Positions 1-56,274 of a DNA stretch of 56,274 bases are shown here, in pieces. Position numbers and translations under genes: made by a program. Location of the stretch: positions 1-56,274 of the forward strand of contig JAIXYP010000056.1 in assembly GCA_027490155.1 (NCBI GenBank). Reading direction: 5' to 3'. Source of the stretch: Cytophagaceae bacterium (lineage in GTDB: Bacteria > Bacteroidota > Bacteroidia > Cytophagales > Flexibacteraceae). Below the pieces are notes generated by a model. That model was not told the origin of the DNA. It did no database searches and saw only the letters and a program-made list of their open reading frames with translations. Positions within the stretch are counted from its first letter, which is position 1. Every line of letters starts with the position of its first letter.

Positions 1-1
1 G

Positions 2-73
2 TTGTCCGACTAGGACTCGAACCTAGAAAAACAGAACCAAAAACTGTTGTGTTGCCAATTACACCATCGGACA
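2..73 (-). tRNA. tRNA-Gln (anticodon UUG)
   Basis: Read on the minus strand this folds as a complete cloverleaf. The 7-bp acceptor stem pairs TGTCCGA with TCGGACA, the D-stem GTGT pairs with ACAC, and the T-arm is CTAGG-TTCGAGT-CCTAG. The seven-base anticodon loop TTTTGGT places TTG at positions 34-36, which reads CAA glutamine codons. The closing pair of the anticodon stem is a T-T mismatch. The discriminator is A. Only one C of a possible CCA tail lies inside the window, so CCA encoding cannot be judged. A good Bacteroidota promoter lies about 75 bases upstream. Confidence 0.95.
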
Positions 74-146
74 ATTTGCCTACACTAACATGGAGATGTT
101 ACTTTCGGCGTCCGCTCTTTTGACAGTGATTGTCTGAAAGCGGATG

Positions 147-176
147 CAAATATAGTGAGCTTCGCACATAAGGCAA
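147..176 (-). promoter_or_regulatory. Bacteroidota-type promoter for tRNA-Gln
   Basis: On the minus strand TTG (176-174) is followed by exactly 19 bases and then TATATTTG (154-147). This is a full match to the known Bacteroidota sigma-A consensus TTG-N19-TAnnTTTG. Transcription would start near base 140, leaving a leader of about 65 bases before the tRNA. Confidence 0.8.
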
Positions 177-210
177 GATTGGCCAAAAAAAAATCTGAAA
201 ATTTTGCGGT

Positions 211-1464
211 CTAGCCCCTGATTTTCTCCGAAAGCTCCATCGCAGCCTCAATGGCCTTGTCCATGTTGTAGTATTCCCACTCGCCAAAGCGGCCAAGGTA
301 ATGCAGGCCGATAGCAGCGCTTTTGGTCTTGATGTCGGCTAGGCGGGCACGAGTGTCTTCGTCTTGTATGATGTAGCTGTTTGCTTCGTAGTTGTGGGCA
401 ATTGGGGTCAGGTTGCCTGGTAGCAATGCTAGCTGAGGGACGATGTCGTCATAGTTATGGGTGCCGCTAAACTCGACAACACAGGTACTACGCTGATGGC
501 CACGATTGTTGCTTGGTGCAAAGTTGCCAGTGTAGATTATGCGGTGGGCCTTCACCTTTGTTTCAGGAAGGTAGAGCCAGCTGAGGTCGGTTGGGTCGGT
601 TTCGCAGAAGATGTTGGTAGTGGCATTGCTGCGAAGGTTGGTAACACCTGCCAATGCTTCAGCCACAGTCGGTGCCCCAGTGATCTGGCCGCCTAGTTGG
701 CGAATGTCTCCGGTCCAGACGATCTCGTCAAATTGATCCACACCATTGACGAGCCACCCGTCGGCCTTGCGCTCAAGCGTATTGACGGAATAGTTGGTTT
801 CGATGTTTAGTCCTTCGGCCAGGCGATCAACAATGAATTGCGATCCGTTCTCTTTGGCGTAGTAGAAAGTGGCATGGACCATATCGCCTTCCTCCTCTTT
901 GCTGATGTTACTTAGCAGCATTTGTTTGAGGTTAGGCATCGGGAGTTTGCCATCCAGCCAAGCAAGGGGCACGGTGCTAAGATCCAGATTCCAGATCTTG
1001 CTATTATAAGGCTTGAAGTAGAGGTTATAAAGGGTCTCGCCAAAGTTGCCACGCAAGAAAGCCTCGAAGTGCGGGTAATCTTCTGGCTTTTTGGTGTTGC
1101 CTTGGTTGGCCAGCATATCGTCCAGAATGGCTGATACTGTTGCTTTGGGCAATTGCCATAGGAAGTTCTCGAGGGGGTATCCGATGAGCTTGTCATCCAT
1201 CAGGATGGCCGCTTTACGTTTAGCCTTCAGGAACTCGCTTTCCTGGTCAAACTGTCCCCAGAACCAGTCCAAGACAGCCTTGTTTTTACTATTGAAAACA
1301 TGCCCACCTACACGATGGAACAAACTATCGTGCTCACGGGTGCATTTGACCAATCCACCAGGGCGATCAGCGCGTTCTAACATCGTGACCTTCGCAAACT
1401 GACTGATCATCCGGGCTGCCGAAAGGCCCGAAATGCCAGCACCTACTACCGCAATATTCTTCAT
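211..1464 (-). CDS. FAD-dependent UDP-galactopyranose-mutase-like oxidoreductase
   Basis: This 417-residue protein starts with the dinucleotide-binding motif VVGAGISGLSAARM, followed by an ERADRPGG segment. That is the Rossmann fold of the amine oxidase / UDP-galactopyranose mutase superfamily. The segments GGHVFNSKNKAVLDWFW (near residue 55), GYPLENFLWQLP and YNSKIWNLD resemble the mutase family, so a role in nucleotide-sugar or surface-polysaccharide chemistry is likely. The exact substrate is not shown by the sequence, and a protoporphyrinogen-oxidase-like desaturase is the alternative. I chose the ATG at 1464 because the Rossmann strand begins there; an upstream non-ATG start would add 15 residues of no recognisable character. 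The helix-hairpin-helix gene lies just upstream on the same strand. Confidence 0.8.
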   Translation of the reverse strand: MKNIAVVGAGISGLSAARMISQFAKVTMLERADRPGGLVKCTREHDSLFHRVGGHVFNSKNKAVLDWFWGQFDQESEFLKAKRKAAILMDDKLIGYPLENFLWQLPKATVSAILDDMLANQGNTKKPEDYPHFEAFLRGNFGETLYNLYFKPYNSKIWNLDLSTVPLAWLDGKLPMPNLKQMLLSNISKEEEGDMVHATFYYAKENGSQFIVDRLAEGLNIETNYSVNTLERKADGWLVNGVDQFDEIVWTGDIRQLGGQITGAPTVAEALAGVTNLRSNATTNIFCETDPTDLSWLYLPETKVKAHRIIYTGNFAPSNNRGHQRSTCVVEFSGTHNYDDIVPQLALLPGNLTPIAHNYEANSYIIQDEDTRARLADIKTKSAAIGLHYLGRFGEWEYYNMDKAIEAAMELSEKIRG

Positions 1465-1521
1465 ACCGCAAAAGTACTGATCAAATCCTAGATTTTGAGG
1501 GCTTAACAAGCCAGGCTTTGG

Positions 1522-2403
1522 TCAATACTCAAGGCTGAGATAGGGGCGGAGGCGGTCAATATCCTTTGGTGTTAGGGCCTTTGCACGCAGGACCTCATCC
1601 CAAGATTTAAACGGCCCATATTGCGCTCGGTAGGCACATAATAGCTTGACTTGTTTGTAGTTTAGGTAGGGGTGTTGACGCAGTTGTGACTCGACCGCAC
1701 GGTTAAGGAAGAGACGGCTTGGCTGGCTGCCTTCGGGGATCAGCCCATATTGTTTGAGCGCCTGGACTTGCTCCGTTGATAGTCCCCAAATCTCTTGATA
1801 TTGCGCGGTATCCACAAACCCACCTAACCGTTGCCTATAGGCCAAGATGCGCTTGGCGGTGGCAATACCAATTGTTGGCCAAGTATTCAGGATGGTTGTA
1901 TCCGCCTCATTGATGTCACTAGGCAAGAGGGTAGGGCGTTGCGGATAGAGTGGTAATCTATTGGCGTAGCTGCGACGAGACAGGCTGTCTGGCAGGGTGT
2001 TGTAGGGCTGGATGCTTGCCAACAATACCGAGTCGATGCCATAAAGGCGACCTAAATGTTTTTTGATCCTGAAAACACCTTTATGACGTCGGTAGCTTAG
2101 CAGGCGGTGGGCCAGACGTGGGTCGAAACCGAGGTCCAACAAGCCAGCAGAGTCCTCAGTGTTTGGATCAAAAGGATGGAGGCGAAGCGGGTGGATGCTC
2201 TCCTGCTCGGTGGTATCAGGTTGCAAAAGGGCATTGAGGCTATCAATTTTGCCCCAATCTGCTTTGCCTGGCGTCGCTTGACGCGGTATAAATGTGGTTA
2301 ACAGGACCCAAATACCCCACGCAACCATACTAATCAACAGGAAATGCAGCACCCCTTTGCGCTCGCGGGCTGACATTCCGAGATAAGGGCGTGGCTGCTC
2401 CAT
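1522..2403 (-). CDS. Helix-hairpin-helix (ComEA-like) membrane-anchored protein
   Basis: A 293-residue protein with one N-terminal membrane helix (about residues 20-40, VLHFLLISMVAWGIWVLL). It is followed by a linker and then three or more helix-hairpin-helix units: the stretches around FDPRLAHRLLSYRRHKGVF, WPTIGIATAKRILAYRQRLG and HPYLNYKQVKLLCAYRAQYG. This pattern belongs to the ComEA / HhH_3 family found throughout Bacteroidota. Family members bind DNA non-specifically, sometimes in natural competence, but the role of the Bacteroidota form is not established. The ATG at 2403 is preferred over an upstream in-frame start because it gives the typical short cytoplasmic lead-in to the membrane helix. 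Confidence 0.85.
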   Translation of the reverse strand: MEQPRPYLGMSARERKGVLHFLLISMVAWGIWVLLTTFIPRQATPGKADWGKIDSLNALLQPDTTEQESIHPLRLHPFDPNTEDSAGLLDLGFDPRLAHRLLSYRRHKGVFRIKKHLGRLYGIDSVLLASIQPYNTLPDSLSRRSYANRLPLYPQRPTLLPSDINEADTTILNTWPTIGIATAKRILAYRQRLGGFVDTAQYQEIWGLSTEQVQALKQYGLIPEGSQPSRLFLNRAVESQLRQHPYLNYKQVKLLCAYRAQYGPFKSWDEVLRAKALTPKDIDRLRPYLSLEY

Positions 2404-2719
2404 TGTGCAGTGTGGGTTGGTTCGGGCTTTTGTTAAGGTCCAGATGCCAGACAAACATAGCAACCAAGGGTCAAAAAAGCAGGATTTCTAGCCTTAAGAT
2501 ATCCCTTCTATCTGGGATATGTGACTTGGTCCGAAAATGAAGAAATGGGCCAGATTGCGCTTGATTTTAATGAAATGTGAACAAAAGGCCCCATTTGTCA
2601 AGTTTTTGGGCCGTTAGGAAGGCAATCTGACCCGCTGATGTATGGTAATGTTGGATCCTTAATGTATCATTGCAGATACAGTGAAAAGTCATCAGTAACT
2701 AAAAACCAAATTCACACTA
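2404..2719. other. Intergenic region between divergent genes
   Basis: About 315 bases separate the minus-strand helix-hairpin-helix gene from the plus-strand pyrophosphatase gene. A 7-bp inverted repeat (ATATCCC at 2499-2505 and GGGATAT at 2514-2520) is present. TATCATTG at 2665-2672 resembles a Bacteroidota -7 element, but no TTG sits at the right distance. No coding sequence is apparent. Confidence 0.5.
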
Positions 2720-5446
2720 ATGGATAAGTTGTTATGGATTGCTCCGGCCCTAGGAGTGCTTTCCATCTTATATGTCTTCTGGCGATCGGCTTGGGTAACC
2801 AAACACGACATGGGCTCGGACAAAATGAAAGAGATTGCGGGATATATAGCCGATGGCGCGATGGCGTTTCTGAAGGCTGAGTATCGCGTTTTGGCCATAT
2901 TCGTCGCGGTGGCGAGCGTTGCCCTCTATGCCCTGTCGCTTACGAATCCGGATAGCCATCCGTTGATAGTGTTGGCTTTTGTTATAGGTGCGGCCTTTTC
3001 GGGTCTTGCTGGCTTTATCGGGATGCGCATTGCGACTGCCGCCAACGTACGGACCGCACAAGCTGCCCGCACTAGCCTATCTAAAGCACTGGACATCTCG
3101 TTTGCAGGTGGCTCGGTAATGGGTATGGGGGTCGTTGGCCTTGCGCTAATCGGTCTTGGAGGCTTGTTTATCCTATTCCTGAAGGTTTTCAACCCAGAGA
3201 TGGCCAATGACGGCTCCATGGTCAAGACCCTAGAAGTTCTAACTGGCTTTTCGCTCGGTGCCGAAAGTATTGCTTTGTTCGCCCGTGTGGGTGGAGGGAT
3301 CTATACCAAAGCTGCTGATGTAGGTGCTGATCTTGTCGGCAAAGTTGAAGCTGGTATCCCAGAAGATGATCCTAGGAACCCAGCCGTTATTGCCGATAAC
3401 GTCGGTGACAACGTCGGTGACGTTGCAGGTATGGGTGCTGACCTTTTTGGGTCTTTCGTTGCAACGATCCTTGCCACAATGGTCCTTGGTCATGAAATCA
3501 CGGTAAAGGGTTCGCCAAACGACATTTCGGCCATTGTGCTACCGTTGTTGATTGCAGCTGCTGGAGTAATCTTTAGTGTGATTGCGTTCTTCATGGTCCG
3601 TGTTAAAGAAGGTGGTGACCCACAAGCGGCCCTTAATGTGGGCAACTATGCTGCAGTTATCCTTACTGCTGGCGCCTCCTACTTTATCATTGACAAAGTG
3701 TTGCCTCAAACGTTCCAACTTGGTGGTATGGACTACCATCCGATCAATGTGTTCTATGCCGTCGTCGTAGGCCTCGTGGTCGGTACCCTAGTTTCATTGG
3801 TTACTGAGTATTACTGCTCTATGGGCAAACCACCTGTGCTGAGCATTATTCGTCAGTCTAGCACCGGCGCTGCAACCAACATCATCGCTGGTCTAGGTGT
3901 TGGTATGATGAGCACTGCTTTGCCAATCCTGATCTTGGCGGCTGGTATCGTAGTATCATACCAGATGGCTGGATTGTATGGTGTTGCCATTGCGGCAGCA
4001 GGCATGATGGCCACCACTGGTATGCAGCTCGCAATTGATGCCTTCGGTCCGATTGCGGATAACGCCGGTGGTATTGCCGAAATGAGTGGTTTGCCTAAAG
4101 AAGTTCGTGCCAATACAGACGTCCTGGATGCCGTAGGTAACACCACAGCAGCTATCGGAAAAGGTTTTGCGATTGCTTCTGCTGCGTTGACCTCGCTGGC
4201 ACTATTTGCCGCCTTCATGAAGATCACTGGCTTGACCGTTATCGACATCAGCGATGCTAAAGTGTTGGCTGGTTTGTTTGTTGGCGGGATGATCCCGTTT
4301 GTGTTTAGCTCCTTGGCGATGAATGCTGTCGGACGTGCTGCCATGAAAATGGTAGAGGAAGTTCGTCGTCAGTTCCGCGAAATCAAAGGCCTTAAAGAAG
4401 GTCACCCAGATGCCAAAGCCGATTATGGCAAGTGTATCGAGATCAGTACCCAAGCTGCTATCCGCGAAATGATCATGCCAGGTGCATTGGCCCTTTTGGT
4501 CCCTGTGGCTGTTGGTTTCTTGTTCGGCCCATCCGTTTTGGGTGGTGTGCTTGCAGGTGTTACTGTGGCTGGTGTCCTAATGGCTATCTTCCAGTCTAAC
4601 GCTGGTGGTGCTTGGGATAACGCTAAAAAATCATTTGAGAAGGGTGTCGAGATCAATGGTCAGATTTTCTACAAAGGATCTGATCCACACAAGGCGTCTG
4701 TCACTGGTGATACCGTGGGTGATCCATTTAAGGACACATCAGGTCCATCAATGAACATCCTGATCAAGCTGATGTCGATCGTGGCATTGGTTATCGGGCC
4801 TGCATTGCACCAACTATATCCACCAGATGCAGGTGGTATTGCTAAACAAGAAAATGCAGTTCAATCTGCTGCGCTTAACGGTACATCTATTGCCGTTGGT
4901 GAGGAGTCTCAGGGTGCAGAGATTAAAGGCCTTGCAGGATCTTGGGTACTAGACGAAAGCCACAGCTTTGTGGATTTTGGTATCCGCCATATCCTAAGCG
5001 ATGCCAAAGGTTCTTTCACCAAAGTAACTGGTACAGCCGATCTGAGCGACAACCTTGCTGACTGCAAACTCAATATCAGCATTGACGTCAACAGTATCAA
5101 CACCAGCAATGCTGACCGTGATGCTCACATAAAAGGACCTGACTTTTTCGATGCAGGTACCTATCCAACCATTACCCTAGTGGTTGATCGGTTCGAAGGC
5201 ACAACAGGGTCTTATGTCGCTTGTGGCAAACTAACCGCCAAACACAAAACCCTAGAAGTCCGTATCCCGATCACCTACCTTGGTCAACAAGAGATGGAGT
5301 TTGAGCCAGGTAAAATGACGAGTGTAGCTGCCTTCAAAGGTGTTTTCAAGATCAAACGTAGTGATTTTGGCATCGGTACCGCTGGCGGCATCGTTGGGGA
5401 TGATGTAAACATCACGTTCACGACTGAGCTAAACAAAGCCAAATAA
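2720..5446 (+). CDS. hppA: K+-dependent membrane pyrophosphatase fused to a C-terminal YceI domain
   Basis: Residues 1 to about 695 are a complete membrane-bound pyrophosphatase that couples PPi hydrolysis to cation pumping. The active-site region [20 protein letters not shown] (about 225-243) and the later [16 protein letters not shown] segment are intact. [10 protein letters not shown] carries Ala477 and Gly480, the pair typical of K+-dependent enzymes; K+-independent ones have Lys and Thr. The usual transmembrane-helix-6 glutamate is absent: the segment reads DLFGSFVAT, with Gly244 and Ala248 at the two positions where it normally lies. Known enzymes end near residue 700. This one continues through a linker of about 40 residues into a complete YceI-like lipocalin domain (about 736-905, beginning [20 protein letters not shown]). 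The C terminus of these pumps faces the periplasm, where YceI proteins normally act. The reading frame is continuous, and a strong terminator follows. Confidence 0.95.
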
Positions 5447-5477
5447 GCCCTCAGCTAGATCGAAATTGACCTAATAA

Positions 5478-5518
5478 GCGCCTGATCGGACCTAGAGTCT
5501 GGTCAGGCGCTTTGTTTA
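5478..5518 (+). terminator. Rho-independent terminator after the pyrophosphatase gene
   Basis: GCGCCTGATCGGA and TCTGGTCAGGCGC form a stem whose outer 8 bp are perfect, with the loop CCTAGAG. The stem is followed directly by TTTGTTT. It lies 31 bases after the stop codon. Confidence 0.85.
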
Positions 5519-5655
5519 TGTCGTGTCCAAAAACGGCTCAAATAGCCAGCTTAAGCCCAAAATTCGAATCGGGGTATGATCATTGCAGAACCACCAACAT
5601 TCGGAGCCGCACTTGGTAGAAAACCACGTAAGCGGCACATCTCCACGATACATTA

Positions 5656-6093
5656 GTGTACAGGAAGTTATTGAAAGTAGCCAGCACCCTAGTTGTGCTG
5701 ACGTTGATAAGCCTAGGTGCTATGGCCCAGGTAACAAGTCCTTATCTAGATCAAGAATTCCGTCAGAAGTGGGAAGCCTTGGACAAAAGACTAAAGGTGC
5801 AGGATAGCCTAACGCTCGATATGCGCAAGCGCAGCAACGGGTTCCACCACCAGATCAAGGCATCGTTTGGGTGGTTTGGGCTGAGCACGGCAGCCAATAT
5901 CTTAGGCTGGGCAGCCACACGGATCTGGGTGGGGGATCAGGTAGCAACAGGTAATACCATCTCAACCATCTGCTATGGTGCTGGTATTGGCCTTGGTGTG
6001 GCTGGTGGTATTACGTTTGCAGTCTCACCTCGCTGGTTCAATCAGGACAAAAAACACCTGCCGCTGGATCGTTATCCACTATTAGATAGATAG
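5656..6093 (+). CDS. Small exported/membrane protein of unknown function
   Basis: A 145-residue protein that I do not recognise. Its N terminus is a good signal peptide or anchor (MYRKLLKVASTLVVLTLISL, then GAMAQ). A soluble helical stretch rich in K, R, Q and D follows, then two hydrophobic segments near residues 75-120 separated by a short polar loop, and a polar tail ending PLLDR. The ATG at 5656 gives the signal peptide directly. An overlapping reading frame from 5583 lacks any protein-like character and was discarded. The gene has its own upstream region after the pyrophosphatase terminator and ends convergently with the DUF3667 gene, overlapping it by 12 bases. Confidence 0.7.
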   Translation: MYRKLLKVASTLVVLTLISLGAMAQVTSPYLDQEFRQKWEALDKRLKVQDSLTLDMRKRSNGFHHQIKASFGWFGLSTAANILGWAATRIWVGDQVATGNTISTICYGAGIGLGVAGGITFAVSPRWFNQDKKHLPLDRYPLLDR

Positions 6094-7020
6094 TGGTCGT
6101 GCTATAGGTTCGTTCATAGTCCAGCCCAAAGGTAGGGTCCTGTAGTCAGAGCCTTGGAGACTTGTTGCCTTAGTTTTTGGGGTTGATTTTACCTCTTTGG
6201 GGGCTTTGTTTTTTCCTAGTTTGAGTTTGCCTTCCTTGACCATCACGATCATATAGATACCCATGATGACGATCATCAGGATAAAGAAGCCGATATAAGT
6301 CAGGATGATGGTAACAATACTCTGGAAGATACCTAAGGCAAGTGAACTTGGGCGGTAGAATGAAATAAAGGCATAAATGGAGTAGCCAAGAGATAGCGCT
6401 GCTGTGAAGCTAATCGTCCAGCCATTGGTGAGGCCAAAGACCGAAAAGATTAGCCAGAAGGGCATTACGAGCCAGTTCTGCATGCCATATACAAAACACA
6501 TGAAGATGAACTGCTCTGCCATATTGTACTTCCCTCGTTTGAAGATCAACCAGCCAAAAAAGGTAGAGAAAGGAACAAAAATCAGCATCCAGACCTGCAT
6601 GTAGTCCAGCATGTTGGTGTAGATGCCGTCACTAAACTTCTTAAGTTCTGGGTCTTGGGCTTCCCTAGACGTATTTGCGGCTCCATCGGACATGCCGGCC
6701 ATGAACTCAGTCATCATGCCAGTGTTGACCATTAAAAGGGTGATCAAGGACACGGCAATCAGCATGAACTTAACTGGGTCAGTATAGCGAGAGCGTTTAC
6801 CCTCTAGGTACTCACGTGTGACTTTGCCAGGGTTGATAAATAGCTCATAAATCGTATGTGGGATGCCATGGTCTAGGTCAAGGTAACGCTCGAAAAAGCG
6901 GGAAGTAAAGCTGTGCCATGTGATGCGTTTGGGCACGGGCTGCCCACACTCATAACAATAAGGACCTACGAGCATCGCATCGCAATTGGGGCAATAACTA
7001 CTAGTAGGATTCGGGATCAT
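6082..7020 (-). CDS. DUF3667 membrane protein with N-terminal zinc ribbon
   Basis: A 312-residue protein opening with a four-cysteine zinc-ribbon-like motif (YCPNC near residue 10, CYECGQ near residue 22). An amphipathic stretch follows (HSFTSRFFERYLDLDHGIPHT), then the conserved NPGKVTREYLEGKRSRYTDP block that defines DUF3667, and about five membrane helices. The family is widespread in Bacteroidota and its function is unknown. The ATG at 7020 is preferred; an in-frame TTG seven codons upstream is possible but adds only unconserved residues. The C-terminal 40 residues are polar and Lys-rich, so probably cytoplasmic. Confidence 0.85.
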   Translation of the reverse strand: MIPNPTSSYCPNCDAMLVGPYCYECGQPVPKRITWHSFTSRFFERYLDLDHGIPHTIYELFINPGKVTREYLEGKRSRYTDPVKFMLIAVSLITLLMVNTGMMTEFMAGMSDGAANTSREAQDPELKKFSDGIYTNMLDYMQVWMLIFVPFSTFFGWLIFKRGKYNMAEQFIFMCFVYGMQNWLVMPFWLIFSVFGLTNGWTISFTAALSLGYSIYAFISFYRPSSLALGIFQSIVTIILTYIGFFILMIVIMGIYMIVMVKEGKLKLGKNKAPKEVKSTPKTKATSLQGSDYRTLPLGWTMNEPIARPLSI

Positions 7021-7210
7021 GGACGTTGATGGGGCTACCAACTAGGATGGGACCTTGCTGGAATATCAGACTACTATCAAAGGGGACTTAGGACCAGTTT
7101 GAGCTGGAGCGTAGGGGCTAAAATAGTATCCATAAGCCCAGAATCCCAACCTTATCCCAGAAATCAACAGGGAGTAAGTAGAGAATGTCATCTCCGATGG
7201 CCGAAATAGA

Positions 7211-7960
7211 CTAATGCGCAAACCGAGCTAGGATACGGGCAACATCCTCTGGCGTATCAATGCCATGGCTATCATCGGTCGTGATGGCTGTCCTGATGCG
7301 GTAGCCATGTTCTAGCCAGCGGAGTTGCTCTAGGCTTTCGGCACGCTCGAGGACTCCTACAGGTAGCTGAGTGATAGCAGCAAGTAGGTCTGTCCGGTAG
7401 GCATAGATGCCTATATGTTTGTAGTACTGGTGGTGCTTGAGCCAGTCAGCTTGGTCTGGCACGTTGCGCAGCATCGGTATCGGCAGGCGGCTGAATAACA
7501 GGGCATGACCATCGACACCAAGGGCTACTTTGGCTGTTGTAGGCGCTACTAGATCAGCGTATTCTGTCAGGGGTTTGACCAAGGTGGCAAGTTCAGTCGT
7601 TGGGTCCTGGCAAAGGTTAGCTAGGCGGTCGATTGTGGTGGGGCAGATGAAAGGCTCATCCCCTTGAATGTTGATCACAAAGTCATAGTCCTTACCAAGA
7701 TTATGATAGGCCTCGTAACAACGATCGGTACCGCTGGGGTGCTCGGTGCTGGTCATCACGTATGGGATATCATGAGCCTTCAGATGCTCGGCAATGCGCT
7801 CATCGTCTGTGGCTACAATGACATCCGTGAGAAAGGTAGCAGCTTTGCACTGGGCATACACCCGCTGGATCATGGTTTGGCCAGCTAGGTCGATCAGGGG
7901 TTTGCCAGGAAAACGTGTGCTGGCATAGCGTGCCGGGATGATACCTAGGATGGTGGACAT
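7211..7960 (-). CDS. kdsB: 3-deoxy-manno-octulosonate cytidylyltransferase (CMP-Kdo synthetase)
   Basis: This cytoplasmic enzyme activates Kdo with CTP to give CMP-Kdo for the inner core of lipopolysaccharide. The 249-residue length is standard. The nucleotide-binding signature IIPARYASTRFPGKPL opens the protein, VIVATDDERIAEH follows near residue 50, the HPSGTDRCYEA motif near residue 75, and the metal-binding INIQGDEPF near residue 95. KHIGIYAYR near residue 170 and the terminal DTPEDV also fit. It is the last gene of a minus-strand run that also carries lptC, which fits a lipopolysaccharide theme. All expected residues are present. Confidence 0.97.
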   Translation of the reverse strand: MSTILGIIPARYASTRFPGKPLIDLAGQTMIQRVYAQCKAATFLTDVIVATDDERIAEHLKAHDIPYVMTSTEHPSGTDRCYEAYHNLGKDYDFVINIQGDEPFICPTTIDRLANLCQDPTTELATLVKPLTEYADLVAPTTAKVALGVDGHALLFSRLPIPMLRNVPDQADWLKHHQYYKHIGIYAYRTDLLAAITQLPVGVLERAESLEQLRWLEHGYRIRTAITTDDSHGIDTPEDVARILARFAH

Positions 7961-8018
7961 AGTTACAGCAGATTTTTAGCTATAGGTTTAATTCAAGGCT
8001 AAAGGAGCCCAAAGTGGA

Positions 8019-8294
8019 TTACTTGCTTCGTTTGGGGTTGGTTTTGGCCTTAGTTGTGCTTTTTGTTGATTGGCCTTGCCTAGTGCTTTTGCTGCCTTGC
8101 TGTTGGCTCTGGACAAAGGCATCAACCTTAGGGATGCCACGTTTGGAAACATCAAGTCGGAACAAGCCCACAAAAACAATGGCAAGCATAAAGAGCCAAT
8201 AGCTATTGACGAAGCCATGGTACCAACTTTGGTGCAGCCCGATGATCAGACAGCAGACAAAGAGGACAAGGTAGATGGTTTGTTTGAGACGCAT
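8019..8294 (-). CDS. Small two-helix membrane protein, function unknown
   Basis: A 91-residue protein with two membrane helices close together (about residues 5-20, TIYLVLFVCCLIIGL, and 32-46, YWLFMLAIVFVGLF). A strongly basic low-complexity tail follows, rich in Q, S, T and K and ending TKAKTNPKRSK. The ATG start is clear, and the gene fits neatly between lptC and kdsB on the same strand, 62 bases upstream of lptC's stop. I do not recognise the family. The helical hairpin followed by a basic tail suggests an inner-membrane protein with a cytoplasmic tail. Confidence 0.65.
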   Translation of the reverse strand: MRLKQTIYLVLFVCCLIIGLHQSWYHGFVNSYWLFMLAIVFVGLFRLDVSKRGIPKVDAFVQSQQQGSKSTRQGQSTKSTTKAKTNPKRSK

Positions 8295-8356
8295 GAGCGA
8301 TGATAAATTTGACTAGCTATCCTTAACCTGATAGAGCCCTGTTTTGTTAATTACAA

Positions 8357-8944
8357 TTACAGGATGTCTGACGAGGCCTTTGCATTTCCGTTAGGCTTCA
8401 GGATGCGGTACCAACTAAAGTCTTGTTTGGCCTCTAATCCCATGCCTGTCAGCAGCTCGGTAGGGGTGGTGATCCGGACGAATTTGTCGGTATAGATTTG
8501 TTTGGTGGCACGGTTCCACTTCAGCTCCTCGGTTTCCATTTTTTTCTGTTCCAGGACGTTGACGATCACAACTTCGCCAATACCCACGTAGATATCATTG
8601 AGGCGGTCATAACGGCCATATTTGCTATCCATGGTGCTGGTGAAGACTCCTTTTTCGTCATAAAAATCTAGGTGGAGGCCTTCGGGAAATTCGCGGTCAC
8701 CACTGTTGAATTCGTACTGCAAGGGGGTCTTGAGCACCACCCTCAGGATGGCCGAGTCGCTATATCGGGTCTCCACATTTTTCGCCGAAACGATGGGGCC
8801 GCTATAGGTCGTGACCTCGTTAGGGTCGATGACTTTGTTCTGGCAGCTGCTCAAGCCTGTGGATAATGCCATTGCCAACAGCAACGCTAGGCTAACCCAG
8901 ACGGGCCGGCTTTTCTGTGTGACGTAACTTATTGAGGTGGTCAT
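8357..8944 (-). CDS. lptC: LPS export periplasmic protein LptC (lipoprotein form)
   Basis: A 195-residue protein with an N-terminal hydrophobic segment ending in a lipobox (STGLSSC, Cys about 34), so it is probably lipid-anchored. The body matches Bacteroidota LptC: YSGPIVSAKNVETRYSDSA, then PEGLHLDFYDEKG, then the strand repeats around SKYGRYDRLNDIYVGIGEVV and LKWNRATKQIYTDKFVRITT. These form the beta-jellyroll that passes lipopolysaccharide from LptB2FG to LptA. It is 6 bases downstream of rlmI on the same strand, and kdsB follows, so lipopolysaccharide synthesis and export lie together. Confidence 0.88.
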   Translation of the reverse strand: MTTSISYVTQKSRPVWVSLALLLAMALSTGLSSCQNKVIDPNEVTTYSGPIVSAKNVETRYSDSAILRVVLKTPLQYEFNSGDREFPEGLHLDFYDEKGVFTSTMDSKYGRYDRLNDIYVGIGEVVIVNVLEQKKMETEELKWNRATKQIYTDKFVRITTPTELLTGMGLEAKQDFSWYRILKPNGNAKASSDIL

Positions 8945-8950
8945 TTTTGC

Positions 8951-10165
8951 CTAGAGTATCTGTAGGACTAATCCCTTGAGGTATTCGCCTTCGGGGTGGT
9001 AGATGCTGATGGGGTGGTCCAGCGGCTGGGTCATTTGGTGCAAAATCCGGACCGGACGACCAATATCCGCTGCAGCACCAAAGACGATCTTGCGGAACAA
9101 GTCACGGTCGATTAGCTGTGAGCAACTATAGGTAAAGAGCAGTCCCCCAGGCTTAACGCAGCGCATACCCTGCATATTGAGCTCTTTATAACCTCGGGCC
9201 GCATTGTTGACAGCTCGGACGTTTTTGGCAAAAGCGGGTGGGTCTAGCACAACGATGTCCCAGTCTTGCGGTTGCTGTTTGAGGTAGGCAAAACAGTCTT
9301 GCGCTATGGCTTCATGGTTGACTTCTAGGCCAAAGTTGAGGCTGATATTACCTTCTGCTAGGGCACAGGCATCTTTGCTGATATCGACGGATACCACTTT
9401 TGTGGCTCCACCAGCTAAGGCCGCTACCGAAAACCCACCACTGTAGGCAAAGGCATTCAATATCGACTTGCCAGCCGCTAAGTGCCGCAATAGGTTTCTG
9501 TTCTCGCGCTGGTCGATGAAAAAGCCCGTTTTCTGCCCATTGACGACATCAATATTAAACTTGAGGCCATGTTCTACACCCACCAAGTCGCCAAAGTCGG
9601 CTGTTTCTGGGCCGCCTAGTTGCCAGCCATTTTCGCCGACGGCGGGTGCGCCTGTACCATCATAGCTTTTGTTCTTGAGGTAGATATGGCCGAAACCAAG
9701 GCCTTGGAGTAGCTCGACCCAAAGGGCCAAACGTTGATTGGTGGCTGGTGTACGCAGTTGCAGAACGACCACACGCCCACCATAGACATCGGCCACGATG
9801 CCTGGTAGTTCGTCTCCTTCCGCATGGATGAGGCGATAGGTATCAGTGCTGGAGCCCGAGGTATTATCGTAAGCCTTGGTGATATAGGTCTGGCGCAGCT
9901 GGTAAGCATCTGCAAATCGGCTTTGCCAGAAGGCCTTGGTTGGCTCTGCATCATGGTCGCCAAAGGCAAACATTCGTCCGACGATTTGGCTAGCCGGGTC
10001 AAAAAAGGCAAGCCCTAGGGTTTTGCTGGTGGCATCTGCAACGCGGACGATGCTCCCGGCAGGCACGGCAGGCAGCTGCTGAACGGCCCCGCTGAAGATC
10101 CAGGGGTGGCGATTGAGGATGGCTTTGTCGCGTTTGGGCTTGAGGGCTAAGGTAGGGAGTGACAT
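8951..10165 (-). CDS. rlmI: Class I SAM-dependent rRNA methyltransferase, RlmI type
   Basis: This 404-residue cytosine-C5 methyltransferase resembles RlmI, which modifies C1962 of 23S rRNA in E. coli. It has an N-terminal PUA domain (about 1-75, with RHPWIFSGAV), the EAEGD-like IHAEGDELPGIVADVYGG segment, GQKTGFFIDQRENR, a SAM-binding motif NAFAYSGGFSVAALAGGA, and the catalytic VVLDPPAFAKN. The later PGGLLFTYSCSQ motif is also intact. I start at the ATG at 10165; a TTG three codons upstream is in frame. The gap to lptC is only 6 bases, suggesting cotranscription. Confidence 0.92.
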   Translation of the reverse strand: MSLPTLALKPKRDKAILNRHPWIFSGAVQQLPAVPAGSIVRVADATSKTLGLAFFDPASQIVGRMFAFGDHDAEPTKAFWQSRFADAYQLRQTYITKAYDNTSGSSTDTYRLIHAEGDELPGIVADVYGGRVVVLQLRTPATNQRLALWVELLQGLGFGHIYLKNKSYDGTGAPAVGENGWQLGGPETADFGDLVGVEHGLKFNIDVVNGQKTGFFIDQRENRNLLRHLAAGKSILNAFAYSGGFSVAALAGGATKVVSVDISKDACALAEGNISLNFGLEVNHEAIAQDCFAYLKQQPQDWDIVVLDPPAFAKNVRAVNNAARGYKELNMQGMRCVKPGGLLFTYSCSQLIDRDLFRKIVFGAAADIGRPVRILHQMTQPLDHPISIYHPEGEYLKGLVLQIL

Positions 10166-10463
10166 CAGGGACAATTAGGCTGCAATATAGTGGTTTGGGG
10201 TGGGGGCTGGGGCAGGCATTGAATTTGAAGGCCCATTGATTTGAAGGTTTTGATGTCACTGTGTTATCCATAGCCAAGATACCCGTAGGCATCCAAGGGT
10301 TGATGAATATCTGTTTTTAACCCCAAGCAGCTGCGAGTGATACTGATTTCTGCTCCAATATCTTCACCCAAGCTGCCATTTTTCCTACAGCCCAAACGCA
10401 GCAAAAATTTGCGGGTAACAGGCAAGTATTGTCTGAATGGGTACGGAAGCCGTATGTAGCTAG
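10166..10463. other. Non-coding stretch upstream of rlmI, probably more gene debris
   Basis: About 300 bases without an intact gene. The right half (from about 10320) has short open stretches in changing frames just before the recognisable decayed T9SS cargo gene. It is probably the further-eroded upstream part of that gene, but I could not identify a domain in it. Confidence 0.4.
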
Positions 10464-10892
10464 ATCACCAGCACCGAGGGCAATGCAGTGGTCATCAACT
10501 GGTAGTAGGGGCTCAATGTCCAGAGGATCCTGTCCGTTACCGAGATCACTACCAACGGCTGCATTTGCCGCCCAACGGACTTAGTGATCAGGTTTGATAG
10601 CCTAGCAAATCAACCCACCTCAGGCTGTGATATTGACAACTACCCCCTCACGGTGTCTAACGTCATCACCCCCAATGGCGACAACAAAAACGATGCTTTT
10701 ATCCTAGACCGCCTAGCCTGATACCCTGAGGCCCAACTCCGCATCCTGAACCGGTATGGTATGCTTGTGTTCGAAGGGGCACCCTACGCCAACAATTGGG
10801 AAGCGCAAGGCCTAGCGGCTGGCACCTACTATTACCTGCTGGTTACTCGCCGTGGAGCGGTGCTGCGTGGCTGGGTGGAGGTGTTGAAATAG
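10464..10892 (+). pseudogene. Decayed T9SS cargo gene with type-B (gliding motility-associated, CHU_C) sorting domain
   Basis: In one frame from 10464 to the stop at 10890-10892 the translation runs ITSTEGNAVVINW, two stop codons, then a PKD/Ig-like remnant, and finally a clear CHU_C domain. That domain contains VSNVITPNGDNKNDAFILD, an in-frame TGA at 10719-10721, then PEAQLRILNRYGMLVFEG, GLAAGTYYYLLV and GWVEVLK. These are the hallmark blocks of gliding motility-associated C-terminal domains that target proteins for T9SS secretion. At least three internal stops and no start make it non-functional as read. The upstream part has also lost its frame. The gene runs opposite to its neighbours and lies between def and rlmI. 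Confidence 0.85.
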
Positions 10893-10901
10893 GTTTGACC
10901 T

Positions 10902-11465
10902 CTAGCGTGCCTTTGAAAGGAGCGGGAAACTCATCTTGTACTCATTATCGGCAATACCTTTGCTGATGTTGGTCAGCTTAGCTTTCAGCAGTCGTTTGCG
11001 CAGTGGGCTGAAATAGTCCGTGAAGAGCTTGCCCTCGATGTGGTCATACTCATGCTGGATGACCCTAGCGGCCATACCGTCAAAGGTGTCCTCATGATGT
11101 TGTCCGTTTTCGTCTTGGTACTTGATCCGGATGGTATTGTGGCGCATGACCTCACCACGGACACCAGGGATACTGAGGCAGCCCTCTTCGTATGGCCAGA
11201 GCTGACCTGTTTCAGCAATCATCTCGGCATTAACAAAAACCTTTTTGAACCCCTTTAGTTTTTCCTCATCCATTGCTTCGGCATCTACCACAAAGAGGCG
11301 GATACTTTTGCCAATCTGTGGTGCCGCAAGGCCAACGCCATGTGCTAGATACATGGTCTCGAACATATCAGTAGCCAGCTTTGGGACGTCTAGTTGGCTA
11401 AAATCGATGGCTGCGGCCTTCTTCTTGAGTACGGTATCTCCGTAGGCGACAATAGGATAAATCAT
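10902..11465 (-). CDS. def: Peptide deformylase
   Basis: Removes the N-formyl group from new proteins, using a metal held by one Cys and two His. All three signature motifs are present in this 187-residue protein: GVGLAAPQIG (near residue 43), EEGCLSIPG (the metal-binding Cys, near 105) and QHEYDHIEGKLF (the HExxH-type helix, near 150). The ATG at 11465 gives the usual MIYPIVAYGD start; an in-frame TTG six codons upstream is less likely. A small membrane protein, an outer-membrane barrel and coaX lie upstream on the same strand. Confidence 0.97.
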   Translation of the reverse strand: MIYPIVAYGDTVLKKKAAAIDFSQLDVPKLATDMFETMYLAHGVGLAAPQIGKSIRLFVVDAEAMDEEKLKGFKKVFVNAEMIAETGQLWPYEEGCLSIPGVRGEVMRHNTIRIKYQDENGQHHEDTFDGMAARVIQHEYDHIEGKLFTDYFSPLRKRLLKAKLTNISKGIADNEYKMSFPLLSKAR

Positions 11466-11583
11466 GAGGGGTACTAGGGGCAAACCAGCCGAAGGATGGT
11501 GTTAATGGCAATCAAAAGCGACAAAGTCCTATGATCCAGAGCGGTTAACCTTGGTGGGATAACCGCGGGTCAGAATAATAATC

Positions 11584-11892
11584 CTAGTGGGTATGGTCAT
11601 GATGACCGTGGTCATGCGGATGCTCGTGGGCAGTGTTACCAAAGACTTTGATCAGCGTGCCTAATGCAAAGACCCCAAGCCAAGTGGGATATATAATCCA
11701 AAAATTAGGGATATTCCGTCCGACCAGCAGGAGGGCTAGATGTGCCACCGCACTCATGATGATGCCCGTGACGGACAGCATCTGGATGGTGTTGAAGTTG
11801 TATTTTCGGATATCCATAAGTGTGGGGGCCATTGCTGGCACGAAAAGAGTGGGCGAGGTTGCGCACCCCATCACTAAGAACCAGTAGAACAA
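11584..11892 (-). CDS. Small membrane protein with histidine-rich tail
   Basis: About 102 residues with three hydrophobic segments (about 1-20, 40-58 and 66-86) and a striking C-terminal tail, HEHPHDHGHHDHTH, with eight histidines in 14 residues. The first plausible start in frame is a TTG at 11892; an ATG seven codons later (11871) would cut into the first helix. The start is therefore uncertain. I do not recognise the family. The His/Asp-rich tail could bind divalent metal such as zinc, nickel or copper, but it may be only a charged tail. It is followed by def and preceded by the barrel gene on the same strand. Confidence 0.55.
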   Translation of the reverse strand: MFYWFLVMGCATSPTLFVPAMAPTLMDIRKYNFNTIQMLSVTGIIMSAVAHLALLLVGRNIPNFWIIYPTWLGVFALGTLIKVFGNTAHEHPHDHGHHDHTH

Positions 11893-11948
11893 AAATAGGT
11901 TTATTCTGCCAGAACTTAATCATGGCATATTGGCCGCACTCGGTCTGG

Positions 11949-13274
11949 CTAGTCGTGTTTGTAGCGTTTGAACCAAGTGGCATCGTTGAGTGTGATGCCG
12001 AGGCAAGCTTTGATATAGTACTCGCTAATGCCGTTAGCAGCAACACTACCCCGTTGGCCGATCACCAAAGCGGTGCTGATATAGGGGCGGGTGAATTTCG
12101 CCTCCTTACGCACCATTGGTGCCGTGATGCCTAGGCTAACGCTGTAGTCATTGAGTTGTGAGCCTCCTAGGACCAATGGCTGCTGGGTGTAGTTAAGTCC
12201 ACCACGATACGTGCAAATGCCTAGGTAGTTTTTGCTGTAAGCATTAGGCGTCCACTCGCCACCAACGCCGATCATTAAAGAGTTACGGTAGGGGGCTCTT
12301 TGTTCGCCAAAGGTGCTACCTTCGAACAGGCGATACTGCATATCTGCGGTCAGGGTATAGCTCAGTAATTTACTGTAGCTAATGCCAAATCCAAATGCAG
12401 CAGGGTAGGTTGCCTTGACGCTACCACTGGCGACGGTGTCCGTTAGGCGAAAGGCTGTAGTAAAGGAACTGGGCAGGTATTCGATCCGGCCTAATAAATT
12501 CCCGTTTAGGTTTCGACCTAGCTCCGCAAAGCCACCAATGGACAAAAAGTGTTTATCGAGCGTGTCAAGCGGCACGCGATAGTTAAATCCGGCACGGCCT
12601 GTAGCGTCAAAGATGTTGTAGTTGTTGTTGGTGATTACAAAAGGCTCGCCGCTGGCATTAGGGGTGATGACGCCATAGGTAACGTCGTTATTGATGTTGC
12701 CAAAGATGAGGGATGGAGCTAAACCTATTGACCACCGACGGGTAATGTTATAACCCAGATTGAAGTTAACCTTGTTAAGGCCACCACTGCCAGATAGTAC
12801 CTTGTTGAAATTCCGTCCGTCTCCAAAGTAGTTTTTTTCGCTAAAGCGCACGCTGTAGTCAACTGAAGAAAGCGGCATAATCGACAAGTTGGAGACCAGT
12901 CGGTTAGTAAGCGGAAAGGTAAAACTGAGGTATGAAATTCCTCCTCCTCTGCTTTTGTAGGTGGTGTTGACGTCGCTAAGATCCTTAGCGATGTAGCTAA
13001 GGCCTACCTCCAAATTGACCATTTTATGAAAAGTCAACAGAGCAGGGTTCATCAGATTAACGAAATCTGGGTCAGGATTAGCAATACCAGTCATGCCCAT
13101 GCCGAGACTCCGGACGTTTTGCTCAGGTATCAAGTCGCCAAGGCCAAAACGTGATATTGGAGAGTTTCCGAGCACGCTTTGGGCCTGGGATTGACCAACA
13201 AAAAGGGTCAAAATCATCGCAAGGGCGAACCAGCAATACTTGGCTGAAGGGTACGGAACTTGGTTGTTATGCAC
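11949..13274 (-). CDS. Outer-membrane beta-barrel protein, PorV/FadL-like
   Basis: A 441-residue exported protein. With the GTG at 13274 it begins VHNNQVPYPSAKYCWFALAM and has a signal peptide ending near GQSQAQ. The mature part starts SPISRFGLGDL, followed by GMGMTGIANPDPDFVNLMNPA. That Gly-rich, Asn-Pro block is typical of FadL/PorV-type Bacteroidota barrels. Alternating strands follow (LSFTFPLTNRL, FNLGYNITRRWSIGLAPSLI). The GTG overlaps the coaX stop by 8 bases, a coupling that decides the start; longer in-frame readings run backwards through coaX. In other Bacteroidota a barrel of this kind commonly follows coaX, near lptC, which fits here. The transported substrate is unknown. Confidence 0.75.
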   Translation of the reverse strand: MHNNQVPYPSAKYCWFALAMILTLFVGQSQAQSVLGNSPISRFGLGDLIPEQNVRSLGMGMTGIANPDPDFVNLMNPALLTFHKMVNLEVGLSYIAKDLSDVNTTYKSRGGGISYLSFTFPLTNRLVSNLSIMPLSSVDYSVRFSEKNYFGDGRNFNKVLSGSGGLNKVNFNLGYNITRRWSIGLAPSLIFGNINNDVTYGVITPNASGEPFVITNNNYNIFDATGRAGFNYRVPLDTLDKHFLSIGGFAELGRNLNGNLLGRIEYLPSSFTTAFRLTDTVASGSVKATYPAAFGFGISYSKLLSYTLTADMQYRLFEGSTFGEQRAPYRNSLMIGVGGEWTPNAYSKNYLGICTYRGGLNYTQQPLVLGGSQLNDYSVSLGITAPMVRKEAKFTRPYISTALVIGQRGSVAANGISEYYIKACLGITLNDATWFKRYKHD

Positions 13275-14130
13275 GTTGGTTAAATAAATAGATCTGGTTG
13301 AGTCCATCCAGAACCAGATGTTGATTGACTGAAACTTGGGCAGCCAGCAGGGGTGCAAAGGTAGGGCTATCCCCCCCAGAAACGAACACCTCCAGCTGAT
13401 TATATCGTCGTTGGTAGTGGCTAATGTAGCCATTGAGTTCATAAACAATGCCCCAAAACGCGGCCGAAAACATGCAGTTGGCAGTTGAGTCACCCAAGAC
13501 GGTAGGCAAGGCTAGCAGGCTTCCTTCTTGACTTATAGCTGGTTGGGATTCGGTGTCAATAACGTCCGTCATACGGCTCTTATTTTGGTAAGATGCTGCA
13601 TTGTTGTCGTGGCGTAGTGCGGGTAGGCGCGCTGTTAGTTGGTGCATGGCGTCAAGGCGCATTTGCCAACCTGGGCTGATAGATCCGCCAAGATAGGTCC
13701 CTTCGGCTGTCAGGATGTCGGTTGTGATGCAGGTCCCAAGGTCAATTATGAGGGCGGCGCTGGGGGGGGGGTGATTTGCGACCTGTCTCTGGAGTTGGTA
13801 GGCTGCAGCCACAACTGCAATCCGGTCAATGCCGAGGGTCTGGGGCGTGCCGTATTGATTGTCAAACGGGACAGCAGTTTGCTGGTCGATGCCGAATGAC
13901 ACAATGGTATGCTTGTTTTGCTGCTGAAGTTGGCCTAGGAAGGTCGACACTAGGTCATTTGTGTGCTGATCCTGACGGACGGATGCCCATACCAATGACT
14001 CGATGGGGCTTTTTAGTACATCGGTTGGCATTGCTACCTCGCCAGGCTGAGGCCACCACTTCAGCATCCTTCCCTTGTCGTAAAGGGCGGCTTTATTGCG
14101 TGTATTGCCAATGTCTAGCACTAATTGCAT
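13267..14130 (-). CDS. coaX: Type III pantothenate kinase
   Basis: Catalyses the first step of coenzyme A synthesis, phosphorylating pantothenate. This is the CoaX type of the ASKHA superfamily. The phosphate-binding DIGNTRNKAALY opens the protein, LGIDRIAVVAAAY lies near residue 100, IIDLGTCITTDIL near 128 and GGSISPGWQMRLDAMHQ near 148. FVSGGDSP closes the fold near residue 250. At 287 residues it is about 30 longer than usual, because of an Asn/Ser-rich insertion around residues 170-205 that is likely a surface loop. It overlaps the start of the downstream barrel gene. Confidence 0.93.
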   Translation of the reverse strand: MQLVLDIGNTRNKAALYDKGRMLKWWPQPGEVAMPTDVLKSPIESLVWASVRQDQHTNDLVSTFLGQLQQQNKHTIVSFGIDQQTAVPFDNQYGTPQTLGIDRIAVVAAAYQLQRQVANHPPPSAALIIDLGTCITTDILTAEGTYLGGSISPGWQMRLDAMHQLTARLPALRHDNNAASYQNKSRMTDVIDTESQPAISQEGSLLALPTVLGDSTANCMFSAAFWGIVYELNGYISHYQRRYNQLEVFVSGGDSPTFAPLLAAQVSVNQHLVLDGLNQIYLFNQRA

Positions 14131-14323
14131 ATCCGGATTGCTGGGGCTTTTGGGGCCAAATTTGGGTCTTTTTCCCTAAGCCCAACACGACTAATTAGGC
14201 CAAAGTAGAACCTTATAAATACCCCAAGACGCTGCAAATTAGGGTATTGGCTGGCGCTTTGGTGCCACTAAAATCGGTATTAACGGGGCTTTAACGCCTG
14301 CTGGGTCAATTTCTTTCGTATAA

Positions 14324-15250
14324 TTGACTAAAATTTTGACGATCCCGATCCTGACAAGCAGACCTGTGGCAACAACACTCACCCAAACGGCACGTCTCAA
14401 AAGCAAGGCCGAATTCGAAAATTGGCAACTGAGCAAGGTTGCGAGCTATGATCTGGTCTGGCGATTGTTGCCGACCGGATTCTGGGCCGCTGTTTTTCAT
14501 GCAGGTATGGCTCGTTGTGTAGTTGCAATGCAATATCAGTTTGATCTGCCCTTGGCTCCGTCCGAAACCAAGGAGCAACTCCAGAGCATCATAGCCCAGC
14601 ACGAGTGGCTCCAGACCAGTAGTTACAACTCGGTGAAAGTGAGCTGGGGCTGGGGTGGCAGCGTGGTTGTCCCTGCAGACTTTTTTGACATTGCAGAGTT
14701 ACCTCAGATATGTAGTCGAAGCATTGGCCAGCCAGTCCGTGGCCAGGTAGCTGACTTTTATCGCCATGCAGGTGGCCCTGTTTCGGTTTTTTATACCGAC
14801 AGCAATGCAGCAGACTATTTGGCGTTACAATACCGTGCCAGCCGGATCAAACACCTGCACAGCAATGCGGCTTTTGCGCAGCAAGTACAGGATATGGGTG
14901 CAATTGGCGGGACCACAAGGGCGGTGCTTTTGCTGGATAAGGGCTATATCACCATCGTCCTGATTAAGGGCAAAAACTGGCAGCTAGTCAACCGATATGC
15001 CGTCAAAACCCCTCAAGACATTACCTACTTCGTGTTGCTAGCCTTGCAAGAGACTGGTATAGATGTGGGCACCACCCCTCTAAGCATATATGGCGATACG
15101 CAAAGCAACCCCGAGTGGTACCAACCTTTGTTAGGTTATCTGCCAACGGCGGGGGTGGGTAATCTGCCTTCGGCTTGGGCTGCTCATGGTGCCTCAGAAG
15201 TGGATTTAGCCCCTTGGTTTGGTATCTTTGCGATGACAGCCTGTGTATAG
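14324..15250 (+). CDS. DUF3822-family protein
   Basis: A protein of about 308 residues that I assign to the Bacteroidota DUF3822 family. It has an actin-like/ASKHA-type layout, with FHAGMARCVVAMQYQFDLPL early on, VSVFYTDSNAADYLALQY in the middle, and LLLDKGYITIVLIKGKNWQL and PLSIYGDTQ near the end. Its function is unknown. No ATG lies near the N terminus: candidate starts are the TTG at 14324 and a GTG at 14366, and the first ATG would remove about 60 residues. Start confidence is low. It is followed at 113 bases by prmA on the same strand. Confidence 0.7.
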   Translation: MTKILTIPILTSRPVATTLTQTARLKSKAEFENWQLSKVASYDLVWRLLPTGFWAAVFHAGMARCVVAMQYQFDLPLAPSETKEQLQSIIAQHEWLQTSSYNSVKVSWGWGGSVVVPADFFDIAELPQICSRSIGQPVRGQVADFYRHAGGPVSVFYTDSNAADYLALQYRASRIKHLHSNAAFAQQVQDMGAIGGTTRAVLLLDKGYITIVLIKGKNWQLVNRYAVKTPQDITYFVLLALQETGIDVGTTPLSIYGDTQSNPEWYQPLLGYLPTAGVGNLPSAWAAHGASEVDLAPWFGIFAMTACV

Positions 15251-15363
15251 GGCTTATTAGAAACAAGTCCAGTTTGCTTTCTGTTAGCAGGTATGGACCA
15301 TGATCGTTTGCAACTTCGCATACCTAATCTCCCCAATATCAACACCACGATTCTTCTGAACTA

Positions 15364-16236
15364 ATGTCTAGCCAAAGCCCCACCCAACACTTAGTCCTTA
15401 CCGTCACGGCTGTGCCCGAGGTGGCTGAGTTTGTGATCCCGATGGTGGCAGAGCTTGGTTTTGATACGTTTGAAGAGACCGAGGTAGGTTTTGTGACCTC
15501 TATGTTGGCCCAAGTGCCACATACTGACCTTGACGTCTTGCTTGGGCCTCTGGCAGAAAGTGGCATGATCAGCTATACAGCCCAGGTAATTGAGGGCCAA
15601 AACTGGAACGCAGTCTGGGAAGCTAGCATTGATCCAGTCCGGATTGCGCAGGATTGCCGTGTACGCGCTGCCTTCCATGTACCTGACAGGACTATCCGAT
15701 ACGACATCGTTATCACACCCAAAATGGCATTTGGCACAGGCCACCATGCCACTACGGCCCAAGTGATGCGATACATGCTCAAACACGACTTATCAGGACT
15801 TTCAGTCCTCGATGCAGGTAGTGGCTCTGGGGTTTTGGCCATTTTAGCTGAGCTTCAAGGAGCTAACCGTGTTTTTGCATACGATAATGACCCTTGGTGT
15901 GTCGAGAGCATTGCCGAAAATATTGCAGGTAACGGTTGCCAGCAAGTTGTTGGTGCCCTCGGTACCATCAGGACAGTGGAAGCGGGCGAACCCTTTGATT
16001 GGGTGCTGGCTAACATTAACCGTAACATCTTGCTTGATGAAATGGATGGTTATGAGCGCAATCTCAAGGCTGGTGGTAAACTGGTCCTGAGCGGATTTCA
16101 TGAAGAGGATATTGCTGCCTTAACGGCTAAGGCATCCGCCCTGGATCTGCATTATCACACCCATACACTCGAAGGGCCTTGGGCGATGTTGGCTTTTAAC
16201 AAGCCAATGATACCTACTCTGACGAATACTGATTGA
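15364..16236 (+). CDS. prmA: Ribosomal protein L11 methyltransferase
   Basis: A cytoplasmic SAM-dependent enzyme that trimethylates ribosomal protein L11. The 290-residue length is normal. An N-terminal substrate-recognition domain (about 1-95, with the EGQNWNAVWEAS segment) precedes the methyltransferase fold. MAFGTGHHATTAQVMRYM and LDAGSGSGVLAILAELQGA form the SAM site, and DWVLANINRNILLDEM is the catalytic N(I)N motif. LVLSGFHEED closes the domain. The ATG at 15364 is the natural start. The giant exported-protein gene begins about 105 bases downstream. Confidence 0.96.
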   Translation: MSSQSPTQHLVLTVTAVPEVAEFVIPMVAELGFDTFEETEVGFVTSMLAQVPHTDLDVLLGPLAESGMISYTAQVIEGQNWNAVWEASIDPVRIAQDCRVRAAFHVPDRTIRYDIVITPKMAFGTGHHATTAQVMRYMLKHDLSGLSVLDAGSGSGVLAILAELQGANRVFAYDNDPWCVESIAENIAGNGCQQVVGALGTIRTVEAGEPFDWVLANINRNILLDEMDGYERNLKAGGKLVLSGFHEEDIAALTAKASALDLHYHTHTLEGPWAMLAFNKPMIPTLTNTD

Positions 16237-16341
16237 TCAAAACGTGCCTAGATGTTTGTCTGGGCATTCTGAGTGCTTATTTTGGATTCATGGAAGGGCC
16301 CCAGCGGCACCAATTCTGCATCCGCCCAACAGGTGATAGGA

Positions 16342-19300
16342 GTGAACACGAAAAAAAGAACGATACTAATACTGCTTTTGCTGGGCTCCTGGATACAGGT
16401 TTTGGCTCAGGGAGGGCGGTTTTCTGGCAAGGTTGAGGAATTTCCGGATGAAATGACCCTATACCTCAAAAACGCCAAGCTCCAGAGTGTGGATAAGGTG
16501 GCTGACGAGTTTGCGGCCAACTTCAAAGGTGGGACTTTCAATGACCAACAAAAGGCCAAGATTATCCTCGTTAGCCAATTAATGGCAGGCCAAGGTATGG
16601 GACCGGTGCCGTACTTTTCAGGGTTTTGTAGTCTGATTAACACAGCCATTACTGCCCAAACAGATCCTACTCGCCTTGATCAGCTGCTCCTTACCTGCCA
16701 TAAAGCGATCTATAATGTCCAGCAGCCTACCTATGTCAACATCATGGCCGGTATGCGCCAGTTCCTGGACAAACATGAACTCTACGCCAATGCCTTCCTG
16801 AAACTACGAGTAAGTAACGAGAATTTTCAGTTTGACTATGTAGGCGGTAAGCGTTTACCAGGGGATACTGTTGGCCTTTATGCTGAGCAAAACCCTGTCT
16901 ATGTCGACCCACCAGCAGCACCTGAGCCAGAGAGGGACAACTTTGGCAACTTTGTACCTGAGCAAGCTCGTCAACCAGAGGTTAAAGGAGCGCTTATCAG
17001 GTTTAGCAAGCTGGACCTGACTTGGGCCACAACCTACGACAGCACGTCTTTAAAAGGGACTACCGGTGCAGCTCTACTCGAAAATTCGACCTTTATTGGC
17101 GAGGGAGGTGATTTTGATTGGACAGTTACTGGCCTTGACCCAAGCGAAGCTGTTGCCACGCTCAAAAAGTTTAGTTTTAGGTTGGAGCGGGCCGAGTTTG
17201 CATGCGACCATGCCATCCTGAAGTACCCTAAACTCACAGACAAACCAGTGCCGGGTACTTTTGAGTTCAAAAGCACTCCGCACAAAACGCCCGAAAGTGC
17301 GGCCTACCCCAAGTTTCGGTCCTATTTCGCTACCTATCTCCTCAAGAACACCCCCGAGGATGTCACCTGTAGTGGTGGTGTGAGCCTTGACGGGCGATAC
17401 CACAACACAAGCAATGTTTTTGAGAATGGCGGTACCATCTCAATCAAATATAAAGGTAATGTGGTTTATCGTGGCGTTGGAAACCGGTTTGAGTTTCGGG
17501 ACAGCACAGTTATCTCTCCAGAGGCTAGCAACGTTTTCTACTGGAAGGGGGATAGTACGTTTCAGCCAGGTGCGCGCCTAATCTACCTCACTAACCAAAA
17601 GGTCCTGCGGCTTATCACACGCAAAAGTCGATTTGAAGGCACCCCTTACCTAGACACCTACCACAAAGTTGAAGTTACCTGCGACGAGGTTCGGGTCCGG
17701 CTGGATAGTGCCAAGGTTGAGTACCTGATCACGTCCGCTAACAACAGGGTACCTGCAATTTTTGAGTCTATCGATCGGTATGATGAGGATCGCATCGCAA
17801 CCCTACAGGGTATCTACGAGCATAATGCCTTGCTGATGCTCATGAAGCATTACGTCAAGAACAAAAGCGACATCATCTACGTCAACGAGATCGCAGGCAA
17901 CATCAAAGGTCCTATCAATGCCCTTTATGGGTCGCTAAATACCTTGGCGGGCTACGGCTTTATCAAGTTTAACAAAGTGCAGGACAAGGTAGTCCTGACG
18001 GACAAAATCAAACACTATTACCAAAGCCTCAAGGGGACAAAGGACTTTGACAATGTGACCATACCGTCCGTGTCACCAAACAAGCCCAATGCCATTCAGG
18101 ATCTCGAAAAACGTGAGATCTTGATGAATGGAGTTGACAAGTTTGTCATTGCTGACTCGCTAGACGTATTCGTGATCCCGAAGGATAAGGAGATGAAACT
18201 CCTCAAGGATCGGGACATCCAGTTTGATGGCAAGATTAATGCAGGTGTCTTCCTGACCCATGGCAAGAAGTTTAAGTTCGATTATACCAATTTTAAGGTG
18301 GTACTCGAGCAAATTGATTCGATAGGCATCAAGCTTCCTCCTGTCCGGGACTCAATCACTGGTAAGCTCAAGCCAGCCTCTCCTGTCAAACTCGAGAACA
18401 AGCGCCATGGCGATGCAAGCCCTGATAGCGTTATGGCCGCGTCTCTGGCCAAAAAGAATAAGGTCAAAACCCATGGTACCCTCTTCATTAACAAACCAAA
18501 CAATAAGTCTGGGCGCAAGAAGCTGCCGATGTATCCCATATTTGATGTGGTAGACTTTAGCTTCGTTTACTTTGACGGCAAGCAGATCTTGGGTGGGGCC
18601 TATAATCAAGAGATTTACTTTACCGTACCTCCGTTCAATATCGACTCCACTGCGAGTACCAACTTGGCTGCAATTAGTTTTGATGGCACTTTCCATTCGG
18701 ACAATATTTTCCCGGATTTTAAGGAGCAGCTGAAGATTATGCCTGATAGGTCACTCGGTTTTGTGCACAAAGTGCCAGTGACTGGTTACAAGCTCTACAA
18801 AGGCGATGCTGTTTTCAATGGTGTAGTTAGGCTAGACAATAAGGGTATGCGGGGTAAGGGCGAGATGAAGTACCTGACAAGCACCATCAAGTCAGATGAC
18901 TTTATCTTCTATCAGGACTCGGTGATTGCCAAGGGTAATACGTTTGTGTTACGCGAAGCGAACGACAAAATGGGGAACTTCCCAGATGCAGTCGCAGCTG
19001 GTTTCTCTATGAAATGGTTGCCAAAACGCGATAGTCTTATTGTTCGGAACGATACCGCACGTGGCCCATTCAGGATGTATAAGGCCACTACGACGCTTGA
19101 TGGTCAATTGGTACTAAGTTCTGGTGGTGTGGTCAAAGGTGGCGGCATTGTCAAACGCCAAGGCTCGCAGGTCGAGTCGCGTGATATGACCTTTGCCATC
19201 GATAACTTCAAAGGGCGTGAGGCCAACTTCGAGATCGAGTCCAGCACCGAAGGTAAACCAGCTATGAAGAGCACCAATGTCAAGTTTAAGTATGACATGG

Positions 19301-22023
19301 TCGCTAAGAAGGCAGACTTTGAGACCGAGGTGGCTGGTTTTGCGAGTAATGAGTTTCCCTACACACAGTTCAAGACCTCGATCCCGAAAGCGATCTGGGA
19401 CTTTGATAAGGCACTTATTACGATGTCCAAGCCTGATAGCATCGAGCTTGCAAACTCCATCTTCTACAGTACGCTTCCAGAGCTAGATAGTATTAACTTC
19501 CAGGCCAAAAATGCTGTTTACGACCTCAAGACCTACTCTTTGAAGATAGATGGGGTGCCGTTTATCCATGTGGCAGATGCAGAGCTGGTGCCAGATAGTG
19601 GCAAGGTTGAGATCCTGGAAAATGCCCAGATCACACCGTTGCGGAACTCAATCATCTTGGTTGATACGATAGACCGATATCACAAATTAGTCAAAGGAGA
19701 CCTTGTAGTCAAGAGCCGGCACGCCTTCGAGGGGAGTGCGTTGTATCAATACGTAAACGCGGCAAACGATACTCTCAACATAACGTTCACGGACTTCCAA
19801 CAAGAGAAGCGTGATCCTAAGAACAAGAAAAAAGTCAAGCAGGTCTTCACGACTGGCAATGGTAATGTGCCAGAGGACAACCTGTTGCAAATAGCCCCAG
19901 GGGTTTTGTTTAAGGGTAATGTAAAGATGGTTGCCATGAATAAAAACCTCGAATTTGACGGTGCCATTGCGCTTGATCTTAAGTCCAATAGCGAGAAGAC
20001 CTGGGTCAAGTTCAAGAAGTCGGGTGATGATCGTAACTTCGCTGTCGACCTTAAGGGTGCAACAAATGCCAATGGTCAGGCCGTTGTGACAGGGTTGTAC
20101 TACGGAGAAGGCAATAGTCTTTATGGTCTTTTTGTGGATGCTAAAAAATCTCCTAACGACCGAGAGATCTTTTCTGCAAGTGGCACCCTCAAGACTGATG
20201 TCGAGACAAGAGAATATCGTGTTGGTACAGTAGATAAATTATCACCAGGCAGCAAGGTGCACGAAGGCAATGTGTTCTCGTTTAGCGATACGGCCAAGAC
20301 AGATAGCTATGACGGTAAGTTTAGCCTCCTAGACCCAACTGAAAAGAGCTTTAACCTAATAGCTGCTGGTAGCGGGCGTGGCTACAGGACAAGTGGGGTC
20401 TATACGGCCCAACTAGCAATGATCTTCGACTATCAGACAACCGACAACGCAAACAAAATCTTAGCTCTTGACCTACAAGATAAAAAGAAAAATGTAGGTC
20501 TTGGGGAAATAGGCGTTCCTGTTGATACGATCGTCAATCGGGTGGGTGACATTGCAGGGCAGCGCGCTGCCGAGGATTTCAAACGGAAGTTCGGCTCCTA
20601 TTTATCCTTAACCATTGTCGGGGGTAAGTTTGCAAAGGGTATCGTTTTTAGTGATGTAAACCTAGTCTGGAGCCCTACACAAGGTGCTTGGCATAGTGTT
20701 GGTCAGCTAGGCCTTGCCAATATTGGCAAGGCAGAAATTAATGCTCGGGTTGACGGCTATATCGAGATCAAGCGCACCGAAACTGGTGATGTTGTTAAGT
20801 TGATTATTCAGGCAGTGCCTGAGAGCTGGTATTATGTCAGCTATGACGAAAACAAAAAGCTTTACACCCTCGCAACTAATAATGACTACAATAGCGAAAT
20901 AGCTGCCAAAGGTAAGGCCTCCAAAACTGGACGCGGGATCTATGGCTTTGGCCTAGCGGACGACGCAGACAGGGTAGACTTCGTAAAAAGTTTCAACAAG
21001 AACTATCTCGGCAAGGATGTGGAGCCGACACCTTTTACACCACAAATTGGTGCCGCACCAGCTGCGGCTGCCCCTGCCGAAACTGAAAGTGGAATATCGT
21101 CTGACTCAACTGAGGGCACTGCAACACCAAGCCAAGACCTGAATCAGGATAATGCTAAGCCTACAACTCCTACTGCAGTAGAGGTGCCGCTCAATCCGCT
21201 GACGGGTCTGCCAGACTCGTCTTTAATCGGGACAACACCAACTCCTGATGCAGGTGCCGACAGTGGAAATAAGGCCGAAGAGAAGCCTGCCAAAAAGAAA
21301 AAGAAGAAAAAGGAGGAGCCAGCTGCAGAGAAACCAGCAGAGCCAGCCAAAGCTGAGCCACTGATCGATCCGCTAACTGGGCAGCCAGTGCCAGCAGACA
21401 CAACTAGCAAAACACCGGTAGCACCCTCTGTTGTGCCACCTGCTGTAGATACTGCTAAAGCTCAACCCGCATCGACGGATAAATCCGCCGAGACACCGCC
21501 CGTAATACCACCGGTGTCACCACCAACTAGTCCTGAGGTTGATCCGTTAACGGGGCAACCAGTGCAGCCAGCTAAACCTGCTGAACAGCCAGTTGAGAAA
21601 CCTGCTGAAAAACCTACCGAAACACCTGCTGCCCCAGCAGTCGATCCCTTAACTGGTCAGCCTGTGGCGCCTGCTCTGGTGCCGCCTGCGGCTGATACGG
21701 CTGCCCTCAGGATCAAGGCTGATAGTGTCCGAACGGCTAAACTGAAGGCTGACAGCACCCAAAAAGCCCAGCAAGAAGAGCTGAAGCGGAAGGAGCAGGA
21801 GGCTAAAGATGCCGCTTTAGAGGAGGCCAAACGCAAACAGGCCGAGGACCAAAAAGCCGAGGAGGACCGTAAAGCCAAAGAAAAAGCCGACCAAGAAGCC
21901 AAAGAAAAGGCTGATAAGGAGGCAAAGGAAAAAGAAGCTAAGGAGAAGGAGACACCACCTATCTTGCCGCCACCTACTGATCCGCCGCCTGCTGATAGTA
22001 CGAAGCCCGAACCAGGCAAGTAA
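16342..22023 (+). CDS. Giant exported protein (about 1,893 residues) with proline-rich repeat tail, function unknown
   Basis: I do not recognise a named domain. With the GTG at 16342 the protein starts with a clean signal peptide (VNTKKRTILILLLLGSWIQV, then LAQ). AGGTGA sits five bases before that GTG, and no ATG is available. Residues 30 to about 1560 are a long run of short beta-strand-like segments with recurring phrases such as VFNGVVRLDNKGMRGKGEM and GDLVVKSRHAFEGSALYQYV. These hint at a repetitive beta-solenoid or bridge-like fold, an inference only. Residues 1560-1790 are Ala/Pro/Glu/Thr-rich and carry four copies of (D/N)PLTG(Q/L)P at about 1618, 1676, 1734 and 1768. About 1792-1870 is a highly charged Lys/Glu/Ala coiled coil, and the end is proline-rich. 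No T9SS sorting domain is visible. Confidence 0.85.
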   Translation: MNTKKRTILILLLLGSWIQVLAQGGRFSGKVEEFPDEMTLYLKNAKLQSVDKVADEFAANFKGGTFNDQQKAKIILVSQLMAGQGMGPVPYFSGFCSLINTAITAQTDPTRLDQLLLTCHKAIYNVQQPTYVNIMAGMRQFLDKHELYANAFLKLRVSNENFQFDYVGGKRLPGDTVGLYAEQNPVYVDPPAAPEPERDNFGNFVPEQARQPEVKGALIRFSKLDLTWATTYDSTSLKGTTGAALLENSTFIGEGGDFDWTVTGLDPSEAVATLKKFSFRLERAEFACDHAILKYPKLTDKPVPGTFEFKSTPHKTPESAAYPKFRSYFATYLLKNTPEDVTCSGGVSLDGRYHNTSNVFENGGTISIKYKGNVVYRGVGNRFEFRDSTVISPEASNVFYWKGDSTFQPGARLIYLTNQKVLRLITRKSRFEGTPYLDTYHKVEVTCDEVRVRLDSAKVEYLITSANNRVPAIFESIDRYDEDRIATLQGIYEHNALLMLMKHYVKNKSDIIYVNEIAGNIKGPINALYGSLNTLAGYGFIKFNKVQDKVVLTDKIKHYYQSLKGTKDFDNVTIPSVSPNKPNAIQDLEKREILMNGVDKFVIADSLDVFVIPKDKEMKLLKDRDIQFDGKINAGVFLTHGKKFKFDYTNFKVVLEQIDSIGIKLPPVRDSITGKLKPASPVKLENKRHGDASPDSVMAASLAKKNKVKTHGTLFINKPNNKSGRKKLPMYPIFDVVDFSFVYFDGKQILGGAYNQEIYFTVPPFNIDSTASTNLAAISFDGTFHSDNIFPDFKEQLKIMPDRSLGFVHKVPVTGYKLYKGDAVFNGVVRLDNKGMRGKGEMKYLTSTIKSDDFIFYQDSVIAKGNTFVLREANDKMGNFPDAVAAGFSMKWLPKRDSLIVRNDTARGPFRMYKATTTLDGQLVLSSGGVVKGGGIVKRQGSQVESRDMTFAIDNFKGREANFEIESSTEGKPAMKSTNVKFKYDMVAKKADFETEVAGFASNEFPYTQFKTSIPKAIWDFDKALITMSKPDSIELANSIFYSTLPELDSINFQAKNAVYDLKTYSLKIDGVPFIHVADAELVPDSGKVEILENAQITPLRNSIILVDTIDRYHKLVKGDLVVKSRHAFEGSALYQYVNAANDTLNITFTDFQQEKRDPKNKKKVKQVFTTGNGNVPEDNLLQIAPGVLFKGNVKMVAMNKNLEFDGAIALDLKSNSEKTWVKFKKSGDDRNFAVDLKGATNANGQAVVTGLYYGEGNSLYGLFVDAKKSPNDREIFSASGTLKTDVETREYRVGTVDKLSPGSKVHEGNVFSFSDTAKTDSYDGKFSLLDPTEKSFNLIAAGSGRGYRTSGVYTAQLAMIFDYQTTDNANKILALDLQDKKKNVGLGEIGVPVDTIVNRVGDIAGQRAAEDFKRKFGSYLSLTIVGGKFAKGIVFSDVNLVWSPTQGAWHSVGQLGLANIGKAEINARVDGYIEIKRTETGDVVKLIIQAVPESWYYVSYDENKKLYTLATNNDYNSEIAAKGKASKTGRGIYGFGLADDADRVDFVKSFNKNYLGKDVEPTPFTPQIGAAPAAAAPAETESGISSDSTEGTATPSQDLNQDNAKPTTPTAVEVPLNPLTGLPDSSLIGTTPTPDAGADSGNKAEEKPAKKKKKKKEEPAAEKPAEPAKAEPLIDPLTGQPVPADTTSKTPVAPSVVPPAVDTAKAQPASTDKSAETPPVIPPVSPPTSPEVDPLTGQPVQPAKPAEQPVEKPAEKPTETPAAPAVDPLTGQPVAPALVPPAADTAALRIKADSVRTAKLKADSTQKAQQEELKRKEQEAKDAALEEAKRKQAEDQKAEEDRKAKEKADQEAKEKADKEAKEKEAKEKETPPILPPPTDPPPADSTKPEPGK
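20998..21990 (+). repeat. Low-complexity repeat tail of the giant protein gene
   Basis: Within the giant gene this stretch encodes four (D/N)PLTG(Q/L)P motifs, at 21193, 21367, 21541 and 21643. The first three are spaced exactly 174 bases (58 codons) apart and the last by 102 bases. They sit in Pro/Ala/Glu/Lys-rich sequence that includes a KKKKKKKEE run, and are followed by a charged AKEKADKEAKEKEAK-type coiled coil. Confidence 0.8.
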
Positions 22024-22028
22024 TTGTC

Positions 22029-22086
22029 AAGCAATCAATTTTAAGGCGCTTGTAGTATTGAGGCGACTTTGGCATATTGATTGCTT
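22029..22086 (+). terminator. Inverted repeat after the giant gene, possible terminator
   Basis: AAGCAATCAAT (22029-22039) and ATTGATTGCTT (22076-22086) are perfect 11-base complements. They are separated by 36 bases and followed by TAAATG. The repeat starts 5 bases after the stop codon. The loop is long and the T-run poor, so termination is possible but unproven. Confidence 0.4.
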
Positions 22087-22282
22087 TAAATGCGGATTGT
22101 CATTGGATTTTGCCCTGTATAGCTATCCTATTGGCTAGTTACGGCTTAAAACTATTTGACAAAGGGGAGGTTCTGATTGTATTTTGCAATCGTTAAGGAA
22201 GGTAGGTAACGACGTAATTATTCGGTAATGCCCGAACAATGACGTCCTTGTCAACTGATTTAGGACACCGAAGATCAAGAGG

Positions 22283-23023
22283 ATGTGGCTTATGCTCCAC
22301 AATGCCTTGCCAGATAATACGACGAAAATGATGCTAATCGCATGGGTACTTTTGGCCACCATTGTTGCCTATTTGCTAGGCTCGATCCCGACAGCTGTTT
22401 GGGTCGGTCAGCAATATTTTGGTATCGATGTTCGCCAGCACGGTAGCAAAAACGCTGGGGCAACTAATACGTTTAGGGTCCTGGGCCGCAAGGCCGGGAT
22501 TGCAGTATTGTTCATTGATTCACTCAAAGGATTTCTGGCGGCCTTTAGCCCTATCCTGTTAGTTCATCTGGACCTGTTACCAGTGGCTCACTTAGTTCAG
22601 TTGCAGCTTGTTTGCGGCATAGCTGCTATCATTGGGCATATATTTCCGATTTTTGCGGGCTTTAAGGGGGGTAAGGGTGTTGCCACCTTGGCTGGCATGA
22701 TGCTGGCTATCCATCCGACTGGGGTTGGCGTTTGTGTGCTAATCTTTTTGCTGACCTTGATTGTATTTGGCTACGTATCATTAGGTAGCATGGTCGGCGC
22801 TCTGGCCTTTCCGGTCCTGTTGGTGACAAGTGCCTTAGGCGATTATGATGGGTCCCTATTTGTTTTTGGGTTGATAATGGCAGTTGGCATTGTCTATACC
22901 CACAAAAAGAACATCAGTCGGCTCCTGAAGGGCGAAGAGACAAAAACATACCTCTGGGGTGGTGGCCGCCCAAAGTGTAATGACCTGCCCCAGTCAATGA
23001 CTGACACAGGTCAGGACTCCTAA
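22283..23023 (+). CDS. plsY: Glycerol-3-phosphate acyltransferase PlsY
   Basis: An inner-membrane acyltransferase that uses acyl-phosphate to make lysophosphatidic acid, the first step of phospholipid synthesis. The family motifs are present: YLLGSIPTAVWVGQ, then RQHGSKNAGATNTFRVLG (the SKNxGATN motif), then FPIFAGFKGGKGVAT (the GGKGVAT motif). About five membrane helices are visible. At 246 residues it is slightly longer than usual: the first 15 residues before MMLIAW are extra, and a polar tail of about 25 residues closes the protein. Starts at 22283, 22292 or 22328 are all possible; an AGAGG element sits directly before the first, so the second has better spacing. Confidence 0.93.
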   Translation: MWLMLHNALPDNTTKMMLIAWVLLATIVAYLLGSIPTAVWVGQQYFGIDVRQHGSKNAGATNTFRVLGRKAGIAVLFIDSLKGFLAAFSPILLVHLDLLPVAHLVQLQLVCGIAAIIGHIFPIFAGFKGGKGVATLAGMMLAIHPTGVGVCVLIFLLTLIVFGYVSLGSMVGALAFPVLLVTSALGDYDGSLFVFGLIMAVGIVYTHKKNISRLLKGEETKTYLWGGGRPKCNDLPQSMTDTGQDS

Positions 23024-23048
23024 GTAATCGATAGGAATTATGAGGGAC

Positions 23049-23333
23049 CTACCTTAATGCCTTTTTGCGAGTGTTGGGCTGGCGGTCAGTGAGCCAATCG
23101 TCAAGGGAGGTGCCTGGTGGTAGGTCTATTTTAGGGAGACCAGGGTCTATGCCGCCACCGCCATTTCCTCCACCGTCGTTGTCGTCATTGCGATTTCCAT
23201 TGCGCCCAAATGGTCCTCCAAGGTCACCATTATGTCGCCTAAGTACCTTGATGTAGCCGATGAATAGGCCTGTGAGTATCATCAACCCTAAGGCGTTGAA
23301 CGTAATCAGCATCATGAACGAAGGCAGTACCAT
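23049..23333 (-). CDS. Small membrane protein with Gly/Asn/Asp-rich linker
   Basis: A 94-residue protein with a single N-terminal membrane helix (MLITFNALGLMILTGLFIGY). A polar stretch follows with a Gly/Asn/Asp-rich linker (RNDDNDGGGNGGGGID), then a proline-containing segment ending GTSLDDWLTDRQPNTRKKAL. The ATG is clear. I do not recognise a family, but the sequence is protein-like from end to end and opposes plsY convergently with a 25-base gap. An anchor, spacer and short C-terminal peptide suggest a membrane-tethered interaction peptide. Confidence 0.6.
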   Translation of the reverse strand: MVLPSFMMLITFNALGLMILTGLFIGYIKVLRRHNGDLGGPFGRNGNRNDDNDGGGNGGGGIDPGLPKIDLPPGTSLDDWLTDRQPNTRKKALR

Positions 23334-23701
23334 ATTGTTCAGGTCTCTTACTAGGAAAAGTGGTTAACAACTAGGCCAAAAGATGGTCCGGGAAAGCAGA
23401 TTGTTGTAATTGAAGGGAAGCCCACGCAGGATCCTTGGAATGGTCGTAAGCTATGGTCAATGCCAAACAACATGGGCTGGCAATGTGGACTCTACCTTGG
23501 ATGATCCTCAGTCTGACACCAGATCTAAGTTAGCGTTTATATCTCGATGGCTCTATTGGTAATCTCAAAAAAGAAGAAACTCGCTAGTTTTTTGTTCTAG
23601 GGCTTGAGTTAACTGATGTTGTTGATGTTATGCTGCGTAGGCACGAGGATTTGACATTCACTTGCGTTATGTCCAGCTTGGCTCCTTCTGTTGCATCAGC
23701 C

Positions 23702-23732
23702 CAAAAAATAATCCCAGACCAATGGCCTGGGA
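23702..23732 (-). terminator. Rho-independent terminator (minus strand)
   Basis: On the minus strand TCCCAGGCCATTGGTCTGGGA forms a hairpin with complementary ends TCCCAG/CTGGGA and an inner CCA/TGG pairing. It is followed by TTATTTTTTGG. It is suitably placed to end transcription from the gene whose stop is at 23891. Confidence 0.65.
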
Positions 23733-23831
23733 CTATGGAAGTCATAAAATCACGTTCAGTTAAGGTTTGCGTCCTTGCCGAGTTGGAGTGGCAATGGAGA
23801 TTTATCTTGGTGGCTGCTGGTTGGCTATGTT

Positions 23832-23856
23832 GCCTTGAGCTTTATAAGCTCAAGGC
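23832..23856. repeat. Perfect 11-bp hairpin
   Basis: GCCTTGAGCTT, a TAT loop and AAGCTCAAGGC form a perfect stem-loop. On the minus strand the T-run precedes rather than follows it, so it is not an ordinary terminator for the neighbouring gene. It could stabilise an mRNA 3' end or mark a small RNA. Confidence 0.7.
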
Positions 23857-23890
23857 AAAACTACCGACTGGCTAGGCCTGATGCTTCAGG

Positions 23891-24280
23891 TTACTTAACC
23901 TCGATCAGCTGGGTATAGGAGGTCATGTCGTTGCTTACCTCGAGGGTGTATTGCCCAGCAGGCAATTTACTGAGGCTAAAAAGCTCAGAGAAGGTGACCG
24001 ACTTCTTGATCGTATCCCACCAAAGGAGTTGGTTTTGCTCGTTGCGGATGCTGACCTTGAAAGACTCTCCACTTGGGTTGTTGACCGCGATGCGGAAGGT
24101 GTTTTGGGTGTTAGCTTTGTACACGCGAATGTCCATCGCCTTGAAGACATCCACCCGGATGTTGGCACTTGGCACATTGTTGTTGGTTGCGATCTTGGCA
24201 GAAGCTGTTGCGGAAGTCAGTAGCACTAACGCAAAGACTGTAGCGATAAGGGTGCGGGTGATGAGAGCTAGCTTTTTCAT
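23891..24280 (-). CDS. Small exported beta-sandwich protein (DUF3244-like)
   Basis: A 129-residue protein with a strong signal peptide (ITRTLIATVFALVLLTSATA, cleaved near ASA). The mature domain is a single Ig-like beta-sandwich containing TFRIAVNNPSGESFKVSIRN, LLWWDT and a final LPAGQYTLEVSND followed by TSYTQLIEVK. The end resembles both DUF3244 proteins and the last strands of T9SS sorting domains, but the PNP-like opening of a sorting domain is missing. I therefore call it a small periplasmic or secreted protein of unknown function. A likely promoter lies about 125 bases upstream and a terminator about 160 bases downstream, so it appears to be a single-gene transcript. Confidence 0.75.
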   Translation of the reverse strand: MKKLALITRTLIATVFALVLLTSATASAKIATNNNVPSANIRVDVFKAMDIRVYKANTQNTFRIAVNNPSGESFKVSIRNEQNQLLWWDTIKKSVTFSELFSLSKLPAGQYTLEVSNDMTSYTQLIEVK

Positions 24281-24406
24281 AATAATGAGTGGCTTTGGGC
24301 CGTTTGATGTGTCAAAGTTCTGGAGACTGGCCCGTGCCTGAAACTTGTTTTACACTAGCGATACAAATATGGCCTGAGCGGCATTAGCTAGTGTCGAATG
24401 ACAATG

Positions 24407-24435
24407 CAAAGATACACAAAATTTGGCAAAAGCAG
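24407..24435 (-). promoter_or_regulatory. Possible promoter for the small exported protein
   Basis: On the minus strand TATCTTTG (24414-24407) matches the Bacteroidota -7 element exactly. CTG (24435-24433) lies 18 bases upstream in place of TTG. It gives a leader of about 120 bases. Confidence 0.4.
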
Positions 24436-24452
24436 CATTTTAGGTATCATTA
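24423..24452 (+). promoter_or_regulatory. Possible promoter for the MORN-repeat gene
   Basis: TTG (24423-24425), 19 bases, then TATCATTA (24445-24452). The spacing is ideal, but the -7 element has two mismatches to TAnnTTTG. It lies about 30 bases before the ATG and overlaps the candidate divergent promoter. Confidence 0.35.
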
Positions 24453-24481
24453 ACAGAACGTTAACCGTATAATGAGGTATT

Positions 24482-25168
24482 ATGACAGAAGAAAATTTTG
24501 ATTACAGGCGGATCGCATCATGGATGGGCGGCCAAATTTGCGGGTGGGTATGGAGCCTGTTGTTGATATTAGGTTTGGCCAATGTTTATTCGGCTCAGGC
24601 CCAGTTTACGCAGCGGCATTATGGCGACGGCGCCCTAAAAGAGGAGGGTGAGCTACGCGATAACACTAAGCAGGGCCCTTGGAAGTACTATTATCCTAGT
24701 GGCACAGTGATGGCCGAAGAGTCATTTTTGGATGGCAAACTCAACGGTATGGTCCGTAATTATGACGAGCGGGGCAAGGTCCAATCTGTTGAAAATTGGG
24801 TCAATGGGACCCTGCAGGACAGCGCATGGTACTACCATAGCAATATTGCGCTTCATCGTAAGGGGGCTTATAAGGATGGTAAATACCAAGGGAGATGGCT
24901 CTATTTTTACGATACAGGCAAGCCTGACCGTGTTGCTACCTACGACAAAGGCTTGCCTCATGGCGAATGGTGGTATTATAACGAAGATGGTATCCTGATT
25001 CAGTATTGTGTAATAGTGCGCGGCCTCGAGGAAGGGCCAATGCGGTTGTATACCGACCTTGGCCTCTTGGAAAGCGAAGGCCAATGTCGTGGCGGACGTA
25101 AAGTGGGTGTCTGGAAGCTGTATGACAAAAAAGGTAACTTTAGGCGCGAAAAGGACTTTGGCAGATAA
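24482..25168 (+). CDS. MORN-repeat (YwqK-like) exported protein
   Basis: A 228-residue protein with an N-terminal signal or anchor segment (WSLLLILGLANVYSAQAQ, about residues 24-41). The rest is about seven tandem MORN-variant units of roughly 22-24 residues, seen as QGPWKYYYPSGTVMAEES, GKLNGMVRNYDERGKVQ, KYQGRWLYFYDTGKPDRV and LPHGEWWYYNEDG. Databases often label such proteins as YwqK-family antitoxins, but in Bacteroidota they are common exported proteins with no demonstrated antitoxin role. No toxin-like partner is adjacent here. It is followed by bshA on the same strand, which has its own promoter-like element. Confidence 0.85.
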   Translation: MTEENFDYRRIASWMGGQICGWVWSLLLILGLANVYSAQAQFTQRHYGDGALKEEGELRDNTKQGPWKYYYPSGTVMAEESFLDGKLNGMVRNYDERGKVQSVENWVNGTLQDSAWYYHSNIALHRKGAYKDGKYQGRWLYFYDTGKPDRVATYDKGLPHGEWWYYNEDGILIQYCVIVRGLEEGPMRLYTDLGLLESEGQCRGGRKVGVWKLYDKKGNFRREKDFGR

Positions 25169-25169
25169 C

Positions 25170-25198
25170 TTGCAGCCCCAACCATTGCAATACAATTG
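25170..25198 (+). promoter_or_regulatory. Possible promoter for bshA
   Basis: TTG (25170-25172), 18 bases, then TACAATTG (25191-25198). This is one mismatch from TAnnTTTG. It begins just after the stop codon of the MORN-repeat gene and lies 72 bases before the preferred bshA start. Confidence 0.4.
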
Positions 25199-25270
25199 TT
25201 GTTAATGGATTATTAGTCGACAGTTACCCAATGGGTATGAAGGCTAATGGTCCGAATAAGAATCACCACT

Positions 25271-26431
25271 ATGATTAAGATTGGTATTGTTTGCTATCCC
25301 ACGTTTGGTGGCAGCGGCGTTGTTGCGACCGAGCTTGGCAAGGCCTTGGCCGAAACAGGTAACTATCAGGTGCACTTCATTACGTACTCGACACCGCATC
25401 GGCTAGATCATTTTGCAGAAAACGTTTTCTACCACGAGGTGGATATGTTTAGCTATCCGTTGTTTCAGTTCCCGCCATACGAGCTTGCATTAGCTAGTAA
25501 ACTAGTGCACGTTATCAAGTACGAAAAACTGGACCTGTTGCACGTCCACTATGCCATTCCGCATGCCTCAGCAGCTTGGTTAGCCAAACAAATACTAGCC
25601 ACCGAGCAGATTGACATCCCATTTATAACAACCCTCCACGGTACGGACATCACCCTTGTAGGTAAAAACGGATCTTATGCTCCGGTCGTGACCTTTAGCA
25701 TTAACCAAAGTGATGGCGTTACGGCAGTCAGCGAGGATCTGAAGCGTGATACGTTAAAACACTTCCCGATCTGCAGAGAGGACATCCAAGTGATCCCTAA
25801 CTTTATCGACCTGCGCAGGTTCAAGAAACAGAACAAGGATCACTTCAAGACCTTTGTTTGCCCCAATGGTGAGCCATTGCTTGTTCATACGTCCAACTTC
25901 CGGAAGGTCAAGAGGGTAGAGGATGTTGTCCGAATTTTCGCTGCAGTGCGCGAGGCAATGCCAGCCAAACTAGTTATGGTGGGCGACGGGCCAGACCGTC
26001 CTAAGGCCGAGGACCTATGTCGGGAGCTCAATGTGATGGGAGATGTACGGTTTTTGGGCAAGCTCGATGCCGTTGAAGAGGTCTTGAGTGTGGCTGACTT
26101 GTTCCTGATGCCAAGTGAGACTGAGAGTTTTGGCCTTGCTGCACTTGAGGCAATGGCATGTCAAGTACCGGTCATCAGCAGCAATACAGGCGGATTGCCT
26201 GAGCTGAATGTGGACGGTGTCACTGGTTTCTTGAGCAATGTTGGTGACGTGGACGAAATGGTCCGGAATGCGATTTACATCCTGCAGCCCGAAAATCTTC
26301 CTAGATTCAAAGAGGCCGCCTTGGCCCGCGCCCTCGAGTTTGACATCACTAACATCAGGCCACTTTATGAGCGCTATTATGAAAAAGTATTGGAGCGTCA
26401 GATGTTGGAAAAGGCGGTGTTAGAAGCGTAA
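25271..26431 (+). CDS. bshA: N-acetyl-alpha-D-glucosaminyl L-malate synthase (bacillithiol synthesis)
   Basis: A GT4-family glycosyltransferase that joins UDP-GlcNAc to L-malate, the first step to bacillithiol, a low-molecular-weight thiol used by Firmicutes and Bacteroidota. The 386-residue length fits. IGIVCYPTFGGSGVVATELG opens the protein, followed by HVHYAIPHASAAWLAKQ, TLHGTDITLVG and SINQSDGVTAVSEDLK. The GT4 donor site PSETESFGLAALEAMACQVP and SNTGGLPEL are intact. The ATG at 25271 is chosen because the conserved strand starts there; an ATG at 25247 adds eight unconserved residues. bshB and bshC are not in this window. Confidence 0.94.
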   Translation: MIKIGIVCYPTFGGSGVVATELGKALAETGNYQVHFITYSTPHRLDHFAENVFYHEVDMFSYPLFQFPPYELALASKLVHVIKYEKLDLLHVHYAIPHASAAWLAKQILATEQIDIPFITTLHGTDITLVGKNGSYAPVVTFSINQSDGVTAVSEDLKRDTLKHFPICREDIQVIPNFIDLRRFKKQNKDHFKTFVCPNGEPLLVHTSNFRKVKRVEDVVRIFAAVREAMPAKLVMVGDGPDRPKAEDLCRELNVMGDVRFLGKLDAVEEVLSVADLFLMPSETESFGLAALEAMACQVPVISSNTGGLPELNVDGVTGFLSNVGDVDEMVRNAIYILQPENLPRFKEAALARALEFDITNIRPLYERYYEKVLERQMLEKAVLEA

Positions 26432-26494
26432 TTGCGGAAGTAGGCTCTCTGCTTATGTTACACCAATTATATCCGATAGACGGACCTATGCAAT

Positions 26495-27886
26495 ATGTCG
26501 ATGCCAACTGATACTTCTGGCGAACCTAATGTCGCTCATGTCTCGTTTGACGAGTTTGCTCCCCTCCTTACGCCGCAATGGCAAGCCCAAGTCGCTAAGG
26601 ACTTAAAAGGAAAGGGAACTGCTGACCAGCTTGTCTGGAAACCTTTTAGGCAATATCCAGATGTCAACTTAGCGGCTACTTACCTAGCTGATAGTGAGCT
26701 GCCAGCCACGGCTGGATCAATCCAACAGTTATTACAGAATAGACCAGCTGGATGGGCCTATCGCGAGATGCTTTGCCTTGATGCCGGACAAGAAGCCCAA
26801 GTCGTGCAGCAGGCACTAGATTGCCTAAGTTGGGGTACAGATCAGATTAGTATTTGGGGCACAGCCTCGCCTGACTACTCAAAATTGCTGGGACAACTTG
26901 GTAAGGCGGGTGTCAAAGGAGTTAGACTCTATATTGAGGCTCCGTATGGCGTCATAGAAGGGGCAGCTGACCACCCGTACTGGCCCAATATGGGCGGATG
27001 TTTGGTCTGGGTGCCAAGTATGACACCTACATATGTTGGTGAGACAGGCTACCTCAAGTCCTTGGCTACTTTGCTGAGCGACTACCCACAGGTATCGATT
27101 TTGGCGGATGTATCGGGCTATGCTGAGGCTGGTGCCTCGATCATCAGCCAGCAGGCTATTGCTTTAAGCATCTTAGCTGAGTGGCTACATCGCCTTTCGG
27201 ATAGCAGCATCGAGCCAAAAACCTTGGTTGACAAAATTGAGATGCACGTAGGCCTTGGCCCGAACTATCTGTTAGAGTTGGCTGGTTTGCGCGCTTTGCG
27301 CTACAATCTGACTCAAGTTTGGCGTGCCTTTGGGGTCGATGTTGCCTCTGTCCAGATTTGGGCTAGGGCTAGCCAAGCTTGGTCCACCCCGCAAGATCCT
27401 GACACCAACCTCTTACGCACGACCACAACCGCCTTGGCAGCAATCGCTGGCGGGGCGGATGTCATGAGCTTACCGCAACATAGTGCAGGGGTTGAAGGGC
27501 GTACTGCAGAGGAAATTGACAATGCCATGCGCTGGGCCCGCAACGTAAGTCACCTGCTACGGCATGAGGCCTTTATGGGCCTTGTGGCCGACCCTGCCGC
27601 CGGCAGCCGATACCTAGAGCAGGCCACAGCCATGATCGGCCAAGCGGCTTGGGACCAGTTCCAGGCGTGGGAGGCCAAAGGTGGATACCTGTCTTGTTAT
27701 AAAAACCAAGTATTGCAAAGCTGGGTACGGGATGAAGCAGCAACCAACCATGCAGAGGTAACAAATGGCAGTACGACCATAGTAGGCGGCAACAAGTTCC
27801 GGCCAGATAGCCCAGCAGCAGTCCAGCTATTTGGACAACCGATGCCTGGCCTTGATCCTGCTAACTTTGGTCTTATAGTGGCGTAA
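26495..27886 (+). CDS. Methylmalonyl-CoA mutase small subunit
   Basis: A 463-residue protein of the methylmalonyl-CoA mutase family. It is the catalytically silent small (alpha) subunit type, which pairs with the B12-binding large subunit to interconvert methylmalonyl-CoA and succinyl-CoA. Visible blocks are WQAQVAKDLKGKG and LVWKPF near the start, and the barrel segments LRALRYNLTQVWRAFGV, IWARASQAWSTPQDPDTNLL and IAGGADVMSLPQHSAG. The length is typical of a small subunit lacking the C-terminal B12 domain. The large-subunit gene normally follows directly, but here the next gene is convergent and unrelated, so this subunit is an orphan. Confidence 0.9.
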   Translation: MSMPTDTSGEPNVAHVSFDEFAPLLTPQWQAQVAKDLKGKGTADQLVWKPFRQYPDVNLAATYLADSELPATAGSIQQLLQNRPAGWAYREMLCLDAGQEAQVVQQALDCLSWGTDQISIWGTASPDYSKLLGQLGKAGVKGVRLYIEAPYGVIEGAADHPYWPNMGGCLVWVPSMTPTYVGETGYLKSLATLLSDYPQVSILADVSGYAEAGASIISQQAIALSILAEWLHRLSDSSIEPKTLVDKIEMHVGLGPNYLLELAGLRALRYNLTQVWRAFGVDVASVQIWARASQAWSTPQDPDTNLLRTTTTALAAIAGGADVMSLPQHSAGVEGRTAEEIDNAMRWARNVSHLLRHEAFMGLVADPAAGSRYLEQATAMIGQAAWDQFQAWEAKGGYLSCYKNQVLQSWVRDEAATNHAEVTNGSTTIVGGNKFRPDSPAAVQLFGQPMPGLDPANFGLIVA

Positions 27887-27967
27887 AGCCGGTCTAAATG
27901 CTCCGGTGAAATCGACTAACTTAGAAAGGGGTATCCTAAATTACTATTCCACATGTTAGACATTAAA

Positions 27968-28004
27968 GAAGAGGCCTCAATTTGTAGTGGATTGAGGCCT
28001 CTTT
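27968..28004. terminator. Bidirectional terminator between convergent genes
   Basis: AGAGGCCTCAAT and ATTGAGGCCTCT form a perfect 12-bp stem with the loop TTGTAGTGG. It is followed by TT on the plus strand and by TCTTTAA on the minus strand. It sits between the mutase subunit stop and the stop of the lipoprotein gene. Confidence 0.8.
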
Positions 28005-28041
28005 ACTGAAAGTAACTAAATGGGTTAGGCAATAACGAGGC

Positions 28042-29010
28042 CTAGTATGCCAGCAAGACATCGTATGCCAAGGAGTTGGTCGTGCCTGCTTTGATCCGAT
28101 AATGGGTAGCGCAATTAGTGCCAGTAACAGCATTGCCACTGGCATCCAACCCAAAGGTCACAATAATATTCCGGAGGTTGATCTCGTGTATTTTTTTGCC
28201 TTGTACTGGTTTCCAGAATCCGCATTGTGCATTGCTGACGATCGGCACCTCGATCATACTGATAAACTGGTTGTCATACCGGTTGGCACCAATGACGTCT
28301 ATCTTGGTTTTGGTTCCAATAGCGGTATCACCTTCGATTTTTACTGTGAGGCCATTATTGCCGCTGGTATAGCTTCGTTTACGTGCAACGATCCAGCTTC
28401 GATAGCCGCCACCATTTAGGCCAACAAGCATATTGCCACGGACTTTATGCAAAATGGTGCGTGTGGCTGTTGCCTGTATAATACGGCCACCATTCACGTT
28501 GGTAATGTCATGATAACCATTGATCACAATGGTGCGTGTCGCTCCATTGACTTGCCGGCTGACCGTAAAGTTATCATAGGTTATGCGCAGGATGGCTCCT
28601 GGGTTGGTCCAGTTGGTATCGCGGGTAAGTTTGAATATGATCTTGCCATTGCGGGTACGACCATTGCAGACGCTATTCGTATAGGTGAGGGTGTACTGAC
28701 GTTGAGCGGCAAGGCTGGCATCGACGGCTACATTGCCACCACAGTTCCAGAAACCAGCGGTTTGTGTTGTGGATGCACCTTGACGGAGTAAGGTGGTAGT
28801 ATTGCTGTTAAGGTAATCATCTACGGCACTAGTTGCATCGTCTGTCTCGGCACTTACTGTGCTTTCGTCGGAGCTGGTGTTGGTTTCTTGCAGGGTTGCG
28901 CTGTCAGTTGTCGGGGTAACGTCATCATCATCTTTGCGGCGGCAACTGCTGATGGTTAGGAGGAAAATACATGCTGCGATCAAGAGCAGCGAGGAGAGAA
29001 GTGTTTTCAT
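28042..29010 (-). CDS. Lipoprotein of unknown function
   Basis: A 322-residue protein starting MKTLLSSLLLIAACIFLL with a lipobox (TISSC) followed by the cluster RRKDDDD. The charged residues after the Cys suggest an exported lipoprotein, possibly surface-exposed. Residues 30-75 are Thr/Ser/Asp-rich and disordered. The rest is a beta-rich domain with four cysteines, including FWNCGGNVAVD, NSVCNGRTRNGKIIF, NAQCGFWKPVQGKKIHEI and GTNCATHYRI. The paired Cys pattern suggests disulfide bonds. I do not recognise the family. The ATG at 29010 gives the lipoprotein signal; an upstream in-frame start adds 17 residues and spoils it. Confidence 0.75.
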   Translation of the reverse strand: MKTLLSSLLLIAACIFLLTISSCRRKDDDDVTPTTDSATLQETNTSSDESTVSAETDDATSAVDDYLNSNTTTLLRQGASTTQTAGFWNCGGNVAVDASLAAQRQYTLTYTNSVCNGRTRNGKIIFKLTRDTNWTNPGAILRITYDNFTVSRQVNGATRTIVINGYHDITNVNGGRIIQATATRTILHKVRGNMLVGLNGGGYRSWIVARKRSYTSGNNGLTVKIEGDTAIGTKTKIDVIGANRYDNQFISMIEVPIVSNAQCGFWKPVQGKKIHEINLRNIIVTFGLDASGNAVTGTNCATHYRIKAGTTNSLAYDVLLAY

Positions 29011-29349
29011 CTGGCGAAAGGGTAAAAGATAAAACGTTAGGGAGGTAGCAGCATTTAGCATCTCATTACTCCAAAGTGCGACGCAAAGAAATTGGAATCA
29101 AAAAATGGCTGCTGCTGCAATCTGGTACTAAGACTCATAAAAAAGCCCAGAGGTTGGAACCAGATTGCTGATTAACTACAGCTTAACATCATGATGGGTA
29201 AAAAATAGATTTACGGCTGCTTAGGAGCATGGAAACGAGGGAACCGTTAATACATTGGTGCGATCTGGTGACATGTCAGGCCATGATGGGCATGCCGAAT
29301 TCGTGTCTCAGGCAGAATAATTTCTAGTCAATAGGCCGAGAAACCAATG
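29011..29349. other. Intergenic region, no gene seen
   Basis: About 340 bases between two minus-strand lipoprotein genes. I see no coding frame, no TAnnTTTG promoter on the minus strand and no strong terminator. Confidence 0.5.
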
Positions 29350-30879
29350 TTATCTAGGTTTGGGCGCCTTAGCATTTAGTGCACCTGGATCCAACAAGGA
29401 TTGGTTGCGTGGCTTGCCATCGAAGTCCTTCCTTAAGCTAGGGTAGGTATTGAGGAAACCTAGTGTGGCGAGCTCACGTGCTTTGCCACTTGGGGTCTTG
29501 GTGCTATCGTAGGCAAAGTCGCCGTTGTCTTGGTCTAGGAACCGGAAGGTACGATCAAGGATAGTATTGGTAGGCCTTAATGTTGAAAGGTTGGTATCGG
29601 TCCTGATGGCGTTTCCTTCAGGCAGGAAAACCTGATGTCCAAGGCTTGGGAATAGAATCAGGCTAGAAAACTCATTGCTGCGGCTGCCATAGACCAAGTT
29701 GTTGAGCATGGTAAATGTGAGCTTACCTGAAGAAAATTGGCTTTGGGCATACTCATAAAAGTCGGTCACCAGTAGGGCAGGGTAGTCACGTTTGAACCCG
29801 AAGGCATTGCTATAGCCGATGGTGTTATGGATAAGGGTATAGTCCCCACCTTGGTAGAAGCCAACGGCATTTATGCTAGCATCCAAGATGATGTTATTGA
29901 TGGCCTCAACCTTGCCTCCAAAGGCACAAATACCCCAATCCTGATGGGCTCTGATGAGGCAATTACTAATGTAACAGTCAGGTTGATTGGTTGTCTGGGG
30001 AACCCCAATCTGAATGCCTCGAAGGCCGTTCTTGATAATAGCATGCTCAATGCGGTTACCTCGAGAGTTACCCAAGATGGCAATGGCTCCCCATTGATTA
30101 GGCTGGAGGTCAAAACGAGCCTCTTGGCGGGTGCCAGTAAATATGACCGGTTTGGCATCGGTACCTTGGACCAAGAGCTTGCCGAGGACCAATAAGTTAC
30201 TGCTTTCAAAACTATAGACTCGTACACCCTCCTTGATCGTTAGGGTTTTTCCTTCAGGGACCAGGAAGCTGTTTTTGATGTAATAGGGTCGCTCTTGGTC
30301 AGCCCAGGTGGTGCTTGACGTGATGCTATCTCCGTCAAAGAAAATGGCATTTTGGCCCCATGCTTCTACCTGAACGATTTTGGCTTGGGACAATCCCTTG
30401 GTCTGGATCCGGATGCTGTCACGCAACAAGAAAGGTAGGCCAGCTTGGGTACTCCTGAGGTTAACATTCAGCAGGATCAAAAGGCTGTCCTTACCACGCA
30501 GCAAGATGTCGCTTTGCATATTGCCTGGCCTGCCATTGACGTACATCTGCAGCTCGAACGGCGAGTTAGGCCCTAGGCTGATGCTGCTGATGGTTACGGC
30601 TTGGTCGTTCGGATTGAAAATACGCAGGCGACGGGTTGGGCTCCAGAGCGTGGTGATAACCGTATCAAACCGAATGGTATCAGCTGAGGTATAGAGGACA
30701 TCTCTTGGGCTTTCGGTGACTACCTCATCTTGTGGGCGACAGGAAGCCAAGGACAATAAGATCCCCAATACGCCAACCAGGAACCCGGGTATCCAGCGGC
30801 GACGTTTATGGCTATTGTTCTGTTTCGGTGTCTGGTCCAAGATAAGGTAAGGTCTGGGTCGAGTGTGATTTAGGGTCAT
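29350..30879 (-). CDS. Lipoprotein with right-handed parallel beta-helix
   Basis: A 509-residue protein with a basic N terminus (SHKRRRWIP), a hydrophobic segment and a lipobox (SLASC, Cys about 47). After an Ig-like segment (about 60-170, with FDTVITTLWSPTRRLRIFNP) comes a beta-helix region of about 190-420. Its rungs include WGAIAILGNSRGNRIEHAII, NGLRGIQIG, CYISNCLIRAHQDWGICAFG and INNIILDASINAVGFYQGG. The end, SLLDPGALN, resembles a family found widely in Bacteroidota. Such lipoproteins may bind or cleave polysaccharide, but no catalytic residues can be identified here, so I leave the function open. prfA lies about 120 bases upstream on the same strand. Confidence 0.85.
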   Translation of the reverse strand: MTLNHTRPRPYLILDQTPKQNNSHKRRRWIPGFLVGVLGILLSLASCRPQDEVVTESPRDVLYTSADTIRFDTVITTLWSPTRRLRIFNPNDQAVTISSISLGPNSPFELQMYVNGRPGNMQSDILLRGKDSLLILLNVNLRSTQAGLPFLLRDSIRIQTKGLSQAKIVQVEAWGQNAIFFDGDSITSSTTWADQERPYYIKNSFLVPEGKTLTIKEGVRVYSFESSNLLVLGKLLVQGTDAKPVIFTGTRQEARFDLQPNQWGAIAILGNSRGNRIEHAIIKNGLRGIQIGVPQTTNQPDCYISNCLIRAHQDWGICAFGGKVEAINNIILDASINAVGFYQGGDYTLIHNTIGYSNAFGFKRDYPALLVTDFYEYAQSQFSSGKLTFTMLNNLVYGSRSNEFSSLILFPSLGHQVFLPEGNAIRTDTNLSTLRPTNTILDRTFRFLDQDNGDFAYDSTKTPSGKARELATLGFLNTYPSLRKDFDGKPRNQSLLDPGALNAKAPKPR

Positions 30880-30996
30880 GGGCAGACTGGCAAAGCAGGT
30901 ACCCTAGCCATCTATGCCACAGAACGCATAGCACCATTGAGAAAGTATATCGACAGACTGTTGGTCTTGGCTAATAGTTTATCGATGGTTATTCCT

Positions 30997-32076
30997 TTAG
31001 GCCATCTCAGAAACACCTTCTTTAAGACGCTCAGAGTTGTCAACAATGCGGAGCTGCTCAATGAAGTCCTCGATGTCGCCATCCATAACTGCATTAAGGT
31101 TATAGACCGTCATGCCAATACGGTGGTCCGTAACTCGGCTTTGAGGATAGTTATAGGTCCTGATCTTTTCGCTGCGGTCTCCGCTACCTACCATCAGGCG
31201 ACGTTGGGCGCCGATTTCGTTGTTGTGTTTCTCTAGCTCTTTTTCGTAAATACGACTACGGAGTACCTTGAGTGCCTTCTCGAAGTTTTTGATCTGGCTC
31301 TTTTCGTCTTGGCACTGGACAACTACACCTGTCGGGATGTGTGTCAGGCGGATAGCGCTATAGGTCGTGTTGACAGACTGTCCACCTGGGCCAGAGCTAC
31401 AGAAAGTATCCTTACGGATGTCGTTCATGTTGAGGTCCACATCCACCTCTTCGGCTTCAGGCAGGACAACAACACTAGATGCTGATGTATGTATACGGCC
31501 AGCAGTTTCAGTCGCAGGGACACGTTGCACGCGGTGGACACCACTTTCCCACTTCATTTTGCCATAGACATCCTCGCCGCTTACGCTGCAAACGATCTCT
31601 TTGAAACCGCCGCTGGTGCCATCGGTGTAGTCCAATAGTTCCATTTTCCAGCCTTTTTTCTCGGCAAAACGTTGGTACATACGGTAGAGGTCACCCGCAA
31701 AGATGGATGCCTCGTCTCCACCAGCACCCGCCCGGATCTCTAGCACGACGTTTTTGGAGTCGTTCGGGTCTTTAGGGATAAGCAGATCACGGATAATGAG
31801 CTCTAGCTCTTCGCGTTTAGGGTTAAGTTCTTCGAGCTCGGCCTTGGCCATCTCGCGGAAATCTTGGTCCTTTTCCGTCTCTAGCACCTCACGGGCACTT
31901 TCGATATTGCTCAGGAGGCTGTCGTAAGCTTGGTACTGCTTCTCGATCTTTTCGAGGTCTTTGTACTCCTTGCTTAGCTTGCTGAAACGTTTCATGTCTG
32001 CCATCGCATCGGGCTCAACCAAGAGCTGCCCAACTTCTACGAAACGATTATGGATGGCTTCTAACTTGTCTAACAT
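30997..32076 (-). CDS. prfA: Peptide chain release factor 1
   Basis: Terminates translation at UAA and UAG. The 359-residue protein has the stop-codon recognition motif PAT within VQRVPATETAGRIHTS (about 183-198), where RF2 would have SPF. It also has the peptidyl-hydrolysis motif GGQ in SSGPGGQSVNTTYSAIRL (near 230). The N-terminal coiled-coil domain (LDKLEAIHNRFVEVGQLL) and the AGAGGDEASIFAGDL segment are normal. The ATG at 32076 gives the usual start; an in-frame reading back to 32244 adds 56 Cys/Arg-rich residues unlike any RF1. Confidence 0.97.
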   Translation of the reverse strand: MLDKLEAIHNRFVEVGQLLVEPDAMADMKRFSKLSKEYKDLEKIEKQYQAYDSLLSNIESAREVLETEKDQDFREMAKAELEELNPKREELELIIRDLLIPKDPNDSKNVVLEIRAGAGGDEASIFAGDLYRMYQRFAEKKGWKMELLDYTDGTSGGFKEIVCSVSGEDVYGKMKWESGVHRVQRVPATETAGRIHTSASSVVVLPEAEEVDVDLNMNDIRKDTFCSSGPGGQSVNTTYSAIRLTHIPTGVVVQCQDEKSQIKNFEKALKVLRSRIYEKELEKHNNEIGAQRRLMVGSGDRSEKIRTYNYPQSRVTDHRIGMTVYNLNAVMDGDIEDFIEQLRIVDNSERLKEGVSEMA

Positions 32077-32513
32077 AGTGGTATTGGGGTCCGGATCTTG
32101 GCCGATACCCGCTTCTGGATATTGAGGGGATGCACATCGTGTGCCAATCGCTCGGCAAAATGGCTGAGCGCACCAGACACATAAATGCCGGGATACAAAG
32201 TTACGTAATCTAGGCCAAAATCGGCAAAGTCTGACAAGATCCATCCAAGACTGCCCAATGGATGACAGTCTGGCAGGAGACTTCTATGGTTTTAAGCCTA
32301 GGTAGGATCAATCAGGCCTAAGCGCAACTCTGGGCCAATTAGGAAGGACTAACCCAAAGTGGCCACACGGTTCAAAAGAGGTAAAGCTGACCTAAATGGA
32401 TAAAATATTTTAAGCCAAATCCTTAACGATGAGCCCGGTTCTCCTGTATTTTGGTGGCGGCTGCCAACAATTTTGTTAAATTGCCCGTTAAACGAGAAAC
32501 CGTAATTACCACC
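32077..32513. other. Intergenic region between divergent prfA and ahcY
   Basis: About 435 bases. It holds a candidate minus-strand promoter for prfA (32196-32227). On the plus strand I found no good TTG-N19-TAnnTTTG match ahead of ahcY and no recognisable SAH or SAM riboswitch core. Confidence 0.5.
32196..32227 (-). promoter_or_regulatory. Possible promoter for prfA
   Basis: On the minus strand TAACTTTG (32203-32196) is an exact match to the Bacteroidota -7 element TAnnTTTG. TTG (32227-32225) lies 21 bases upstream, two more than ideal. It would give a leader of about 110 bases. Confidence 0.4.
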
Positions 32514-33824
32514 ATGGTAGAAACAACATACTTGCCTTATAAGGTAAAAGACATGTCCCTAGCCGACTGGGGCCGCAAAGAGATCAAACTTGCCGAAGCT
32601 GAGATGCCTGGCTTGATGTCCCTGCGCGAAGAGTATGGCAAACAAAAGCCACTCAAAGGTGCTCGTATTGCTGGCTGCCTTCACATGACGATCCAGACTG
32701 CTGTCCTGATTGAGACACTAGTCGAGCTCGGTGCTGAGGTGACCTGGAGTAGCTGCAACATCTTCAGCACACAAGACCATGCTGCTGCAGCAATTGCTGC
32801 AGCTGGTATAGCGGTCTATGCTTGGAAGGGCATGAACGAAGAGGAATTCAACTGGTGCATCGAGCAGACTTTGTTCTTTGGTGAAGACCGCAACCCACTC
32901 AATATGATCCTTGATGATGGTGGTGACCTGACCAACCTCGTTCTTGATCATTACCCTGAGTTGGTAGCTGGTATCCGTGGTATCTCAGAAGAGACTACCA
33001 CAGGTGTGCTCCGTCTTTATGACCGCATGAAGGCTGGCACCTTGCCACTTCCTGCGATCAACATCAATGATTCTGTAACCAAGAGCAAGTTTGACAACCT
33101 CTACGGTTGCAAAGAAAGCTGTGTGGATGCCATCCGCCGTGCTACCGATGTGATGATGGCAGGCAAAATTGCTGTCGTTGCTGGTTTTGGCGACGTAGGC
33201 AAAGGCTCTGCTAAGTCATTGCGTGGTGCTGGTGCCCGTGTTATCATCACCGAGATCGACCCGATCTGTGCGCTACAAGCAGCCATGGAAGGCTTTCAGG
33301 TGATGCCGATGGACAAAGCTGCCAAAATTGGTGACATCTTTGTGACCGCAACTGGCAACAAAAACATCATCGTTGGCCGCCACTTCGAGGCCATGAAAGA
33401 CAAAGCCATTGTCTGCAACATCGGTCACTTTGACAACGAAATTGATGTCGCTTGGCTCAATGATAACTTTGGTAACACCAAGGTTGAGATTAAACCACTG
33501 GTTGATCTTTACACCGTTGGCAACAAAGAGATCTTGTTGTTGGCTGAAGGTCGCCTCGTTAACCTTGGTTGCGCCACTGGCCACCCATCATTCGTGATGA
33601 GCAACAGCTTCACCAATCAAACCATCGCTCAGCTGGAGCTTTGGCAGAATAGCGAAAACTATGAGCCTAAGGTCTATGTATTGCCTAAGGCTTTGGACGA
33701 AAAGGTGGCCAAGTTGCACCTCGCCAAAATCGGCGTGGAGCTCGAGGTACTAACTCAAGACCAAGCCAACTACATTGGCGTACCGGTAGAAGGCCCTTAC
33801 AAAGGAGACGCTTACCGCTACTAG
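32514..33824 (+). CDS. ahcY: Adenosylhomocysteinase
   Basis: Hydrolyses S-adenosylhomocysteine to adenosine and homocysteine, clearing the product of SAM-dependent methylation. The 436-residue protein has the substrate-domain segment [20 protein letters not shown], then [33 protein letters not shown] and the NAD-binding [31 protein letters not shown] and the C-terminal PYKGDAYRY that closes the neighbouring subunit's NAD site are also present. The ATG at 32514 is the natural start. A strong terminator follows. A degraded inverted copy of this gene's 3' end, with a matching terminator, lies at 42242-42388. Confidence 0.98.
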
Positions 33825-33852
33825 TACTGTATCAGCCTTGCTGATGATGAAG

Positions 33853-33882
33853 ACCCTCCATGTAATGTGGAGGGTTTTTTTT
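33853..33882 (+). terminator. Rho-independent terminator of ahcY
   Basis: ACCCTCCA and TGGAGGGT form a perfect 8-bp stem around TGTAATG, followed by eight T residues. The sequence from the ahcY stop through this terminator is repeated, inverted and slightly diverged, near 42.25-42.30 kb. Confidence 0.9.
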
Positions 33883-34059
33883 GTGCCTTTTGTGTTTGGC
33901 TGAGATGATTTTCACCCTCAATTCATCCACCCACCACCCACCAAAACCGTTCCTCAAAAATCTGGCCCACATCCATTGTGGATTCAATTGAAGCAGATAC
34001 CTTCGTGATGTCAAATTGATATCACAAGCACATCAAACCTCTTCAAGTTGACCCTACCC

Positions 34060-34917
34060 ATGGAAAAGCAATTCAGCACAAAAAGCGGATACGCCATTCT
34101 CTTCCTCAGCCTCCTGATGCTAGTCGTTGGCATTGGGGCTTTTTTCCTCAGGACGCCAATCGCCATAGTCGGTGGCATTGTCTTGACCCTGACCTCGATC
34201 ATCCTCATGTGTGGGTTTTTGATCATCGAACCTGGCGAAAGCATGGCCTTCATCATGTTTGGCGACTATCGGGGCAGCAGCCGCAATAGTGGTTTCTTCT
34301 GGGCCAACCCCTTCATGACCAAGAAGAAGGTATCGCTAAGGGCCCAAAACCTGAACGGCGCCCACCTCAAAGTCAATGACCTGAACGGAAACCCGATCGA
34401 GATTGCAGCCGTCGTGGTCTGGCAGGTCAAGGATAATGCCAAGGCCATCTTTGCCGTCGAGGACTATAAAAACTATGTCAGCATCCAGAGTGAGGCAGCT
34501 GTCCGGCACATGGCCAACCGTTTCCCGTATGATTCTAGCGAGGACACCCACGAATCCTTAACCCTGAGGGGTGGTGGCGATCAGGTCTCTGAGCTATTGG
34601 TGCAAGAACTAAATGAACGCCTTGCACAGGCAGGAATCGAGGTAACCGAAGCACGCCTAAGTCACCTGGCTTATGCACCCGAGATCGCAAGTGCCATGCT
34701 CCAACGTCAACAGGCTTCTGCGATCGTTTCGGCCCGCAAACTCATTGTCGAAGGGGCCGTAGGGATGGTCGAAATGGCCCTTGAGCGCCTTAACGAAAAA
34801 CAAATTGTCCAGCTGGACGAAGAGCGCAAAGCTGCTATGGTCTCTAACCTCTTGGTGGTGCTGTGTAGTGAGCGGGCTGCAACCCCAGTGGTCAATACAG
34901 GTACACTACATCCCTAG
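34060..34917 (+). CDS. SPFH/Band-7 (prohibitin-fold) membrane protein
   Basis: A 285-residue protein with two N-terminal membrane helices (about 12-30 and 34-56). A proline-containing turn, [14 protein letters not shown], leads into the SPFH domain (about 60-245): [61 protein letters not shown] and [20 protein letters not shown] are typical blocks. SPFH proteins form large ring assemblies in membranes. The ATG at 34060 is preferred to a TTG four codons upstream. It is followed after 80 bases by a small Arc-like ribbon-helix-helix gene, a pairing I recall as recurrent in Bacteroidota. Confidence 0.9.
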
Positions 34918-34997
34918 GTCTGGCCTAACCTGGACGCATTGTAACACAATGGAGCCCAGATAACCCTTCATTGATCACCTAAGTTAGGCCAATCATC

Positions 34998-35279
34998 ATG
35001 GCAACTGACGAACAAAATCAGGGTCTGAACCAGATCAATATCAACCAAGCCGCTGGCCTCAATCCCACAAAGGTTGAGGCTAGTAGTGCGTCTGCCGTAC
35101 CTGATCAGGAAAAATCTAACCTAGGAGCCCAAAGCAAGAAACCCTTTGCCCTCAGGATTAGTAGCCAAACGATGGAAGCACTCGAGCACTGGGCAGCGCA
35201 AGAGTTCAGGAGTGTAAACGGTCAGATAGAGTACTTGCTTTCGAAGGCCATAAAGGAACATTTCAAAAAGGAGCATTAA
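34998..35279 (+). CDS. Arc-like ribbon-helix-helix protein
   Basis: A 93-residue protein. Residues 1-48 are polar, Asn/Gln/Ser-rich and probably disordered. Residues 49-90 (KPFALRISSQTMEALEHWA, QEFRSVNGQIEYLLSKAI) match the beta-helix-helix fold of Arc/CopG-type DNA-binding proteins. The family binds DNA as dimers through the beta strand FALRISS. In Bacteroidota these small proteins often accompany an SPFH gene, as here, so the partner may be the SPFH protein rather than a promoter. Its last four bases overlap the end of the convergent DegT aminotransferase gene. Confidence 0.8.
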   Translation: MATDEQNQGLNQININQAAGLNPTKVEASSASAVPDQEKSNLGAQSKKPFALRISSQTMEALEHWAAQEFRSVNGQIEYLLSKAIKEHFKKEH

Positions 35280-36511
35280 GCAAGCAAATTGCTATGCATT
35301 GCCCAAAACGAATCTAGGCCATTGATAATACGGTCAAGCTCTTGATCGCTAAGCATGGGATGGGACGGAAGGCTCAAACATTCCGCTGCCCATGCCTCAG
35401 CTTCCAGAAAGTCCCCTGCCTGATATCCTAGGTGGGCCAACACAGGCTGTAAATGCGTCGGGCAGGGGTAGTGAATCATGGTCTGTATACCTTGAGCAGT
35501 TAGGTGTTGTTGGAGTTCTGCCCGTTTCGTAGTCCTGATCACAAAAAGGTGGCCGTTGCCGTCGTCATGGGTAAGCGGAAGCTGGATCAAATCAGGTTGT
35601 GTATTGCCATAACATGCAGCTAGGCCTTCCAATGCATGGTTAAGCCGTTGAGTTACCTTGATTTTTTGTTGATTAAATTCCACTAGACCCAGCAATGTTA
35701 CCCGCAGAAAGGCTGCCTGCAGCTCATCCAACCGATAGTTGCCCCCTTGTTCGGTAGATACAAATCGATCAGCACCATTTCCATAATCACGAAGAGATCT
35801 CAGTCTTTCTGCAAGTGCTGGGTCAGATGTGGTGATGGCACCAGCCTCGCCTAAGGCCCCAATGTTTTTGGTTGGGTAAAAACTAGTGGCAGATATGGCA
35901 TAATTGCCCGAACCTACCTGTCCTCCAGGAACCCTATCGGACCAGACACCTTGGCCTTGGGCATTATCTTCTATAATCTTGATGTTAGGATAATGGTCTA
36001 GAACATCTAGTATGTTGATCCAGTCAGCAGCACGCCCATACAGGTTTACGACAATTACAGCCTGAAGCACTTGTTCGCACAAGACCATTTCTAGGGCCTT
36101 AAGGTCCATGTTACCAGACTGGCGATCTACGTCTATTGGCACTATGGTTGCCCCTGTGGCCAGAACTGCCATTGCCGTCGCTGGGCAGGTATGTGCAGGG
36201 ACGCCAACACGATCACCTGGGCCTAGTCCATATACCTTAAGGCACAAAAGCAAAGCATCAAAACCAGAGCCGACACCAATGGCGTATTTTGCCCCAGAGA
36301 CAGACGCCCATTCCTGCTCAAAAGCCGCCAATTGTGGACCATTAACTAACCAAGCGGAGTCTAGGACGGCGTCAAATGCCTGTTGATATTGATCCCTGTG
36401 CTTAGCTAGCTGAAGGGCCATTGGCCAAAATGGAACTGTAGGTCCAAGATTTGGTTGGACTTTTTTCTGATGGGCAGGAAAAGTGCGGAGTCGGCTAGTG
36501 TCGCTTGACAT
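35276..36511 (-). CDS. DegT/DnrJ/EryC1/StrS-family aminotransferase
   Basis: A 411-residue PLP-dependent aminotransferase of the sugar-modifying type, which adds an amino group to keto-sugar nucleotides. GVGSGFDALLLCLKVYGLGPGD contacts the cofactor phosphate, and VIVVNLYGRAADW and IIEDNAQGQGV (near 185) follow. The PLP lysine lies in SFYPTKNIGALGEAGAI (near 220). RSLRDYGNGADRF and GGNYRLDELQAAFLRV are classic family segments, and MIHYPCPTHLQP ends the active site. It stands alone here, without the usual dehydratase or acetyltransferase next to it; the CapD-like dehydratase is 17 kb away. Substrate unknown. Confidence 0.93.
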   Translation of the reverse strand: MSSDTSRLRTFPAHQKKVQPNLGPTVPFWPMALQLAKHRDQYQQAFDAVLDSAWLVNGPQLAAFEQEWASVSGAKYAIGVGSGFDALLLCLKVYGLGPGDRVGVPAHTCPATAMAVLATGATIVPIDVDRQSGNMDLKALEMVLCEQVLQAVIVVNLYGRAADWINILDVLDHYPNIKIIEDNAQGQGVWSDRVPGGQVGSGNYAISATSFYPTKNIGALGEAGAITTSDPALAERLRSLRDYGNGADRFVSTEQGGNYRLDELQAAFLRVTLLGLVEFNQQKIKVTQRLNHALEGLAACYGNTQPDLIQLPLTHDDGNGHLFVIRTTKRAELQQHLTAQGIQTMIHYPCPTHLQPVLAHLGYQAGDFLEAEAWAAECLSLPSHPMLSDQELDRIINGLDSFWAMHSNLLA

Positions 36512-36577
36512 ACGATCGCCTATGGATCAAGACAGATTAGGCCAAAGCTAAAAAACAAAAGCACTTAAATAGTCAGA

Positions 36578-36859
36578 TTACTTGACCTTAGGCGAAGCCG
36601 AGGAGGCAAACAATGACCTATTTTGGGTCTGAATCCGTCGGTTGGGGTTGTTGTGGGTGGACAATTTGGTCACCCTGTCCGAAAGCAATATAGTTTGCTT
36701 GGTTGACGTTACCTCTGATGAAAATTGGGCAACTAGGTGGGGCTGTGTACCACTACTGAGGTATCCTCTCTGTGCCATAAATGCAATCCCGACCATGAGG
36801 TACATCGCTAACATTTTAGCGATAAACGGTGGGGTGTAATATTTTTTCTTCCAGTTCAT
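36578..36859 (-). CDS. Small single-helix protein, function unknown
   Basis: A 93-residue protein with an ATG start and an AAAGGG element directly upstream. It has a basic N terminus (MNWKKKYY), one hydrophobic segment (about 12-30, FIAKMLAMYLMVGIAFMAQ) and a Ser/Thr/Asn-rich tail. The segment could be a signal anchor. I do not recognise a family, and a short sequence of this kind could still be spurious. It lies between the DegT gene and mscS with little other coding possibility. Confidence 0.5.
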   Translation of the reverse strand: MNWKKKYYTPPFIAKMLAMYLMVGIAFMAQRGYLSSGTQPHLVAQFSSEVTSTKQTILLSDRVTKLSTHNNPNRRIQTQNRSLFASSASPKVK

Positions 36860-37000
36860 ACCCTTTGGGGGTTAGGTCAGTTTACATGTGGCTTTTTTGG
36901 CGGCTGTGGGTCTCTTAATATGGTGTAGATGGGCCGATATTGACCAACTTTGTACTTTCGGCACGCAGTTGAGCATTAAACATCAGTTAAAATTAGGGCT

Positions 37001-38134
37001 ATGCCTTCACTTTTCCAAACATTGCCTCATTTTTTCGATCAAGAAGTCGCTGGTAACGCCATACGGTACTGGGGACTGTGGTTGCTGATCTTGGTGCTTG
37101 GGCTGGTTACGAAACAATTTGTGAGCAGTGCATTTAGTAAGCTTGTTTACAAAGTTTTACTCCGGATTAAGGCCGAAGATGCTGCTGACCCAGGCAACGC
37201 CAATAGCCATGGTGTGCTCAAGTTTTACCAGCAGATGCACAGCCCACTCGAGGCTCTGTTTACTTGGTTTTATATCTATATCGCCTTTACTTTCTTAGTC
37301 TGGCCTCCTGCTTTAGTTGAGGTTCTGAGCCGACATTTCGACCTTGCGGCGGTATCTTCCTTCCTTTATCGGACCGCACTGATTGGTATAATGACCTCGC
37401 TCGCACTGAGGCTCATGAACTACTTTGTCGAGACCCTCAAAGTAACTCAAACCCAAGCGCCTGCACCTAAGGTCTCTAGTCAGGCCTTGATGTTTCTGAA
37501 AGAGGCTGGCCGTATTGGCATTTTTATCGTTGCGTTTCTCGTCTTTTTAGGCCTAGCACTTGGTCGGGATGTAGGCGCAGTAATAAGCGGACTGGGCATC
37601 AGTGGTTTGGCGATTGCCTTTGCTGCAAAAGAGACACTCGAGAACCTAATTGCTTCGGTCATCATCTTTGTTGACAAACCGTTTTCGGTTGGGGACTTTG
37701 TAGAGCTGGGGTCGGAGAAAGGTACTGTTGAGATGGTAGGGCTTCGCTCCACCCGAATCAGGACGCTAGACCGCACCTTGGTCAGTATCCCTAATCGGAA
37801 GATTGTGGATGGATCGCTTAATAACGTTTCGGTCCGCCCCAATACCCGCATCAAATTTATGCTGGGCCTCCACCACGGCACATCGGTTGATTCAATTGAG
37901 CAAATGATCGCGAATACGAAACGATTTATCCTCGATCACCCCAGCACTTCGACTGAGAACTACCTCTATATCAATCAGATACAAGATCAAGGAGTCTATG
38001 TTTTGGTGCAGTATTATGTTAACTCGTTAGACTCAGACATCATTTGGCAAACCCAACAAGATGTTAACGTCTTCATCCTGAAGCAAACCGAGACCTTAGG
38101 CATTGCATTTGCAGAAGTTGCCAAACCAGCCTAA
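37001..38134 (+). CDS. MscS-family mechanosensitive ion channel
   Basis: A 377-residue channel that opens under membrane tension and protects against osmotic downshock. Four or five hydrophobic segments are visible (about 22-45, 88-108, 125-145, 165-185 and 195-215). The last is the pore-lining TM3, with the Gly/Ala pattern AVISGLGISGLAIAFAAKE. The beta domain follows (VIIFVDKPFSVGDFVEL, then GTVEMVGLRSTRIRTLDRTL and SIPNRKIVDGSLNNVS), and then a C-terminal alpha/beta domain. All parts of an MscS core are present, with one or two extra N-terminal helices. Confidence 0.95.
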   Translation: MPSLFQTLPHFFDQEVAGNAIRYWGLWLLILVLGLVTKQFVSSAFSKLVYKVLLRIKAEDAADPGNANSHGVLKFYQQMHSPLEALFTWFYIYIAFTFLVWPPALVEVLSRHFDLAAVSSFLYRTALIGIMTSLALRLMNYFVETLKVTQTQAPAPKVSSQALMFLKEAGRIGIFIVAFLVFLGLALGRDVGAVISGLGISGLAIAFAAKETLENLIASVIIFVDKPFSVGDFVELGSEKGTVEMVGLRSTRIRTLDRTLVSIPNRKIVDGSLNNVSVRPNTRIKFMLGLHHGTSVDSIEQMIANTKRFILDHPSTSTENYLYINQIQDQGVYVLVQYYVNSLDSDIIWQTQQDVNVFILKQTETLGIAFAEVAKPA

Positions 38135-38195
38135 TGCGGGTCTTTGTAATTACCAGATTGCCCTAACCCCAAAGTTCCTAACCTGTTGAGACACC

Positions 38196-40154
38196 ATGTT
38201 AATACTTCGCACAACCGCTAAAGGTCTCATCAATTACCCTAATGGGCGATACCGCCCAATAGCTCCCTACCTCAGGTATTTGGTTTTGCTGTGCTTCGTT
38301 TTGTTAGCAGGATACCAAAGACTTCAGGCACAGGATCTTTCTGCTGGCGAAAAGGCGGCACGCAAAAGTGCAGATCGTTATTATAGCGGAAAGAACTATT
38401 ACATGGCCCTCGAGGGCTATTTACCGATTCTCAAGGCTCACCCAGAGGATGTGGACCTTAACTATGTCGTAGGCATGTGTTACCAACAAGGTTGGGACAA
38501 AGAAAAGGCACTTGGCTACCTAGCCAAGGCGGCACTAGGTAGCCCCAAACCAACTAAGGAGTTGATGTTCGCTTATGGTTCTGCGCTACACTTTGACAAT
38601 CAGTTTGACGAGGCCATCAAATGGTACCGCAAAGCAGATCCTCTGGGCACCAACCGCTACATCACCTCCAAACGCATTAACGAATGTTTGCATGGTAAAC
38701 GATTGGTGGCCGCCCCAGTTAAAGCAGTCATTAGCAACTTGGGTAATGTCATCAACACCGCCTATAACGAATACCTGCCCCTCCTGACGGCTGACCAGCT
38801 CACGATGGTTTTCACATCACGTAGGCCAAACACCACAGGAGGTAAAAAAGATGCAGATGGCCAGTTCCTTGAGGATATCTATATCAGCAAGATGGCCAAT
38901 GGTAGCTGGAGTCGCCCACAGGCCCTTCCTGAGCCACTTAATAGCCGTGACCATGATGCTTGCGTGGGCCTAAGTGCCGATGGCCAAACGATGTTTATTT
39001 ACAAAGGCAAAAATGGTGGCGACATCTACATCTCCAAACTAGATGGCAAAACTTGGGGCTCACCGCAACCATTTGAGTTCAATTCGGACAAGTTCGAAAG
39101 TAGTGCCTTCCTGTCCCATGATGGCAACCGACTTTACTTCGTGAGCGACCGGGCCGGAAACAAGGACATCTACATCTGCCGTAAAACGTTCAAAGGTGCT
39201 TGGGGGAAACCCAGCTACATGAACCAAAATATCAACACCTCTTTTGATGAAGAGAGCCCATGCGAAAGTGCTGACGGCAAGTGGCTTTACTTTAGCAGCA
39301 AAGGGGCAACCTCTATGGGGGGGTATGATATTCTGCGCGTACCAATCAGCTCGGTTGGTGCCACCGGCATGAGCGAAAACCTAGGCTACCCAATCAATAC
39401 CGCTGGGGATGACCTCTACTTCAACTTGTCGCCTGACGGCAAGTTTGGCTACTTCAGCAGTGAAAAGGCTGGTGGATATGGCCGTCAGGACCTCTATGTG
39501 ATCTCCATGCCTCCACCTGCCCAGCCACCTGGTGTGACCCTAGTCCGTGGGGTGATTAAGGACGCGGCCACTGGCAAACCGACCCAAGCCACTGTCATTA
39601 TCACCGACAACGAGGCAGGCAAAGAAGTCGCCACCCTAACCTCCAACAGTGTCACAGGCGAGTTTAGCATCAGCTTGCCAAGTGGTAATAACTATGGGAT
39701 CGCTGTCGAGAAGTCAAAACGCTTGTTCTATAGCGAAAACCTCCAGATCAAAGTTTCTGATGGATTTGTTGACCTGAAGCGGGACATCGTTTTGCCAACG
39801 ATTGCGAAAGGCAACAAGATGATCCTGCGCAATATGTTTTATGATAACAACATCTCCGACTTGCGTTCTGCCAGCTTTCCTGAACTCAATAGGGTTGTGG
39901 CCTTGCTCAAAACAGAGCCAACAATGGTGGTTGAGGTCGGAGGGCATACTGACAACGTAGGTAATGCCGATTACAACCAAAAGCTTAGCCTCAAACGTGC
40001 CACTGATGTGATCAACTACTTGGTCAAGAATGGTATTGCCACCAAACGCCTTGTCCCGAAAGGATATGCCAGCAGCCAACCCATCGCCCCAAATACCACC
40101 GAGGACGGCAGGCTCCAGAATAGGCGGACCGAGATTATGGTGTTGAAGGAGTAA
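38196..40154 (+). CDS. PorE-like OmpA-family protein (TPR, PD40 propeller, OmpA domain)
   Basis: A 652-residue exported protein. A signal peptide ends near QRLQAQ (about 46). TPR-like helices follow (about 55-165, AARKSADRYYSGKNYYMALE and FDEAIKWYRKADPL). A WD40/PD40 propeller lies at about 190-425, with repeats such as LSADGQTMFIYKG, LSHDGNRLYFVSDRAGNKDI and SPDGKFGYFSS. A CarboxypepD-regulatory beta-sandwich (about 440-520) and a C-terminal OmpA domain close the protein, the last with GGHTDNVGNADYNQKLSLKR and GRLQNRRTEIMVL. The OmpA part binds peptidoglycan. This architecture matches PorE-type proteins associated with the type IX secretion system, but other OmpA/PD40 proteins share it. Confidence 0.85.
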   Translation: MLILRTTAKGLINYPNGRYRPIAPYLRYLVLLCFVLLAGYQRLQAQDLSAGEKAARKSADRYYSGKNYYMALEGYLPILKAHPEDVDLNYVVGMCYQQGWDKEKALGYLAKAALGSPKPTKELMFAYGSALHFDNQFDEAIKWYRKADPLGTNRYITSKRINECLHGKRLVAAPVKAVISNLGNVINTAYNEYLPLLTADQLTMVFTSRRPNTTGGKKDADGQFLEDIYISKMANGSWSRPQALPEPLNSRDHDACVGLSADGQTMFIYKGKNGGDIYISKLDGKTWGSPQPFEFNSDKFESSAFLSHDGNRLYFVSDRAGNKDIYICRKTFKGAWGKPSYMNQNINTSFDEESPCESADGKWLYFSSKGATSMGGYDILRVPISSVGATGMSENLGYPINTAGDDLYFNLSPDGKFGYFSSEKAGGYGRQDLYVISMPPPAQPPGVTLVRGVIKDAATGKPTQATVIITDNEAGKEVATLTSNSVTGEFSISLPSGNNYGIAVEKSKRLFYSENLQIKVSDGFVDLKRDIVLPTIAKGNKMILRNMFYDNNISDLRSASFPELNRVVALLKTEPTMVVEVGGHTDNVGNADYNQKLSLKRATDVINYLVKNGIATKRLVPKGYASSQPIAPNTTEDGRLQNRRTEIMVLKE

Positions 40155-40188
40155 TCCTTAAGGACTTGATGTCCAAACCCAAAGTTGC

Positions 40189-41664
40189 CTAATCAGGGCC
40201 TACCCCCCCAATCACCAGCCGCATAACAAAGGTGCCATGTTGTGTTGCAAATTTGACATAATATAGCCCAGGGCTTACTTGCCGCAGGTCGAGATGCTCT
40301 CCGATGTAGTAGGTGCCTGAACGCACAACTTGCCCAGCCGAGCTGCAAAGTTGGTACCGACCCACCGTGCCATAAGGCATATCATGGATAACAGTATGCC
40401 CCACTGCTGGGTTAGGAGACAGCCGAGGATACCAACGGTCTGGCACACCAGTAACGGGTTTGTCTGTACTATTAATAACAGGTGGTTTGTAAGGCCGCCC
40501 TACATTGCTGATGCGGATGACGCCAGGACGAACTTGAAACATACTAGTTAAATCAATTCCATTGCCCGCACAAGTTGCGTTTTGAGTGGCACTATCCAAA
40601 AAACAAAAGTGCGTGCCTACCCTTTGTTGCGAATTATTTATTGGCGTCTTGGAGCGATAGAAAAATGTGGACCGATCTAGCGACATTCGTTCGACATTGA
40701 AAGAATCAGCGCTTTGCATGCCACCAGAGCCGTAAAAACAAGTAAAACTCCCATCTCCTGCAATGATAGGTGGGGTGGAACTAATATACTTCAACGTATC
40801 CAACCACTCAACATTAAAGTTGCGATCTAACTTGGCCAGAAACCCATGTTGGGACCCAGCGCCTACATACCGCCGTCCCCAAAGTAGGTAACTACCATCA
40901 GGCGCTACGCTGAGTTTGGCCGTATTGAACCCCTTGCTCGTCGGTTCGTCATAAAGGACCCCTTGGCCTATTTGGTTGCCATTGCCATCGATCAGGATAT
41001 AAAACACCGAGGCCCCATAGATGGCTGGGATCATAAAAGTATCTGGTTTGATTTCGTGCACACCGATGACAGACGGTGCCCTGAATTGAGGCAAATATTC
41101 CTGCTGCCAAATGTAGATCCCCCCTGTAGCCACCCGGCTAGCATACAAGATCGGCAATTGCCCGACAGTATCAGGCACGATCAAACCAGCAACCACAAAA
41201 TCACCAATGGCATTGGCTGTCATAGCTTGAGGGCGAGGATATTTGCGTGGAAGTGTATAGTCTGAACGCCAACGCAAAACCCCGTTGGTATCAAAAGCTG
41301 TGATAACCTGTGTTTTTTGATCAGTAGTCAGGCTATAATCTTCTTTCGCCACAAGCGCCACTATCTCACTCGGATCATTTGGGTGGACCATGAGCTGTGC
41401 TGGATAGCCCACTATACCTAGGTTATAATATCCTATTGAATCCAGATTCTGATTGACTTTTAGTACACCTGCACCAGGCAGAAACAACCTAAAACTTTGA
41501 CCAATAGAATAATCTTGACACAAGATAAATGATGATTTGTTATTCTCAATAGCTCCAACAACCATTGCATCATCAGGCCTCGGAAATTGTTTCTGCCCAA
41601 ACATAGTTTGAGCAGAAACAGAGGTTCCGATAAACAATAAAGATATCAGGATGAGGTACCTCAT
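40189..41664 (-). CDS. T9SS type-A cargo protein of unknown function
   Basis: A 491-residue protein with a signal peptide (MRYLILISLLFIGTSVSAQ). The body has repeated blade-like segments (GDFVVAGLIVPDTVGQL, GSYLLWGRRYVGAGSQHG, GSFTCFYGSGGMQSAD), suggesting a beta-propeller. The C terminus is a T9SS type-A sorting domain (about 415-485): PRLSPNPAVGHTVIHDM, then CSSAGQVVRSG and LRQVSPGLYYVKFATQHG. After secretion this domain would be removed by a PorU-type sortase. Its ATG overlaps the TGA of the upstream small sorting-domain gene as ATGA, so the two are translationally coupled. Confidence 0.85.
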   Translation of the reverse strand: MRYLILISLLFIGTSVSAQTMFGQKQFPRPDDAMVVGAIENNKSSFILCQDYSIGQSFRLFLPGAGVLKVNQNLDSIGYYNLGIVGYPAQLMVHPNDPSEIVALVAKEDYSLTTDQKTQVITAFDTNGVLRWRSDYTLPRKYPRPQAMTANAIGDFVVAGLIVPDTVGQLPILYASRVATGGIYIWQQEYLPQFRAPSVIGVHEIKPDTFMIPAIYGASVFYILIDGNGNQIGQGVLYDEPTSKGFNTAKLSVAPDGSYLLWGRRYVGAGSQHGFLAKLDRNFNVEWLDTLKYISSTPPIIAGDGSFTCFYGSGGMQSADSFNVERMSLDRSTFFYRSKTPINNSQQRVGTHFCFLDSATQNATCAGNGIDLTSMFQVRPGVIRISNVGRPYKPPVINSTDKPVTGVPDRWYPRLSPNPAVGHTVIHDMPYGTVGRYQLCSSAGQVVRSGTYYIGEHLDLRQVSPGLYYVKFATQHGTFVMRLVIGGVGPD

Positions 41665-42023
41665 TGTTTGATGATTTTGGTGTAAGTGGTACCGACTTGG
41701 AGGTGGTAGATACCAGCAGGAGCATCAATTAGTCGCAGCTCAACTTGATCCTCATCAACTTGTTTGCGCTCCAGCTGTACTTGTTTGCCAGTAGATGTAA
41801 CACAACGGATAACATCGCCACCATGCGTCATAATCCTGAAGCTATTGCTAAACGGATTCGGCATCACACGAACGGTTTTCTCAAGCTCTAGTCCATCGAT
41901 TTCCGTTACTCTGGGTGCAGCAAGCGGGAAGTAGATTTTGTCAGCTAGGTTGCTGCAGACTAATTCTGCATTGATACCGTTTGGGTTGTATTGAAAAGTA
42001 GATCTCATAGGAAGGGTTAGCAT
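41661..42023 (-). CDS. Stand-alone T9SS sorting-domain-like protein, no signal peptide
   Basis: A 120-residue protein. The last 70 residues form a recognisable type-A sorting domain: VRVMPNPFSNSFRIMTHGGD, then CVTSTGKQVQLERK and LIDAPAGIYHLQVG, ending TYTKIIKQ. The N-terminal half (MLTLPMRSTFQYNPNGINAE, then LVCSNLADKIYFP) contains no signal peptide. An in-frame TAG sits seven codons upstream of the ATG, so no longer version exists. It is either the surviving 3' end of a broken cargo gene or a short protein that keeps this module inside the cell. Its TGA overlaps the next gene's ATG. The region immediately upstream holds the ahcY relic. Confidence 0.7.
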   Translation of the reverse strand: MLTLPMRSTFQYNPNGINAELVCSNLADKIYFPLAAPRVTEIDGLELEKTVRVMPNPFSNSFRIMTHGGDVIRCVTSTGKQVQLERKQVDEDQVELRLIDAPAGIYHLQVGTTYTKIIKQ

Positions 42024-42241
42024 GATAACATGAAGGTTTGGCTACTTTCAAGTGATTTGGTAAAAACCTAAGGTAACCAAAAACGCCTATCGAACTAAAA
42101 AAGTGGCAATAATTGCAGTTAGGGCTAATACTGTGCTTTAGATAGACAGGGTAGGAGCTTCGAAAGTTGCCTCTACCGCCATACTTATTTTCAACACTTT
42201 AGCCCCAACTCATTTTCAGCAATCCGATTTCCACCCTTAAA

Positions 42242-42275
42242 CAAAAAAAACCTCCACATTACATGGAGGGTTTTA
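42242..42275. terminator. Terminator copy belonging to the ahcY relic
   Basis: On the minus strand CCTCCATGTAATGTGGAGG is followed by eight T residues, nearly the same as the ahcY terminator at 33853-33882. On the plus strand the same stem is followed by TTTTA, so it may also act in that direction. Confidence 0.75.
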
Positions 42276-42298
42276 TCATCAGCTAGGCTGAAAAAAGA

Positions 42299-42388
42299 CT
42301 AGTAGCGGTAGGCGTCGCCTTTGTACATGCCTTTGGCAAAACATAGACCATTGGCTGCTAGTTTTTGCCTTTTGCCATAGCGCCAGCT
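42299..42388 (-). pseudogene. Relic of a second ahcY, 3' end only
   Basis: The minus strand reads AGCTGGCGCTATGGCAAAAG, then a stretch ending GGTCTATGTTTTGCCAAAGG, then TACAAAGGCGACGCCTACCG and the stop TAG at 42301-42299. Against ahcY (33632-33824) this aligns to the codons for [20 protein letters not shown] and then jumps to YKGDAYRY plus stop. The missing 103 bases lie between two AAGGC copies in ahcY (33687-33691 and 33790-33794). The deletion shifts the frame, and a 1-base loss occurs upstream. The stop-to-terminator spacer is also preserved. The relic is inverted relative to ahcY and about 8.4 kb away. It is too diverged to be a recent copy. Confidence 0.85.
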
Positions 42389-42588
42389 ACCCTTACATAC
42401 ACGTAATGGCAAGTGTCATTTTTGCAACTAGGCATCCAGACTAACGTCCTCGCTTCACCTACCCACAGTATCCATACTTGGCAATGACCCAGCTAGGTCC
42501 TATGTAATACTTGGTATTTAAGGGTCAATTACAGTACCCAAGTGCATCCGGATACCCACCGTGCTGGTTTTTTCCTTATTTTCGGGGT

Positions 42589-44973
42589 ATGAAAAACGGT
42601 TACATGCGCCTAATTGGCATGAAAACATTGGTTAAGGGCCTGCTAATTGGCGGCCTAACTGCTTTGGCCTCGGTGCACACCATTGCCCAAACCACCCCAG
42701 AGCTGACAGATCAGTCACGTTTCAGGCAGCTGGGACAAGAGCTACCGACACCAAATACCTATAGGTCAGCATCTGGTGCGCCAGGGCATGAATATTGGCA
42801 ACAACGTGCCGATTATGATATCTCTGTCACACTTAATGATGACGACCTCAACCCAAGTGTCGATGGGGTTGAGACCATCACCTACTACAACAACTCGCCT
42901 GACGAGCTGAGGTATGTTTGGCTGCAGCTTGACCAGAACATCTTCAAACCCAACGGCATAGCCAACCTGACCAATACTAGCACCATCGAAGAGGCAGGGA
43001 TGTCGGTCGATCAGGCCTTGAAACGCAAAAATCCTTGGGCTGGCGGCTATACCATCAAGGCGGTCACGGATGTAGCAGGCAAAGGGCTACCCTATACGAT
43101 CAACGAAACGATGATGCGGGTCGATTTGCCAATGCCGCTAAAATCAAAGGGGACCTATAGCTTTAAGGTGAGCTGGTACAACCTCATTAACGAGGGTAAA
43201 AAGCAAGGCGGACGTGGTGCCTACGAACATTTTGACGAGGACAACAACAACCTTTACGAAATGGCGCAGTGGTTCCCTCGGATGTGTGTCTATGACGATG
43301 TCTGGGGTTGGCAACACAAACAATACCTTGGCCGTGGTGAGTTTGCCCTTGAGTTTGGCAACTATCGGGTCAAAATCAATGTGCCGGCTGACCACATCGT
43401 TGGGGCTACAGGCGAGCTCCAGAACAGCGCAGCCGTACTGACCGCAACCCAAATAAGTCGTCTTCGTACTGCCGAAACTGCCAAGCATCCACTCAAAATT
43501 GTGTCTGAAGATGATGCACTTGAGGCCATCAAGACCAAGGCTAAGGGCCGCAAAACTTGGGAGTTTTATGCAAAGAATGTTCGCGACTTTGCTTGGGCCA
43601 GTAGCCGCCGTTTCATCTGGGATGCCATGCGGATCAATGTCGCTGGCAAACCAGTTTGGGCCATGAGCTACTATCCTAAGGAGGGTAATCCACTTTGGGG
43701 TAAGTACAGCACCGAGGTTGTTGCCCATACCATCAAGGTATATAGTCGCTATTCTATCAACTACAACTATCCCGTAGCAATCAGTGTGCATGGGCCGATT
43801 GGTGGTATGGAATACCCGATGATTTGTTTCAACGGTGGGCGCCCCTTGAAGGATGGTACCTATTCAGAGCGAACTAAGTATGGCATGATCTCAGTCATTA
43901 TCCATGAGGTGGGCCATAATTTTTTCCCGATGATCATCAGTAGTGATGAGCGCCAATGGAGCTGGATGGATGAGGGTCTGAACACCTTTATGCAATACCT
44001 GACCGAGCAGGAGTGGCAACGTGACTACCCAAGTCAGCGGGGAGAACCCTATAAAATTGCGGCCTACATGAAGAGCGACAAGGCAGGACAGGCACCGATT
44101 ATGGTCAACAGCGAAAGTGCGATTAACTTCGGTAACAATGCCTACGGAAAACCAGCTACTGGTCTCAATATCTTGCGGGAGACGATCCTTGGCCGTAAGT
44201 TGTTTGACTATGCCTTTAAGGAATATTGCCGCCGTTGGGCTTTTAAACACCCTGCCCCTGCTGACTTTTTCAGGACCATGGAAGATGCCAGCGGTACGGA
44301 CCTAGATTGGTTCTGGCGCGCATGGTTCTACACAACAAACCATGTTGATATTGCTATTACGGGTGTCAAACATACGCAGCTCGGAAGCCCAGACCCGGCC
44401 AAAGCCATGGCAGCAAAAAAAGCAGATGAGCAAGAACCTGTTACGCTTTCGTCCCAACGGAACCTGCAAGACATCAAGGCAACTGTTGTAGAGGAAAATC
44501 CGGATATGAAGGACTTTTATAATAGCTATGACCAATACAAACCATCGGCCGAAGAGGTCGAAAAGTACCAGAAGGCCCTAGCTGTGATGAAGCCTGAAGA
44601 AAAGGCGCTGTACGAAAACGGACTGCATTTTTACCAACTCAACTTTGAGAACCGTGGTGGGGTCATGATGCCAATTATCCTCCGGATGGAGTTTGCAAAC
44701 GGCAAAGACAGCGTTGCAAGGATACCCGTCGAGGTATGGCGCCTGAACGATAAAACGATCAGCAAGGTTTTCATGACAGACCAGCCCGTGCAGCAGTTTA
44801 CGCTCGATCCGTATCTGGAAACTGCAGATGTGGACACTGATAATAATTTTTACCCTGCCAAAAATAAAGCGTCACGTTTTCAGTTGTTTAAAGAGGCACC
44901 GCAAGGTCCGAGGTTTGGACCTCAGCAAGGACCGAATCCTATGCAGCGTGAAAGACAAAAGACATCTAAATAG
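42589..44973 (+). CDS. M1-family zinc metallopeptidase, exported
   Basis: A protein of about 794 residues with a signal peptide (MKTLVKGLLIGGLTALASVH, then TIAQ). The gluzincin active site is HEVGH (His439 onward) followed by the zinc-ligand glutamate in WSWMDEGLNTFMQY. GPIGGMEYPMI supplies the exopeptidase motif that is GxMEN in classical aminopeptidases; here Asn is replaced by Tyr. An N-terminal beta-domain (VDGVETITYYNNSPDELRYVWLQL as two adjoining segments) and a C-terminal Glu/Gln/Pro-rich tail complete it. Starts at 42589 or 42619 both fit. It probably trims peptides in the periplasm or at the cell surface. A PorU2-like gene follows after 105 bases. Confidence 0.92.
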   Translation: MKNGYMRLIGMKTLVKGLLIGGLTALASVHTIAQTTPELTDQSRFRQLGQELPTPNTYRSASGAPGHEYWQQRADYDISVTLNDDDLNPSVDGVETITYYNNSPDELRYVWLQLDQNIFKPNGIANLTNTSTIEEAGMSVDQALKRKNPWAGGYTIKAVTDVAGKGLPYTINETMMRVDLPMPLKSKGTYSFKVSWYNLINEGKKQGGRGAYEHFDEDNNNLYEMAQWFPRMCVYDDVWGWQHKQYLGRGEFALEFGNYRVKINVPADHIVGATGELQNSAAVLTATQISRLRTAETAKHPLKIVSEDDALEAIKTKAKGRKTWEFYAKNVRDFAWASSRRFIWDAMRINVAGKPVWAMSYYPKEGNPLWGKYSTEVVAHTIKVYSRYSINYNYPVAISVHGPIGGMEYPMICFNGGRPLKDGTYSERTKYGMISVIIHEVGHNFFPMIISSDERQWSWMDEGLNTFMQYLTEQEWQRDYPSQRGEPYKIAAYMKSDKAGQAPIMVNSESAINFGNNAYGKPATGLNILRETILGRKLFDYAFKEYCRRWAFKHPAPADFFRTMEDASGTDLDWFWRAWFYTTNHVDIAITGVKHTQLGSPDPAKAMAAKKADEQEPVTLSSQRNLQDIKATVVEENPDMKDFYNSYDQYKPSAEEVEKYQKALAVMKPEEKALYENGLHFYQLNFENRGGVMMPIILRMEFANGKDSVARIPVEVWRLNDKTISKVFMTDQPVQQFTLDPYLETADVDTDNNFYPAKNKASRFQLFKEAPQGPRFGPQQGPNPMQRERQKTSK

Positions 44974-45078
44974 ATTTTGCCTGACCTTGCCCATCTCCTA
45001 GAGGTGGGCATTGGTTATTTTGCCAATACTGGCAGACATGCTACATGGCAATCCTACCATTTGACCTGCACCAACGAA

Positions 45079-48000
45079 ATGTCCAACCTGAATCTGAAAT
45101 TCACCACCAAAACGATCAATACTAGCCTAGCAAGTAGCCCAACGATCAAACCTAGGCAGCACCAAAGGCTACACGTTTTGTTGGCATTGACATTTTGTTT
45201 GCTAGGTTTTATAGGGCCAAGGGTGGCAAATGGTCAGCAGCGTTATGGTAACGAGTGGATCAGTTATGGTCGGACCTATTTTAAGATCCCGATTGCGCAA
45301 AACGGTATCTACCGCATCGGGAAGTCAACGTTGGACCAAGCAGGGATCCCGACTGGGACAATTGGTCGTGGCCAATATCAGATTTGGCGCAGAGGTGTCG
45401 AGCAAGCCATTTTCGTGACCGGTACCCAGCCAAGTGTTCCATTTGGCACTACAGACTACATCGAGTTTTACGCCCAGAAGAATGATGGTGGGTTTGATAC
45501 GTCACTTTACCTGAGGCCTGAATACCAGCCACACAAGCTCTATAACCTCCATACAGACACCGCTGCTTACTTTCTGACCTGGCTGCCGACGGGTCAACAA
45601 GGTAAACGCATGGAGCAATATGCCGAAGACCGCATTAGCGTTCCGGTCACGAGTTGGCATCGCGAAGAGAGGCTAACCCTTCAGACGGAAACCTATACTA
45701 AGGGCAAAGGTCACCTGGATGATTTGGGGGCTCATATTTTCCACTCTTGGTTTGATAGGGGAGAAGGTTGGGTTAGCGCCGAGATCACGTCTTCAGCTTC
45801 TGGCACTGCTACATACACCACTGTTTTTAGTGGTCTGAGTGCTGTTAGCGGGTTCTTGACGCCAACTGTTGAGGTCGTCGTCGTTGGTCGGAACGGCAAC
45901 CAGCATCGCGTCCAGGTGCTTGCAGGGGCCAGTACGGCGAGCCTATCCCATGTTGATAGTTTATCTTGGCGTGGTTTCGATACTCAATATCTGGACGGGA
46001 CTGTCCCTATTGCAACTATTACTGGCGGTCAGCTTGTTGTCCGTGTCCGTGTCCTGAGCAATAGCACCACAGTCATTGACCGCTTTTCGATTGCCTACGT
46101 TAGGCTCCGCTATGCCCAAAATCTGGACCTTGGAAACAATACCACTGACCGAACCTTTGTTTTGCCAGCATCAGGGCAGGATTATTATCGGCTGGCATTG
46201 ATTAATCCACCAACTGGCCTTCGGGTCTATGATGTCGGACGGCCTAATAATGTTCGGTTGCTCAGAAGTCTTGGTGCAGGTCTTGGCCAGCAGTTGTATG
46301 CGGTTGATGGGGCCATTGCCGGGACCAAGGTTTTTGCCAACGTGCAGCCTTTTCAGCTACAGGCTCTGAGCCTCAAACGCGTCAATTTCCGCAATATCAA
46401 TCCACAAGCTCATAACTACCTCATAATTAGTTCAAGGGCGTTGATGCGCCCAGCCCAAGGTGTGGCCAATCCTGTTCGGGCTTATGCCGACTATCGGGCA
46501 TCAGCCCAAGGTGGTCGGTTTGATACGTTAGTTGTGGAGCAGGATTTGGTGATCAACCAGTTTGGTTTTGGGGATCCTAGTCCGCTGGGTACGCGCCACT
46601 TCCTAGACTTTATGTTGCAGGGACGTGCCGAATACTTGTTATTGATCGGTAAAGGACGCCAAGTGCAAGACCGGTTTGCGGCAGACTATCAGGCGACCAA
46701 TTTGGTACATACTTTCGGCACACCTGGTAGCGACGTCCTGCTCAGTGCGGGACTTCGAGGATCGGGCCAAGAGCCTGCTTTGCCTACAGGGCGACTATCC
46801 GTCTTGCGCCCCGTTGATATCTTGACCTACCTTAATAAGATCAAGGAGCATGAGGCGCTAGGTTTCAAGGATATTTGGCGCAAAAACACCTTGGTCCTGA
46901 CAGGGGGCAAGCTTGGCGAAACAGATGGGTTCAAACTCTATGGCCAATCCTACCAAACCTCACTCAAGGGCCAGCTTTTGGGTTCTGACTGCAAACTTAT
47001 CACTCGTGAGGACGCTACCACCATTATCGAGAGTATCAATGTTGCAGAGTTGGTCAATAAAGGACTTAGCCTGATCACCATCTTTGGGCACAGCTCGCCT
47101 GCTGGTGCTGATATCGACATTGGTAACGCAAGCGAGCCAGGGTTCAACAACCAAGGTAAATACCCGATGATCATCCTGAATGGATGTGCAGCAGGTAACT
47201 ATTTCACGACTGGTTCTTTCGTATTAGCAGATAACTGGCTTTACACCCCTAATCGTGGTGCTGTTATGTTCTTAGGCAATGTGGATGAAGGCCTAGCCTC
47301 AACGCTGGATGCTTACATGGACCAATACCTCAAGATCCAGTTTCAGGATAGTGCCTTCTTTTCAAAGTCAGCAGGTGTTGTCCAGAAGGAGCTCATTAAA
47401 CGCTACATGCGTCGTGGTTTTGTCGATGCCATTGATAGTATACTGACTGACCAGTTCACGATGCATGGTGACCCAGCATTATTGCTATTTGGTGCCCCCA
47501 AGGTGGACTACAAAACCAGCAATGCCGAGGTCTTCTTGCGAGATAAAAACCCAAGCACAGCATCGTCTACAATTAGGGTGGGTGTAGTTGTCTCTAACCT
47601 AGGACGTGCCACGAGCGATAGCCTGACCATTCGGTTCCGGCGGGTGTTATCGGATGGCCGAACCCTCAACTATTTTTCTGAAAAACTTGCACCTGTCTAT
47701 CGTCTCGACACCATCTTTTATGAACTCCCTAAGCCAGATGGCAACTCAGGTGGCACCAATTCCTTGATCGTGACACTTAACTATTATGATTTAGTGGACG
47801 AGATCACGAAGTCCAATAACGAAGGTCGTTTGGATTTCTTCTTGCCAGAGTCGGGCCTGAGTACCTTGTTCCCACCTAATTATGGTATCGTAGGAAATGC
47901 CACTAATTTACGCCTGACAGCCCAAAGCAACAACCTCCTATCTGCAGCACGAGACTACTACTTTGAGTGTGATACCACTATTAGGTTCAATAGTCCGATC

Positions 48001-50277
48001 AAACTCACGGCAGTTGTCCGTGACTTTAATCTGGCACGTGCCCCGATATCATTGCCTGTACGTCAAGATAGCACAGTCTATTATTGGCGTGTCAAGTTTA
48101 ACGATGTACGTGCCCCTAGTGATACCACCTGGTACAATAGTAGTTTTACCTACGTAAATGGGCTGCAGGAAGGCTGGTCACAACGTCGGTTTGACCAATT
48201 TACCGAAACCACAGACCTAGGTGTCAACAAAATTTATAGCAGCAGGTCATGGGACTTTCCGCTCAATAGCCTCAATCTCAAGATAGAAGCAGCTGGTGGC
48301 AATGTCAAGACTGGCAATAGCTGGCTTGGTAGCAATGTCTACCTTAATGGTGTCAATATTTTTGTAGGCTCTGATGCCTCTTTCAATTGCTACCCCAACT
48401 TTGGCTCCTCGGGTACGATCGAGGATCGGCTCATAACCCTTGTCTTGGACAAAAATACCTTACAATTTAAGCCTGCCGTGCGCAACCCTTTTAGCGAACA
48501 GCGTGAGTTGTGTGGTCGTCGGCCATTTCCGTTTAACTTTTACAACCAGACCCAGACGTTCTTATTCGTCCAGATGCAGAACCAGATATTGGGTGCTAAC
48601 ACCAACGACCCAACCAAACGCTGGATGGATGATGGCGACATTATGGTGGTGCTCAATAGTGGGGACTTTGCGTGGGAACGCGCTCGGCAGATTGGTGGTA
48701 GTGCAAGCTATAGGTTCTATATGCAAGGTCTGTCCAGTATCGGGATTGATACTGCATCCTTTGTAGCACGCAACCTGAACGGCTATCCCTTCATAGGTGT
48801 TGGGCGCAAACGGGGACCATATGGCTCAGCCCGAATGATTTATGCGAATCCGCAATCGGCAGTCCCTCCTAGGAACCAAATCCTGACACTTGATACCACA
48901 TTTAGCGTACGGTCGGCAACAGGCACCATTCAGTCGCCACGGATTGGTCCGGCCCGTCAATGGCAATCCGTCAGGTATCAGTTTGCAAAGCCAGCCGGCA
49001 GTTGGTTTAAGCTGAGTCTGTATGGTGTCAGCTTGCAAGGGCAGGAGTCCTTGTTAGTTGATAGTTTGATTGGCAGTAGCCCTGACATTAGTAATATAGA
49101 TGCTGCTCAGTTTCCTTATATCTATCTGAAGGCAACTGTTACCCACCCTGGTAACGTGCCGCCACAACTCAAACGTTGGACGGTCCTGTACGAAGGCGTG
49201 CCCGAAGGTACCCTAAGTGCGCAACTAAGTGGCCAATCTCAACTCACGATCCCCGAAAAGCAGGAGGGAGAAAAGGTAAACCTTAAGGTCGTCTTCCAAA
49301 ATATCAGCAATAAAACTTTTGCTGATACGATCGGGGTGCGGGTGCGTTTGCGGAATGCCATTGGCCGTCAGCAGTATATCAAGGTGCCTACTTTGCGCGC
49401 CCTTGGTCCGAATGATACTGGCAGTGTCATCCTGAAGGACATTAGCACCATCGGCTGGGCGGGAGATAATAGTCTCCAAGTTTTTTTTAACCCGCAATAC
49501 CAAGCCGAGCAGATTTATACCAACAACAGTATCGAGATTCCCTTCAAAGTCAAAGGAGATAACATCAATCCGTTGTTGGATGTCACCTTCGACGGGGTCA
49601 GAATCATTGACGGGGACATTACCTCGCCAACACCAGCAATTTCAGTGGTTCTGAGGGATGATAACCGATTCTTGCCCAAGCAAGACACTACTGGTCTGCT
49701 AATCACCCTATCTAAGCAAGGAAGTACCGAGCCTCCCACCCGAGTCAACTTTGCGGATGGTAAAGCTAGGTTCACCCCAGCAACAGCAAACACCCCGCTC
49801 CGTATTGACTACCAGCCAGATGCCTTGTCGGACGGAATCTATACATTGAGGGTCCAGGGTGAAGATGCCAGTGGCAATAAAAGTGGTTTGGCGGATTATA
49901 CCATCAACTTTAAGGTTCTGAACGAAAGTACGGTGACCAACTTCTATCCTTACCCGAATCCGTTCAGCAGCAGCACGCGGTTTGTCTTTACCCTTACTGG
50001 TGCAGAGATGCCAGACGATATCAAGATCCAGATCATGACCGTGGCAGGGCGAGTAGTGCGCGAAATCACGAAAAATGAGCTTGGACCTATCCGGATTGGG
50101 AATAACATCACGACTTTTGCATGGAACGGCACTGACGAGTTTGGCGACAAGCTCGCCAATGGTGTGTACCTCTATCGGGTGATTCTGCGCAAAAATGGCC
50201 AACCGATGGATCATCGGGCCACAGACGCCGACAATATGTTCAAGAACGGCATCGGTAAGATGTATTTGATGCGTTAA
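45079..50277 (+). CDS. porU2: PorU2-like C25 peptidase/sortase of the type IX secretion system
   Basis: A 1,732-residue exported protein. The signal segment (about 30-57, HVLLALTFCLLGFIGPRVAN, then GQQ) is followed by YGNEWISYGRTYFKIPIAQN, the opening typical of PorU2. The C25 (gingipain-type) catalytic pair is visible: His671 in LITIFGHSSPAG and Cys703 in MIILNGCAAGNYF, with TMHGDPALLLFGAP closing the domain. Further beta-sandwich domains follow, and the C terminus carries a FlgD-like/T9SS sorting module: FYPYPNPFSSSTRFVFT, then GRVVREITKNELG, FAWNGTDEFGDKLANGVYLY and GKMYLMR. PorU-type sortases cleave sorting domains from T9SS cargo. The lack of an upstream ATG makes 45079 the clear start. 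Confidence 0.88.
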   Translation: MSNLNLKFTTKTINTSLASSPTIKPRQHQRLHVLLALTFCLLGFIGPRVANGQQRYGNEWISYGRTYFKIPIAQNGIYRIGKSTLDQAGIPTGTIGRGQYQIWRRGVEQAIFVTGTQPSVPFGTTDYIEFYAQKNDGGFDTSLYLRPEYQPHKLYNLHTDTAAYFLTWLPTGQQGKRMEQYAEDRISVPVTSWHREERLTLQTETYTKGKGHLDDLGAHIFHSWFDRGEGWVSAEITSSASGTATYTTVFSGLSAVSGFLTPTVEVVVVGRNGNQHRVQVLAGASTASLSHVDSLSWRGFDTQYLDGTVPIATITGGQLVVRVRVLSNSTTVIDRFSIAYVRLRYAQNLDLGNNTTDRTFVLPASGQDYYRLALINPPTGLRVYDVGRPNNVRLLRSLGAGLGQQLYAVDGAIAGTKVFANVQPFQLQALSLKRVNFRNINPQAHNYLIISSRALMRPAQGVANPVRAYADYRASAQGGRFDTLVVEQDLVINQFGFGDPSPLGTRHFLDFMLQGRAEYLLLIGKGRQVQDRFAADYQATNLVHTFGTPGSDVLLSAGLRGSGQEPALPTGRLSVLRPVDILTYLNKIKEHEALGFKDIWRKNTLVLTGGKLGETDGFKLYGQSYQTSLKGQLLGSDCKLITREDATTIIESINVAELVNKGLSLITIFGHSSPAGADIDIGNASEPGFNNQGKYPMIILNGCAAGNYFTTGSFVLADNWLYTPNRGAVMFLGNVDEGLASTLDAYMDQYLKIQFQDSAFFSKSAGVVQKELIKRYMRRGFVDAIDSILTDQFTMHGDPALLLFGAPKVDYKTSNAEVFLRDKNPSTASSTIRVGVVVSNLGRATSDSLTIRFRRVLSDGRTLNYFSEKLAPVYRLDTIFYELPKPDGNSGGTNSLIVTLNYYDLVDEITKSNNEGRLDFFLPESGLSTLFPPNYGIVGNATNLRLTAQSNNLLSAARDYYFECDTTIRFNSPIKLTAVVRDFNLARAPISLPVRQDSTVYYWRVKFNDVRAPSDTTWYNSSFTYVNGLQEGWSQRRFDQFTETTDLGVNKIYSSRSWDFPLNSLNLKIEAAGGNVKTGNSWLGSNVYLNGVNIFVGSDASFNCYPNFGSSGTIEDRLITLVLDKNTLQFKPAVRNPFSEQRELCGRRPFPFNFYNQTQTFLFVQMQNQILGANTNDPTKRWMDDGDIMVVLNSGDFAWERARQIGGSASYRFYMQGLSSIGIDTASFVARNLNGYPFIGVGRKRGPYGSARMIYANPQSAVPPRNQILTLDTTFSVRSATGTIQSPRIGPARQWQSVRYQFAKPAGSWFKLSLYGVSLQGQESLLVDSLIGSSPDISNIDAAQFPYIYLKATVTHPGNVPPQLKRWTVLYEGVPEGTLSAQLSGQSQLTIPEKQEGEKVNLKVVFQNISNKTFADTIGVRVRLRNAIGRQQYIKVPTLRALGPNDTGSVILKDISTIGWAGDNSLQVFFNPQYQAEQIYTNNSIEIPFKVKGDNINPLLDVTFDGVRIIDGDITSPTPAISVVLRDDNRFLPKQDTTGLLITLSKQGSTEPPTRVNFADGKARFTPATANTPLRIDYQPDALSDGIYTLRVQGEDASGNKSGLADYTINFKVLNESTVTNFYPYPNPFSSSTRFVFTLTGAEMPDDIKIQIMTVAGRVVREITKNELGPIRIGNNITTFAWNGTDEFGDKLANGVYLYRVILRKNGQPMDHRATDADNMFKNGIGKMYLMR

Positions 50278-50299
50278 CCTACCCCATCACCCTCTTTTT

Positions 50300-52876
50300 T
50301 TGGTAGTCTTACTTCTGTCTTTGTTTCGTATTGTGATTAGGCCGCTATCCACGGGCCTAGTGTTCGGGGGTGTTTTGTTGATTCAACTATCATTGTTGCC
50401 TAGTCTTGGGTTTTCGCAAAGTGCTCAGTCTAGGGGCGAGGTTAATGGCGCAGTCAAAGGCAAGTCAGGTCATAGTTTTCGTGTCAGAGGTAAGGTCTGC
50501 AATATGGCCAACCCGAAAGAGCAGGTTCCGTTTGCGCATGGCCAAGATTTACTCTCGGGTCAACATTTCATGGCAGATGGGCAAGGTAATTTTGATATCA
50601 GTAGCGACCAACCAATCACCCGTCTGACTTTCAAGGCTGATCTGCATGCCACCCAAATGGTTGAGGTCAATGATGCTTCTGAGATTACAGTCCTAATGGC
50701 TAGGGTTTTGCCATGGCCTCAAAACCAGCAGACGGAGCCAAGCACACAAGATCTAGTCCAGCAGATCGTATTGGCCAAAAAACGTAACGATCCGGATCGT
50801 ATAGGTCACTACCAACACCAAGTTTATCATAAGCTATCGGTCCGGACGGATAGTCTGGCAGAAATCACCCAGCTGATTAATGCGGGATTCAGAATCTTTG
50901 GCAAGCCGCTGCTGGACACCAAGTCGCCTTTTCATTATTTGTTCCTGACCGAGACCACCTCGCGCAAGTACTACCAGACCAATGGCAAACAGAAGGAGCT
51001 GATCGATGGCTTGCGTGTGTCGGGCATCCAACAATTTGGGGGCAACTTGCCCTTGGCGCAACTCCAGGCATTTAGTGTATATGCTAACTATGTTGCGCTC
51101 CAGGGGGTCGACTATATTGGGCCCTTGGCTGGCGAGCCGACCAATCGATATGTCTTTGAGGTACGGGATACAATTCCTGTATTGGACGACGTAATCTATC
51201 TCCTGAGGTTCTACCCAAAAAAGGGTCAACAAGTCAGCACCATGCGGGGCTATCTGTTTGTTTCGGCACGCGATTATGGCATCTATCACGCCATCTTTCA
51301 ACCAGGGTTGATAACAGGTGTCCAGAGTATACTGACACAGACGTATCGACGGGTCATATTAGATGGAAAGAGTCGTTGGGCCCCTGCAACCTACCAAGCG
51401 ACCCTGTACAAACCAGAGGCAGTGGGCAATGTGCCGATTGAGATTGTGCAGGAAGGATATGTAACGGCATTTACTAGTCTGGACAAACAAACGACGGAAG
51501 TAGTCTTGCCCTATGATCAAACAAAAGAGGATTGGCGATATGATGGCATCATTGTCGAGCCAGTGACTGGGGCCAGTCTTCGCGATTCTGTATTCTGGAT
51601 CGGACACCGACCTATGTCTTTATCAGGTCCTGAGGTAAATACCTATCGGTTTTATGCTAAGGTCGGGAGCCTCAAGTCTGTAGATCGACTGCTGAACATA
51701 GGCGAGCAGCTGTATTATGGGCAGCTAGGTTACCAAGATTGGGCGATCGACCTCAATCGTGTCTTTACGTTCAACTATTATGAGTCCTTGCGACTAGGGC
51801 TTGGCCTGACACGCTACTGGTTCGACCACCGGCTAACTACTAGTGGTTACGTTGGTTATGGGTTTCAGGACAAAGCTTATAAGTATGGCCTTAGCGGGTC
51901 ATACGTTCTGGACTCTACTTATGACGTGCGCATAGGTTATCAGTATTTTGATGACTTGGTGGAGCCAGGCCAGCCCAAGTTTTTTCGCGAAGAAACTATT
52001 TCCAGTGCCGAGCGGCTCCGGAAATACCAGATTCCAAGGTTTGATATTGAGGTCCAGCACCAAGCGACGGCAAGTGTATCGATTTGGCCCAATTTAGGTT
52101 TTCAGGCTGCCTATAACTTTAGGTTCATACGTCCGCTTTATGACTATAGTTTCAATGCCCAAGGTATCGAGGGATTAGCTCCTACGCCGCTATCCAGCTT
52201 CACGACCAATGAGGCGGTACTTGGGTTCAAGTGGACGATCGGTGAACGATTTATACGCCTAAGGCGCAACTTGGTTAGCATAGGGAGTAAGTGGCCCTCC
52301 TTGTATGTTAACTACACATACGGACTGGTCAACGCCGCAGGGCAACAAACCCCCTACCGACGGTACGATCTCAAATCACAGTATCAATTTAAAGCACCAG
52401 GTTGGGGTAGTACAGGGCTTTCGCTACTTGCCGGCCGTATCGTTGGCAATGTGCCCTATAGCCTACTCTGGACGGGCAAACCAAGTTATCAGGATGCGAG
52501 TGCCGTAATCACGAATAGCTTCGAGACTATGCGTTACAACGAGTTTTTGGCTGATGAGTACTTGGCCTTTTTCGGTATCCATAGTTTTGACCCAATCGAG
52601 ATTGATGGGTTCCCGTACTATCCTTACATTTCGCTCATGCACAACATGGGGTGGGGGAGCTTGCAGCACGGCGAGTTTCATGGCCAAGTTAACAAAGCAA
52701 GCTGGGCGCAAGGATTTTACGAATCGGGACTGTTCTTCAATGACGTATTCGTTTTCAACTTAGGTGGCCTCCGGACAGGGCTAGGTATCGGTGGTTTCGG
52801 ACGCTACGGGGCGACTGCTAGGCCAGCTTTTTGGGACAATGCAGTCTTTAAGTTTGCCTTGCGATTTGGCACCTAG
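50300..52876 (+). CDS. DUF5686-family outer-membrane protein
   Basis: About 858 residues. A signal peptide (about 15-40, STGLVFGGVLLIQLSLLP, then GFSQ) is followed by a beta-sandwich (about 57-140), a central DUF5686 region (HQVYHKLSVRTDSLAEITQ, PFHYLFLTETTSRKYY, VDYIGPL) and a C-terminal transmembrane barrel of alternating strands. The barrel ends AVFKFALRFGT with the usual aromatic pattern. DUF5686 proteins are abundant outer-membrane proteins of Bacteroidota with no settled role. No ATG is available: TTG at 50300, TTG at 50321 or GTG at 50333 could start it. It follows the PorU2-like gene by 22 bases, so cotranscription is likely. Confidence 0.82.
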   Translation: MVVLLLSLFRIVIRPLSTGLVFGGVLLIQLSLLPSLGFSQSAQSRGEVNGAVKGKSGHSFRVRGKVCNMANPKEQVPFAHGQDLLSGQHFMADGQGNFDISSDQPITRLTFKADLHATQMVEVNDASEITVLMARVLPWPQNQQTEPSTQDLVQQIVLAKKRNDPDRIGHYQHQVYHKLSVRTDSLAEITQLINAGFRIFGKPLLDTKSPFHYLFLTETTSRKYYQTNGKQKELIDGLRVSGIQQFGGNLPLAQLQAFSVYANYVALQGVDYIGPLAGEPTNRYVFEVRDTIPVLDDVIYLLRFYPKKGQQVSTMRGYLFVSARDYGIYHAIFQPGLITGVQSILTQTYRRVILDGKSRWAPATYQATLYKPEAVGNVPIEIVQEGYVTAFTSLDKQTTEVVLPYDQTKEDWRYDGIIVEPVTGASLRDSVFWIGHRPMSLSGPEVNTYRFYAKVGSLKSVDRLLNIGEQLYYGQLGYQDWAIDLNRVFTFNYYESLRLGLGLTRYWFDHRLTTSGYVGYGFQDKAYKYGLSGSYVLDSTYDVRIGYQYFDDLVEPGQPKFFREETISSAERLRKYQIPRFDIEVQHQATASVSIWPNLGFQAAYNFRFIRPLYDYSFNAQGIEGLAPTPLSSFTTNEAVLGFKWTIGERFIRLRRNLVSIGSKWPSLYVNYTYGLVNAAGQQTPYRRYDLKSQYQFKAPGWGSTGLSLLAGRIVGNVPYSLLWTGKPSYQDASAVITNSFETMRYNEFLADEYLAFFGIHSFDPIEIDGFPYYPYISLMHNMGWGSLQHGEFHGQVNKASWAQGFYESGLFFNDVFVFNLGGLRTGLGIGGFGRYGATARPAFWDNAVFKFALRFGT

Positions 52877-52922
52877 GCGAGATATGGTAACTTAAAATCA
52901 CCTCTAACAGCGGTTATTAAGG

Positions 52923-54347
52923 CTAGAAAGCCATTAGCTTCTGCTTTGTTGGTTTGTCCAAGGTGGGGCAGGCCTCCAACATAAGGGACCATAGCCGGTG
53001 GTCAAGGCAGAAACGCATACCTTCTATCAGATTGGCAGTCAAGGTCTTGATCGTGACAATATCTGCATTTGGATGGGCAATCCTGAATACCTCAGGGCAT
53101 AGGTCATCCTGTAGATTTTCGCTTTCGGCCAATAGTTGCTCCTTAATGCGCTCACCAGGTCGCATTCCAACTAACTTGATGTAGTCCGCTGGTTTGCCGT
53201 TGATCCTTAACATCCAGCTTGCTAACTGACCGATGGTGAAGGTAGGCATCCAGAATCCATATAGCCCTCCATTTTCGCCCATAGCTCCTGCTTGTAGCAT
53301 CCGGTGGCAAGCATCCGAAACAGGGATAAAAAAGCGCTCCATGGTCGGTTCTGTAATGGTGATTGGCTGTTGGTTAGCCAATTCCGTTTCCCAAAGTGGT
53401 AACACCGATCCACGACTGCCGATGACGTTGCCAAAGCGCATTGTCATGAATTTGGTCTTTTTGTTCCGTAAGGCACTCTCTTGGGCCATCACATTTACCC
53501 ATTGTTCGGCCACATATTTAGTCGCTCCCATCAAGCAGGTAGGCTGCACTGCCTTGTCCGTGCTCAGCAGGACAACTCGATCTACGTTATATCGTAAGGA
53601 CAATTTGCCAATCAAAAAAGTCCCCCAGATATTGGTGTTAACCGCAGCCCAGACCGCCTCTTGCAACAGGGGCACATGTTTGTAGGCCGCGGTGTGAAAC
53701 ACAATCTCGGGCTTGAACTTCGAAAAAACAGCATCAAGCCGATTGCTATGGCAGACATCCTGCAGTTTGGGGATGATCTTAACCGTTGGGCAAAACGCCA
53801 TCAACTCTCGGCTGAGGTCTACCAATGGTGATTCGGCCACATCGACCAATACCAAAAGCGCTGGGTTGCTTAGCGCAATTTGTTTTGCAAGCTCCGAGCC
53901 GATACTTCCAGCTGCGCCTGTGATTAAGACACGTTTATCTTGGTATTGTTGCTGGACTTCCTTTATGGCCTGGGTGTTATTCAAATAACTAGCAGAGGAA
54001 CTTAAAAGGTCTACTAGTGAAATCAAGCTAGGGCCATTGCAGGACCTATCGTCAAACTGATATAGTTGGTGGCCTTTATCAAGGGCTTTTTCCCAACCAT
54101 CCAAACTAACTCCATTTGTTTCACTGACAACGATCCTGAAACCTACAGTTGGTTCAGGATTTAACTCCAATATGTCCTTCAGACTGCCGTATACCACAAC
54201 GGACTCGACCTCCAGACCGAGCCAAGCTGCCAGTTTTGGCGCAAGGCTGTCCACATTTGTGCCAACCATCACCCAGTGGCTGCGGGTAAGGGTCGGCAAG
54301 GCTTGCTTGGTTTGGCTTGGTAGGTCTTGGGGTATTGATCTTGGCAT
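52923..54347 (-). CDS. CapD-like nucleotide-sugar 4,6-dehydratase/epimerase
   Basis: A 474-residue short-chain dehydrogenase-type enzyme of the WbpM/CapD group, which makes keto-deoxy sugars for surface polysaccharides or protein glycans. The N-terminal part (about 25-105) is a Rossmann-like domain. The NAD site is VLITGAAGSIGSELAKQIAL (near 140). VFHTAAYKHVPLLQE, LLSTDKAVQPTCLMGATKYV (the catalytic T/DK and MxxxK) and MRFGNVIGSRGSVLPLW follow, and VGMRPGERIKEQLL is the family signature. The four membrane helices of full-length WbpM/CapD proteins are absent, so this looks like a cytoplasmic form. ATG at 54347. Confidence 0.9.
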   Translation of the reverse strand: MPRSIPQDLPSQTKQALPTLTRSHWVMVGTNVDSLAPKLAAWLGLEVESVVVYGSLKDILELNPEPTVGFRIVVSETNGVSLDGWEKALDKGHQLYQFDDRSCNGPSLISLVDLLSSSASYLNNTQAIKEVQQQYQDKRVLITGAAGSIGSELAKQIALSNPALLVLVDVAESPLVDLSRELMAFCPTVKIIPKLQDVCHSNRLDAVFSKFKPEIVFHTAAYKHVPLLQEAVWAAVNTNIWGTFLIGKLSLRYNVDRVVLLSTDKAVQPTCLMGATKYVAEQWVNVMAQESALRNKKTKFMTMRFGNVIGSRGSVLPLWETELANQQPITITEPTMERFFIPVSDACHRMLQAGAMGENGGLYGFWMPTFTIGQLASWMLRINGKPADYIKLVGMRPGERIKEQLLAESENLQDDLCPEVFRIAHPNADIVTIKTLTANLIEGMRFCLDHRLWSLMLEACPTLDKPTKQKLMAF

Positions 54348-54453
54348 CCTGGCACGGCTATAGCTTACAATAATAGTAAATGTGGCCCATAATGCACCTC
54401 TATTGCCTGATTGTTACCAATTTTGCACCCTTATTGACCCGATCTACCAGCTT

Positions 54454-54699
54454 ATGCGTGTCGTCACGACCATACCACACCCCCAGTTTGCCGTCACCGT
54501 TTACTCCTGGAACGGCAAGTACCTCCTCAAGTTTGAGCAGGCGATGCTAGAGCAAACGTACAAGGTGTCTGAACTGGACCTAAATGGGGATGCAGATATA
54601 CAGACCATCGTTGAGGATGCTGAATTTATGGCCCATGTACAAAATACCTTCAATAGCATGGCCAAGGGTATCCACAGGGCTGTTACAAAAGTGGTATAG
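54454..54699 (+). CDS. Small conserved protein, function unknown
   Basis: An 81-residue protein starting MRVVTTIPHPQFAVTVYSWN, followed by GKYLLKFEQAMLEQTYKV and a short acidic stretch, SELDLNGDADIQTIVEDAE. It has no signal peptide or membrane helix. The compact alpha/beta pattern and even composition look like a real cytoplasmic protein, and I recall similar short proteins in Bacteroidota, but I cannot name a family. The ATG at 54454 is preferred to an upstream reading that adds 24 Cys/Pro residues. The TatD-like gene follows after 61 bases. Confidence 0.7.
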   Translation: MRVVTTIPHPQFAVTVYSWNGKYLLKFEQAMLEQTYKVSELDLNGDADIQTIVEDAEFMAHVQNTFNSMAKGIHRAVTKVV

Positions 54700-54760
54700 C
54701 ATTCTATCTGGGATTGCAAGCTTATCCAAGTACCTCACCATCACGCGCTAGACACTATTT

Positions 54761-55714
54761 ATGTCAAATCCTGACTTATCCAATTCGCATGCAGAAGCCC
54801 GCGCATTGTTAGACGGACTTCAATTTCTGGATCCTCATGTCCACATGACGAGCCGAACAGCAGACGATTATCAACGGATGGCCGAAGCAGGCATTATTGC
54901 CATCATCGAGCCCTCGTTTTGGTTGGGCCAGCCCCGGACAAATGCCGGTAGTTATCAGGATTATCTAAGCAGTTTGGTAGGGTGGGAGCCTTTCAGGGCC
55001 AGTCAGTTCGGCATTAAACACTATTGCACTATAGGCCTCAACAGTAAGGAGGCAAATAATGAAGCGCTTGCTGAGGCTGTGATGGAGCTGCTGCCACTCT
55101 ATGCCATTAAGGATGGTGTGGTGGCGATTGGTGAGATTGGCTTTGATGACGGAACTGCCCTTGAGGAGAAATACTTTAGGGCCCAACTCGAGCTAGCCAA
55201 ATCCATAAAGATGCCGGTCCAGGTCCATACCCCCCATCGAAACAAAAAGCAGGGTACCATCCGCAGTATGGAGATTTGCCTCGAACATGGGCTCGACCCT
55301 GAATGGGTAGTCATCGACCATAACAATGAGGAAACCGTCAAATCGGTCCTTGATGCGGGTTTCTGGGCGGCTTTTACGATATACCCCAATACCAAAATGG
55401 GTAACGAACGTATGGTTGCCGTAGCCCAACAATACGGTAGCCACCATATTATCGTGGATAGCAGTGCGGACTGGGGACTTAGCGATCCGCTGGCAGTGCC
55501 CAAAACAGCCCTCTTGATGTTGCAAAGTGGTATCAGCCGACAAGACGTCCAGAAGATAACCTATTACAATGCCCTTGAGGTCTTTGGAAAGAGTGGCAAC
55601 ATCTCCGAGGCAGACCTACAATCTCAGACCCTTATTGATCAGCGCAAACTATACAATGATAACTCTGTGCTGCGAGGCCAAGTTCCCTTTGTGGATGATG
55701 TCGTTATACGATAG
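54761..55714 (+). CDS. TatD-family metal-dependent hydrolase, EboB-like
   Basis: A 317-residue amidohydrolase. Metal-site motifs are in order: FLDPHVHMTSRTADDYQRMA (near 25), VVAIGEIGFDDG (near 125), VQVHTPHRNKKQG (near 155), WVVIDHNNEETVK (near 190) and IIVDSSADWGLSDPLAVPKT (near 235). The long conserved stretches IIEPSFWLGQPRTNAGSYQD, ASQFGIKHYCTIGLNSKEAN and PNTKMGNERM closely resemble EboB as I remember it. EboB is the TatD-like member of the eboABCDEF set, which exports or matures isoprenoid-linked metabolites in several bacteria. None of the other ebo genes is in this window. A strong terminator follows. Confidence 0.85.
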   Translation: MSNPDLSNSHAEARALLDGLQFLDPHVHMTSRTADDYQRMAEAGIIAIIEPSFWLGQPRTNAGSYQDYLSSLVGWEPFRASQFGIKHYCTIGLNSKEANNEALAEAVMELLPLYAIKDGVVAIGEIGFDDGTALEEKYFRAQLELAKSIKMPVQVHTPHRNKKQGTIRSMEICLEHGLDPEWVVIDHNNEETVKSVLDAGFWAAFTIYPNTKMGNERMVAVAQQYGSHHIIVDSSADWGLSDPLAVPKTALLMLQSGISRQDVQKITYYNALEVFGKSGNISEADLQSQTLIDQRKLYNDNSVLRGQVPFVDDVVIR

Positions 55715-55745
55715 GTCCTAGGATCAAACGCCTCATGGTACTTCC

Positions 55746-55797
55746 AAGCCCCATGCCCACACCTAATCTTAGGTAGGGCATGGGGCTTTTTATTTTT
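55746..55797 (+). terminator. Rho-independent terminator after the TatD-like gene
   Basis: AAGCCCCATGCCC and GGGCATGGGGCTT form a perfect 13-bp stem, with a smaller inner ACCTAA/TTAGGT stem in the loop. It is followed by TTTTATTTTT. It begins 31 bases after the stop codon. Confidence 0.9.
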
Positions 55798-56228
55798 GGC
55801 CTTGTCTAAACTAAGGATGAGCAGATCAGTGCCATTATGCAGGATCTAGAGTCCGCTAATCTTTACATGTTAACAAGGTTCATAGCCAAAGCAGACTACA
55901 GCAGCTTATCCAAAGAATCCCTTAAATCTACCTTCTGGGGTGCAAGTTCAGACAAAGGACTTGATGTCCGACAAAGACCTACTACCTCCAGGTCATCTCC
56001 AATTGCCCAAGCTTGTCTAGATAAGACGATTGGAGGGGGCTGCCAGTGTTTTTCACCTCTGCTCCCATTTTTTTACATCCCCGACCAGAGCGTGTTAAAT
56101 CCCAGTCCTGACCTCTACCTAGCCCCGCTGAAAAAACCAATAAAATACTTTGGAGCAATAACCCCCTGAAAATGAGTCTACAGGGACCAACTCATAAAAA
56201 TTTCTACAATTATTTTTGCGGTTAGTGC
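55798..56228. other. Intergenic region, no gene seen
   Basis: About 430 bases between a terminator and a promoter. A 110-codon frame at 55837-56169 has no protein-like character. No clear RNA fold or remnant was recognised. Confidence 0.5.
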
Positions 56229-56258
56229 TTGCAAATCAAAACTGATCCTGCATCTTTG
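56229..56258 (+). promoter_or_regulatory. Bacteroidota-type promoter facing the right edge
   Basis: TTG (56229-56231), exactly 19 bases, then CATCTTTG (56251-56258). This is one mismatch from TTG-N19-TAnnTTTG, with the TnnTTTGCA context typical of strong or stable-RNA promoters. Whatever it drives begins beyond the window. Confidence 0.65.
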
Positions 56259-56274
56259 CAATCCCAAACGGAAA

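Follow-up and report, generated by a model that had tools for sequence, protein, structure and literature searches.

Partial gene duplications and gene-fragment pseudogenes are a known kind of sequence. The fragment described here resembles a gene-fragment pseudogene in that it is a recognisable piece of a housekeeping gene, broken in its frame by a deletion and non-coding, but it differs in that the part kept is the 3' end with its terminator and in that it is common to two species. It also bears the likeness of an intrinsic (Rho-independent) terminator, with a G+C-containing hairpin followed by 7-8 T and the same hairpin letters in both species; however, the predicted terminator here stands not behind a live gene but between divergent genes, and one G of the ahcY stem has been lost. 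We show that the window, by which we mean the whole stretch of 56,274 nucleotides analysed, holds a shortened inverted copy of the end of ahcY, that the copy and its internal deletion are older than the split of the two species, and that its former coding part drifts whereas its terminator end has a higher identity between them. The features of the two sites are as follows.

32514 to 33824, plus strand: intact ahcY (Pfam PF05221 and PF00670), the sole ahcY found in the genome
33631 to 33884, plus strand: source interval, with the end of ahcY, its stop, the spacer and the terminator (alignment)
33692 to 33794, plus strand: the 103 nt absent from the copy, whose exact position within AAGGC is ambiguous (alignment, sequence)
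42241 to 42388, minus strand: incomplete, non-coding copy of the 3' end of ahcY (alignment with 33631-33884); the same fragment lies at L013 6311-6458 of the sister genome, G001
42334 to 42388, minus strand: former codons upstream of the deletion (score 52.0 against a shuffle maximum of 31.2, n=500)
42329 to 42333, minus strand: AAGGC at the deletion junction (sequence; two AAGGC 103 nt apart in ahcY)
42299 to 42301, minus strand: relic of the ahcY stop codon TAG (alignment)
42279 to 42291, minus strand: small hairpin between stop and terminator, which folds in the window copy, the lowest-energy structure of the G001 copy pairing otherwise there
42243 to 42269, minus strand: intrinsic-terminator-like hairpin (42251-42269) and a run of 8 T (scan, fold, hairpin letters the same in G001)
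41661 to 42023, minus strand: downstream 120-aa frame with a C-terminal sorting-tag match (PF18962, 27.2 bits, cut-off 27), 82.7% identical to residues 761-870 of a G001 frame
42589 to 44973, plus strand: M1 peptidase, divergent neighbour (Pfam PF01433)

An inverted copy of the ahcY gene end

As the earlier note had proposed, the 3' end of ahcY, together with its terminator, is present a second time, inverted and decayed, 8.4 kb from the intact gene: when reverse-complemented, 42388-42241 aligns with 33631-33884 with a single large gap of 103 nt. The likeness outside the terminator, on which that note had staked its reading, is not random, since the segment upstream of the gap alone outscores all 500 dinucleotide shuffles (52.0 against 31.2 for the best of them), and chance likeness to ahcY is thus ruled out. 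The 103 bases said to be missing between two AAGGC repeats are likewise borne out by the sequence, in which AAGGC stands at 33687-33691 and at 33790-33794 of the intact gene with a spacing of 103 nt, and the same short-direct-repeat deletion is found in G001. The figure of about 60 codons given for the copied end applies loosely to the source interval, which comprises some 64 codons up to the ahcY stop, but not to the copy, in which about 30 codons' worth remain.

When the window was compared with itself by blastn, the 3' part of the copy was the sole repeat at E <= 1e-6, with 86.3% identity to ahcY over 95 nt (E 4e-23). Across the whole genome to which the window belongs (69 contigs, 3.99 Mb, the window being the complete contig 22), a search with the fragment gave itself and ahcY as the only matches at E <= 0.001, which rules out a dispersed repeat. 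A known RNA family is ruled out by the lack of any Rfam match up to E 1 over 31500-45000, and an assembly artefact by the presence of the fragment, with differences of its own, in the second assembly. In both species the 103-nt deletion puts the sequence out of frame, and no frame of at least 80 aa among those listed lies within the fragment. With its homology to ahcY beyond chance, its coding capacity lost and its former coding part drifting at a non-coding rate, the fragment is an ahcY gene-fragment pseudogene.

Age and conservation within the genus

When the spacer was used as a query against 98 genomes, G001, the sole other genome returned for the genus, was besides the own genome alone in holding it (81% over 361 nt). 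Five further genomes gave matches of 26-37 nt only, and the best two of those five (G049 and G076) had no ahcY in the 3-kb locus by tblastn; the fragment was absent from 9 of the 9 other family genomes in the same query. The copies of G001 and the window agree in their 5' edge, in the deletion and in the terminator hairpin, so that the fragment, already shortened, is older than the split of the two species. Moreover, G001 contigs C260 and C193 share a 130-base overlap without mismatch, and the order and orientation from the SPFH gene to the M1 gene are therefore the same in G001 as in the window. The ahcY gene of G001 lies on contig C33. Directly behind the ahcY T-run this contig runs into a multi-copy element and breaks off inside it, and C260 starts within the other end of that element; from these two contig ends and the gene order of the window, we infer that C33 and C260 adjoin.

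The element is a 1.39-kb repeat of G001 with an IS110-type transposase (PF01548, PF02371). Its copies lie at L014 1-130 (behind ahcY), at L127 about 400-1790 (complete), in L128 and in L129, and the matching empty site of the window is at 33875-33885. Hairpins are predicted in all four left flanks found (C33 behind ahcY, C2, C79 and C59), each of which ends in 8 or more T, and TTTTGTG stands in all five right flanks found. To judge from these flanks, the element may have the T-runs of intrinsic terminators as its target. A search of the 10 remaining family genomes, among them the own genome, did not find the element ends, and the accessible part of PMC9208149 makes no mention of insertion into terminators.

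Between the window and G001, identical sites number 160/193 in the M1 leader (14 gap columns), 42/52 in the segment upstream of the deletion (3 gap columns), 29/36 in the former coding part downstream of it (0 gap columns) and 56/58 from the stop to the T-run (2 gap columns). The former coding part (71/88) does not differ from eight short spacers (778/919; p 0.36). The longest prfA frame extends into spacer 32151-32513. The stop-to-T-run end stands above the same eight spacers (p 0.011) and above the rest of the fragment together with the M1 leader (p 0.004), in a comparison that comprises one species pair and 58 sites and in which the split at the stop codon was chosen after the alignment had been seen. 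The eight-spacer control leaves out two conserved outliers, 23024-24481 (1.46 kb, with a 129-aa frame in G001) and 36860-37000, and with these restored (all ten, 2232/2509) p becomes 0.084; ten of the 13 spacers were measured, with no row for 29062-29349, 33825-34059 and 36512-36577. For the 3' part as a whole, substitutions give p 0.11 against the leader and 0.12 against the segment upstream of the deletion, neither of them significant, and with gaps included p 0.027 and 0.064, respectively. The excess conservation of the stop-to-T-run end is modest and dependent on the comparison chosen. The terminator end has probably been kept while the rest drifts, a retention that is not firm because it is read from one species pair; the earlier remark that the terminator is the better conserved part thus holds between species, with the reservation that its significance varies by comparison.

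Origin of the copy and competing explanations

The hairpin CCTCCATGTAATGTGGAGG stands behind the window ahcY, in both copies and, with two changes, behind the G001 ahcY, and the ahcY ends of 8 other family members carry terminators unrelated to it. As this terminator is common to both genomes of the genus and absent in the 8 others, the ahcY that served as the source was the genus's own, and the copying took place within the genus. The deletion is present in both copies, and both have lost one G of, or after, the ahcY terminator stem. In the segment upstream of the deletion, the G001 copy agrees with each of the two ahcY genes at 51/55 sites, the window copy with its own ahcY at 43/54, and the copies with each other at 43/53. 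Neither these pair counts nor the deletion and the one-G loss common to both copies point to recent conversion by ahcY.

We lean, with moderate confidence, towards a partial copy of a gene end whose coding part has decayed and whose terminator has been retained and works on the minus strand. At least about 254 bp, comprising the 3' end of ahcY with its intrinsic terminator, would have been copied inversely into the spacer upstream of the M1 gene in the ancestor of the two genomes, and the 103-nt deletion between the AAGGC repeats would have followed before the two species diverged. The former coding part, by then dead, would have drifted like spacer, while the end from stop to T-run would have been retained as an intrinsic terminator of the minus strand, shielding the secretion-tag genes from divergent transcription out of the M1 leader. 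Both the termination and any selection for it are put forward here as what the conservation and the predicted fold point to.

The same fragment might have no present function, its terminator end being conserved by chance, and this we regard as possible, if on the unlikely side: the sites are few and significance hangs on the control (p 0.11 to 0.004), but 56/58 sites are kept where fourfold sites are identical at 136/200 in ahcY and 148/269 in OmpA. The earlier note saw instead the remains of a second adenosylhomocysteinase gene; such a gene could have been complete, duplicated within the genus and then lost save for its 3' end. Lost duplicates do leave decayed fragments, and the copy has become shorter, as its internal deletion shows. 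Nevertheless, the edge is abrupt and common to both species, and no ahcY similarity was found in the upstream flanks, which scored 18.0 in the window (mean of 300 mononucleotide shuffles, 19.3) and 23.0 in G001 (reached by 23 of 300). The intact second ahcY that was to be looked for in related genomes did not appear either, each of 11 family genomes having one ahcY match. A whole second gene is accordingly rather doubtful, and the copying appears to have been partial in extent.

It is also conceivable that the copy is the scar of an inversion, in which an 8.4-kb segment was inverted and staggered breaks at the end of ahcY produced an inverted duplicate at the far end of that segment. Inverted-duplicate scars of inversions occur in other organisms, and both the inverted orientation and the position of the copies at the ends of one segment would suit such an event. 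The segment, however, has the same orientation towards the M1 gene in G001, so that any inversion would have to be older, and no ancestral order can be read since gene order around the locus is not kept in the outgroups; we consider an inversion improbable. Still less credible is an RNA-templated copy of the 3' end of the ahcY mRNA, 5'-truncated, ending at the transcript end and with a template jump at AAGGC. The likeness does stop at the T-run, where the mRNA is expected to end, and the left edge may be secondary, because the left flanks of the window and G001 copies do not align with each other; against this, an RVT_1 domain was found in neither of the two genomes at E <= 0.001, which disfavours such a copy. 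We found no support for the proposal that an acquired ahcY, now at 32514, replaced an old native gene of which the fragment is the relic. The copy and the intact gene share a terminator unseen behind ahcY in 8 other family members, and ahcY is absent from 7 of the 7 outgroup M1 loci read, with almost nothing to be read upstream of M1 in G007, whose contig ends about 20 nt upstream of it. The sample of M1 loci was without G009 and without G002 and G001, neither of which had an M1 match at the cut-off, the G001 contig breaking off within the M1 leader. Replacement therefore seems next to impossible.

The neighbourhood and predicted termination

The fragment lies in the spacer between the M1 gene (42589, plus strand) and two minus-strand frames, the farther of which (40189-41664) matches PF18962 at 22.5 bits, under the cut-off of 27. 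The interval from ahcY to the tag genes holds matches to SPFH, ribbon-helix-helix (25.4 bits, cut-off 26), DegT aminotransferase, MscS and OmpA/PD40. The 120-aa frame at 41661-42023 corresponds to the last 110 residues of an 870-aa frame that is intact in G001 (L013 3381-5993), and the rest of that gene is absent from the own genome in a DNA-level search; the window lineage seems, on this comparison, to have lost the front of the gene beside the fragment. The 870-aa protein of G001 had no Pfam match at E <= 0.001. Elsewhere in the window, the spacer 36860-37000 upstream of the MscS-like gene is identical to G001 at 140/141 sites, against 778/919 in the eight other short spacers, within a region (36579-38411) that is 92.9% identical overall; this spacer had no Rfam match.

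Both copies fold into a hairpin followed by a T-run, of 8 T in the window and 7 T in G001. Their fold energies are -15.1 and -14.1 kcal/mol, against -25.8 kcal/mol for the ahcY terminator, and 3 and 7 of 200 shuffles were as stable, against 0 of 200 for the ahcY terminator, the stretches compared differing in where in the T-run they end. The scan of 1.5 kb gave 2 terminator-like sites, against 1.5 by chance, and these include a weaker one on the plus strand. TAnnTTTG is the promoter motif of Bacteroidetes, and a motif scan found no such site in 41950-42660 of the window or in L013 5900-6697; sigma-70-like sites numbered 3, against 2.2 expected, and neither scan found a promoter reading into the fragment. 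On the evidence of the predicted structure and its position, the fragment would end transcription from the M1 leader before it reaches the minus-strand genes. Alternatively, it might work in trans, through a plus-strand RNA antisense to the end of the ahcY mRNA or a minus-strand RNA mimicking it, which we think very unlikely; if true, it would couple ahcY expression with the neighbouring peptidase and secretion-tag genes.

The fragment is most likely a non-coding gene end, its predicted intrinsic terminator retained between the divergent M1 gene and the minus-strand secretion-tag genes. The kind of event is familiar, and what we describe is ordinary genome wear and reuse. It offers a two-species example of how a spacer may gain a ready-made terminator, when a gene end is copied, the coding part decays and the stop signal stays, and its value is that drift and retention can be compared inside one fragment.
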